From: a virus
Strand: one strand, 5' to 3'
IMG/VR virus record: IMGVR_UViG_3300028388_001520
Span: 1 to 34,254 of that record
DNA length: 34,254 bases
Part shown: in pieces, positions 1 through 34,254 of the stretch
Layout of the letters: each line of letters starts with the position of its first letter
How positions within the stretch are numbered: the stretch's first letter is position 1
The notes under the pieces: model-generated
Told to the model about the DNA's origin: nothing
Database searches by the model: none
The model's input: only the letters and a program-made list of their open reading frames with translations
Made by a program: the position numbers and the translations under genes

Positions 1-431
1 ACAGTGTGAAGGAATGGCATAGGGCCTGGTGCTTTCTTAGATACGGCTCGAATATCTGACCAGTGACCGCCGACGCCACCACCTTTTACAGACAGCCAAC
101 GTAGCTCAGCCGTATGATCGATCAGGCCGTCGAGGGTATCTGGTACATAAGTAAGGAAACAGCTGATGGGTAACGCATTTACTTCTTCGCCTTTAATCGG
201 AGCATTCGAGAGAACAGGAGAAGCGTACATAAACCACCCTTTCGAAACATATTCATATATGCGCTGTGCAAGGTTTAGATTTCCATTTGAGTAAGCTACT
301 GCAGCACGAGCAAAAGCCATTTGAGGAGTTTTCTCGTCCTCTCGACAATAATAATCTTTAAGTAGTTTAAATGATTGTTCTGATAACAGCTTATCTCTTT
401 TAGTATCGATTTCTATACCTAAGTGCTGCAT
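1..431 (-). CDS. nrdA: Ribonucleotide reductase large (alpha) subunit, N-terminal part; runs off the window
   Basis: This is the N-terminal 143 or so residues of a ribonucleotide reductase catalytic chain, which reduces ribonucleotides to deoxyribonucleotides for phage DNA synthesis. I read it directly from the minus strand: ATG at 431, preceded by AAGGAG 7 bases upstream, and open to base 1. Visible family features are a short N-terminal helical region, the YASPVLSNA and LPISCFL segments (the Cys of the first half of the active site) and the glycine-rich GGGVGGHWSDIRAVS segment that T4-like phage and bacterial alpha chains carry. It lies 17 bases after ThyX in the same direction, so the two are probably co-transcribed. 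The rest of the protein, including the radical-site cysteine, is outside the window, so the class (Ia or other) cannot be settled here. Confidence 0.88.
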   Translation of the reverse strand, partial: MQHLGIEIDTKRDKLLSEQSFKLLKDYYCREDEKTPQMAFARAAVAYSNGNLNLAQRIYEYVSKGWFMYASPVLSNAPIKGEEVNALPISCFLTYVPDTLDGLIDHTAELRWLSVKGGGVGGHWSDIRAVSKKAPGPMPFLHT

Positions 432-448
432 TTTTTTCTCCTTGTTGT

Positions 449-1120
449 TTATTCTACGCTCACATAAGATTCAGCTAGTGGGAATACTTTCGTAATCACA
501 CGAGCAATTTCTCTTGCGAGCTCCATGTGTTCTTTTTGTGTTCCGTTTCCACTTCGAAGTTGAATGAAGTGAATCCAGGAACGAATAGTTCCATTAGCAT
601 ATAAACGACTTATAGTAAGACCTTCTGGCAATACTGCACGAGCTTGCTCTTTTGCAATACCATTCTCAATAGCCCACTTGTATGCTTCTTTTGCAGCATT
701 AATAACTCGCATTTGTTGATGTGCCCAGTTAGTATGTAAATCCATATCTTCTGTGTCAATACTGTTTTGACGATTTTTAGCATCTTGCAGGCGAGCTTCT
801 CGAATTACAAAATCTAGATCTTGCGTTGGATCGGCGTATCGCTGACTAAACTCCTGAAAGGAGAATGATCGATGTCGTAGAAATTGTCGAGCGATATCAC
901 GAGTTGTTTCAACTTCAATACAAGCACTCACCATTTCAAAGGGACTCCAGTGAGCATGCTTTGCGAGATACTTCAAGAGCTTTTCGCTTGTTTCTGAGTT
1001 AAACTGATTTGAGGGATTTGATACTCGCGCACAGAACGCAATGAGATCTTGAGCATTCTCTAGACCTTCCTCAACGAGTTCTTCTGTGGGTTGCGAATAG
1101 CTAATTAGTCGCGCTTTCAT
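449..1120 (-). CDS. thyX: FAD-dependent thymidylate synthase ThyX
   Basis: This enzyme methylates dUMP to dTMP using methylene-tetrahydrofolate and FAD/NADPH. The signature RHR-x-x-S motif is present (RHR at residues 82-84), followed by S92 and R94 in FSQRY, matching RHRxxSxxxxSxRY. The C-terminal half carries the LPEGLTISRLYANGTIRSW segment typical of the family, and 223 residues is normal for ThyX. I start it at ATG 1120, not 1132: GGAG lies 7 bases before ATG 1120, while 1132 has no ribosome binding site. The start overlaps the primase stop as ATGA, which implies translational coupling. The methylene-THF it needs could come from the SHMT encoded at 16016-17158. Confidence 0.95.
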   Translation of the reverse strand: MKARLISYSQPTEELVEEGLENAQDLIAFCARVSNPSNQFNSETSEKLLKYLAKHAHWSPFEMVSACIEVETTRDIARQFLRHRSFSFQEFSQRYADPTQDLDFVIREARLQDAKNRQNSIDTEDMDLHTNWAHQQMRVINAAKEAYKWAIENGIAKEQARAVLPEGLTISRLYANGTIRSWIHFIQLRSGNGTQKEHMELAREIARVITKVFPLAESYVSVE

Positions 1121-2127
1121 GTTTTTCTCCATTCCATAAATTTCAATTTAGCTTCGAGTCCTTTATAAACATTTTCTTTAATAACACTCTCAACGTTTGT
1201 TAAACCGTTTAAGTACATTTCATTAATATCTTTGCCGGGTACATTTGAAGGCCATATACAAATCTTATAGCCGGCGTCAATAATTTTTGCCATACGTTTA
1301 TGTATCTCTCGATTACGTGGTTCGGCGTCGAAAACGAACACAGCATTATCCTGAGCGCGTTTTAATGCGGACACACTTCCATCAGCGCCATTTAAAGCGA
1401 CAGAATTCTTCACGAAGAAACTATCAATGGCACCTTCAACCACGTAGTATTGACGATTAAAATCAACAGTATCTAATCCGAAGATCTTAGGCCGATCATC
1501 GAACATGATAGTAATGTATCTTATGCCCTTTGGATCGAATCCACGAGCTGATACACCAAACACTTTTTTATGCTCATCAAGAAAAGGAATCACGAGTCGA
1601 GGTTCGTCTTTATCTACCTTCTCGAATTTATTTGGGACGATACTGTTGATCCATCCTTTGAATTTTGGTGTGTAGTAAAGACGATAGTGTTGATTCGCAG
1701 GAATCTTCCTCTTTTCTATATATGCTTTTACGGGATGATTCCAGTTCAATTGTGAGATTTTTTTTATACTTTTTAGCGGATTTTTTTCGAAGCGAGGAGC
1801 TTCAAACTTAGTCCTTTCAAGAATTGGTTTCGTGTTAGCAGTATCTTTCTTCATGAACTTGTCAGCGACATAGTCATTGAATGCCGCTGGGTCTTGATTC
1901 TTAAGAAAGTACGAAAATGATTGACTAGCACCACAGTTGTGGCAATAATAGAATAGGTTAGAGTCTCGTTCTAGTAACCAACCACGGGCTTTCGATCGAG
2001 ACTTCTGAGAGTCACCACAAATAGGACATCTAAAGTTAATTTTATAAGGATTAGTACTGCGTACTTTAAAGTTGTCTAGCCTACCGGCCAAACCTTGGGC
2101 GTATTGAAGGTCTACAAAATCCAGCAT
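1117..2127 (-). CDS. 61: DNA primase, T4 gp61 type
   Basis: This primase should synthesise RNA primers for lagging-strand replication with the gp41 helicase encoded at 22375-23808. Counted from ATG 2127, a zinc-ribbon is visible (CPIC at residues 34-37, CHNC at 62-65) with the GDSQKSRSKARGW linker shared with T4 gp61. A TOPRIM-like region follows, with VVEGAIDSFF (acidic Glu), then VFVFDAEPRN and the GKDINEM motif near the C-terminus. Length (336 aa) fits gp61. A GTG at 2142 would add five residues, but 2127 leaves a normal leader from the promoter at 2165-2193 and matches where the family's N-terminus begins. Its stop overlaps thyX by ATGA. Confidence 0.92.
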   Translation of the reverse strand: MLDFVDLQYAQGLAGRLDNFKVRSTNPYKINFRCPICGDSQKSRSKARGWLLERDSNLFYYCHNCGASQSFSYFLKNQDPAAFNDYVADKFMKKDTANTKPILERTKFEAPRFEKNPLKSIKKISQLNWNHPVKAYIEKRKIPANQHYRLYYTPKFKGWINSIVPNKFEKVDKDEPRLVIPFLDEHKKVFGVSARGFDPKGIRYITIMFDDRPKIFGLDTVDFNRQYYVVEGAIDSFFVKNSVALNGADGSVSALKRAQDNAVFVFDAEPRNREIHKRMAKIIDAGYKICIWPSNVPGKDINEMYLNGLTNVESVIKENVYKGLEAKLKFMEWRKT

Positions 2128-2164
2128 AATATAAAGAACCACTATGATTTAAGTTGGTAGAAGG

Positions 2165-2193
2165 ATTATAACACTGTTGAGTGCAAATGTCAA
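2165..2193 (-). promoter_or_regulatory. Sigma70-type early promoter for primase-thyX-nrdA
   Basis: On the minus strand TTGACA (2193-2188) and TATAAT (2170-2165) are separated by exactly 17 bases. This is a perfect consensus promoter, with AG in front of the -35 box as in the other early promoters of the window. Predicted transcription start is near 2158, giving about a 30-base leader to the primase ATG. The -35 overlaps the stop codon of the upstream gene. Confidence 0.85.
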
Positions 2194-2711
2194 CTGATAA
2201 GTGCAGGAATATCCATCTTAATTAGCATATTGATCACGAAGGTTAGTCCAGCAGCAGCTCCTATTAACCACCACTTAAGATTTTCGATCTTTCTTAGCCG
2301 GTTTTCCTGATCTTCTGTGCTGCTTTTAAGATCGTCCATGCGAGACTCTAAATTACCATTTAATTTAGATAGTTCGGCCATAATCTCTTGATTGCGAAGC
2401 TTACGATTTGCTGCACTTTCATCTGATAGACGCTTATGATCTTCTTTTGAAGAATCACGATATTCAGAAAGTCGTTTATGAAGTACTTCTGTACGCTTAA
2501 TGTCTTCGGATTTGTGCTCTTCCATCTTTTCTTCAAGATCTTCGAGCTTTGATGAGAAGTGTTCGATGATTTGTTGCTGCACGGCAAGACTCTTCGTTAT
2601 ATCTGACATTTCTGTCATAACGGAATCTACTTTATCAAAAAATCTTTCAATTTGTTTAACATCTTTCTTGATAAGAGCGATGTCAGTTTTTAAGTCGTTT
2701 TCAGTCGACAT
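2190..2711 (-). CDS. Long coiled-coil protein with C-terminal membrane anchor
   Basis: The function is not recognised. Residues 1-140 are almost uninterrupted charged heptad-like helix (rich in E, K, L, with SSKLEDLEEKMEEHKSED and similar stretches), followed by a single hydrophobic segment WWLIGAAAGLTFVINMLI near residues 147-164 and a short tail. This layout resembles small phage proteins of the XhlA/hemolysin-like group, which place a coiled coil on the membrane, but I see no diagnostic motif. It has its own perfect promoter (2731-2759), and a good GGAGGA ribosome site 4 bases before the ATG. Unlike its lysis-gene neighbours upstream it is therefore probably expressed early. Confidence 0.8.
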   Translation of the reverse strand: MSTENDLKTDIALIKKDVKQIERFFDKVDSVMTEMSDITKSLAVQQQIIEHFSSKLEDLEEKMEEHKSEDIKRTEVLHKRLSEYRDSSKEDHKRLSDESAANRKLRNQEIMAELSKLNGNLESRMDDLKSSTEDQENRLRKIENLKWWLIGAAAGLTFVINMLIKMDIPALIS

Positions 2712-2712
2712 G

Positions 2713-2728
2713 AATCCTCCGGAGGATT
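2713..2728. promoter_or_regulatory. 16-bp perfect palindrome over start site and SD (operator or SD-sequestering candidate)
   Basis: AATCCTCCGGAGGATT is its own reverse complement. It contains the minus-strand Shine-Dalgarno GGAGGA of the 2711 gene and covers the predicted start (about 2724) of the promoter at 2731-2759. It could bind a dimeric repressor. As RNA only its downstream half may be transcribed. The symmetry is seen directly; the role is inferred. Confidence 0.45.
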
Positions 2729-2730
2729 AT

Positions 2731-2759
2731 ATTATATCACCGGTTTCATAATATGTCAA
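2731..2759 (-). promoter_or_regulatory. Sigma70-type early promoter for the coiled-coil membrane gene
   Basis: TTGACA (2759-2754), a 17-base spacer and TATAAT (2736-2731) on the minus strand, with CAG directly before the -35 as in sister promoters. The predicted start falls inside the palindrome at 2713-2728, 13 or so bases before the ATG at 2711. Confidence 0.85.
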
Positions 2760-2766
2760 CTGTTAT

Positions 2767-3339
2767 TTATTCTTTAGTAGGATTTGTATCAGCGTTTTCT
2801 TCTGTTACTTCTTCTGGCTTTTTAGTAGTTACTTCCTTGTAGTACACGATCACCTCTCCGAGTTCACGTATGTACCTACGAAGCTCTTGGACGTTACCTG
2901 ACATTAGCTCATAATCCTTTACAGTAGAGGCCACGAAGAGCACGTCTCCACCTGTAGCGATCTTGATATCGTCTATGAATTTGTCAAAGTAAGTATAGCC
3001 TTCTGGCTGGGTTGGATTTTCTTTGTCTTCCTGTGCACAAGCTTTAGGACGACTAGTTTGAGGAGTACCATCTTCCTTGAGAACAGGATTACCCTCTTCA
3101 TCAAGTTTTGGTATAGTCTTACACGGGTTTGGAACAACTGCTTCAGATACAACATACCACGTTGGACTTTGTAACTGAATAGGACGAGGCATAGTAGGCT
3201 GAATGATTTCAATTTCAACCGGTTTAGTTACGACTTGAATAACTTTTTCAGGCTCAGCACCAAAGCCCCACTTGCCAAGTATTGAGCAACCACTAATTAG
3301 ACTGATCGTTGTTAAGAGCAGCAATGTTCTTGCTATCAT
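2767..3339 (-). CDS. Outer-membrane lipoprotein, probable o-spanin (Rz1-like)
   Basis: The N-terminus is a lipoprotein signal: a hydrophobic stretch ending in the lipobox ISGC with Cys at residue 18. The mature part starts with a proline- and valine-rich extended segment (TKPVEIEIIQPTMPRPIQLQ), as in outer-membrane spanin subunits. Its start lies inside the last 47 bases of the i-spanin gene in another frame, the overlapping arrangement typical of Rz/Rz1 pairs. The remaining 100 or so residues, with three cysteines and an acidic/Lys tail, are longer than a classic Rz1 (190 aa in all), so extra function is possible. GAGGAG precedes the ATG. The inferred role is fusing inner and outer membranes at the end of lysis. 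Confidence 0.7.
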   Translation of the reverse strand: MIARTLLLLTTISLISGCSILGKWGFGAEPEKVIQVVTKPVEIEIIQPTMPRPIQLQSPTWYVVSEAVVPNPCKTIPKLDEEGNPVLKEDGTPQTSRPKACAQEDKENPTQPEGYTYFDKFIDDIKIATGGDVLFVASTVKDYELMSGNVQELRRYIRELGEVIVYYKEVTTKKPEEVTEENADTNPTKE

Positions 3340-3694
3340 TCTCTATCTCCTCAAAAACTCTTTGTGTACCTTTATTCATACGATTAGCGATAAGACCGGG
3401 TTTCATCAATGCGAGCTTGTCGAGATTGTGACGCTGAAAGATTGCCATATAGCGATCCTTCTCAGCATTAATCTCAGAGTTGCGTTGTTGAAGATTGTTA
3501 AGAGCAGCTGCTTGCTTTTCGAAAGATTCTTTCATTGCAGCCATGGCTTCTTTTTGTTGTTCAACCGCGCCTTCGAGCTGAACCACGTTGCCTTTTAGGA
3601 TGGTGTTGTTTGCTTCGAGTATTTGGTTTTGTTGATACAACCAACCGGCTGCACCACCCAAAGCGAGTATGATTACAAAGAAAACTTGATACAT
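3293..3694 (-). CDS. Inner-membrane spanin, Rz-like
   Basis: A single N-terminal membrane segment (about residues 4-19) is followed by a periplasmic coiled coil (residues 22-80). The C-terminal block RHNLDKLALMKPGLIANRMN with TQRVFEEIE is the conserved core of phage Rz/DUF2570-type spanins. The i-spanin links through the periplasm to the lipoprotein encoded just downstream, whose start overlaps this gene. I choose ATG 3694 over GTG 3697: it overlaps the upstream stop as TGATG and has GAGGAAG before it. 133 residues is normal for the family. Confidence 0.78.
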   Translation of the reverse strand: MYQVFFVIILALGGAAGWLYQQNQILEANNTILKGNVVQLEGAVEQQKEAMAAMKESFEKQAAALNNLQQRNSEINAEKDRYMAIFQRHNLDKLALMKPGLIANRMNKGTQRVFEEIENDSKNIAALNNDQSN

Positions 3695-4008
3695 CACTCT
3701 TCCTCAATACGATAGTTCAATCCGGCATTTGCTCGAATATGAACAACCTTTTCTTCGGCTGTTAAAAAGATCAATTCTTTCCAAGTTTGTTTAGTAATTT
3801 TTTTGACGCCTTCATATATGACATCATCTTTGTTACCAAACTTAGAATCATAAGATACTGTGATCTTGTGTGTAGGTTTAGCTGTCCACCATTTCCATGA
3901 CAAATAGACACATTTAAAAGGAGATAGCAGTACAGCAAATGTAAACTTGAATGCTGCTACTATCCCCTTCCAAATTTTATTACCAAACAACTTCACCTGG
4001 TGTTTCAT
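3694..4008 (-). CDS. Small hypothetical with one hydrophobic segment, in the lysis region
   Basis: I do not recognise this protein. Residues 13-40 form a hydrophobic, Trp/Phe-rich stretch flanked by lysines (KFTFAVLLSPFKCVYLSW), followed by a soluble domain of about 60 residues with beta-like character ending in RIEEE. It sits between the gp67-like gene and the spanins and its stop overlaps the i-spanin ATG by one base, so it is co-translated with the lysis genes. A membrane-associated lysis accessory, such as a holin-like or antiholin-like factor, is possible but not shown. It is shorter than the T4 t holin and lacks a clear periplasmic domain. Confidence 0.65.
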   Translation of the reverse strand: MKHQVKLFGNKIWKGIVAAFKFTFAVLLSPFKCVYLSWKWWTAKPTHKITVSYDSKFGNKDDVIYEGVKKITKQTWKELIFLTAEEKVVHIRANAGLNYRIEEE

Positions 4009-4014
4009 GAAACA

Positions 4015-4368
4015 TTACTTGCAATGCTGAGCGTAAAGACCTTCGAATTTAGACTTAGACATGCCATACTTCTCTTTCATCTTACCATACATTTCTGTTT
4101 TGTTGTAAGATGCGTGAAGCTTTTTCATTTCGCCGACCATTTCGTCTTCGTCTTCATCCTCGTCTTCATCCTCGTCTTCATCATCATCCATTTCGTCTTC
4201 GTCTTCATCTTCTTCGTCGTCATTTTCAGCGACTTTAGCTTCAGTCATTTCTGCATACTTTTCTTCAAGAGCAGCACGAATACGCGCGTTCATCTCTTCT
4301 TCAAAAGCTTCCTTGAGCTTGAGAGGATTGTTATCCACAGCCTCAGCTACGATTTTTTCAATAGACAT
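4015..4368 (-). CDS. 67: Acidic protein, T4 gp67-like prohead core candidate
   Basis: The N-terminal 45 residues form an amphipathic helix (EKIVAEAVDNNPLKLKEAF and following) that parallels the start of T4 gp67, a minor prohead scaffold component. A long run of Asp/Glu follows (about residues 49-76), as in gp67. Unlike T4 gp67 there is an added basic C-terminus (KKLHASYNKTEMYGKMKEKY). It has a strong AAGGAG ribosome site and its own TATAAATA late promoter about 40 bases upstream, consistent with a late capsid gene. Acidic low-complexity sequence makes homology hard to judge, so the name is tentative. Confidence 0.5.
   Translation of the reverse strand: MSIEKIVAEAVDNNPLKLKEAFEEEMNARIRAALEEKYAEMTEAKVAENDDEEDEDEDEMDDDEDEDEDEDEDEDEMVGEMKKLHASYNKTEMYGKMKEKYGMSKSKFEGLYAQHCK
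4140..4225 (-). repeat. Imperfect short tandem repeat encoding the Asp/Glu run
   Basis: On the plus strand this stretch is a degenerate run of tcttcg/tcttca/tcctcg hexamers, which encodes alternating E and D in the gp67-like protein. Such tracts can change length by slippage and so vary between related phages. Confidence 0.7.
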
Positions 4369-4405
4369 TAAAGTTCTCCTTAAACAATTTAGTGTATTGT
4401 TTTGT

Positions 4406-4413
4406 TATTTATA
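4406..4413 (-). promoter_or_regulatory. T4-type late promoter (TATAAATA) for the gp67-like gene
   Basis: The octamer TATAAATA is read on the minus strand, 38 bases before the ATG at 4368, overlapping the end of the lysozyme gene. This is the T4 late consensus, recognised by gp55 with the gp33 co-activator (gp33 is encoded at 26465-26704). Confidence 0.75.
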
Positions 4414-4852
4414 CTGCTTCTAATCTTGCCATCAGACGATCAGCCCTAGCACCTACTTGACGAGCCCAAAGCGAGTCTAGACCTTCTGGTGCTGCGCCAG
4501 CATAATCACCTTCGGTTAATTTTGTGTTAAAGTTCTTGAACTTGCTTAAGCGCGGACGTCCAAGGTTGAAGAGCATGTTAACCAAGACTTCCTGTACTTC
4601 ACCAGGGAAACCTTCCCAGGCGTCGCCGTATAGTACAACACATTCTGAGATGGCCGTGTCCAAGTCTCTTTCGAAACATTCTCGTACTCGCTCTTCGGAG
4701 ACTGGGGTACCAACTGGCTGGCCATGCTCTGGATCGCTTTCAAGTACCAAGTGGCCAACACCAAATGTAGGGTATCCAAGATGATCGTTATAAATCTCAT
4801 AGACAACGCCCTCATCTATTTTCAATTGTTCAAATACTGCTTCTCTATTCAT
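4409..4852 (-). CDS. e: Endolysin, T4 lysozyme-like (glycoside hydrolase 24)
   Basis: This muramidase should cut the glycan chains of peptidoglycan at lysis. The T4 lysozyme catalytic triad is visible: Glu14 (in LKIDEGVVYEIYND), Asp23 and Thr29 (in HLGYPTFGVGH), with the same spacing as T4 Glu11-Asp20-Thr26. The C-terminal lobe has VNMLFNLGRPRLSKFKN and WARQVGARADRL, matching the family. At 147 residues it is slightly shorter than T4 lysozyme (164). No signal peptide or membrane segment is present, so it needs a holin to reach the periplasm, and no obvious T4-type holin is visible nearby. The spanin genes lie 0.7 kb downstream. Confidence 0.93.
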   Translation of the reverse strand: MNREAVFEQLKIDEGVVYEIYNDHLGYPTFGVGHLVLESDPEHGQPVGTPVSEERVRECFERDLDTAISECVVLYGDAWEGFPGEVQEVLVNMLFNLGRPRLSKFKNFNTKLTEGDYAGAAPEGLDSLWARQVGARADRLMARLEAV

Positions 4853-4866
4853 TTTTCACACCCTTC

Positions 4867-5607
4867 TTAGAATTTGTTTAAAATAGTATTTTTAGCTTGT
4901 ACAGCGCGTTTGCGCGCTTGATAATCAGCAGTTCTTTTAGCTGATTCCTTATTCTTTCTTCCTAGCTTTCCAGTTGTTCTTGCCCAGCTCGGAGTTGCTT
5001 TTTTACTCGGTCCACGCGCGCCCCGAGCAAGGGTAGCCTTTATTTTAGTCGCTAAAGAAACCTCGTCTAGATCATCTAGCATCTCTTTAAATGTCTTTTG
5101 ATTCTTTTTCTTGTACTTTTTCTGTTGTGCGGGTGTTAGTCCAGGCTCACCCTGAGGGCCAACACCTAAGCCTGCAATTGCGCCGCCACCTACGTTTACA
5201 GTAGGTGCGTCTTCTTCAACATCTTTAGCCTTTTCAAGCAACTGTGCATATTCGTCGACGAATCCTTCGAGCATGTACTCGATGTCAGAATCTTCTAGCT
5301 CGACACTTTCGTGGAGCATGCCGGCTTGTTTCATGTTTGCTTGCTCCTTAATTAACCAGAGCGCAGCAGCATACGAACCTAAGCGTGTTTGTCCGCCAGG
5401 AAGTTTGGCTAGTAGCTTTTTAATGTTAAGAATAAGCTTATCGAATACACCGAAAGCATCGCGCTGAGCTTTCTTAGTAAATTTTTTCCGAGGGATGAGA
5501 ATGTTACCCTCATCGTCGATAATACCTAGCTTATAAGCTTCCCACTCATCGAAAGGCTTCACCAGCCTCTTGATGAACGAGTAAACTAAAAAAAGATCTA
5601 CTACCAT
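4867..5607 (-). CDS. Conserved marine T4-like phage protein, probable virion or assembly component
   Basis: No enzymatic family is recognised, but the sequence type is familiar from T4-like cyanophages and other marine myoviruses: an N-terminal LFLVYSFIKRLVKPFDEWEA segment, a conserved LNIKKLLAKLPGGQTRLGSY block near residues 58-78, and a Gly-rich VGGGAIAGLGVGPQGEPG linker around residues 138-156. The C-terminus is very basic (RGPSKKATP, then many K/R). SVELED at residues 101-106 resembles the L-x-E motifs of the modular proteins at 9-12 kb. It abuts the upstream gene with no gap (TAA then ATG). A structural or packaged role is inferred from company and basic tail only. Confidence 0.75.
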   Translation of the reverse strand: MVVDLFLVYSFIKRLVKPFDEWEAYKLGIIDDEGNILIPRKKFTKKAQRDAFGVFDKLILNIKKLLAKLPGGQTRLGSYAAALWLIKEQANMKQAGMLHESVELEDSDIEYMLEGFVDEYAQLLEKAKDVEEDAPTVNVGGGAIAGLGVGPQGEPGLTPAQQKKYKKKNQKTFKEMLDDLDEVSLATKIKATLARGARGPSKKATPSWARTTGKLGRKNKESAKRTADYQARKRAVQAKNTILNKF

Positions 5608-5982
5608 TTAAATTTCCCTTAATCTGTCGAGAATAGCTGGATCAGAATCTATACTATCAGCATTCAACATAATGTCATCGAATACCACGATTTGAGGCAT
5701 AAAATTCAAATACTGAACAAAGGGCTTCAAGTATTCGTGGTATTCGTGTAGTCTCATAAACAGCATATTAGTCGCATTAGGACCAAACACGTTATATAGC
5801 ACTATGAGATGATTCAGTATCAACCTTTCTTTAAGATCATTATCTTGTCGATAACGACTAAACAACTTTCGAAGATATTGAAACCTTTTCATATCTTCTT
5901 CAAACTCTGACATCTCAGTACACTGAGGATTGTCATAGTGCTTCATCGCATACATTAGAAAGGTTGATTCTGTCAATTTCAT
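5608..5982 (-). CDS. Conserved phage hypothetical (124 aa)
   Basis: The sequence starts MKLTESTFLMYAMKHYDNPQC and contains LFSRYRQDNDLKERLILNHL and YNVFGPNATNMLFMRL. This layout is conserved in T4-like cyanophages and related marine phages next to the preceding gene, but no function is known to me. It is an all-helical, soluble protein with no signal or membrane segment. It is co-transcribed and directly abutted with the 4867-5607 gene, suggesting that the two products act together. Confidence 0.75.
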   Translation of the reverse strand: MKLTESTFLMYAMKHYDNPQCTEMSEFEEDMKRFQYLRKLFSRYRQDNDLKERLILNHLIVLYNVFGPNATNMLFMRLHEYHEYLKPFVQYLNFMPQIVVFDDIMLNADSIDSDPAILDRLREI

Positions 5983-6002
5983 AACGAACTAAAAGCTGAG
6001 TG

Positions 6003-6323
6003 TTAAGCTGGATCAGCTACGATCGTATCCTCAACAGCTGTGTTACCTGTAACACCGTCGTCACCAGCATCAGAAGCAGCGACTTTCATCACGCAAAGAG
6101 CTTCTGCTTTGTGGCGAGTTACACCGTTTTGATCAGTGTAAGTGTGATACAAGTTCCAGCCTGGAGTCTTAAGACCCTTTTCTCTGTTACCTGCTACACC
6201 GGCTTCTTCCAGGTCAACGAACACTGCATTATCGAGGTCATTAGACTTGTTAGTATTATTGGCATCATCTTCCAGCCACTTAGGCGCGTCTGCAAGAGTG
6301 TCGGTCTTTCCCCAGAGCGACAT
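6003..6323 (-). CDS. Small conserved phage protein (possible structural)
   Basis: The protein starts MSLWGKTDTLADAPKWL and contains NAVFVDLEEA, then KTPGWNLYHTYTDQNG. Proteins with the MSLWG-x-x-D start and a central GW-x-x-Y-x-x-Y-x-D-x-x-G segment are common among marine T4-like phages in late regions and may be small virion proteins. It is acidic, 106 aa, without cysteine-rich or membrane parts. It lies between the helical 124-aa gene and a homing endonuclease that probably inserted next to it. Confidence 0.7.
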   Translation of the reverse strand: MSLWGKTDTLADAPKWLEDDANNTNKSNDLDNAVFVDLEEAGVAGNREKGLKTPGWNLYHTYTDQNGVTRHKAEALCVMKVAASDAGDDGVTGNTAVEDTIVADPA

Positions 6324-6335
6324 ATTATGTCTCCT

Positions 6336-6938
6336 TTATTGATTATCTTTATTGTTATTGTTTATAAGAGTCTTACAATTATCAAAATGCCATCTTTTCA
6401 TTCCGGACATTTGACCGGTTTTCGAGCAATGAGGGCATGTAGTAGTTCTTTTATTTGCCGCAGATGATCCAGTGTTTTTCTTACCAAACATAGGATGCTT
6501 TTCACCAGTTCTTCCAAAGTTTGGCGCTAACTCACCGGTTTTTCCATACATGTGATTTTTAGCGCCAGTCATTTTTGAATTTCTCTTAGAAACATCTTCT
6601 CTGATATTTCCTTTATTAGTAGACTTCAAAGATCCTTTTAAAGCTGCATCAGGATCAATACTAATATTATCAGTTTTGTTTAAAAACTTTTCATTAATAG
6701 CAGCTTTAACTCTTTTTAGGAATTTAGTTTCCCAATTTCTAGCTTTGTCTGCGTCATCAAATACTTTTGTAACCTTAACAACGTCTGGCTCACCATGTTT
6801 TTTTCTAAATTCATCTACATGTTTAGAAGAGGTAAAATATGATTCCCAAAGCTCTTTGGGGTCACAGCCTTTAGCAAATCGTACTCCGTAGTACCATTTA
6901 TCTAAATTAGACCAGCCTATTGCGTAAGTATATGCCAT
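6336..6938 (-). CDS. Free-standing GIY-YIG-like homing endonuclease with NUMOD3 repeats
   Basis: The first 90 residues resemble the phage GIY-YIG nuclease core: YAIGWSNLDKWYYGVRF (Y-A-I then Y-Y-G), a conserved helix with K-x-x-E-x-x-F-x-x-x, and WETKFLKRV carrying the likely catalytic Glu. Residues 125-155 hold three NUMOD3-like DNA-binding units (HMYGK, NFGRTG, HPMFGKKN). A C-terminal zinc-finger-like motif follows (CPHC then H-x-x-x-C). It is a selfish gene that cuts alleles lacking it and is copied by repair. It lies between two late genes, is itself late or weakly expressed, and is unusually Asn/Lys rich compared with its neighbours. Confidence 0.8.
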   Translation of the reverse strand: MAYTYAIGWSNLDKWYYGVRFAKGCDPKELWESYFTSSKHVDEFRKKHGEPDVVKVTKVFDDADKARNWETKFLKRVKAAINEKFLNKTDNISIDPDAALKGSLKSTNKGNIREDVSKRNSKMTGAKNHMYGKTGELAPNFGRTGEKHPMFGKKNTGSSAANKRTTTCPHCSKTGQMSGMKRWHFDNCKTLINNNNKDNQ

Positions 6939-6965
6939 TTAAAAGTTCTTTAATTTTATCTCTAT

Positions 6966-7238
6966 TTATTTCAATTGTTTGTGAACTTCGTTAACTAGGT
7001 CTGCTTTCTTTTTACGAAGATCTAGTTCAATTCCAAGCTCTCGACCTTTTTCCTCGAGTTGCTTTTTAGTAAGTTTGCCTAAAGCGGCCTTAGTAGGTTT
7101 AGCAACTTTGGGCTCTGCTTTTGGTGGCTGTGGAGGTGTGAGTTTTTCCTCTACAACTGGCTCTTCAGTTACTACTTCAGGCTCTTCGAATTTCTTGAGA
7201 CCTAGTAAATTTTTAATCCATTCAATTAATGCTTTCAT
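6966..7238 (-). CDS. Small protein with C-terminal SAP/HeH-like helix-extension-helix domain
   Basis: A short amphipathic N-terminus (MKALIEWIKNLLGLKKF) is followed by a Pro/Glu/Lys-rich linker (residues 18-50) and then LTKKQLEEKGRELGIELDLR with KKADLVNEV, a pattern typical of SAP/HeH/Rho-N-like nucleic-acid binding domains found in phage virion and packaging proteins. The function is unknown; the fold suggests DNA or RNA binding. It lies directly upstream of the homing endonuclease. Confidence 0.7.
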   Translation of the reverse strand: MKALIEWIKNLLGLKKFEEPEVVTEEPVVEEKLTPPQPPKAEPKVAKPTKAALGKLTKKQLEEKGRELGIELDLRKKKADLVNEVHKQLK

Positions 7239-7274
7239 AATAACTCCTATATTTAATTATATACAATTTTAAAT

Positions 7275-7697
7275 TCAGCGGCTTCTACCATAGATCAGTT
7301 TACCAGTCATTCTATCGACTTTATCGGTGCCTTTTTTGCCTTGGCGTTTCTGAACATGAGCTCTTGCTTTATCGGCTTTCTTATCTAAGCGATCAGTCTC
7401 TTTGTCAGCGCCAGGTCCGTATGCAGAGCTGCCGTATTCGAAACTCTTTGCTTGGCTAGCAGCCGCTGCTTTACGAGCAAGTTTAGCAGAAATCTCGTCA
7501 AGCTCGACTCCTTCTTTAGCCATTGCTTTCTTAATTGCTTTACGACGGTTATGTAGATACTCGTCAGAAGAATCAACGTCACCATCATTATCGATGTCTG
7601 CGTCTGCCTTTCCAACGGGGTCCATTTTCTTTTTCTCTGCTAAAGCAGTATAAATCGCTTGCTCCATCAGGCTATTAATTTTATCTTGGAATGACAT
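7275..7697 (-). CDS. Modular phage protein with Ca-binding-like loop and VELDE module
   Basis: The start MSFQDKINSLMEQAIYTALA is followed by DADIDNDGDVDSSDEYL (residues 32-48), an EF-hand/dockerin-type Asp loop. GVELDEISAKLARKAAAASQ comes next, a copy of the VELDE-plus-helix module that recurs in the larger proteins at 9-12 kb. The C-terminal half is very basic and helical. It has a good AAGGAG ribosome site. It may be a small packaged protein or a donor of the shared module; no enzyme signature is seen. Confidence 0.75.
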   Translation of the reverse strand: MSFQDKINSLMEQAIYTALAEKKKMDPVGKADADIDNDGDVDSSDEYLHNRRKAIKKAMAKEGVELDEISAKLARKAAAASQAKSFEYGSSAYGPGADKETDRLDKKADKARAHVQKRQGKKGTDKVDRMTGKLIYGRSR

Positions 7698-7726
7698 TGT
7701 AGTCTCCTTTAAATTGAATTTACTTA

Positions 7727-8008
7727 TTATTTATCTAATGGAGTAATCCTGATTCTTAAATCATTTACTCCCTTAATAATCCTGTGGTACTCGTATGCTG
7801 CAATCTTAAATTTCATTCCAGGAACTAATAGCCAAGGTAAACAATTTTCCCATTGAAATTGCCAACCGTCTCCTGTAACAATCTCGACTAAACGATCTTC
7901 TCGATCTCGATGCCAGACATAAGTTGAATCTTCAGCCTCAACATCGAATGTTCTTATACCGAGATCATCATGAAAAGGATGTTCATTATGTCGTTCCTTC
8001 TTCATCAT
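7727..8008 (-). CDS. Small conserved phage protein, possibly cupin-like
   Basis: The sequence has HPFHDDLGIRTFDVEAEDS, then YVWHRDREDRLVEIVTGDGW and EYHRIIKGVNDLRIRI. The His-x-Asp and later Glu-Tyr-His positions with alternating beta strands resemble a small cupin-like barrel, but the metal site is not proven. Similar short proteins occur in the late regions of marine T4-like phages. Its start overlaps the preceding coiled-coil gene by 23 bases. Confidence 0.65.
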   Translation of the reverse strand: MMKKERHNEHPFHDDLGIRTFDVEAEDSTYVWHRDREDRLVEIVTGDGWQFQWENCLPWLLVPGMKFKIAAYEYHRIIKGVNDLRIRITPLDK

Positions 8009-8207
8009 TGCTTAACAATCTCCCGGCTATAATGTCCGCTTTTTCTTCTTCGATGATCTTTATACACATATTAGTAACATCGATTTCTTTTTTTATGAAC
8101 CACATCTTTTTTTCGAGCTCTTTTAATTGTTCTTCGTAATACTCGAGCTCTTTTTCTTTTCTTATTTTTTGTTCGAGTATTTCATGAAGTAAAATTATTT
8201 CAGACAT
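7986..8207 (-). CDS. Small coiled-coil phage protein
   Basis: The product is 73 residues, nearly all charged helix with heptads (ELEYYEEQLKELEKKMWFIK), starting MSEIILLHEIL. It is conserved in type among T4-like marine phages but of unknown function. Its ATG overlaps the upstream stop by one base (TAATG) and its end overlaps the next gene, so it is part of a tight translationally coupled run of small genes. Confidence 0.7.
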   Translation of the reverse strand: MSEIILLHEILEQKIRKEKELEYYEEQLKELEKKMWFIKKEIDVTNMCIKIIEEEKADIIAGRLLSNDEEGTT

Positions 8208-8422
8208 TAAAGAAGTCCAGCAATAGCCATTATAGCATCAACAGCTTTTTGAGCTTTGATTTTATTATCTTCGAGATCTAAATTTTCACTAATGTTATTT
8301 AAATCAATAACATCTTGGACAAGTTCTTCGTACTCGCCTTGAGTAATATGACCTTCATCTAAAAGAGTTTTAAGTTCTCTTACTTTTTGTTCTGCATCTA
8401 TTTGCCAGGAATCTACGTTCAT
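8207..8422 (-). CDS. Small helical phage protein
   Basis: This 71-residue acidic helical protein contains LKTLLDEGHITQGEYEELVQ, a segment reminiscent of short-coiled-coil (SHOCT-like) oligomerisation helices. There is no enzymatic motif. Its ATG overlaps the lipoprotein gene's stop as ATGA and its stop overlaps the next ATG as TAATG. Confidence 0.65.
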   Translation of the reverse strand: MNVDSWQIDAEQKVRELKTLLDEGHITQGEYEELVQDVIDLNNISENLDLEDNKIKAQKAVDAIMAIAGLL

Positions 8423-8805
8423 GCCTTTCTACTCCCAAACACTTCAAGCGTTTCAGTTGTTATCTTTTGAATACTCTGTCGTTTGATTCTACAATAAGCA
8501 TCGCTAGGATTTTCTTTTACTCTCAACTCTTCAGTGAGATCGTGTATACCCTTATAGATATTAGTGATATTGTCATTTAATCTGTACGTACTATACGTGA
8601 GCAAATATTCCGCTCTATAGTTCATTTGATTCAAAATAGCTTTGTTACACCAATCTTCTTTTTGACCGTGGATGATCGAAAGCACATTGAGTTCAACCAG
8701 TTTACCATACTCAACATTATCAAATTTACTTGGCACGAATTTACCTAATGCAGAACAACCTGCTAGCATAAACGTAAATAACACAAAAAACACTGCACTT
8801 TTCAT
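8419..8805 (-). CDS. Predicted phage lipoprotein
   Basis: A signal peptide MKSAVFFVLFTFMLAGC ends in a clear lipobox (LAGC, Cys17), followed by SALGKF. The mature 110-residue part is helical with conserved-looking Trp, Tyr and two Cys residues (WCNKAIL, YCRIKR), which could form a disulfide. It is probably anchored to a host membrane facing the periplasm. It is not obviously a spanin, because it lacks the proline-rich segment and an overlapping partner. Superinfection exclusion is one possibility for such phage lipoproteins, not shown here. Confidence 0.7.
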   Translation of the reverse strand: MKSAVFFVLFTFMLAGCSALGKFVPSKFDNVEYGKLVELNVLSIIHGQKEDWCNKAILNQMNYRAEYLLTYSTYRLNDNITNIYKGIHDLTEELRVKENPSDAYCRIKRQSIQKITTETLEVFGSRKA

Positions 8806-8814
8806 AATCTTCTC

Positions 8815-9195
8815 CTACCAAAAATAAGAACCACCACCTGAAAGACCTAGCGACTTGGCATACTTAGGTAAACGACATGCCCAGTATCCTGGAGTCATTT
8901 TGTCGTTTTTAGTATCGCATTGGTGTCTAGCAGCAAAACTACGAGCAGCTTCTCTATCGTTAATTTTAGAAGTGAGGCCACCTTTTTCGTCGCCAAACTC
9001 GATCTTCTTGATGTTACCTGTTTTAGGATTGCGAACGTAGACAACATACTTTTTATCACCAGAGCTACGCTTTGGAGAGTTTAGCTCTGGATCTTTTTCT
9101 TCTTCGAATTCGATCATTGGTTGTTCAAGAGGAACTGTTACCCCCTCGTATATACCAAATCGTTCCTCATCGAAAAAGTTCTTAAACTTCTTCAT
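8815..9195 (-). CDS. Late virion-type protein with capsid-targeting-like N-terminus
   Basis: The protein begins MKKFKNFFDEE, which matches the M-x-x-F-K-x-[FYL] pattern shared by neighbouring late proteins and resembles the T4 capsid targeting sequence MKTYQEFIAEA. The C-terminal 80 residues (YVVYVRNPKTGNIKKIEFGD, then FAARHQCD and PGYWACRLP) form a compact domain very common in marine T4-like phages, with two cysteines and no known function. Its ATG overlaps the upstream gene's stop (TAATG), so it is coupled to the 9195-10421 modular protein. A packaged internal protein is my preferred reading. Confidence 0.75.
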   Translation of the reverse strand: MKKFKNFFDEERFGIYEGVTVPLEQPMIEFEEEKDPELNSPKRSSGDKKYVVYVRNPKTGNIKKIEFGDEKGGLTSKINDREAARSFAARHQCDTKNDKMTPGYWACRLPKYAKSLGLSGGGSYFW

Positions 9196-10421
9196 TACTT
9201 TCCGCCGTGATCTATAACGATTTTACGAATGTAGTCGCCAGACTTAGCACGAGGATACATGCTGTTGAAAGCTTTAGAATCGTGGCGATTAATAACATCA
9301 GCAATTGCTTCACTTGGGTCTGTATCCAAACCATAGATGTGCTTGCGAAGATCGTTGAGTTTGTTTGCTTTATAAAGGTCATGAGCTTTTTGGAAATCTG
9401 CTTTATCAATACCACCCTTTTTAACTAGACCTTCAAGAGCTTTAAGTGCTTCATTACGGCCTTCATTAAGAAACTCTTCTTCAAGTCCTTCTTTCATGTT
9501 ACGCAATGCCATCAGCATGCGCGATTTGGCGCCAACATCGACCTTGGCTTCTTTAGCGGCTTTTTCAATCTGTTGTCGAGTGTAAGGACCATTGTTGCCC
9601 TTAAGTTTAGGAGGTCTTGCGGCTCGAGCTTCACCAAGTTCAACAGACTCTTTTACAGATTTTTGCATGTGTTTAGCAAATTCTTGAGCGTCCTTTTCAC
9701 TAGCAAAACCTCTGCCAGTAGGTCCCCAATCAGTGTAGTCAATCTTAGAACTTGTTACATCAACAAGCCAATACTTTCCGCTTTTATAAACTTTCGTTTT
9801 AACTGCTTCTTCAAGTTCGACTTCTTCGCGGCGAATTCGTTGTTTCATTGTACGCTTATCACCATATTGTTTCATACCCGCAGTAGCAATTCCAAGTGAG
9901 CGCTTTCTCATAGTATGTCGATCTTTATCAGTTTGCTTTTCTTTATCCATACGCTTGAGCTGGTCTGCTGTTGCTTTATCATGATAAGAACGATATGTTT
10001 TAGAATCAAGCTCATCAAGTTCGATTTCTTCTTTCATTGACCAGTCATTTTTGTGATTAGCAGGAAGTTTTCTTACTCTATAATCTTTTTTGCTGATCGG
10101 AGAAAGACCCATGCTATCTAGAGAGTCGTGAGCATCTTCTTTAGATCTAAAAGTATCGAATACCTTACCTTTCTTGTAAATTGCATAAGTGTCTGCTTCA
10201 TCAAGATCAGCTTCTTCGTTCAAAGCCTCGAGGTCGTCTGGAGCGTACTTCATAATCGATCCGTCGTCTCGCTTAACAGTATAGTACTTACCCTTTTCAG
10301 AAGGATCGACTTTAGTAACAACGCCTTCTTTGCCACTATGAACACATTTAACTTTATCACCTACTTTGAAGTGCGATTCTGTAAGTTCAACTTCTTCTGA
10401 AAATCTTTTAAACTTTAGCAT
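9195..10421 (-). CDS. Modular candidate head polyprotein, about 60-residue units between [V/I/A]EL-x-E motifs
   Basis: The start MLKFKRFSEE is capsid-targeting-like. L-x-E motifs recur at residues 11-15 (VELTE), 71-75 (ADLDE), 133-137 (IELDE), 201-205 (VELEE), 260-264 (VELGE) and 317-320 (FLNE), each followed by a small or new-domain residue. Spacing is 56-68 residues. The pieces between look like independent small domains: a KOW/SH3-like unit (FKVGDKVKCVHSGKEGVV), an alpha/beta unit, a basic helical unit starting LDSKTYRSYHDKA, a second alpha/beta unit and basic helical ends. The T4 prohead protease gp21 cuts after L/I-x-E, so the protein may be processed into several packaged peptides. Cleavage is inferred. 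Alternatively the motifs are only boundaries of shuffled modules. Confidence 0.75.
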   Translation of the reverse strand: MLKFKRFSEEVELTESHFKVGDKVKCVHSGKEGVVTKVDPSEKGKYYTVKRDDGSIMKYAPDDLEALNEEADLDEADTYAIYKKGKVFDTFRSKEDAHDSLDSMGLSPISKKDYRVRKLPANHKNDWSMKEEIELDELDSKTYRSYHDKATADQLKRMDKEKQTDKDRHTMRKRSLGIATAGMKQYGDKRTMKQRIRREEVELEEAVKTKVYKSGKYWLVDVTSSKIDYTDWGPTGRGFASEKDAQEFAKHMQKSVKESVELGEARAARPPKLKGNNGPYTRQQIEKAAKEAKVDVGAKSRMLMALRNMKEGLEEEFLNEGRNEALKALEGLVKKGGIDKADFQKAHDLYKANKLNDLRKHIYGLDTDPSEAIADVINRHDSKAFNSMYPRAKSGDYIRKIVIDHGGK

Positions 10422-10422
10422 T

Positions 10423-11106
10423 TTATCCTCCGAACTCGTGGCCTGCGACCCGTTTCATTTGTTTAGTGAATTCTTTAAATGATGGTTTGTCTTTATATAA
10501 TTTAATACTTATCTCTGGACGATCTTTGCCTTTGATTCGCCAATTGTAACCTTTTTCTTTGTGCTCGGGCTTAGTGGTCTTTACCACTCGACGCTTATAG
10601 CCAGCTTCCCAAGTTTCAGAACCTTCTTCGATATCAAATTCTTCTACAAAAGTAGGATAATAATTCATAAGGTGTTTTGGCATAACACCCTTCTTTACCA
10701 TATCTCTAAACAACCGGTCTAGTACTCTTACATCGACGTCTGCGATCTTAGCAGCTTTGATCAAATTATTACGTGCATCTTTTGGATTCTTTTTACGAAG
10801 ATCGAGGAACATACGAACAGCAAATTGATAGCGCTTATTATTAACCGTTCTGTCTAGAAAACGATAGATACCCGGAATCAAATCTTTAAGTACGCTGTCA
10901 CCACCAAAAGGACGCTCTTGAAGATCAATATCTTCGTCAAGCTTACCACCGGCTGCTGTAAAAGCAGCGATTGCCATGTCTCTGCGTTTTTTAGAATCAG
11001 CGTCTTTGAACTGAGGGGCATCTGAATCTTGAAAGTCCTTGATCCAGGCGCCCAGTCCATCAGATACTTTGAGTTTCTCTTCTAAGTATTGTTTAAAAGA
11101 TTTCAT
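10423..11106 (-). CDS. Modular late protein with SDGLGAWIKDF domain
   Basis: The N-terminus MKSFKQYLEEK fits the capsid-targeting-like pattern. It is followed by KVSDGLGAWIKDFQDSDAP with KKRRDMAIAAFTAA, a short module seen repeatedly in marine T4-like phage proteins. IDLQERPFGG and FDIEEGSETW supply further possible L/I-x-E sites. The C-terminus is basic with alternating strands (YNWRIKGKDRPEISIKLYKD). There is no enzymatic motif. It is tightly coupled to both neighbours (TAATG with the gene upstream, one base from the gene downstream). Confidence 0.7.
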   Translation of the reverse strand: MKSFKQYLEEKLKVSDGLGAWIKDFQDSDAPQFKDADSKKRRDMAIAAFTAAGGKLDEDIDLQERPFGGDSVLKDLIPGIYRFLDRTVNNKRYQFAVRMFLDLRKKNPKDARNNLIKAAKIADVDVRVLDRLFRDMVKKGVMPKHLMNYYPTFVEEFDIEEGSETWEAGYKRRVVKTTKPEHKEKGYNWRIKGKDRPEISIKLYKDKPSFKEFTKQMKRVAGHEFGG

Positions 11107-12017
11107 TATTGAACTTCTTCCATCATGTCCTGGATTTTCATGTAATGATCTGATTTTACGAAACCTCGATCTACAGGTATCTTTCTTTCAGAACCTTTGT
11201 AAACGAAAGTAATTTCGCGATCAGACTTTTTTACTTGCGTGCCACCATTCTTGCGAATTTCTTTTTCAACATTAGAAACAGCAACTGCGCCTTCGTCAAG
11301 TTCAACAGACTCTCGTACCATTTTAGTTTCAGCGCCGTATCTGTCTTTCACGGTCTTTTGAAAGACCATCGCCTTAGTTAAACCGGCCTTTGTTTCGGGA
11401 AAAGTTTTAAGTACTTCACCTTCTTTATATTTTCGAGTGTTGGTGTCAGCAACAATCTTAATTACTTTTTCTTCATCAAGCTCGACTTCTTCTCTCATTA
11501 CGTCCTTAATTTGCTTAATACGCTTTTCAATATCTTTAAGCTCGTCTTTTAAACCTGAAGGAGCACTACCCATAAATTTTCTAATTCGGTTTCGCATGTT
11601 GCCTTCGGCTTCTTGATGCTTTTTCAACATTCTTCTGAGTCTATCAGGATCATTTTTGTATTTTTTATAGGGATTTTCTACGCCGAATTGTGCTTCATCA
11701 AGTTCAGCTGATTCAGCCAAACGCAATTGACTAGCAGGGATCATCTTGTTGACGCTTCCAAACTTTACGACAATCTTGTCTTGATTGCCTTTGTGTAGAA
11801 CAGTACCTTTTAGTTTAGAGCCAACTTGATATACGGTGTCACCGGCGCGAAAGTCAGTTGCCTCGTTAAGTTCAACAGACTCTTTACGCTCTTTGTTCTT
11901 AGTACTAATGTTGGTGATACCTTGACCGGGTGTTCCTCTTTGAAGAGTTTTTCGCGCTTCATCTGTACCCCAGTCACCGGCGCCAGACTTTTCTAGTAGC
12001 TCTTTAAACTTAATCAT
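11106..12017 (-). CDS. Modular candidate head polyprotein, four units between VEL-x-E motifs
   Basis: The start MIKFKELLEKS is targeting-like. VELNE (48-52), AELDE (104-108), VELDE (178-182) and VELDE (238-242) split the chain into units of 56, 74, 60 and 61 residues. The same E-S/E-x-E-L-x-E context precedes each unit (KESVELNEA, AESAELDEA, REEVELDEE, RESVELDEG). Unit 1 is KOW/SH3-like (FRAGDTVYQVGSKLKGTVL), unit 2 is a basic coiled coil, and units 3 and 4 are small alpha/beta domains, unit 4 with FVYKGSERKIPV. Unit 1 is analogous to the first unit of the 9195-10421 protein, suggesting module exchange. The protein could be cut by the prohead protease. Confidence 0.75.
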   Translation of the reverse strand: MIKFKELLEKSGAGDWGTDEARKTLQRGTPGQGITNISTKNKERKESVELNEATDFRAGDTVYQVGSKLKGTVLHKGNQDKIVVKFGSVNKMIPASQLRLAESAELDEAQFGVENPYKKYKNDPDRLRRMLKKHQEAEGNMRNRIRKFMGSAPSGLKDELKDIEKRIKQIKDVMREEVELDEEKVIKIVADTNTRKYKEGEVLKTFPETKAGLTKAMVFQKTVKDRYGAETKMVRESVELDEGAVAVSNVEKEIRKNGGTQVKKSDREITFVYKGSERKIPVDRGFVKSDHYMKIQDMMEEVQ

Positions 12018-13956
12018 TTTTCGATCCTTTGTGTTGTGCCCACAGATCTTTATCTGCTGTCGTGCGTGTCTTACCGCCGGTAGCGAATGAATTAATACGG
12101 GCTAAGCCCCATTGTGTAGGAGTGGTTCCTGGACGATGTCCTGTGCGCCATGCAGCAACACCACGGTCAAACACTTTCTTTAAGATACTATAAGAAATGC
12201 CGGTCTTTTCAGCCTTTTTCTTGATAGCAGCTTTAGGATTACTTTCAAAAATAAACTCAACAGACTCAGCGAGATCATTCAAATTCTCTTCTAAACTTTC
12301 TTTATTAAGTTGAGCCATCATCATATCGACTTCTTTCGCTTTTCGATTAATCTTAAAACGCTTATCGATTTTAACTGAACCGTTTCTAGCTAGAAGCATG
12401 TGTGGCTTTTTAAGAAAAGCTTTCTCGTAGTTTGCTTCGTCAATGTTTTCGCCGAACATGTCTTTAAACTTTTTTGTATGTTGGGATGGCTTAGTTTCTG
12501 CTGTTTTATCACCAGGAGCTGGCTTATATGCTGCCGGATTATCGTCATCCATTTTAGATTGCTTTTTAAATTGAGCTTTGCGCTTATCTGTTGTGCTCTT
12601 TGAAAGTCCTGTGTGGTATGTTGGGCCTTCGTCGACGCGGCTCTCAATCGTATATTCTTGATAAGATTCTTCTGAGAAGTTTTCTCTAGATTTTTCTAGA
12701 GCTTCTTTTACAAGAAAGTGATTCGAAATTCCTTTCTTAACTTTCTCAATTTCTTTAATAGCGTAGTTTGGATTCGCCCCAAGAGCCTCAGCTAATTCAA
12801 TTGCCTTATCAAGGTGAGTCTTGCGAGACTCTAAAAACTGTTCAAAAGCTTGATTAAAATTTTCTTTTTTAGGCGCAGAACTATTAGATGCCTTGTTTAG
12901 TATTTTATTAGCTATTCTTTCTTTTTCAGCCTGTTTGACTTTAGGAAGAACTCGCTTCATTAGCATGTTGATACGAGACTGCGGTATCTTTGCTACCCTG
13001 TCGTCAATTTTCTGTCTTTGTCCGTAGTCAAGATCTTGATATCTTTGGCCTTTCGAGAACTTTTGTTTTAGTTTCTGGATTACCTTTCTACGAGCTCTCT
13101 TTTGAAGAACTTCCGGAGAAGCTTTTCTTCTCTCAGCCTTACGGCGACCGATAGCAATTCTAGGTGCGAGGCGTCTCATCAACTGCTTGCGCTTCAATCG
13201 TTGTTGCCGAGTAAGCGCTTCATCAAGATCTTCGACTTCTTCATTAATATTCATACCACCTCTTACTGCGTCGTAAACTGCTTTGGCTTTGCCCTGTAGT
13301 TTACGAGGTAATCCTTTCTTAAAGGACTCCATGTCACCATCTTTTGCTAATGCCCTCATCTTAGAGGCTGACATTCCTGTCACATCATCAGCATCCGGAT
13401 CTCGCTCTCCAGCTGATACTACTTCAATAGAATTATAGTTGTAGTCTTTGCCGTTATACTTGTTTAATAGGGTATCGAATTCTTTAACACGATCTGAACC
13501 AACTACAACAACAAGATTACTGAACTTGTTCTGTAGTTCTTTAGCAACTTCAATAATAGTACGAGCTTTAGATTTTTGAATCACTCGCCCGAATGCTGCT
13601 TTAGCGAAATTAATTTTCTGATCGTATGTAAGAGGATTTTTCTTAGGATCTGTGGAATGAGAGAGATATATGAGCGGGGTTCCACCATTTTTAAGCGCGG
13701 TCGAAATAACTTTGTTAACAAGTACTTCGTGACCAGATGTTACTGGATTCATACGGCCGAAACTAATAACCGCTACACCATCTCGTGGTGCTTCATCGAG
13801 TGTTGGTTTAACGTCTACATATTTTTTAGGATTGACTCGCTTCATGTCACGAGTTTTTTTCTTGCTTGCAGGAACATCCTTTTTGTCACCGGACTTTGCA
13901 TCAGGTTCGACTACCTGATCGGGCTCGTTCCCAATAAATTCTTTTATGTGGCGCAT
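12010..13956 (-). CDS. HIGH-family nucleotidyltransferase fused to basic, helical and DNA-binding-like phage modules
   Basis: Residues 58-235 form a nucleotidyltransferase of the cytidylyltransferase/NMN-adenylyltransferase superfamily: SFGRMNPVTSGHEVLV is the (H/T)-x-G-H region, with the first His replaced by Thr, and MSASKMR is the S-x-S-x-x-[KR] motif. VVVGSDRVKEF lies between. TLDEA (52-56) and DLDEA (243-247) flank the domain, so it could be released by L-x-E cleavage. Residues 248-355 are strongly basic helices. The C-terminus (KAEKTGISYSILKKVFDRGV and AAWRTGHRPGTTPTQWGLAR) is a widespread marine-myovirus domain. The start MRHIKEFIGNE is targeting-like. Substrate unknown. It heads the late operon from the promoter at 14011-14018. 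Confidence 0.8.
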   Translation of the reverse strand: MRHIKEFIGNEPDQVVEPDAKSGDKKDVPASKKKTRDMKRVNPKKYVDVKPTLDEAPRDGVAVISFGRMNPVTSGHEVLVNKVISTALKNGGTPLIYLSHSTDPKKNPLTYDQKINFAKAAFGRVIQKSKARTIIEVAKELQNKFSNLVVVVGSDRVKEFDTLLNKYNGKDYNYNSIEVVSAGERDPDADDVTGMSASKMRALAKDGDMESFKKGLPRKLQGKAKAVYDAVRGGMNINEEVEDLDEALTRQQRLKRKQLMRRLAPRIAIGRRKAERRKASPEVLQKRARRKVIQKLKQKFSKGQRYQDLDYGQRQKIDDRVAKIPQSRINMLMKRVLPKVKQAEKERIANKILNKASNSSAPKKENFNQAFEQFLESRKTHLDKAIELAEALGANPNYAIKEIEKVKKGISNHFLVKEALEKSRENFSEESYQEYTIESRVDEGPTYHTGLSKSTTDKRKAQFKKQSKMDDDNPAAYKPAPGDKTAETKPSQHTKKFKDMFGENIDEANYEKAFLKKPHMLLARNGSVKIDKRFKINRKAKEVDMMMAQLNKESLEENLNDLAESVEFIFESNPKAAIKKKAEKTGISYSILKKVFDRGVAAWRTGHRPGTTPTQWGLARINSFATGGKTRTTADKDLWAQHKGSKND

Positions 13957-14009
13957 AGTCGATTCTAGCCTTAGTTAACTAATTAGTTTAAAATGATAGA
14001 TCTACACTG

Positions 14010-14705
14010 TTATTTATAATTTTCTTTAAAGGAGGATACGAAATCATAATTTCTATGAGCACTAGAATTCCAAATAGTACTTTCGCGTATCCAACCAATA
14101 GCTGGTGTGGGATCAGCAAGTCTCAGCGGTATCTGAGTCTTGCGCTGGCCTCTTATAAAATAAGCGTTGTCGACTGCACCCAACACTCCGCGATCTTCAA
14201 TTTCGTTTACCATTAGCTGTGCAGTTCTTCGTGTCATAGCATAAGCGTGAGCGCCTTCATGCCCGTCTATGTTAACGAGTCTTTGTGGAGGTCCTGCTTT
14301 TTCGTGATTGTAATTTTGAGGATCTGGAATTTTATATCCTAACACTACTATGACACCATCAGGTATGTCAATGTCAGGAGGCTGGACCATAATGGCATCG
14401 TGTTCTAGTAGAATAGCAGCTTCATCTGAGCCTTCTGCGATACGTTTCCAAATAGCACCGTGGCCGGCACTACATGCATTTGCTTTTTGCGCGGGACTAG
14501 GGTTAGCAATAAATCTTACAGGCTCATGAAACTTCATTCGAATACCAGTTAAACACCAACCGGCTCGACCAGTCATGTTTTGGTATCCTTCATGATATTC
14601 CCAGCTTAGGCCTACATTATCGCACGAGTCAGAGCATGTCTTAGCATACTCTTTTGATATTGGTGTATTGATTCTAAGTATATAAGCTTTAGTTGGTTTT
14701 GCCAT
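14010..14705 (-). CDS. Glycosyltransferase, family 25-like
   Basis: The N-terminal strand YILRINTPISKEY and the central ACSAGHGAIWKRIAEGSDEA block followed by ILLEHDAIMV match the GT25/LPS-glycosyltransferase pattern (C-x-x-S-H-x-x-x-W ... LEDDA), with LEHDA in place of the usual LEDDA. NIDGHEGAHAYAMTRRTAQL corresponds to the family's second half. Cytosolic, no signal peptide. Together with the sulfotransferase and GT32-like genes just upstream it forms a small carbohydrate-modification cluster, which could alter host surface glycans or glycosylate virion proteins. The acceptor is unknown. Confidence 0.7.
   Translation of the reverse strand: MAKPTKAYILRINTPISKEYAKTCSDSCDNVGLSWEYHEGYQNMTGRAGWCLTGIRMKFHEPVRFIANPSPAQKANACSAGHGAIWKRIAEGSDEAAILLEHDAIMVQPPDIDIPDGVIVVLGYKIPDPQNYNHEKAGPPQRLVNIDGHEGAHAYAMTRRTAQLMVNEIEDRGVLGAVDNAYFIRGQRKTQIPLRLADPTPAIGWIRESTIWNSSAHRNYDFVSSFKENYK
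14011..14018 (-). promoter_or_regulatory. T4-type late promoter for the modular-protein operon
   Basis: TATAAATA is read on the minus strand, 55 bases before the ATG at 13956, overlapping the stop of the GT25-like gene. It precedes a run of tightly spaced genes (13956 down to about 7.7 kb), consistent with late, virion-related expression. Confidence 0.75.
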
Positions 14706-15357
14706 TCTTCAATTTCTCGTACATTTCGAAGTCTTCTCTGAAATGGCTTCGGAGGTGTCTCATTGACTCCTCATCAAACTCAATTTCGTCTTTTCGAGAT
14801 TTACGACTATCTGTTTTGTGGCGAGGAAGTGGATACTTAACTTCGATCTTACGCTCGAACAAAAAGTCGAATAGCTCTTGCTCAAGATCTTCATATAACC
14901 AATAACGCCCTATCTGCTCGTCTCCTAATTTTAGTAGATGTGTTTGTATGATTCCTGAGTTCGCTTCACCGCGGAAAACACCATAGTGAGTCCAAGCCTT
15001 ATATTCGTCTAAGCTAGCTGAGCGATGAGGTGCTTTGAACTTCTTATAGAAATAGTAAAAACTCTTTGCTCGATCAACAGGATTGCGGAGTAAAGCGAAA
15101 CAAGTATACTCGCGTGCTTGCTCTTCGGTTAGTACACCTTCGTCTAGTAGTTGCTCGAGAGTAAAATGATAGAAAGCGTACGGTCGATACTTGCTTACGA
15201 TCACTTCGTCTAAAGTGCCGGGAAGATTACTATCTTCGACTTCTGTGTAGATTGCGTTCGGATCGTCAACATTTCGAATAAAAAAATCAGACAAGCTGCT
15301 TGAAGCAGTCTTTGGTGTACGCAAGAAAAGGAATTTATATTTGTGAGAAAGATACAT
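14689..15357 (-). CDS. Sulfotransferase-family protein
   Basis: YKFLFLRTPKTASSSLSDFF near the N-terminus is the 5'-phosphosulfate binding loop of PAPS-dependent sulfotransferases (usually P-K-[TS]-[AG]-[ST]-[ST]-S/T), and FALLRNPVDRAKSFYYFYKK is the 3'-phosphate motif (R-N/D-P-x-x-R-x-x-S). I start it at ATG 15357, which has GGAG 7 bases upstream and overlaps the previous stop as TAATG; an upstream in-frame start at 15414 would sit inside the neighbour. 222 residues is normal. It probably sulfates a sugar or protein tyrosine; the substrate is unknown. Confidence 0.8.
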   Translation of the reverse strand: MYLSHKYKFLFLRTPKTASSSLSDFFIRNVDDPNAIYTEVEDSNLPGTLDEVIVSKYRPYAFYHFTLEQLLDEGVLTEEQAREYTCFALLRNPVDRAKSFYYFYKKFKAPHRSASLDEYKAWTHYGVFRGEANSGIIQTHLLKLGDEQIGRYWLYEDLEQELFDFLFERKIEVKYPLPRHKTDSRKSRKDEIEFDEESMRHLRSHFREDFEMYEKLKNGKTN

Positions 15358-16019
15358 TATAAAACTCCGTCTGAATATTGTAAGCAGTTTGCATGCATTC
15401 CCGTTGATCCCCACTTATGGTCAGCATATACTTTGTCCGGCCCATCATAACGCTTAGCGCCGGCTACGTAAAATAATGGAATGAAGTAGTGTGAAGGAAA
15501 GATCGTAAGTTTGTCACGCCAGGCTGGAACGTGTTTAGACAAAAACTCATTGCCAGTAGATCTGAATGGTTGTTGGTGCAGATCACCCGGTCTTAGTTCA
15601 TGAAGAGTGTCAATTAGCATTTTAACAAATTCATTGCCGGGATTGCATGCGAATATAGGTTGGATAAAATTCGGCCGGCCTTTTTCATTCTCAAAGCAAG
15701 TATAAGCATGATCTTCTGGACTCTGAAAAAGTTCTTCAGTATTTTCTAAACAAATCATATCAGCTTCGGCGATGAATCCACCTTGTTCGTACAACAGCTC
15801 GTATCGAATCAAATCAGACACGCCTGGCCATTGTCTTCGCCGGTAGTACTCCTCGATCAAGTGTTGGTTTTTCCAACGACGATTTTTGAGCATAGTGTCG
15901 GTAAAGATACTATACTCCCAGTCTGGATGCTTGTCTCTCCAGGTGTACATCCACTTCAATGGCGCAGGCTTTGGCCCGATCCAAATGTGGCTGAGTTTCT
16001 TTTCGATACTTACATTCAT
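15357..16019 (-). CDS. Glycosyltransferase, family 32-like (DXD sugar-binding region)
   Basis: The start IEKKLSHIWIGPKPAPLKWM and the core VSDLIRYELLYEQGGFIAEA are typical of GT32/OCH1-like and capsular glycosyltransferases, where the helix RYELLYxxGG precedes a DXD metal/sugar motif. Here that position reads EAD (in IAEADMICL), a conservative change. The C-terminal region has HYFIPLFY and HKWGSTGMH. It is translationally coupled to the sulfotransferase (TAATG) and overlaps SHMT by 4 bases, so the sugar genes belong to the same operon as the methyltransferase and SHMT. Confidence 0.78.
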   Translation of the reverse strand: MNVSIEKKLSHIWIGPKPAPLKWMYTWRDKHPDWEYSIFTDTMLKNRRWKNQHLIEEYYRRRQWPGVSDLIRYELLYEQGGFIAEADMICLENTEELFQSPEDHAYTCFENEKGRPNFIQPIFACNPGNEFVKMLIDTLHELRPGDLHQQPFRSTGNEFLSKHVPAWRDKLTIFPSHYFIPLFYVAGAKRYDGPDKVYADHKWGSTGMHANCLQYSDGVL

Positions 16020-17158
16020 TCAAGAATATCCAATATACGTTGTGCTAATTTTCTAAACCATTTTTCATCGTGGCCACGAGTTGTTTCTGCAGCAGTACCG
16101 ATACGAATACCGCTTGTTTCAACAAAAGATCGAGGATCATTAGGAATACCATTCTTATTTACTGTGATTCCATTCTCTTCGAGTAGGTCAGCCGCTGCTC
16201 TTCCACTATGTTTAGAATTGCTAAGATCGAGTAAGATAATGTGAGAATCAGTTCCGCCGGTTTGTACCTTGATAGTATTTGATGCATTAAATACTTCACA
16301 CATTGCCTGCGCATTCTTAATTACCTGTTCTGCATAGTCGAAGAATTCGGTGGTATCTGCTTCTATGAATGCTTGGGCTTTAGCAGCAATGATGTTCATT
16401 AGCGGACCGCCCTGCGTTCCTGGGAAGATGGCGGAGTTAATGCGCTTAGTGTAATCGGGATTGTTCCAAAGAATAATACCACCACGTGGCCCACGAAGAG
16501 TTTTATGTGTAGTTGAAGTCACTACGTCGGCATGAGGGACTGGATTATCATAAGCTCCACCAGCAATAAGGCCAGAGTAGTGAGCCATGTCGACCATTAG
16601 ATAAGAGCTCGTAAGATTAGCAATCTCACGGAATTTTTTCCAATCAATTTGTCGTGGGTACGCGGACGCTCCCGCGATGATCAATTGAGGGCGATGCTCG
16701 AGTGCGATTCGCTTAACTTCTTCGTAGTCAATCAGACCATTCTCGTCTACACCATAGTTTCGAGCATCATAAACCTTTCCGGAGAGAGTTACTGGTGCTC
16801 CGTGAGTCAGGTGTCCTCCCGCCGCAAGATCCATACCAAGAATACGGTCGCCTGGCTTAAGGAACGCTTGAAATACTGCTAGGTTAGCATTAGCACCAGA
16901 GTGTGGTTGAACATTTGCAAATTCGCAGTCATATAAGTCTTTCAGTTTTTGAATGGCGAGAGTTTCAATCTCATCCATGTGTTCGCAACCATTGTAGTAA
17001 CGCTTACCTGGATAACCTTCGGCGTACTTATTAGTGAATTCAGAACCACACAGTTTCATTACTGCATCAGAAGCAAAGTTCTCGCTAGCGATAAGCTCAA
17101 TAGTTGTTTGTTGTCTTTTTAATTCTTTTCTATAAATTCTATCAATTTCAATGTGCAT
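16016..17158 (-). CDS. glyA: Serine hydroxymethyltransferase
   Basis: This PLP enzyme converts serine and tetrahydrofolate to glycine and 5,10-methylene-THF. Diagnostic parts: IELIASENF (18-26), NKYAEGYPGKRYYNGCE (43-59), NVQPHSGANANLAV (82-95), MVDMAHYSGLIAGG and the PLP-lysine motif TSTTHKTLRGPRGG with Lys219. The C-terminal SGIRIGTAAETTRG is also conserved. At 380 residues it is shorter than cellular enzymes (about 417), with trimmed ends, but no active-site residue appears lost. It supplies the folate used by the phage ThyX, a coherent dTMP module even though the two genes lie 15 kb apart. The gene overlaps the P-loop kinase by 11 bases. Confidence 0.95.
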   Translation of the reverse strand: MHIEIDRIYRKELKRQQTTIELIASENFASDAVMKLCGSEFTNKYAEGYPGKRYYNGCEHMDEIETLAIQKLKDLYDCEFANVQPHSGANANLAVFQAFLKPGDRILGMDLAAGGHLTHGAPVTLSGKVYDARNYGVDENGLIDYEEVKRIALEHRPQLIIAGASAYPRQIDWKKFREIANLTSSYLMVDMAHYSGLIAGGAYDNPVPHADVVTSTTHKTLRGPRGGIILWNNPDYTKRINSAIFPGTQGGPLMNIIAAKAQAFIEADTTEFFDYAEQVIKNAQAMCEVFNASNTIKVQTGGTDSHIILLDLSNSKHSGRAAADLLEENGITVNKNGIPNDPRSFVETSGIRIGTAAETTRGHDEKWFRKLAQRILDILE

Positions 17159-17690
17159 ATATGTTCACCAATTTTTCATAAGCGATGGAAGCATGATCAG
17201 ATCCTTCGATCTGAGTATATGGTATATTTAACCGTTTGAATTGGTCAACGATTTCAAGGTCAATACGAACACTCTGTACTTCGTCTTGAGCTCGACCGTC
17301 TTCTTCAAAGTCGATTCGAGGGCGACTAAGCATGAAGTTAATGTTGTCATACATTTCATAGCATTCGAGCGCAAGCCTATCAATAAGATCACTATAAAGA
17401 GGGCCATCATAAACTTCTCGATAGATAGGGCTAAGGAGTACAGGAGAATCAGTAATCACATAATCCACTTTATCTGCAAGTCTTAAAATTTTACGATGCT
17501 GATGAGCAAGAACCCAAAGCTGATCTCGCAACATGGGAATATTACCTTCCCATACACATTCTTTAGCAAATTCATCAGTCAACTCAACGCTATAACCTAA
17601 CAACTTCATTTTGTAAAACAAACCCGCAGCGGCTGTACTTTTACCAGAGCAGGGTCCACCATAGAAATTAATTACACGCGTTTTTCTCAT
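17148..17690 (-). CDS. P-loop ATPase/nucleotide kinase-like protein (AAA_28 type)
   Basis: The Walker A motif GGPCSGKST lies at residues 11-19, after a beta strand (RVINFY). DYVITDSPVLLSPIY (around 76-90) looks like the Walker B/DSP region and FMLSRPRIDFEEDGRAQDE resembles the lid region of NadR-like or dNMP-kinase-like ATPases. Proteins of this type are common in T4-like cyanophages and other marine myoviruses as unassigned kinases. A nucleotide or nicotinamide-riboside kinase role is possible; the substrate cannot be read from sequence. Its start overlaps the end of the zinc mini-protein. Confidence 0.75.
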   Translation of the reverse strand: MRKTRVINFYGGPCSGKSTAAAGLFYKMKLLGYSVELTDEFAKECVWEGNIPMLRDQLWVLAHQHRKILRLADKVDYVITDSPVLLSPIYREVYDGPLYSDLIDRLALECYEMYDNINFMLSRPRIDFEEDGRAQDEVQSVRIDLEIVDQFKRLNIPYTQIEGSDHASIAYEKLVNIYAH

Positions 17691-17790
17691 TGTTTAAATC
17701 CTTATCAGCACATTCATAACTACACCATAAAACGCCAGAACTTAATAGTAAGACTCTAAAACGTTTACCACAATACTGACATTTTTTCAT
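17668..17790 (-). CDS. 40-residue zinc-ribbon/treble-clef mini-protein
   Basis: I read this directly because it is too short for routine gene calling. It starts at ATG 17790, overlapping the methyltransferase stop as TAATG, and ends at TAA 17668. CQYC (residues 4-7) and C-x-x-x-C in WCSYEC (22-27) form a plausible four-Cys zinc site. It overlaps the kinase start by 23 bases. Similar tiny zinc proteins sit in phage operons with unknown roles. Confidence 0.65.
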   Translation of the reverse strand: MKKCQYCGKRFRVLLLSSGVLWCSYECADKDLNNEKNACN

Positions 17791-18356
17791 TACTGCTTCT
17801 CTACTAGCCATAAGAAGTCATCCTCGACTTTCCAAGAATTAGGACCGAAGTATTCAGTAACTGCTTGTTCGACAGTAGGGAAGTGAATGTCATGCCCAAT
17901 GATCATACCACCTTTACGAACTTTAGGTGTCCAAGCTTGAATGTCACGCAGACAACCTTCGTACCCATGATCTGCGTCGATGAATACGAAATCTAAACTT
18001 TCGTCGGGAACTTGTTTTGCGGCTTCAGTAGTATAGTCCTTGATGATTTCAGCTCGGCCTGGATATGCTTGGCAGAACCTTACAAGGTCTTGGTAGTATG
18101 CATCGTGATTCCATGGATGACCATTTTCACCAGCAGTCCACTTTTCTGGTCCGTTGTTTTCTGGCTGAGGGGCATAAAGATCAACACCAATAATATGAAG
18201 CTTATGGCAAGTTTTAACAAGATGTTTAAAGGTTTCACCCATCCATACTCCTAGTTCAGCGCCTTTAGTCCAACCGTTCTTTCGAACATACTTTTCGATT
18301 GTTTGCCAACGCCAGATATTACCACCATCATGACCACGATCACGAATACGTCCCAT
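17790..18356 (-). CDS. Class I SAM-dependent methyltransferase (Methyltransf_24-like)
   Basis: KGAELGVWMGETFKHLV (residues 31-47) is the glycine-rich SAM loop (E-x-G-x-x-x-G), IIGVDLYAP is motif post-I with an acidic residue, LDFVFIDADHGYEG is motif IV, and KVRKGGMIIGHDI follows. This arrangement fits small-molecule or sugar O-methyltransferases used in polysaccharide and glycan modification. It is first in an operon with the zinc mini-protein, kinase, SHMT and sugar genes, behind a perfect early promoter, which supports a glycan-linked role. Substrate not determined. Confidence 0.82.
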   Translation of the reverse strand: MGRIRDRGHDGGNIWRWQTIEKYVRKNGWTKGAELGVWMGETFKHLVKTCHKLHIIGVDLYAPQPENNGPEKWTAGENGHPWNHDAYYQDLVRFCQAYPGRAEIIKDYTTEAAKQVPDESLDFVFIDADHGYEGCLRDIQAWTPKVRKGGMIIGHDIHFPTVEQAVTEYFGPNSWKVEDDFLWLVEKQ

Positions 18357-18393
18357 AATTTATCTCCTTTCAACTATTACAACATAATGTACT

Positions 18394-18422
18394 ATTATAT
18401 ATTAATGTGGGCTAAATGTCAA
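18394..18422 (-). promoter_or_regulatory. Sigma70-type early promoter for the methyltransferase-SHMT-glycan operon
   Basis: TTGACA (18422-18417), 17-base spacer, TATAAT (18399-18394) on the minus strand, with TAG before the -35. The predicted start near 18387 leaves a leader of about 30 bases to the ATG at 18356, with AAGGAG inside it. Confidence 0.85.
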
Positions 18423-18425
18423 CTA

Positions 18426-18800
18426 TTATTCGTAGCCTGATGTTTTGTTTAATTTCATAATTACGTGGAATGGACCATCCGCAGTAATTCTAATATCCCA
18501 ATCTGAATATACATCATCTACGAACCCGTCATAGTCATATGAACCAGCATTCACAAGGTAATAATGACCGTGCGTATTTGCTGAGTCAGGATCTTTGCGG
18601 GTAATATCAATTTGCTTACCGATCTTTGCTCCCCAGAATAATTCTTTTACGCTTACAAATGCGGTGTTTGCGTCGAATGTTTCTCCATCAGCAACTAGGT
18701 CTGATAAAGAAATATCGATTGGATCTGGAGAAGAAGTGTTATCGTAGCATTTAAGAACTGCTTCGCCACTTGATCTTTTTAAGTAATGTACTCTTGCCAT
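18426..18800 (-). CDS. Conserved phage hypothetical, beta-rich (124 aa)
   Basis: The protein is beta-rich, with RVHYLKRSSGEAVLKCYDN, an internal THGHYYLVNAGSYDYDGF segment and DIRITADGPFHVIMKLNKT near the end. No known domain is recognised. I choose ATG 18800, which overlaps the stop of the ligase-like gene (TAATG), not 18812. Position after the ligase/kinase/nuclease set in the same late operon suggests a virion-associated or partner role. Confidence 0.68.
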   Translation of the reverse strand: MARVHYLKRSSGEAVLKCYDNTSSPDPIDISLSDLVADGETFDANTAFVSVKELFWGAKIGKQIDITRKDPDSANTHGHYYLVNAGSYDYDGFVDDVYSDWDIRITADGPFHVIMKLNKTSGYE

Positions 18801-20038
18801 TATTTTTGCCACCCTTTAATATATTCTGTTGAGAAGTTTGCTTTACTAAAATTCAATCTGTCGACTAACTTTAATGATCCTCCACTGAGATGATCAATAG
18901 CAACAAAGCCTTCCTGGCCGGTAACTTCAAACCCTTTATTTGTTTTCAAGAAAGTCTTAAGCCCGTCAACGTGATTCAGTTTCTCGATTACCATGTGCTT
19001 AGCATCGACTAACATATTATAGAGAGTAAATACTTTTTCAATTTCTCTAATATTTCGAGCATCAAAGAACTTGAGAATCTCTTGGCCTTTAGCAATCTTA
19101 GCATCTTTACTCTTTTGAGTTTTGACTTTATCAGCTTGTTTCTGATAATATTCTTCAATGTATCTTTGCAAACCAATTACAAATCCTTTAGAATCGCCTA
19201 CGCGTTGCCCTTCACGAACTTTAGAATTAATGTAAGTGTTCGTGCGTTCATTAAGCTCAGTGTTATTTTTAAATTCATTTAATACGTTTGCTTTAATTGT
19301 ACGGAACAGACGGCCGGCATCTGAAAGAAGTTTAGTAATTTGATCTGTTTCTTGTTTAGTAAATGTTGCGTTACCTGACTTGTCTTCGAATACTGCATCT
19401 ACCGCCCAGACGCCTTTTGTTTCTTTAAGCTTGCTTGCAATCTTCTCTCCAAAACTTGCTGACATTGACTCAAAGTCTGATCCTCTGTACGTTGTATGCC
19501 AAACCACACCGATTTCGGATCCTGCAATTCTTTTACCAAGGTCGCTGTTCGTTGGTACCGCATAAACAATCGTGTTAGGATGGAAAGTAATATACGATTC
19601 TCCATCAATAGTTTCTTTTTTGAGATCGTCTTTCGTAAATAGGAAATCACCTTGAATCACTCCTTCCTTGATTCCAAGTTTAGCGAATTCCTTCAAAGCA
19701 ACTTTAAATTTGTCTGCGAGATCGCCACTTAGATCATTATCAATTTCTGCATTTGTTTTATAAATTTTTGGATTCTTGTTGAATACACCTTTCTTAGCGA
19801 TAAAGAACTTACCATCAGAAGGATCAATGCCTGCAAATAATGCAGGGGCACCGTCCCATTTAACAGTGACACTCACTGGAGCAGAAGCGTTGCCTGCTAG
19901 CATGTCACGGAGAGCCCTCAGATAATTAAAAACATTACGTGTACCTGTAACCCCACCATCGATAACAGCATCCTCGAGATGCGTCATATGGAGATTTTTA
20001 CCGGCTGCTTCTGTAATATAAGACTTAAATCCTTTCAT
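18800..20038 (-). CDS. Ligase-like covalent nucleotidyltransferase with capsid-targeting-like N-terminus
   Basis: The start MKGFKSYITEA closely matches the T4 internal-protein targeting sequence MKTYQEFIAEA, including the I-x-E/A cleavage position. Beyond it, VSVTVKWDGAPALFAG (about 55-70) contains a K-x-D-G motif, the nucleotide-accepting lysine of DNA/RNA ligases and capping enzymes (Lys60). FFIAKKGVF (78-86), VIQGDFLF (127-134) and VVWHTTY (178-184) can be read as motifs Ia/III/IV. The C-terminal half is helical and does not look like an OB fold. T4-like marine phages carry this as a family of unknown function. RNA or DNA ligation is inferred. It overlaps the kinase by ATGA. Confidence 0.72.
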   Translation of the reverse strand: MKGFKSYITEAAGKNLHMTHLEDAVIDGGVTGTRNVFNYLRALRDMLAGNASAPVSVTVKWDGAPALFAGIDPSDGKFFIAKKGVFNKNPKIYKTNAEIDNDLSGDLADKFKVALKEFAKLGIKEGVIQGDFLFTKDDLKKETIDGESYITFHPNTIVYAVPTNSDLGKRIAGSEIGVVWHTTYRGSDFESMSASFGEKIASKLKETKGVWAVDAVFEDKSGNATFTKQETDQITKLLSDAGRLFRTIKANVLNEFKNNTELNERTNTYINSKVREGQRVGDSKGFVIGLQRYIEEYYQKQADKVKTQKSKDAKIAKGQEILKFFDARNIREIEKVFTLYNMLVDAKHMVIEKLNHVDGLKTFLKTNKGFEVTGQEGFVAIDHLSGGSLKLVDRLNFSKANFSTEYIKGWQK

Positions 20039-20856
20039 CGTTGTGATTCTCGCTCTCTTTTTGCTTGGGCATCTTCAGCATCGTGCCTGCGCTTTAAAGT
20101 TTCTTTTTGTCTTTTTTGTTGATCTTTTAACCTTTGAACTTCTCTAGCCTGTTGAGCGTTAAGTTCAGCATCTTCTTTAATACCCCGAGCCTGTTTTTGC
20201 TGACTGATCCATTGTTTAGCAATATGATTGTCAGGTGGAGTCTTAGACCAAGTAGCAACTCGCTTATAAACTGAGCCAAGAATCTTTGGAGAATCTGCCA
20301 TGTTTGACATTGAGTTGTCGACTACAATCATACGATCTCGAAATAGGTTTTGAAATTTACCAATATTCTTTTGAACATCATTCCACATTTTCTCAACTGT
20401 ATCATTTGGAAGACTGCGACGACGTCTACTGTTCTGCGTAATAGCTGTTTGAAGATCAGTATTAACGAATAGCATCATTACACTATAACCTATTTCACGC
20501 AACATGTCAACCTGTTTTTTGATTTTATCGTAATCTTTTCCAGTTCCGTCAATAACAAGACCTAGGCGGCCGTCTAAAGCCAATTTCATTTTCTTGCCAG
20601 TAAGAGCTTTAGCTTTACCTCGAAGTTCTTGCCCTTTTGGAGACATGAGCGTTTCAGCGTCAGGTTCTAGTCCCGCTTTAGCAAGAGCGTTTTCGAACGC
20701 ATCGTCTGAGTTGATGAGCTTGAAACCTAGCGCTTGTAATGCAGTTTGTCCTACGACAAATGACTTGCCTGAACCAGGCCCACCGGCTAGAAACACCGCT
20801 TTAAAGATAGCCGGATCGTTTATTCCTTCTTCGAGATATCGCTTAAATCTTATCAC
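20035..20856 (-). CDS. P-loop kinase (zeta-toxin/polynucleotide-kinase-like) with capsid-targeting-like N-terminus
   Basis: The start MIRFKRYLEEG again resembles MKTYQEFIAEA with L-x-E/G. The domain begins FKAVFLAGGPGSGKSFVVGQ with Walker A at 25-32, then a catalytic-type Asp (NSDDAF, 49-54), GLVIDGTGKDYDKI (99-112) and an Arg-rich lid (NSRRRRSLPND, 142-152). This is the layout of phage polynucleotide kinases and zeta-like kinases. The C-terminal 50 residues are a highly charged helix (RLKDQQKRQKETLKRRHD). It sits between the ligase-like and nuclease-like genes, both with ATGA overlaps, so the three are a coupled set. The substrate may be nucleic-acid ends, by analogy with T4 Pnk and Rnl1. 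Confidence 0.78.
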   Translation of the reverse strand: MIRFKRYLEEGINDPAIFKAVFLAGGPGSGKSFVVGQTALQALGFKLINSDDAFENALAKAGLEPDAETLMSPKGQELRGKAKALTGKKMKLALDGRLGLVIDGTGKDYDKIKKQVDMLREIGYSVMMLFVNTDLQTAITQNSRRRRSLPNDTVEKMWNDVQKNIGKFQNLFRDRMIVVDNSMSNMADSPKILGSVYKRVATWSKTPPDNHIAKQWISQQKQARGIKEDAELNAQQAREVQRLKDQQKRQKETLKRRHDAEDAQAKRERESQR

Positions 20857-22325
20857 TTATAAATCGCCTTAAATTCTGGTGTCATTGTAGCTAAGAAAGA
20901 TGGAGCTGATCTGAAATTACCCTTATAACGGAGTGAGATGTTACAAAGAGGAACGCCACCCAGTATCAAGTCGAATCTTAGAACCGCTGCGGTCGCTCCC
21001 GGTTGAAATGCTTGTGTTGAGCCGGGTGTAAACCTGAGATCTACTTTGCCTTTAGAAGCAAGATCATCAAGCTTAGTTGTTACGGTGTCGATGTCTTTAT
21101 ACTCGCCGGGAGATACGTCTACACCTTTACGAGGGCCGTAGTCACCGATACCAGTTACGAGAGCGAAGTCGAAGTTAACTTTCTGCAAGTCTTTAAGATC
21201 TGCTTTAAAGATCAGCTGCATGAGCTGATCTGCAATAAGCTGCTTATTTTTCAAAATGATATTCGACATGTCTTTAAACAGAGATTTGCTTGACTTCAAT
21301 TCCCTGTTGATGATGTCGTTATCGATACGCTGAATGAATTGTTTCCAATTCTTAGTGTTAGGACGATTCTTTTCCATATCAGCAAGAAGTTGAGCACTCG
21401 CTTTACCTTCACGCTTGGCTCGTGCAAGAACCTTAAGATAGAACAGACCCGTCTTGTCGTCGAGTTGTTTCATGATCTTATCGAACTTAGGATCTTTAAA
21501 CATGGTCGAGAACGACTTGTTAATTAGAGTAGGATCTTCTTCAGCGATGCGCTTCTTTTTCTTTAGTGAAACGCCGAGATACTTATCTCCTTTTCTTACA
21601 ATAAAGTCTGACGAGTTAAAGTCTGCCATTCCGTACTTAGTGATTTTAAATTGTTTTACGTCATCATCCCAAGCTTGGCCAGTTAGGTAGACCATGTCAG
21701 CACCGCCATAACCAGCTTCGTGAATTGCTTTAGCTGCAGACACCGCCTGACAAAGGTTAGGATAATCTCCAGCAAGACTATCAACCTGTCCCTGCTTGTA
21801 TCCTTTAACTCGCTTCAATCCGAGTCTTACATCTTTGATCAAAGCATCCATTTCATCAGAATCTTTTGGAAGATCAAGAGAAGATTTCAAACAAAGTGCA
21901 GCAGTCATAAGCTCGTTTGGATCATCACCCGCTGAAGAACGCTTACCATCAGGACGACAGTTAACATAGATGTAGCGATCCATGTCTTTATGCTTGATAG
22001 CGTAATCTTTTTCTTTACGACCAGAAGGAACCGGGGCTCGTTCTAGCTCAGGATGATTGTCGATGATCTCGTTAGCTAGTGCAGCGAATCGAGTACGATC
22101 CTTGTCAGGCATAACCTGAGAGATTGCCAACTTCTTACTATTACTTTTGCCGGGTCTAGTGTCGACTTCGATTTCTGTTTTGATAGAACCAATTTGGTCG
22201 TCGATGTCAGCTAGAATCCCGAGCGCAAAGTTCTCATCGTCACCCTTGTATTCTAAGTTGTCAAGATCTTCGCTTACGAAAGTCATGAAGTCAAAATCAA
22301 GACTAGAAAATCTTTTCTTTTCCAT
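20853..22325 (-). CDS. Large late protein with possible PD-(D/E)XK nuclease core
   Basis: Function is not established. Within 490 residues, Glu138 (DPNELMTAA), Asp240 (NSSDFIVRKGDKYL) and S253-x-K255 (GVSLKKKK) are spaced as in PD-(D/E)XK nucleases that use S-L-K instead of E-x-K, such as several restriction enzymes. The N-terminus (DFDFMTFVSEDL) weakly resembles the targeting pattern of its neighbours. The C-terminal 120 residues (LITGIGD-like ALVTGIGDYGPRKGVDVSP, then RFDLILGGVPLCNISLRYKG) look like a separate beta domain with its own K at the end. It is the first gene of the late operon from 22366-22373 and overlaps the kinase gene by ATGA. Confidence 0.7.
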   Translation of the reverse strand: MEKKRFSSLDFDFMTFVSEDLDNLEYKGDDENFALGILADIDDQIGSIKTEIEVDTRPGKSNSKKLAISQVMPDKDRTRFAALANEIIDNHPELERAPVPSGRKEKDYAIKHKDMDRYIYVNCRPDGKRSSAGDDPNELMTAALCLKSSLDLPKDSDEMDALIKDVRLGLKRVKGYKQGQVDSLAGDYPNLCQAVSAAKAIHEAGYGGADMVYLTGQAWDDDVKQFKITKYGMADFNSSDFIVRKGDKYLGVSLKKKKRIAEEDPTLINKSFSTMFKDPKFDKIMKQLDDKTGLFYLKVLARAKREGKASAQLLADMEKNRPNTKNWKQFIQRIDNDIINRELKSSKSLFKDMSNIILKNKQLIADQLMQLIFKADLKDLQKVNFDFALVTGIGDYGPRKGVDVSPGEYKDIDTVTTKLDDLASKGKVDLRFTPGSTQAFQPGATAAVLRFDLILGGVPLCNISLRYKGNFRSAPSFLATMTPEFKAIYK

Positions 22326-22365
22326 GTAAGAGCCTATGCAATAGTTTGTAAGAAGTACTTTGTCT

Positions 22366-22373
22366 TATTTATA
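22366..22373 (-). promoter_or_regulatory. T4-type late promoter for the nuclease-kinase-ligase set
   Basis: TATAAATA on the minus strand lies 41 bases before the ATG at 22325. It puts the three DNA-end enzymes in the late class, unlike the T4 pseT and rnl genes, which are early. Confidence 0.75.
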
Positions 22374-22374
22374 A

Positions 22375-23808
22375 TTAGGTAAATTGTGTATCATCAAACA
22401 CTCTTGCTTTTCTACGACCTAGTCTTTGTCCAATGTCGGTCTTATCGAACATGGGTGTATCATCATCATTACGACTCATAGATCCACCGCCACCGCCATT
22501 ACCATCAATATTAATATTCTTTTGAGCACTTTCCTCGAGCTCGTAGATTTTCATTTTAGCACGTTCAATCCCGACTAAGAATCGACGATAGTAACCAAGA
22601 TCACCCCAGCGATTCTTAAGTTGTTTGATCATAAGTTGACCGAGTTCGTCAAGCGCTTCAGACGTTACCAAACCGAGGATGCAGTCAGCTGTATGAGTGA
22701 TACCCATTGATTCAGAAGTATTTGTAAGATCAACATCACTATTACCGTAACCGTCACGATTAAACTGAGAGCTAGTAACAACAGCGCAATTGTATTCCAT
22801 AGCGAGTCCACGAACTTCCTCTGCGATACTTTTTACGAGATTATAACTGTTTGATGCTGCATTGCCTTTGACTCGAGATGACGCACAGATGTTGAGGTAA
22901 TCAAGAAAGATTACATCAGGCTCAAAGTTCTTTTTCAGTTTGAGTTCATTAAGCAAATGACGAAAGTGGCCAGAGTGAACAGAACCAGTAGGGTATTCTT
23001 TAATCACGAGTTTACCGGTTGTTTTAGTCTTATAACGATTCATTCGCTTTTCATAAACATCGCGAGGAATCTCTTTCACTTCATCGAGAGTAATGTCCAT
23101 GATGTTAGCGTCAATACGACGACCAATTTCTTCTTCAGCCATTTCCATCGTGATATACAATACATTCTTACCATACATCAAGTGATTAGCAGCCATGTGG
23201 CATTTGAGTAGAGACTTACCACCGCCTGTAGTTGCCAATAGTACAGTCATAGACTTACGAGGTAGACCACCCTTTGTAATTTTATTCAGGATGTCAATGT
23301 CGAATGGAATGCGTTCTTCTTTCTTATGATAGTGTTCGTAACGATCTCCAAAGTCGGTCAAGAAGTCGTGGCCAACACTGGTATCGAAGCTGATACCAAG
23401 CGAGTCAGAAAGAAGTTTAGGAATGCTACCCTTGTCGTTTTCTTTATCTTGCCCATCAAGGATTAAGATCGATTTACGAATAGCATTAAACAAGTCTTTA
23501 TCCTGACAAAACTTTTCAGTTTCATTAAGCAAAAACTCATCACTGGTTGTTTTATCGATTTTGAGACTATCGATAATTTCATGTACTTCTTTGTATGTGT
23601 CTTCGGTAAGATCTTTGCGCTTCTCAATAGCAAGCTTAAGAGCCTCTTTTGACGGAGGCTCCTTGTATTGGTCTACATATTGAGAACACGTTGAAAAGAT
23701 CTTGCGAAGAGCGCTGTCATCGAAATAGTCTTCTTTGAGGTAGGGATAGACCTTGCGGCTATACTCCTCATTCAGAATCAAGTTCGATAAGATCGTCTTC
23801 TCTAGCAT
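22375..23808 (-). CDS. 41: Replicative DNA helicase, T4 gp41 (DnaB-like)
   Basis: This hexameric 5'-3' helicase should drive the fork and bind the gp61 primase. The N-terminal 150 residues are the helical primase-interaction domain; the RecA-like core has Walker A TTGGGKS (193-199) in VLLATTGGGKSLLKCHMA, MEMAEEEIGRRIDAN, a Walker B-type VIFLDYLNI, and AVVTSSQFNRDG. Total 477 aa matches T4 gp41 (475). Start overlaps the uvsX end by 41 bases, so it is probably co-translated. The Gly-rich NGGGGGSMSRNDDD tail near the C-terminus is a flexible linker. Confidence 0.95.
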   Translation of the reverse strand: MLEKTILSNLILNEEYSRKVYPYLKEDYFDDSALRKIFSTCSQYVDQYKEPPSKEALKLAIEKRKDLTEDTYKEVHEIIDSLKIDKTTSDEFLLNETEKFCQDKDLFNAIRKSILILDGQDKENDKGSIPKLLSDSLGISFDTSVGHDFLTDFGDRYEHYHKKEERIPFDIDILNKITKGGLPRKSMTVLLATTGGGKSLLKCHMAANHLMYGKNVLYITMEMAEEEIGRRIDANIMDITLDEVKEIPRDVYEKRMNRYKTKTTGKLVIKEYPTGSVHSGHFRHLLNELKLKKNFEPDVIFLDYLNICASSRVKGNAASNSYNLVKSIAEEVRGLAMEYNCAVVTSSQFNRDGYGNSDVDLTNTSESMGITHTADCILGLVTSEALDELGQLMIKQLKNRWGDLGYYRRFLVGIERAKMKIYELEESAQKNINIDGNGGGGGSMSRNDDDTPMFDKTDIGQRLGRRKARVFDDTQFT

Positions 23809-24718
23809 CTACGTCATCCTTTTCAAGGTTGTTCAATTTAAAGCGGCGCTCGATGAAAGCTTTGAACTTTTCGTCAGCAATTAGGCTTTCGAAGAATTCA
23901 TCATCATTCTCGATGTCTTTTGCTCGCCGCTTAGGATCGATGATTTCACCTGTATCCATGTTCACCATATTATACCATCCTTGATTGGCCTTTGTCAAAT
24001 GTCCGGATTCGAGAGCAAGTTCGAACAGTGACGACCACTTCTGGATACCAGAGTCATAGCGAACAGTGAAAGGAAGCTTTGACTTTTCTTTGACGTAGCG
24101 AGACTTTTCAATGTTGATAGTGAACTTCCAACCAGCAAGTTCAGTACCCTCTTTTTCTTGAGCCTTGGTGATGATGAACACCTGGTTAGCAGAGTACATA
24201 ATACCGGTACCACCGGACACCACGTCCTTCGGAAACAGGCCAATCTCTTTGTAGGTATGGTTAATAGCAACCAGAGGAATGTCCTTTCCAGTGAGCTTCG
24301 GTGTAATGATACGGAACAGAGACTTGAGCTGCTTAGCACGAGACATGTCAGCTACACTCTTTTCGTTCTCAGCATCCTCAACCTCTTGGATTACACGGTC
24401 AATGTCGATGTCAAAGCTTGCAAGATAGTCGGGTGTAACGCCATACTCAGAATCATAAAGAATAGCAACACCTTCGGGATACTTCTTAAGGTAAGCTTTC
24501 ATACAATACAAACCGAGTAGAGTCTTAAAGCTTTTCGAAGCACCAGCGAGTACAGTAAGTCCAGGCAATAGACCGCCATCAAGAGAACCGCAGAATGCGA
24601 TGTTGACGATAGGTAGTTCAGTACGAATGGGATCTTTGTCGTTAAAGAACGAGGATTTAGCCAGTACAGTCGATCCCTTGACTGAACCAGCTTTTAGCAT
24701 TTTATCAAGTAGGCTCAT
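23768..24718 (-). CDS. uvsX: Recombination protein, RecA-like UvsX
   Basis: UvsX carries out strand exchange for recombination-dependent replication. Walker A is GASKSFKT (59-66) in LTVLAGASKSFKTLLGL, an atypical loop also present in T4 UvsX (GPSKSFKS type). GVAILYDSEYGVTPDYLASF (74-93), DIPLVAINHTYKEIGLFPKD and GGTGIMYSANQVFIITKAQE are the conserved core. The acidic C-terminus (DDVDAREDDLIELDSE) resembles the acidic tails of RecA-family proteins. The gene continues into the gp41 start and follows gp32, the T4 recombination grouping. 316 aa is shorter than T4 UvsX (391). Confidence 0.95.
   Translation of the reverse strand: MSLLDKMLKAGSVKGSTVLAKSSFFNDKDPIRTELPIVNIAFCGSLDGGLLPGLTVLAGASKSFKTLLGLYCMKAYLKKYPEGVAILYDSEYGVTPDYLASFDIDIDRVIQEVEDAENEKSVADMSRAKQLKSLFRIITPKLTGKDIPLVAINHTYKEIGLFPKDVVSGGTGIMYSANQVFIITKAQEKEGTELAGWKFTINIEKSRYVKEKSKLPFTVRYDSGIQKWSSLFELALESGHLTKANQGWYNMVNMDTGEIIDPKRRAKDIENDDEFFESLIADEKFKAFIERRFKLNNLEKDDVDAREDDLIELDSE
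23969..23998 (-). promoter_or_regulatory. Possible internal promoter within uvsX, for gp41
   Basis: TTGACA (23998-23993) and TATAAT (23974-23969) are separated by 18 bases on the minus strand, 160 or so bases upstream of the gp41 start. The match is perfect in both boxes, but it lies in coding sequence (QGWYNMV), so chance is harder to exclude than for the intergenic promoters. Confidence 0.4.
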
Positions 24719-24719
24719 A

Positions 24720-24944
24720 TTAATCTCCAGTTAAAATAGCATGAAGCCGGTCAGCAAAAGCGTCGAGCTTCTCATAACGATCAGGCCAGTAAATGTAGTC
24801 TTTTTCTGGATTTGCCTTAAGATTATTCAATAGAGGCACAACAGCATCATAAATGAGTTGAGCTTTTGCTGCGTTGGACTCAGCAGTTGCTGATGTCGTT
24901 TCGGCTACAGCCTTTGCTTCACGAACTACTTCGAGTTCATCGTT
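24720..24944 (-). pseudogene. Start-less reading frame after gp32, -1 relative to gp32 (74 codons; possible frameshifted extension or broken gene)
   Basis: A clean open frame runs from just after an in-frame TGA (24947-24945) to TAA at 24720, with no ATG; only GTG or TTG far inside could start it. It reads NDELEVVREAKAVAETTSAT, then ANPEKDYIYWPDRYEKLDAF and ADRLHAILTGD. The DYIYWPDRYEKL stretch looks like a conserved T4-like phage segment. gp32 ends ...PAVAETMNSK; one inserted base at ACG|ATG would continue it as ...PAVAETDELEVV..., joining smoothly. So either there is an assembly indel, a real frameshift mutation, or translation by frameshifting. No classic slippery heptamer is visible. Confidence 0.55.
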
Positions 24945-25807
24945 TCAGCAACGGCAGGCTCTGGAGCAGCTTCAGCTCGAAGATTACTTAGGTCGAGATC
25001 ATCGTCCTCATCGTTAGACTCGTAAGCAGAAGTCGCAGACGGTTCAACGGTTTCAGACGCGAGATCAAGTACTCGATAAAGCTTTGTCTTAAGTTCGGAG
25101 TAAGACTTGAAGTTCTTAGGATCAACAAGTTCCTGAAGAGAGTGTTCTTGTTTCCATACCGCTTCAAGATTTTCGTCATCTACAAATAGAGGAGAAGGAG
25201 CATCGAACTCAGACTTGTCGTAGTTGGGATAACCTTCAAACTGTCGGATCTTGAGACGGAAGTTAGCGCCTTCCCAAAGATCAAACGGGTTTACTGGATC
25301 CTCGTCTTCGAAAGTCGGATTCATAAGATCATTCAACTTATCAAAGATTTTCTTACCGAAAGCATATAGGAACACCTTGCCTTCGTTTTCAGGGTTTGCA
25401 CTATCCTTAACAACGTAGATGTTAGAGTAGTACTTCAAGCGACGCTTTTGCTTACGTGCTTGATCTTTATCAGACTCAACGCCAGAATTCCAAAGCTTAG
25501 AGTTAAACTCAGAAACTGGATCGTCTTGGCCGATGGTGGTCAATGAATCTTCAATGTACCATAGACCAGTAGGGCCCTGGAAGCCATGATCCCACTTACG
25601 AACGAAAGGCATTTCCTCGCCGTTAGGAGCAGGAAGGAAACGAATAACTGCGAAGCCGTTACCTGCTTTGTCACGAGTAGGTTTCCAGAATTTACCTTCA
25701 TTAGGATCAGAATAGGATTTGGTAGTAATTTTCTCGAGCTGAGCATTGAGCTTGTCGAGAGACTTAGAACGATTCTTCTTAAGCGAAGCGAAATCGGTGG
25801 GTGCCAT
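24926..25807 (-). CDS. 32: Single-stranded DNA-binding protein gp32, without zinc cysteines
   Basis: gp32 coats ssDNA at the replication fork. The N-terminal basic KKNRSKSLDKL region corresponds to the cooperativity (LAST-like) domain; the core shows FAVIRFLPAPNGEEMPF, WDHGFQGPTGLWYIED, YYSNIYVVKDSANPENEGKV and FGKKIFDKLNDLMNP, and WEGANFRLKIRQFEGYPNYD, all parallel to T4 gp32. T4 binds zinc with His64, Cys77, Cys87 and Cys90; here the His (H74) remains but the three cysteines are absent and I see no cysteine in the whole protein. The C-terminus is acidic, then ends PAVAETMNSK; see the open frame after it. It follows a promoter inside gp59. Confidence 0.93.
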   Translation of the reverse strand: MAPTDFASLKKNRSKSLDKLNAQLEKITTKSYSDPNEGKFWKPTRDKAGNGFAVIRFLPAPNGEEMPFVRKWDHGFQGPTGLWYIEDSLTTIGQDDPVSEFNSKLWNSGVESDKDQARKQKRRLKYYSNIYVVKDSANPENEGKVFLYAFGKKIFDKLNDLMNPTFEDEDPVNPFDLWEGANFRLKIRQFEGYPNYDKSEFDAPSPLFVDDENLEAVWKQEHSLQELVDPKNFKSYSELKTKLYRVLDLASETVEPSATSAYESNDEDDDLDLSNLRAEAAPEPAVAETMNSK

Positions 25808-25885
25808 ATTTTTTCTCCTTTGATATAGCGTTGTATAGCGGTTTATTTGTATTTGCGAAATATATGCCAGCCTGAGCTGACAATA

Positions 25886-25893
25886 TATTTATC
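25886..25893 (-). promoter_or_regulatory. Late-promoter variant (GATAAATA) upstream of gp32
   Basis: GATAAATA on the minus strand lies about 80 bases before the gp32 ATG, one base off TATAAATA. T4 gene 32 also has several promoters. The match is partial and the role is inferred. Confidence 0.3.
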
Positions 25894-26496
25894 TTAGAAA
25901 AAGTGTTCACGGATGATTCCCTTGAACTTTTTTTCATCATAAGCTAGAAAGGGTTTGTACTTTCTAGACAGCCTTATTATATCACGTGAGATGATTTTGT
26001 CAACTATTTTTTCACTCCAATAGTCAAAAATTTTCGCTGAGTGAGCCAGAATCGTAAAGGTCTCAAGCGAGATCTGCTTCTGGTTATACAACGACATCAC
26101 ATGAGGGTGTTGACCATCTCGTGATATAAAGTTTTGTTGATAGTCATCATGAAGATGCTTCAACTCGGATTTGAAAGTGTAAGTCAACGACTCAACTTTC
26201 TTCTTCCATTCGGTGTATCTGTAGTTCGCTTCCTCGTCTAGAAGCTCACGAACCCAGATGTTTGGTTTAGTTAGCATGTTCGCTATCATAAGATTTAGGT
26301 AGTCCTCATGCTTAGCGAGCTTAGCAAAAAAGTAAGAGTCATTACGAGCGTTGAACGCATCGAATGAAGCTCTCACCTTTCCGTTGTATTTGAAGTAGTC
26401 ATATCCATCAGTAGTAAAGTGTTTCTTTAAAGCAAGATATTTGATGTACGCTTCGTATGAGCGATCATTTACAAATGTCTGTGAGATCTGCTTCAT
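25894..26496 (-). CDS. 59: Helicase loader gp59
   Basis: gp59 loads gp41 onto gp32-covered DNA. The alignment to T4 gp59 is recognisable: SYEAYIKYLALKKHFTTDGY with DYFKYNGKVRASFDAFNAR (T4 has YDVIKYNWCMRVSDAAYQKR), then DSYFFAKLAKHEDYLNLMIA, LTYTFKSELKHLHDD and QISLETFTILAHSAKIFDYW. Size (200 aa) fits T4 gp59 (217). It lies between gp33 and gp32, the same order as T4 (33-59-32), and overlaps gp33 by 32 bases. A promoter for gp32 is embedded in its end. Confidence 0.9.
   Translation of the reverse strand: MKQISQTFVNDRSYEAYIKYLALKKHFTTDGYDYFKYNGKVRASFDAFNARNDSYFFAKLAKHEDYLNLMIANMLTKPNIWVRELLDEEANYRYTEWKKKVESLTYTFKSELKHLHDDYQQNFISRDGQHPHVMSLYNQKQISLETFTILAHSAKIFDYWSEKIVDKIISRDIIRLSRKYKPFLAYDEKKFKGIIREHFF
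25976..26003 (-). promoter_or_regulatory. Sigma70-type early promoter inside gp59, for gp32
   Basis: TTGACA (26003-25998), a 16-base spacer and TATAAT (25981-25976), with TAG before the -35 box. It lies in the last 110 bases of the gp59 gene and gives gp32 its own transcript, a protein needed in far larger amounts than gp59. Confidence 0.75.
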
Positions 26497-26704
26497 CTTT
26501 TCTTACCATCTTTAAGTCAACAGCTTCGGTCTTGATCTTTTCTCGTAGTATAGAAGACTTTTTTACGATCTGTGCTACGGTCTCAATTTCAATATTGTTC
26601 TTCTCAGCGAAGTCAACTAGAGCATCAATGTAGGGAACACCTTGAGAGATGTGTCTCGAGATCTCGTGATGGATTTTATCAGGCGTTAAGGATACAACCG
26701 ACAT
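26465..26704 (-). CDS. 33: Late-transcription co-activator gp33
   Basis: gp33 connects host RNA polymerase to the sliding clamp for late transcription. Similarity to T4 gp33 is seen in ISQGVPYIDALVDFAEKNNI (T4: FGMSYLEATTAFLEENSI) and KSSILREKIKTEAVDLKMVR (T4: PSGIIEKIQSEAIDENLLRP). The upstream in-frame ATG at 26731 would be almost leaderless from the promoter at 26740-26768; ATG 26704 has AAGGAG before it and a leader of about 30 bases, so I prefer it. T4 order gp33-gp59-gp32 is preserved. Confidence 0.85.
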   Translation of the reverse strand: MSVVSLTPDKIHHEISRHISQGVPYIDALVDFAEKNNIEIETVAQIVKKSSILREKIKTEAVDLKMVRKDEADLTDICK

Positions 26705-26739
26705 TTGTTCTTTCTCTCCTTGGTTATTCATAAGGGGAT

Positions 26740-26768
26740 ATTATACCTCAGTTTGAGTAAAATGTCAA
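26740..26768 (-). promoter_or_regulatory. Sigma70-type early promoter for gp33-gp59-gp32 (proximal)
   Basis: TTGACA (26768-26763), 17-base spacer, TATAAT (26745-26740) on the minus strand with CAG before the -35. It is the nearer of two consensus promoters in front of gp33. Confidence 0.85.
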
Positions 26769-26794
26769 CTGTTTTGTGCAGCTAAATAGAAATT

Positions 26795-26822
26795 CGGTCT
26801 GATAGCTTACACCATCAGACCG
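26795..26822. promoter_or_regulatory. 9-bp perfect inverted repeat (hairpin) at the start of the distal gp33 promoter
   Basis: Arms 26795-26803 and 26814-26822 (CGGTCTGAT / ATCAGACCG) are fully complementary with a 10-base loop. Transcription from 26826-26854 is predicted to start within the upstream arm. It could be an operator, a 5' mRNA-stabilising stem, or a weak terminator for transcripts from 27.1 kb; there is no U-run, so a standard terminator is unlikely. Confidence 0.5.
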
Positions 26823-26825
26823 ATA

Positions 26826-26854
26826 ATTATAACAAACTTTTATTGCGTTGTCAA
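26826..26854 (-). promoter_or_regulatory. Sigma70-type early promoter for gp33-gp59-gp32 (distal)
   Basis: TTGACA (26854-26849), 17-base spacer, TATAAT (26831-26826). It overlaps the late-type element 26856-26863, so early and late signals are stacked within 40 bases. Confidence 0.85.
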
Positions 26855-26855
26855 C

Positions 26856-26863
26856 TATTTATA
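26856..26863 (-). promoter_or_regulatory. T4-type late promoter overlapping the distal early promoter of gp33
   Basis: TATAAATA on the minus strand, immediately upstream of the -35 of the distal early promoter and overlapping the end of the 26859-27098 gene. It could keep gp33-gp59-gp32 expressed late in infection. Confidence 0.6.
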
Positions 26864-27098
26864 CGATAACTTTATCGCAAGATAGCTCATTGAGAGTGGG
26901 GTCTAACACTGCGCTTAGAGGAGCTGAGCACTCGATGATGTCTACGTGGTGTTGTACCAATGGAATCATATGAGTGTTCATCAGGACTTCAGTGTAGACT
27001 CCTGGGTTGAGGAGAGGGTAAGCCATTCCAAAGAATGACATAATAACAATAAAAGAAAATAGAGCGATTGTTAAAGCGTTTTCAGTTCTCTGAGACAT
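26859..27098 (-). CDS. Small membrane protein
   Basis: Residues 8-30 (ALTIALFSFIVIMSFFGMAY) form one membrane helix; the rest (about 50 residues) is probably periplasmic and has two cysteines (IIECSAPL, NELSCDKV). Unknown function. It follows the secreted 75-aa gene by 6 bases, so the two are transcribed together. Confidence 0.6.
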   Translation of the reverse strand: MSQRTENALTIALFSFIVIMSFFGMAYPLLNPGVYTEVLMNTHMIPLVQHHVDIIECSAPLSAVLDPTLNELSCDKVIV

Positions 27099-27104
27099 TT
27101 TATC

Positions 27105-27332
27105 TTAAATCTCAACCTCGCTGCCGTCTGTTGCTTTGACGTTATATCCAGCCTTCACCCACTCTTCGAGAGTGCGGCACTTAGTCTTATGAAAACGCAT
27201 GGCGCCTGGGCCAGTAAGTTCTACACGAGCGCAGTACTCACCGTTGTCTTGGAGTTTTGCTACGAATTCTACATCAGCAAAAGCAGCAGGAACCGCGAAA
27301 ATAAAGCACATTGTTGCAATAAGTTTTTTCAT
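27105..27332 (-). CDS. Small secreted (periplasmic) protein
   Basis: A typical Sec signal peptide (MKKLIATMCFIFAVPAAFA, cleavage after AFA) is followed by a 56-residue mature domain with two cysteines (YCARV, TKCRT) that could form a disulfide. AAAGTTTTTC-like purine-rich SD AGGAG precedes the ATG. A phage gene encoding a periplasmic protein may act on the host envelope or exclude other phages; this is not shown. Confidence 0.7.
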   Translation of the reverse strand: MKKLIATMCFIFAVPAAFADVEFVAKLQDNGEYCARVELTGPGAMRFHKTKCRTLEEWVKAGYNVKATDGSEVEI

Positions 27333-27377
27333 TTGAAAAACTCCTAATATGTTCGGGGGAATGGAAGTGTGTAAAAA

Positions 27378-27391
27378 GGTAACACTTTACC
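27378..27391 (-). terminator. Weak hairpin plus U-run between the bilin operon and the small secreted gene
   Basis: On the minus strand GGTAA-AGTG-TTACC is followed directly by TTTTT (27377-27373). The 5-bp stem is short. A second upstream TTACC (27401-27397 area) can pair with the same GGTAA, giving an alternative fold, so an attenuator is possible. It lies 110 bases after the bilin reductase stop. The 170-base gap around it holds no gene that I can see. Confidence 0.4.
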
Positions 27392-27502
27392 TGTTTACGG
27401 TAATATATATACGACTACAATGCAAGAACCTTGACAAAAATCAATTTTTTTAGGAAACTATTATATTCCTAATATGAATAATTGTTACAAAAGTTATACA
27501 AA

Positions 27503-28195
27503 TTAGATTTCTTCGAATAGAACATCATTCACATAGTCGTTCTTATCTTCTTCTGAGATACCCATTGCTAATATAGATGAGTGTAGCATCTTATTCATTT
27601 TCTGATTGATACAATATTTGTTCTGGGCTGCAGTAGTGTCTAATCCTTCGAGTGGTTTACGAAACACGAGTGTGTTCATGTAGAAGTCCGTAAGCGTACG
27701 CGCGGCCATACATAGTTGGTCAGCTTCTTCTCCCTCGCGCACGGCCCCGGCCGCGATCATATCTTTAGAAAAGATCTCAACCGCCCAAGGTGGAAGCTCA
27801 CGAGCTCGCTTCCACTCGAGAGTTTGGGTGATGTCAGCAAAAAACTTCATGTAGTCTTGCTGTGCTAGAGAGTCGTTAGTAGGCGAGTAATCGCAGAAGC
27901 AGCCGCTAATCTTATTCGGAGTCGCGACGATATCTAACCCAAAGATTGGAATATCCATATCGGCGGCTGGGAACACGTTCATATGCATGAGCCACATCTT
28001 TCGATTCTTACCACCGGGCTCGATAATCTTTAGGTGTGCTTTACGAATTTTATCAGAAGTCCAGAACCAATCTTCCCATCCTTCAAATCTATGAACATGT
28101 TTTTCATTTTCATATCGATCTAAGTTCGAATCAAACTCGCTTTTAATGTAGTTAGCCAGATCTCTCATCTGGTTTATCAAAGGTGTGTCTATCAT
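27503..28195 (-). CDS. pcyX: Ferredoxin-dependent bilin reductase (PcyX/PcyA-like)
   Basis: The enzyme reduces biliverdin with electrons from ferredoxin. Family landmarks: KIRKAHLKIIEPG (49-61), MHMNVFPAADMDIPIFGLDI (70-89), TPNKISGCFCDYSP (92-105) and RELPPWAVEIFSKDMI. His71 and Asp88 correspond to the catalytic His88 and Asp105 of PcyA, while the PcyA Glu76 position appears to be Lys56, pointing away from phycocyanobilin and toward a PEB-type product. This agrees with published phage PcyX enzymes, which make phycoerythrobilin; assignment to that clade is by gene context and rough likeness. Start overlaps the heme oxygenase stop (TAATG). A late promoter drives the pair. Confidence 0.85.
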   Translation of the reverse strand: MIDTPLINQMRDLANYIKSEFDSNLDRYENEKHVHRFEGWEDWFWTSDKIRKAHLKIIEPGGKNRKMWLMHMNVFPAADMDIPIFGLDIVATPNKISGCFCDYSPTNDSLAQQDYMKFFADITQTLEWKRARELPPWAVEIFSKDMIAAGAVREGEEADQLCMAARTLTDFYMNTLVFRKPLEGLDTTAAQNKYCINQKMNKMLHSSILAMGISEEDKNDYVNDVLFEEI

Positions 28196-28827
28196 TACAT
28201 TTCCCAGTCGTCGCCATAATCATCATAATTGTTCATCTTAGAAAGCAATGCTTCTGCGCTCTCATACTCTTCTGGGCTATTGTGGTATTCTTCAATTAGC
28301 TCATGAAATAATCTTTCAGCGTACTCAAAACAGATCTTCGCTTCATCAGCCATGCCATCATGAAGCAACTCTCGCACCCCTTGAATCAACCCACGTCGAT
28401 CTTCAAATTCGTACATAGTACCACTACCCGGAACGTTTCGTTTGATTATCTGCCCTCCGTGAGCGTCTCCGAAGTGTCTTACGTACAGATGAGCGAGCAA
28501 AGATTCGTTGTCGTTTTCTTCTACTAATGTTTGGATGTGACTCACGTATTCATTTACTGATGGTAGGGCTTCTTCAATTTCATCGAGGTCGAAAAGAGAC
28601 TCAAGCTCTTGTAAGTCTTGCTCAATTTGAGCTGACCTGAATATAGCTTCAATTTCCATTGGCACACTTACTGCAGATTCGAGGGCCATATAGTTTTGTA
28701 GTTGGGCGTGCAAGTATTTTTGGTAGAGACGAGGACTAATATCACCACTCAGTAGTAGATCTGCAAACTCAGTGCGCTCTGCGTTGTCATGATGTTGTCT
28801 AGTTAACTCTTTAAGATTATTTGCCAT
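28195..28827 (-). CDS. hemO: Heme oxygenase
   Basis: Heme oxygenase opens heme to biliverdin IX-alpha, iron and CO. LKELTRQHHDNAER (5-18) holds the proximal His (12 or 13), and YVRHFGDAHGGQIIKR (115-130) is the distal helix with the GD-x-x-GGQ signature (120-126). Length (210 aa) and helical content fit the family. The acidic tail (NNYDDYGDDWEM) is unusual. Biliverdin is the substrate of the bilin reductase whose ATG overlaps this stop, so the two act in series. AAGGAG lies before the ATG and the late promoter 28869-28876 is 42 bases upstream. Confidence 0.92.
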   Translation of the reverse strand: MANNLKELTRQHHDNAERTEFADLLLSGDISPRLYQKYLHAQLQNYMALESAVSVPMEIEAIFRSAQIEQDLQELESLFDLDEIEEALPSVNEYVSHIQTLVEENDNESLLAHLYVRHFGDAHGGQIIKRNVPGSGTMYEFEDRRGLIQGVRELLHDGMADEAKICFEYAERLFHELIEEYHNSPEEYESAEALLSKMNNYDDYGDDWEM

Positions 28828-28868
28828 TCACTTACTCCTTCACAGTGATATAGATTATCGTACAGCCG

Positions 28869-28880
28869 TATTTATAAATA
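28869..28880. promoter_or_regulatory. Palindromic divergent late promoter (TATTTATAAATA)
   Basis: The 12-mer is its own reverse complement and contains TATAAATA on both strands: minus 28876-28869 in front of heme oxygenase/bilin reductase, and plus 28873-28880 in front of the coiled-coil/Fe-S carrier genes. The two late promoters therefore overlap by 4 bases. Leaders are about 42 (left) and 31 (right) bases to the start codons. Confidence 0.7.
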
Positions 28881-28910
28881 ATATGGTTGTTTGTGAATAG
28901 GATTACGAAC

Positions 28911-29135
28911 ATGGATAAGAATATAGAAGAAAGGCTAGCAAGACTTGAAAAGGATAGCCATCCTATAAAAGAACTACATGAGTTTGAGATTTGGCCGGAG
29001 CTTAATGCTCGCATTGAAAAATTAGAAGAATGGACGCATCCACCTGTAGCACCCGGTGGAACAACTGAGCTTTTAGAACTCATAAACAAACTTGAAAAAA
29101 GAATAGAGCAACTTGAAAATGATAGAGCTAACTGA
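28911..29135 (+). CDS. Small coiled-coil protein
   Basis: The product is 74 residues with two heptad-type helices (NIEERLARLEKDSHPIKEL and ELLELINKLEKRIEQLEND) joined by THPPVAPGGTT. I start it at ATG 28911, preceded by AGGAT; the longer TTG start at 28887 lies too near the late promoter. It leads the only plus-strand operon in the window and overlaps the Fe-S carrier gene by 17 bases. No function recognised. Confidence 0.65.
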   Translation: MDKNIEERLARLEKDSHPIKELHEFEIWPELNARIEKLEEWTHPPVAPGGTTELLELINKLEKRIEQLENDRAN

Positions 29136-29439
29136 TGCAGCAATATCTAAAGCGATTGAGAAAACGAAAAATCGTAGTCGACGTGATATCCGACTTGGCG
29201 TTACTCCTAGCGGTTGTGCTGGCTACGAGTATGTTATTGAGTTTGCCGATACTATTGATAAATGCGACTTGGTTCTAGATTATGGTAAATTTGGAATCGT
29301 AATAGATAAAGACTCAAAAGAGTTTTTTAAAGGAGCAAGATTGGACTGGGTAAAAGAAGGGCTTAATGAAAGTTTTAAAATCATTAATCCTAACGAGGAA
29401 TATTCTTGCGGATGTGGGTTGAGTGTAACTTTTAAATAA
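29119..29439 (+). CDS. A-type iron-sulfur cluster carrier (IscA/HesB family)
   Basis: A-type carriers receive Fe-S clusters and deliver them to apo-proteins such as ferredoxins. Three cluster-ligand cysteines are in place: Cys33 (SGCAGYEY) and Cys97/Cys99 (SCGCGLSVTF), matching the family C-x(60-66)-C-G-C pattern. ATG 29119 overlaps the previous gene; an in-frame TTG at 29113 is less likely. The neighbours heme oxygenase and bilin reductase depend on ferredoxin, so a phage-encoded Fe-S carrier sharing their promoter may keep ferredoxin active. The link is inferred. Confidence 0.88.
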   Translation: MIELTDAAISKAIEKTKNRSRRDIRLGVTPSGCAGYEYVIEFADTIDKCDLVLDYGKFGIVIDKDSKEFFKGARLDWVKEGLNESFKIINPNEEYSCGCGLSVTFK

Positions 29440-29449
29440 GGAAAAAATA

Positions 29450-29644
29450 ATGACAATACATGAACAAATTGTAGCAGCATATGAAGCATATCTAGAAGAA
29501 GCTGCAAAATTCGAAGATAAGGGTGTTAAAGCTGCTGCCACTCGTGCACGAAAAGCGTTGGGGGATATAGGAAAACTTGCAAAAGAACGTCGTGCTGAAA
29601 TCCAAGACAAAAAGAACGAAATGGACGCTGCAAAGAAAAAGTAG
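29450..29644 (+). CDS. Lys/Ala-rich small basic protein
   Basis: This 64-residue helical protein reads HEQIVAAYEAYLEEAAKFED, then KAAATRARKALGDIGKLAKE, ending in lysines. The Ala/Lys composition suggests a nucleoid-type or other nucleic-acid-associated helix; the type occurs in other T4-like marine phages without assigned function. It has an AAGGA ribosome site and lies 10 bases after the Fe-S carrier. Confidence 0.65.
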   Translation: MTIHEQIVAAYEAYLEEAAKFEDKGVKAAATRARKALGDIGKLAKERRAEIQDKKNEMDAAKKK

Positions 29645-29682
29645 TTCATAATTTCATCGTAGGCAAATAAGGAGAATAATAA

Positions 29683-29991
29683 ATGGCAGACGAGAAGACA
29701 TATCATCCAGCAGACTCGAACGGTGACGGAGTAGTAACACCAGAAGAGCACCAAATGTATCTTGAGTTTAAGCGTAAAGAACTTGAAGATGCAGATGCAA
29801 TGCGAGATGCTCAACGTAACATGACATGGTTCGCCTTGTTTGGCTTACTTCTTTATCCATTTGCAGTAGTTCTTGCAGACTGGATTGGATTGGACAGTGC
29901 ATCTAAAATTTTAGGTGATATGGCAGCAACCTACTTTGTTTCAGTTGCCGCCATTGTAGCATTAGGATTGCTTGTTCACTTTCAACAGTGA
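29683..29991 (+). CDS. EF-hand protein with two membrane segments
   Basis: Near the N-terminus DSNGDGVVTPEEH (residues 11-23) is a canonical EF-hand calcium loop (D-x-N/D-x-D-G-x-V/I-x-x-E-E). A charged helix follows, then two hydrophobic segments (WFALFGLLLYPFAVVLADWI and YFVSVAAIVALGLLVHF). It could be a calcium-responsive membrane protein or a holin-like protein; the second cannot be excluded because the lysis region lacks an obvious holin. Strong SD AAGGAG. The last 89 bases overlap the antiparallel GroES-like gene. Confidence 0.72.
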   Translation: MADEKTYHPADSNGDGVVTPEEHQMYLEFKRKELEDADAMRDAQRNMTWFALFGLLLYPFAVVLADWIGLDSASKILGDMAATYFVSVAAIVALGLLVHFQQ

Positions 29992-30184
29992 CTGGCAATC
30001 CTTTACTCCAATCTAAAGCTACCTTATCACCTACTTTCAAATATTCACTAACTCCTGGTCCTATTGCGAGAGCTACTCCCGGGTTAGTCGTTTTGTCGAT
30101 TTTGGAAGTAAGAATCAATCCCGACTCTGTTTTATTTTCTTGTTTTAGTTCCGCTACTAGAACGTAATCTTTCAAAGGTTTCAT
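29903..30184 (-). CDS. GroES-like co-chaperonin (T4 gp31-type role), odd C-terminus
   Basis: MKPLKDYVLVAELKQENKTE resembles the start of GroES (KPLHDRVIVK...), ESGLILTSKIDKTTNPG is the mobile loop that contacts GroEL, and GVALAIGPGVSEYLKVGDKV is the roof/core strand. T4-like phages often encode their own cap (gp31) to fold capsid protein gp23. ATG 30184 has GGA 6 bases upstream. After VALDWSKGLPVTVE the sequence (EQAILMLQWRQLKQ) no longer resembles GroES and lies antisense to the EF-hand gene, so the C-terminal strand may be altered or frameshifted. 93 residues total, the usual length. Confidence 0.85.
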   Translation of the reverse strand: MKPLKDYVLVAELKQENKTESGLILTSKIDKTTNPGVALAIGPGVSEYLKVGDKVALDWSKGLPVTVESEQAILMLQWRQLKQSRLLPYHLKF

Positions 30185-30194
30185 ATTATTCCTA

Positions 30195-30305
30195 TCAGTT
30201 AATCCATTGCTCCCAAGAAGGATGTTTAATATCATAAGGGAGCTGTTTCCTTTTACGGACCAGCTCCCAGTACCCAGGACGATAGGGAGCATATCGAGGC
30301 TTCAT
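30195..30305 (-). CDS. 36-residue mini-protein
   Basis: Read directly: ATG 30305 overlaps the stop of the HNH-like gene as ATGA, TGA at 30195. The product is Arg/Lys/aromatic rich (MKPRYAPYRPGYWELVRKRK then PYDIKHPSWEQWIN). It fills exactly the position after which the HNH-like gene breaks off. No function recognised; translational coupling and compact fit support it. Confidence 0.5.
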   Translation of the reverse strand: MKPRYAPYRPGYWELVRKRKQLPYDIKHPSWEQWIN

Positions 30306-30625
30306 TGTTGTTTTATTACCTCGAGAGTAGCTTCAGAACTATTCAGCTTTTCATCGCAGTAAAGGCAGTTGTATTGGTCACGAAGAAAGACATTGTATTT
30401 TGAAAAACGTACTTGCGTTTTTTGTTTCACAAAATCTTTCAGCATAATCACAGCGGGAACTTTAGTTTCCCAGGTGGGTGAACGAACTAACCAATCGTCA
30501 TACCACTCAAGTACTGAACACTTTTCATGATACATATAGAGAATAGCTTCTTTCCAGTTAACAGTACTCAAAGGTAGATAGCTGATTGGTTGTGCGTTTG
30601 CGTTAAGCAGCAAAACGTCAGCCAT
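30302..30625 (-). CDS. HNH-endonuclease-like protein lacking the HNH core
   Basis: The sequence (VLLLNANAQPISYLPLSTVN, KEAILYMYHEKCSVLEWY, VRSPTWETKVPAVIMLKDFV and RFSKYNVFLRDQYNCLYCDE) matches the N-terminal part of the common HNH (HNH_5-type) endonucleases, up to C-x-x-C of the zinc site. In those proteins LTLDHVIPRSRGG follows; here it reads ATLEVIKQQ and stops, so the catalytic His/Asn/His part is missing. It is probably catalytically dead or a remnant, unless the product has another role. Ends in an ATGA overlap with the mini-gene. Confidence 0.72.
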   Translation of the reverse strand: MADVLLLNANAQPISYLPLSTVNWKEAILYMYHEKCSVLEWYDDWLVRSPTWETKVPAVIMLKDFVKQKTQVRFSKYNVFLRDQYNCLYCDEKLNSSEATLEVIKQQ

Positions 30626-30640
30626 CTTGAATTTCTCCTC

Positions 30641-30766
30641 TTAAATTCTCTCTCCTCGATCGATGCGGCGAGAAATTTTCATAAACTCGGCCCAACGATA
30701 AAATCGTCTATTGATATAACACCAGAATAATCCTTGGTAGTGTGGATCGGACTCTTTAAGTTTCAT
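30641..30766 (-). CDS. 41-residue mini-protein
   Basis: Read directly from the gap: ATG 30766 with AGGA 8 bases upstream, stop TAA 30641. Sequence is aromatic and Arg rich (DPHYQGLFWCYINRRFYRWA). It lies 9 bases after the 30776-30982 gene in the same run of tiny genes. Unknown function. Confidence 0.5.
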   Translation of the reverse strand: MKLKESDPHYQGLFWCYINRRFYRWAEFMKISRRIDRGERI

Positions 30767-30775
30767 GCGTTTGTC

Positions 30776-30982
30776 CTATTCAGTGAGTAATTGAATGATA
30801 CCGGTTTCCCAGTTCTCAACAACGTCTTCAGCGTAATATCGATTATGACCAGGGAGTGATCGCGACTGAATCAACTTTCCATTTTCATAAAGATCGACTA
30901 CAAACATGCTGTCACCTCCTGCTGCTAGATTGTCAGTGACAACTTTACGAATAGTAGCAGATCTTCCTGGTACTTTATTCAC
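30776..30982 (-). CDS. Small hypothetical, GTG start
   Basis: This 68-residue protein reads SATIRKVVTDNLAAGGDSMF, then VDLYENGKLIQSRSLPGHNR and AEDVVENWETGIIQLL, a small alpha/beta layout. Start is GTG 30982 with GGAGG 6-7 bases upstream, overlapping the end of the preceding gene by 8 bases. Function not recognised. Confidence 0.6.
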   Translation of the reverse strand: MNKVPGRSATIRKVVTDNLAAGGDSMFVVDLYENGKLIQSRSLPGHNRYYAEDVVENWETGIIQLLTE

Positions 30983-31244
30983 CTAAAACCTCCCAACCTT
31001 CTACGGTTTCTAATCTAAAGCTGCGCCATGCTTGCTTGTCTAATGCCCACACAGCGAAGTGCTCAGAGTCTGCACCAGATTCTGAAATCTCAACTTTATT
31101 CGTTACGCCATTGGCCATTAGAACGGTGGGATTGAGAGTGCAAGGCATAACTCTCAATTCGTCTGTATTGATTTTACGAAATGTAACGGTCACGCTTCCG
31201 TTTCGCAATGCTTCTAAAAGTTTTTGTTTTTCATTTAAATCCAT
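30975..31244 (-). CDS. Small SH3-like/DUF2693-type phage protein
   Basis: LLEALRNGSVTVTFRKINTD, then ELRVMPCTLNPTVLM and VWALDKQAWRSFRLETVEGW match a widespread phage family (DUF2693-like, SH3-type barrel) of unknown function. I start it at ATG 31244, which has GGAAC 8 bases upstream; ATG 31259 has no ribosome site. 89 residues. Confidence 0.75.
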   Translation of the reverse strand: MDLNEKQKLLEALRNGSVTVTFRKINTDELRVMPCTLNPTVLMANGVTNKVEISESGADSEHFAVWALDKQAWRSFRLETVEGWEVLGE

Positions 31245-31259
31245 TATATAGTTCCTCAT

Positions 31260-31439
31260 TTACTGCTTTGGCACGGGTTCATTAGTTAAAATTTTATCGG
31301 TAGGAATGTCGATAGAATAACCATCGATCCGTTTCACATAAGTAGTAGTCTCATCTGCATCATATACAAAACCTACTACTTCAAGCTCGACACCTTCTTT
31401 CACCGGGTGTTGATACGTGATTCTTACTTTGGTTTCCAT
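31260..31439 (-). CDS. Small beta-barrel-like hypothetical (59 aa)
   Basis: METKVRITYQHPVKEGVELE and VVGFVYDADETTTYVKRIDG suggest a small beta-strand protein. Start is ATG 31439 with the strong AAAGGAAG ribosome site; an in-frame start at 31472 lies inside the preceding gene. Unknown function. Confidence 0.62.
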   Translation of the reverse strand: METKVRITYQHPVKEGVELEVVGFVYDADETTTYVKRIDGYSIDIPTDKILTNEPVPKQ

Positions 31440-31449
31440 AATTCTTCCT

Positions 31450-31683
31450 TTAGAATATCGTCGCTTCGCCACTATAATATGACAGAACGAGCTTTATCGC
31501 TTCAATGTGTTGAACTATCAACATCGCATCTTTATTCTTGTCATGATCGAAAACACCAAGATAATCATCATCTGGAACACACTGAATGTTTTCAAGATCT
31601 CTTTCTAGACTATCTATATTCGACTTCAATTCTGCGATAATAATAGCGTCAACCTGTTCGGGTTCCATTACAATAGTATGCAT
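31450..31683 (-). CDS. Small helical hypothetical (77 aa)
   Basis: Acidic and helical: MEPEQVDAIIIAELKSNIDS, LERDLENIQCVPDDDYLGVF, then HIEAIKLVLSYYSGEA. It is translationally coupled to the phosphomannomutase-like gene (TAATG at 31683). No domain recognised. Confidence 0.65.
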   Translation of the reverse strand: MHTIVMEPEQVDAIIIAELKSNIDSLERDLENIQCVPDDDYLGVFDHDKNKDAMLIVQHIEAIKLVLSYYSGEATIF

Positions 31684-32396
31684 TATTCATAACCTCTTAG
31701 TAGTTCCCATGTATGCTCCCAGCTCGTAACACTATGGCACGTGCCGATGTTTCCAAGTTCAATCGCGAGCGCAATAGGGTAGTCATTACCACCATACTCG
31801 GTCTTATCTCCAAAGAAGATAATCTTATCATAGACTTTTTGAAGTTCGTTCGAGACCTGAGATTTATCAGCTCCGCGTGGATAGATGTCTATGCTGATAT
31901 GACCACCTATAGAAGCGTGCAGATCTGGGTACTTACGATTAATTTCAGCAGCTATGTTTTTTCGCTCTTGGTGTTTAATGTCCCACTCGTAATAAGCTTT
32001 TCGCTGTTGTTGATTTGCTGCTCGACCGACAGTACTAAAGTTAAGCATTCCAGTGCGTAACTCGATGTGCTCATCGGTTTTAAAAGGATAAGGACTACGA
32101 TTAGCAATGTTAATCAAATAATGATTAAATTCGTAGGAAGGTTTCCAATCACTTGATTTAACTCGACGATTGCGATACCAGTGTTCATTGCCGTTACATT
32201 GATAAACACCCATGCAAGCATCATATATTCGTTGGCCAATTTGCTCAATTGTTTTTGGCCTATCACTGCCTGATACTAGAAACACTGGATTGTTCTCGCA
32301 AAAATTGAGAAACCACTTTTCAAACTCGGGATCAATAGTTTGTCTTGCCGGAGTTAGTGTACCATCAACATCAAAAAGAAAAACTCGTTCACTCAT
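31683..32396 (-). CDS. HAD-superfamily phosphomannomutase-like enzyme
   Basis: RVFLFDVDGTLTPARQTID holds the HAD nucleophile (D9-x-D11 in DVDGT), FLVSGSDRPKTIEQI is motif II (Ser/Thr), NFSTVGRAA and YPDLHASIGGHISIDIYPRG with DKSQV supply the cap and motif III Lys, and IIFFGDKTEYGGNDYPIALA is motif IV (GDK-x-x-x-G-G-ND). This is the eukaryotic-type PMM pattern (mannose-6-P to mannose-1-P). I use ATG 32396, coupled to the previous gene (TAATG); the longer ORF start lies within it. It could feed GDP-mannose to the glycosyltransferases at 14-16 kb. Confidence 0.85.
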   Translation of the reverse strand: MSERVFLFDVDGTLTPARQTIDPEFEKWFLNFCENNPVFLVSGSDRPKTIEQIGQRIYDACMGVYQCNGNEHWYRNRRVKSSDWKPSYEFNHYLINIANRSPYPFKTDEHIELRTGMLNFSTVGRAANQQQRKAYYEWDIKHQERKNIAAEINRKYPDLHASIGGHISIDIYPRGADKSQVSNELQKVYDKIIFFGDKTEYGGNDYPIALAIELGNIGTCHSVTSWEHTWELLRGYE

Positions 32397-32665
32397 TATT
32401 GTAGTTCTCTTAAAAAAGTGGAAGCTAACATTACTGCTGATACTGCATTCAATATAATAAGAGCGCGATCCTTCCACATGATCGACACCCACATCCAAAG
32501 TAGTACACCCATAGTACCAATACCTAAATCAAATATTCTGTAATCGACTCCGCCTGCCCTAGCAGTCATAGCTGCTAACATACAAACGGTTGCAGCCCAT
32601 TTCACATACCAATCAAAATTATCTGGATACCAGCTATCATCTACTTTTTTCATTTCTGGTTTCAT
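32396..32665 (-). CDS. Small multi-pass membrane protein
   Basis: Residues 20-90 hold three hydrophobic stretches (YVKWAATVCMLAAMTA, LGIGTMGVLLWMWVSIMW and ALIILNAVSAVMLASTF). Start is ATG 32665, with GGAAG 6 bases upstream. No family recognised. Size and topology (short, three helices) are compatible with a holin, but the position far from the lysozyme gives no support. Confidence 0.62.
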   Translation of the reverse strand: MKPEMKKVDDSWYPDNFDWYVKWAATVCMLAAMTARAGGVDYRIFDLGIGTMGVLLWMWVSIMWKDRALIILNAVSAVMLASTFLRELQ

Positions 32666-32681
32666 AATCAACTTCCATATT

Positions 32682-32758
32682 TGGTGCCGCCACGAGGATT
32701 CGAACCCCGGACCGGTCGCTTACAAGGCGACAGCTCTGGCCAACTGAGCTATAGCGGC
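32682..32758 (-). tRNA. tRNA-Thr (anticodon UGU)
   Basis: The minus strand reads a 7-bp acceptor stem (GCCGCTA with TGGCGGC), a D arm with AGCTCAGTTGG, anticodon stem GTCGC/GCGAC around loop CTTGTAA (anticodon TGT), and a T arm with GGTTCGAATCC, then discriminator A and an encoded CCA. All parts are standard, so it should be functional. It may help translate ACA codons in late genes. Confidence 0.95.
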
Positions 32759-32928
32759 ATTAAACTTTTTTCAACAAATTCTTTTACTTGCTCTAGCGTG
32801 TACCACTTGCTGCTATAAGTTTGTACTCTGTCTCCGTTCAACCAGACAACTAGCCAACGTGGTACATCATCTAGAGATCGATCTTTAAAGATTTGAACAT
32901 CTCCATAATTTTCTACTAACAATCTCAA
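32749..32928 (-). CDS. 59-residue hypothetical ending inside the tRNA gene
   Basis: Read directly: TTG 32928 overlaps the upstream stop as TTGA; the frame is open to TAG at 32749, which lies within the 5' end of tRNA-Thr. Product: LLVENYGDVQIFKDRSLDDV, PRWLVVWLNGDRVQTYSSKW, YTLEQVKEFVEKSLMPL, a compact alpha/beta layout. The overlap with a tRNA gene means its mRNA end is cut off during tRNA processing unless the transcript is read first; see finding. Confidence 0.5.
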   Translation of the reverse strand: MRLLVENYGDVQIFKDRSLDDVPRWLVVWLNGDRVQTYSSKWYTLEQVKEFVEKSLMPL

Positions 32929-33164
32929 AGGTAATCCTCGAGTTTAGGAACAGCTACCGACTCTTGGTTAGGACCTTCTTTAACAATAGCATTAATGTAA
33001 TTATTATAGTCAGCGTACATTAGAGCAAAAGTATCGTTTTCTTTTGCTAGTTGTCTTAGTTCATAACTGGCTGCTTGGCCTCTTTGCCAAACGCTATGAT
33101 CGTCTGAGTATTCATAGAACCAATCGTGTCTGCGTAGTTTCATGAAGAATTCTTCAATCTGCAT
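32925..33164 (-). CDS. Small hypothetical (79 aa)
   Basis: MQIEEFFMKLRRHDWFYEYS, then DHSVWQRGQAASYELRQLAK and YADYNNYINAIVKEG. Helical, aromatic-rich, similar in feel to conserved small phage proteins; function unknown. Its ATG lies 11 bases inside the end of the preceding 54-aa gene. Confidence 0.65.
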   Translation of the reverse strand: MQIEEFFMKLRRHDWFYEYSDDHSVWQRGQAASYELRQLAKENDTFALMYADYNNYINAIVKEGPNQESVAVPKLEDYL

Positions 33165-33318
33165 TGTCTAATCTCTCTTTAAGCTCTCTAACTTTCTTTT
33201 CTAACTGGGCGATGCGCTCGTAAGCAAGATATTTTGCAGCAGATTCTTCTGCTATCATCCTTTCTCTCAACTCAAGTTCAGATAAGAGATTGTCTACGGT
33301 TGGTTCACTCTCAGCCAC
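33154..33318 (-). CDS. 54-residue coiled-coil mini-protein, GTG start
   Basis: Read directly: GTG 33318 with AAGGAG upstream, TGA 33154. Product is an acidic coiled coil (ESEPTVDNLLSELELRERMI, AQLEKKVRELKERLDNAD). It is the first gene after the promoter at 33353-33381 and overlaps the next ATG by 11 bases. Confidence 0.6.
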   Translation of the reverse strand: MAESEPTVDNLLSELELRERMIAEESAAKYLAYERIAQLEKKVRELKERLDNAD

Positions 33319-33352
33319 AATAAGATGCTCCTTAAACTAAAATACAATACTA

Positions 33353-33381
33353 ATTATATATCATGTTCTTCTAATTGTCAA
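33353..33381 (-). promoter_or_regulatory. Sigma70-type early promoter for the mini-gene run
   Basis: TTGACA (33381-33376), 17-base spacer, TATAAT (33358-33353) on the minus strand; CAG precedes the -35. It overlaps the end of the 33378-33596 gene and starts a transcript that could run through the mini-genes, the tRNA and the PMM-like gene. Confidence 0.85.
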
Positions 33382-33596
33382 CTGTTTTTTTCGTCTTTGT
33401 AACGAGTAAACGTCATTACAAAACTTCCAATCATAGGAAGCAACGCACCAAGGAAGAGCATAAAGACTAGAACCCAATCTCCGTCAGCTGCCATTTGTAC
33501 GCCCCACAGTGGATAAGTCATTGCGCCGAAAAAGAAGAACATAAACTTATACATTTCAAGCGCGTTGGTAATGAATTGTTCAGTAAAGTTACTCAT
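33378..33596 (-). CDS. Small membrane protein (two helices)
   Basis: Two hydrophobic segments (YKFMFFFFGAMTYPLWGV and VLVFMLFLGALLPMIGSFVM) separated by QMAADGDW. AGGAG precedes the ATG. It sits directly downstream of the tmRNA on the same strand. Function unknown; holin-like topology but no supporting context. Confidence 0.65.
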   Translation of the reverse strand: MSNFTEQFITNALEMYKFMFFFFGAMTYPLWGVQMAADGDWVLVFMLFLGALLPMIGSFVMTFTRYKDEKNS

Positions 33597-33619
33597 GATA
33601 AAACTCCTAAGTTTCAGTT

Positions 33620-33945
33620 AAGGCGCCCGTTGCCAATTCTGAACCGGGACTTGGGTAACAAGGCTCCCGGCGAACCCCGTGAGGTTTACGCTGCTAGCGC
33701 AAAGTCCTCAGTATAAACGTCATCGTTTGCGTTTATTTTAGGTTGCTCTGTTTTGCGTCAGTGCTTGACGATTCTCCACTTTGATACTTAGCACCTGTCG
33801 AATCCATTACACCCCCATCAAAAACATACTACTTTAGTCGGACTTCCCATATGATACTCGCCAGTATCGGGCCTTCTCGGCAGTATGCTTTTGGTGGAGG
33901 TGGTGGGATTTGAACCCACGTCCAGATCACCTTTCTCTCTGCTTC
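33620..33945 (-). ncRNA. ssrA: tmRNA (ssrA), circularly permuted two-piece form, tag ANDDVYTEDFALAA
   Basis: On the minus strand the 3' acceptor part comes first: T arm GTGGGTTCAAATCCCAC, then CACCTCC-ACCA ending at 33892. A 75-base intervening loop follows, then the 5' part from 33816: GGGGGTG-TAATGGATTCGACAGG. GGGGGTG pairs with CACCTCC with a G-T wobble at the third pair, the alanine identity mark of tmRNA. Further on, AATAAAC-GCA starts the tag frame, 33730 to TAA at 33686 (tag ANDDVYTEDFALAA). A stem CCGGGA/TCCCGG (33644-33670) is a pseudoknot-type hairpin. Order acceptor-loop-coding is the alphaproteobacterial permuted form. The outer ends are approximate. Confidence 0.88.
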
Positions 33946-34117
33946 ATCGAATTCTTTGTTTGAGTGGATAAGACTTATTGTACTGCTCATAGCACTCACC
34001 GTGACAATTGTGTATGTCAGTAGACCAAGTTTCTGGGAGAGTAAAAACCCACGCTATAGAAACGACGATTGTCAAAACAGTCACAATAATTGGTACTAGA
34101 AAATCGTTTATATTCAT
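33944..34117 (-). CDS. 57-residue membrane protein upstream of the tmRNA
   Basis: Read directly: ATG 34117 overlaps the upstream stop as ATGA; TGA at 33944. One hydrophobic helix (FLVPIIVTVLTIVVSIAWVF) near the N-terminus, then a short part with two Cys (NCHGECYEQYN). Its end abuts the acceptor piece of the tmRNA, so both are probably on one transcript. Confidence 0.6.
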   Translation of the reverse strand: MNINDFLVPIIVTVLTIVVSIAWVFTLPETWSTDIHNCHGECYEQYNKSYPLKQRIR

Positions 34118-34254
34118 AATCTAACTCTCAGGCTAATAGAAATTGCTCCGTGTGCTTTAGAATATAGACTGCTAGGATTCCGCACCTCGCTTAGGAATCG
34201 GTCAGCAACTTTGGAAGCAACGAGTTTATGTTCCAAGTTATGTTCGCTCTGCCC
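34114..34254 (-). CDS. C-terminal fragment of an unknown gene, cut by the window edge
   Basis: The minus strand is open from the window edge to TGA at 34114 (46 codons: SEHNLEHKLVASKVADRFLS, then VRNPSSLYSKAHGAISISLR). It overlaps the next ATG as ATGA, which supports a real gene in this frame. The family cannot be assigned from this fragment. Confidence 0.5.
   Translation of the reverse strand, partial: GQSEHNLEHKLVASKVADRFLSEVRNPSSLYSKAHGAISISLRVRL

Follow-up and report, generated by a model that had tools for sequence, protein, structure and literature searches.

Two-piece tmRNAs are known from 53 phage records, mostly aquatic, among which Melnitz has been described in detail (PMC9004378), and a 2025 tmRNA database holds 79 unique phage sequences (PMC11915505). 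Because two-piece phage tmRNAs are already published, the permuted ssrA (tmRNA) gene analysed here belongs to a known type. It is encoded on a linear IMG/VR record of 34,254 bases, studied whole and referred to below as the window. Melnitz (a Methylophilales phage; MZ577097, 45984–46436; PMC9004378) resembles the window in being a T4-like aquatic myovirus with a permuted ssrA. In this cultured phage the tmRNA sits just upstream of gp33–gp59–thyX–gp32; the window tmRNA likewise lies upstream of gp33–gp59–gp32, on the same strand and ~7 kb apart.

Judged by its gene content, the contig is a fragment of a T4-like myovirus. It encodes T4-type gp41, UvsX, gp32, gp59 and gp33, which, with the same RNA family occurring in many viral contigs, upholds a preliminary description of the tmRNA as phage-borne. 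Also present are thyX, a phage-type lysozyme, SHMT, a Cpn10-like protein and a phosphomannomutase-like protein (PMM). The nearest relatives of the window gp41 are those of Caulobacter phage Cr30, Sinorhizobium phages and Melnitz (~50–53% identity). A ferredoxin-dependent bilin reductase and a heme oxygenase adjoin one another (27503–28195 and 28195–28827), as in PcyX-type phage cassettes, and have 16 viral relatives. The contig ends ~300 bases upstream of the tmRNA gene, which is flanked by small ORFs (Table 1). On the downstream side of the tmRNA, a perfect TTGACA-17-TATAAT promoter (33353–33381, minus strand) precedes small ORFs and a tRNA-Thr, and a related contig, L121, has by eye a promoter-like TTGACA/TATAAT at the matching place.

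The Rfam model tmRNA_permuted (RF04321) matches 33952–33686 of the minus strand with 113.9 bits (gathering score 47, E 1e-21), running end to end over model positions 1–213 and joining both halves in a single covariance-model match, the check that the preliminary description had proposed. ARAGORN calls a tmRNA* (permuted) at 33595–33984(−) with the tag ANDDVYTEDFALAA. The full length of the gene is matched by beta_tmRNA (RF01850, 33992–33619), making it slightly longer than first described. The earlier reading of an acceptor half preceding the coding half agrees with both RF04321 and the ARAGORN 'Permuted' call; its CCA end (33892), coding start (33816) and the 75-base loop between them on the minus strand are exact to the base, and the acceptor stem with its third-pair G–U, the TGGATTCGAC signature, and the tag with its stop all lie where it had placed them. 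Alanine identity features are present (the G–U third acceptor pair and the encoded CCA), and the tag frame is complete from the resume codon through the ...ALAA end to the stop. In the predicted fold of a single transcript, the acceptor stem continues into the long intervening hairpin; a predicted cofold of the two pieces without that segment restores the acceptor and T stems.

Table 1. Features of the tmRNA locus in the window and of associated RNAs in related viral contigs (L numbers).
Feature	Position	Strand	Basis or remark
Entire permuted ssrA (tmRNA) gene at its widest	33619–33992	−	RF01850 span (70.3 bits, below cut-off 84); RF04321; ARAGORN
Acceptor piece	33892–33952	−	Sequence, RF04321 alignment, ARAGORN domain map, covariation
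T-arm	33919–33903	−	Part of acceptor piece
Acceptor 3′ strand CACCTCC	33902–33896	−	Followed by A 33895 and encoded CCA 33894–33892
Intervening segment, 75 nt	33817–33891	−	Long hairpin, −24.0 kcal/mol, closing beside acceptor stem; removal expected
Coding (mRNA-like) piece	33619–33816	−	Sequence, RF04321, ARAGORN; 33619 is the edge of the beta_tmRNA match
Acceptor 5′ strand GGGGGTG	33816–33810	−	Third pair G–U; TGGATTCGAC comes next
Tag reading frame, GCA...GCG-TAA (ANDDVYTEDFALAA and stop)	33730–33686	−	ARAGORN
Small ORF, 57 aa	33944–34117	−	Directly upstream; 72% identity over 47 aa to peptide upstream of L165 tmRNA
Small ORF, 72 aa	33378–33596	−	Directly downstream; no Pfam match
tRNA-Thr(UGU)	32682–32758	−	Downstream of tmRNA; shared with relative L121
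Unclassified structured RNA element, first half, cut by contig end	34163–34254	−	95.7% identity over 92 nt to relatives' element
Unclassified structured RNA, ~190 nt, in relatives	L163 2664–2854; L157 8551–8740; L152 5993–6244; L335 393–661; L375 3873–4141		
Orphan abiF RNA (RF03085)	L149 7820–7857; L163 2617–2654; L168 5582–5618; L335 673–709; L121 7785–7816		
Hairpins, intervening or free-standing	L149 7924–7997; L152 5922–5980, 6083–6141; L157 8753–8811; L165 469–527		

The tRNA-like domains of 14 distinct phage permuted tmRNAs were aligned and inspected for covariation. Two-sided (compensatory) changes occur in 10 of the 18 pairs, a count reached by none of 500 shuffles, and 95.6% of cells in this alignment pair; with slid partners as controls, covarying pairs fall to 0–2. 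The T stem reads GUGGG/CCCAC in the window, GGGAG/CUCCC in L149, AGAGG/CCUCU in L157 and GGCGG/CCGCC in L168. The G3–U pair is invariant (14/14). Ten compensatory pairs together with this invariance indicate that selection keeps the RNA folded and chargeable; the tmRNA fold is maintained and is not a remnant. The E-value and the covariation over phage homologues exclude a chance match. A decayed remnant was considered and rejected on the compensatory changes and intact tag across divergent phages.

The locus is probably a functional permuted two-piece phage ssrA, serving ribosome rescue and tagging with host SmpB and carried as accessory cargo exchanged among T4-like phages. Searches of the contig and of five other phage records, complete Melnitz among them, found no smpB, which suggests dependence on host SmpB. 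Rescue with host SmpB plus tagging is the simplest reading because alanine identity, tag frame and ALAA end are intact and phage SmpB was not found, and ribosome rescue during infection is a plausible role on this sequence evidence. For the window tmRNA we infer transcription, processing, charging, rescue and proteolysis along the following lines. The transcript would fold into a tRNA-like domain with its acceptor stem running into the long intervening hairpin, which host tRNA-processing enzymes would excise (RNase P cutting at 33817/33816, and 3′ processing as far as the CCA encoded at 33892); base pairs would keep the coding and acceptor pieces together. The molecule would be charged via G3–U by host AlaRS and delivered by host SmpB and EF-Tu to ribosomes that have stalled where infection has broken the mRNA. 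The ribosome would resume on GCA, add (A)ANDDVYTEDFALAA and stop, and the tagged peptide would pass to host ClpXP-type proteases. Exchange of the gene would take place in an RNA-rich part of T4-like genomes. The E. coli tag AANDENYALAA is recognised by SspB and ClpX, and the window tag appears, by analogy, to resemble it in its ANDxxY start and LAA end. That tagging, as against ribosome release, is the selected trait does not follow from the tag ORF by itself.

With one residue left free, the tag occurs in 25 viral contigs, in 24 of which ARAGORN finds a permuted tmRNA; the 14-residue tag is identical to that of the window in eight further contigs (one with an extra leading A) and near-identical in 16 more. 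The same pattern, made slightly stricter by requiring a C two bases after the stop codon, has no match in 84,980 species genomes. The family ANDDVY[TFS]EDFALAA thus seems phage-only at the sensitivity used, and is, as far as we have seen, apparently new and widely spread. Its restriction to viral contigs would suit a tag that sends proteins to another fate, with host proteins selectively degraded or phage proteins spared, and the Melnitz authors propose selective degradation of host proteins (PMC9004378); we consider such retagging improbable, as the tag still has the usual ANDxxY...ALAA pattern and is expected to present adaptors and proteases with the signals found in bacterial tags. A broader T-arm plus acceptor pattern retrieved at least 119 stretches in IMG/VR, most with an ARAGORN tmRNA, and in all 87 permuted phage tmRNA genes were parsed. 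The intervening segment has a median of 68 nt in phage permuted tmRNAs (81 measured) versus 29 nt in sampled bacteria. Searches for the window's own intervening hairpin turned up no second copy: its 20-mer is in no other viral contig, and BLAST matches only itself. A direct blastn search against cultured phages gave nothing beyond 31–34-nt pieces, and the window tmRNA gene searched against 399 genomes of Thauera's order gave only ~33–46-nt matches in the T-arm region.

The preliminary description took permutation as a sign of an alphaproteobacterial host and donor, a step that the analysis does not support. Permuted tmRNA genes are also known in betaproteobacteria and cyanobacteria, so permutation is not an alphaproteobacterial mark and gives no basis for calling such a host. 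The alphaproteobacterial model suggested there (alpha_tmRNA, RF01849) scores 39.1 bits against a cut-off of 50, and beta_tmRNA 70.3 against 84. Comparing tags for the closest donor, as also suggested, leads to the viral contigs above and to none of the species genomes. We built a tree of 98 sequences, in which bacterial sampling is uneven because a 23-mer scan of genome contigs brought in numerous one-piece tmRNAs along with a set rich in Rhodocyclales. The window groups with five other phage rows (100/100), nested in 22 phage rows without a bacterium (95/96), which points to another phage as nearest donor. AU tests addressed the deep placement of the phage clade (an alpha, a beta or a single phage origin); forcing the window with the alpha-type (P = 0.144) or beta-type (P = 0.132) sequences is rejected in neither case, the bootstrap being not fully settled. 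On grounds other than permutation the host may yet be an alphaproteobacterium, because Cr30 and the Sinorhizobium phages, which are T4-like neighbours, infect that class.

Within the phages, the tmRNA and the replication genes have different relatives. The window tmRNA is 84–85% identical over ~310–320 nt to those of L149, L163 and L165, and gp41 of L149, L157 and L163 shares only 44–47% amino acid identity with the window gp41 (44–45% for L149 and L163). Conversely, relatives with gp41 at ~78–87% or gp32 at ~79–93% identity have no tmRNA on their sequence, which in each case is a fragment of a genome. L121 is such a neighbour (gp32 89%, PMM 73% identity): synteny with the window extends over its downstream small ORFs, tRNA-Thr and PMM, and upstream, at the matching place, it carries tRNA-Arg, tRNA-Pro, an abiF RNA and an unclassified RNA, with no tmRNA. 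Close replication relatives lacking the tmRNA and distant ones carrying similar copies resemble the pattern of exchanged phage cargo, and the gene looks like an accessory item swapped between T4-like phages, moving among genomes with very different replication genes. This patchy distribution, including close relatives without a tmRNA on the (fragmentary) sequence compared, is also what a captured or decaying passenger with no role would give, a reading made very unlikely by the compensatory pair changes and intact tag across divergent phages. Bacterial or prophage contamination has next to no likelihood: IMG/VR contigs can be misassigned and the gene is near a contig end, but phage genes fill the rest of the contig, the small ORFs and tRNA-Thr are syntenic with L121, very similar tmRNAs occur in other T4-like contigs and the tag is in no bacterial genome searched. 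We reject it on the T4-like tmRNA relatives and the L121 synteny.

In L149, L163 and L168 an abiF RNA (RF03085; 50.8–56 bits) lies ~5 nt upstream of the tmRNA; in L335 and L121 it adjoins tRNAs or other RNAs. Its exact 22-nt core occurs in 15 viral contigs, in several of them within tRNA clusters. AbiF is an abortive-infection toxin, and the abiF RNA acts as its antitoxin (PMC12373285). No Abi_2/AbiF gene was found in eight tag-sharing contigs or 14 further contigs searched, some of 94–174 kb, and the orphan RNA is a candidate phage-borne antitoxin decoy. Found beside tmRNA and tRNAs, such RNAs offer a testable link from phage RNA cargo to counter-defence. They also bear on the main rival to our reading: a spare, defence-resistant tmRNA that replaces host tmRNA destroyed by toxins or RNA-cutting defences, so that counter-defence, not extra rescue capacity, is selected. 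The relatives' neighbourhood of tRNAs and AbiF antitoxin-type RNAs would fit this, and evasion of tRNA-cutting defences has been proposed for phage tRNAs (PMC10264068); no resistance-conferring sequence feature was identified, however, and no abiF RNA was detected in the window at E ≤ 1. We regard a spare tmRNA as unlikely, and rescue with host SmpB as the preferred role.

A second RNA, of ~190 nt, is 94–99% identical (191 nt) in L152, L157, L163, L335 and L375, phages with distant replication genes, and has a variable hairpin inserted at one point. It stands upstream of the tmRNA in L152, L157 and L163 and inside tRNA arrays in L335 and L375. Against Rfam, the window copy has no match at E ≤ 1 and the L152 stretch only a sub-threshold one to whalefall-1 (E 0.065). 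A further unclassified RNA-like element is shared at 74% identity by L121 (7840–7984, beside the abiF RNA) and L165 (337–458, upstream of the tmRNA). The intervening hairpin of the L149 and L163 tmRNAs also stands free upstream of the tmRNA in L152, L157 and L165 (88–90% over 59 nt), and the L152 intervening hairpin is found again upstream within its own locus (92% over 63 nt), as if intervening hairpins were swapped in and out. These RNA-rich, exchangeable surroundings are apparently new as far as we have seen. More tentatively, the tmRNA may be one item of an exchangeable anti-defence RNA island, swapping with tRNAs, orphan AbiF antitoxin-type and unclassified RNAs, its removable loop a landing place for hairpin modules; if so, the island as a whole would act against RNA-based or RNA-targeting host defences.

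Set against described tmRNAs, the window gene shares permuted order and a tRNA-like domain with the alphaproteobacterial type (RF01849; tags ANDN...), but scores below that model's cut-off and has a tag starting ANDD, not ANDN. With the betaproteobacterial type (RF01850; tags ANDERFALAA and similar) it shares permuted order, an ANDx...ALAA tag and a full-length match, and differs in its sub-cut-off score, longer tag and longer intervening segment (75 nt versus a median of 29 in sampled bacteria). Melnitz, unlike the window, has the tag ANDNYVPVDYALAA and a 142-nt intervening segment, falls in the tree with alpha-type rows on a long branch apart from the window, and has a reported glutamine riboswitch, for which the window gave no match. 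Closest are the IMG/VR phage tmRNAs tagged ANDDVY[TFS]EDFALAA (L149, L152, L157, L163, L165, L168 and others), likewise on T4-like contigs, with the same or nearly the same tag and up to 84–85% nucleotide identity; they differ in their intervening hairpins and flanks, several having abiF or other structured RNAs directly upstream. With them, the window adds to phage tmRNAs a well-conserved, phage-specific branch.
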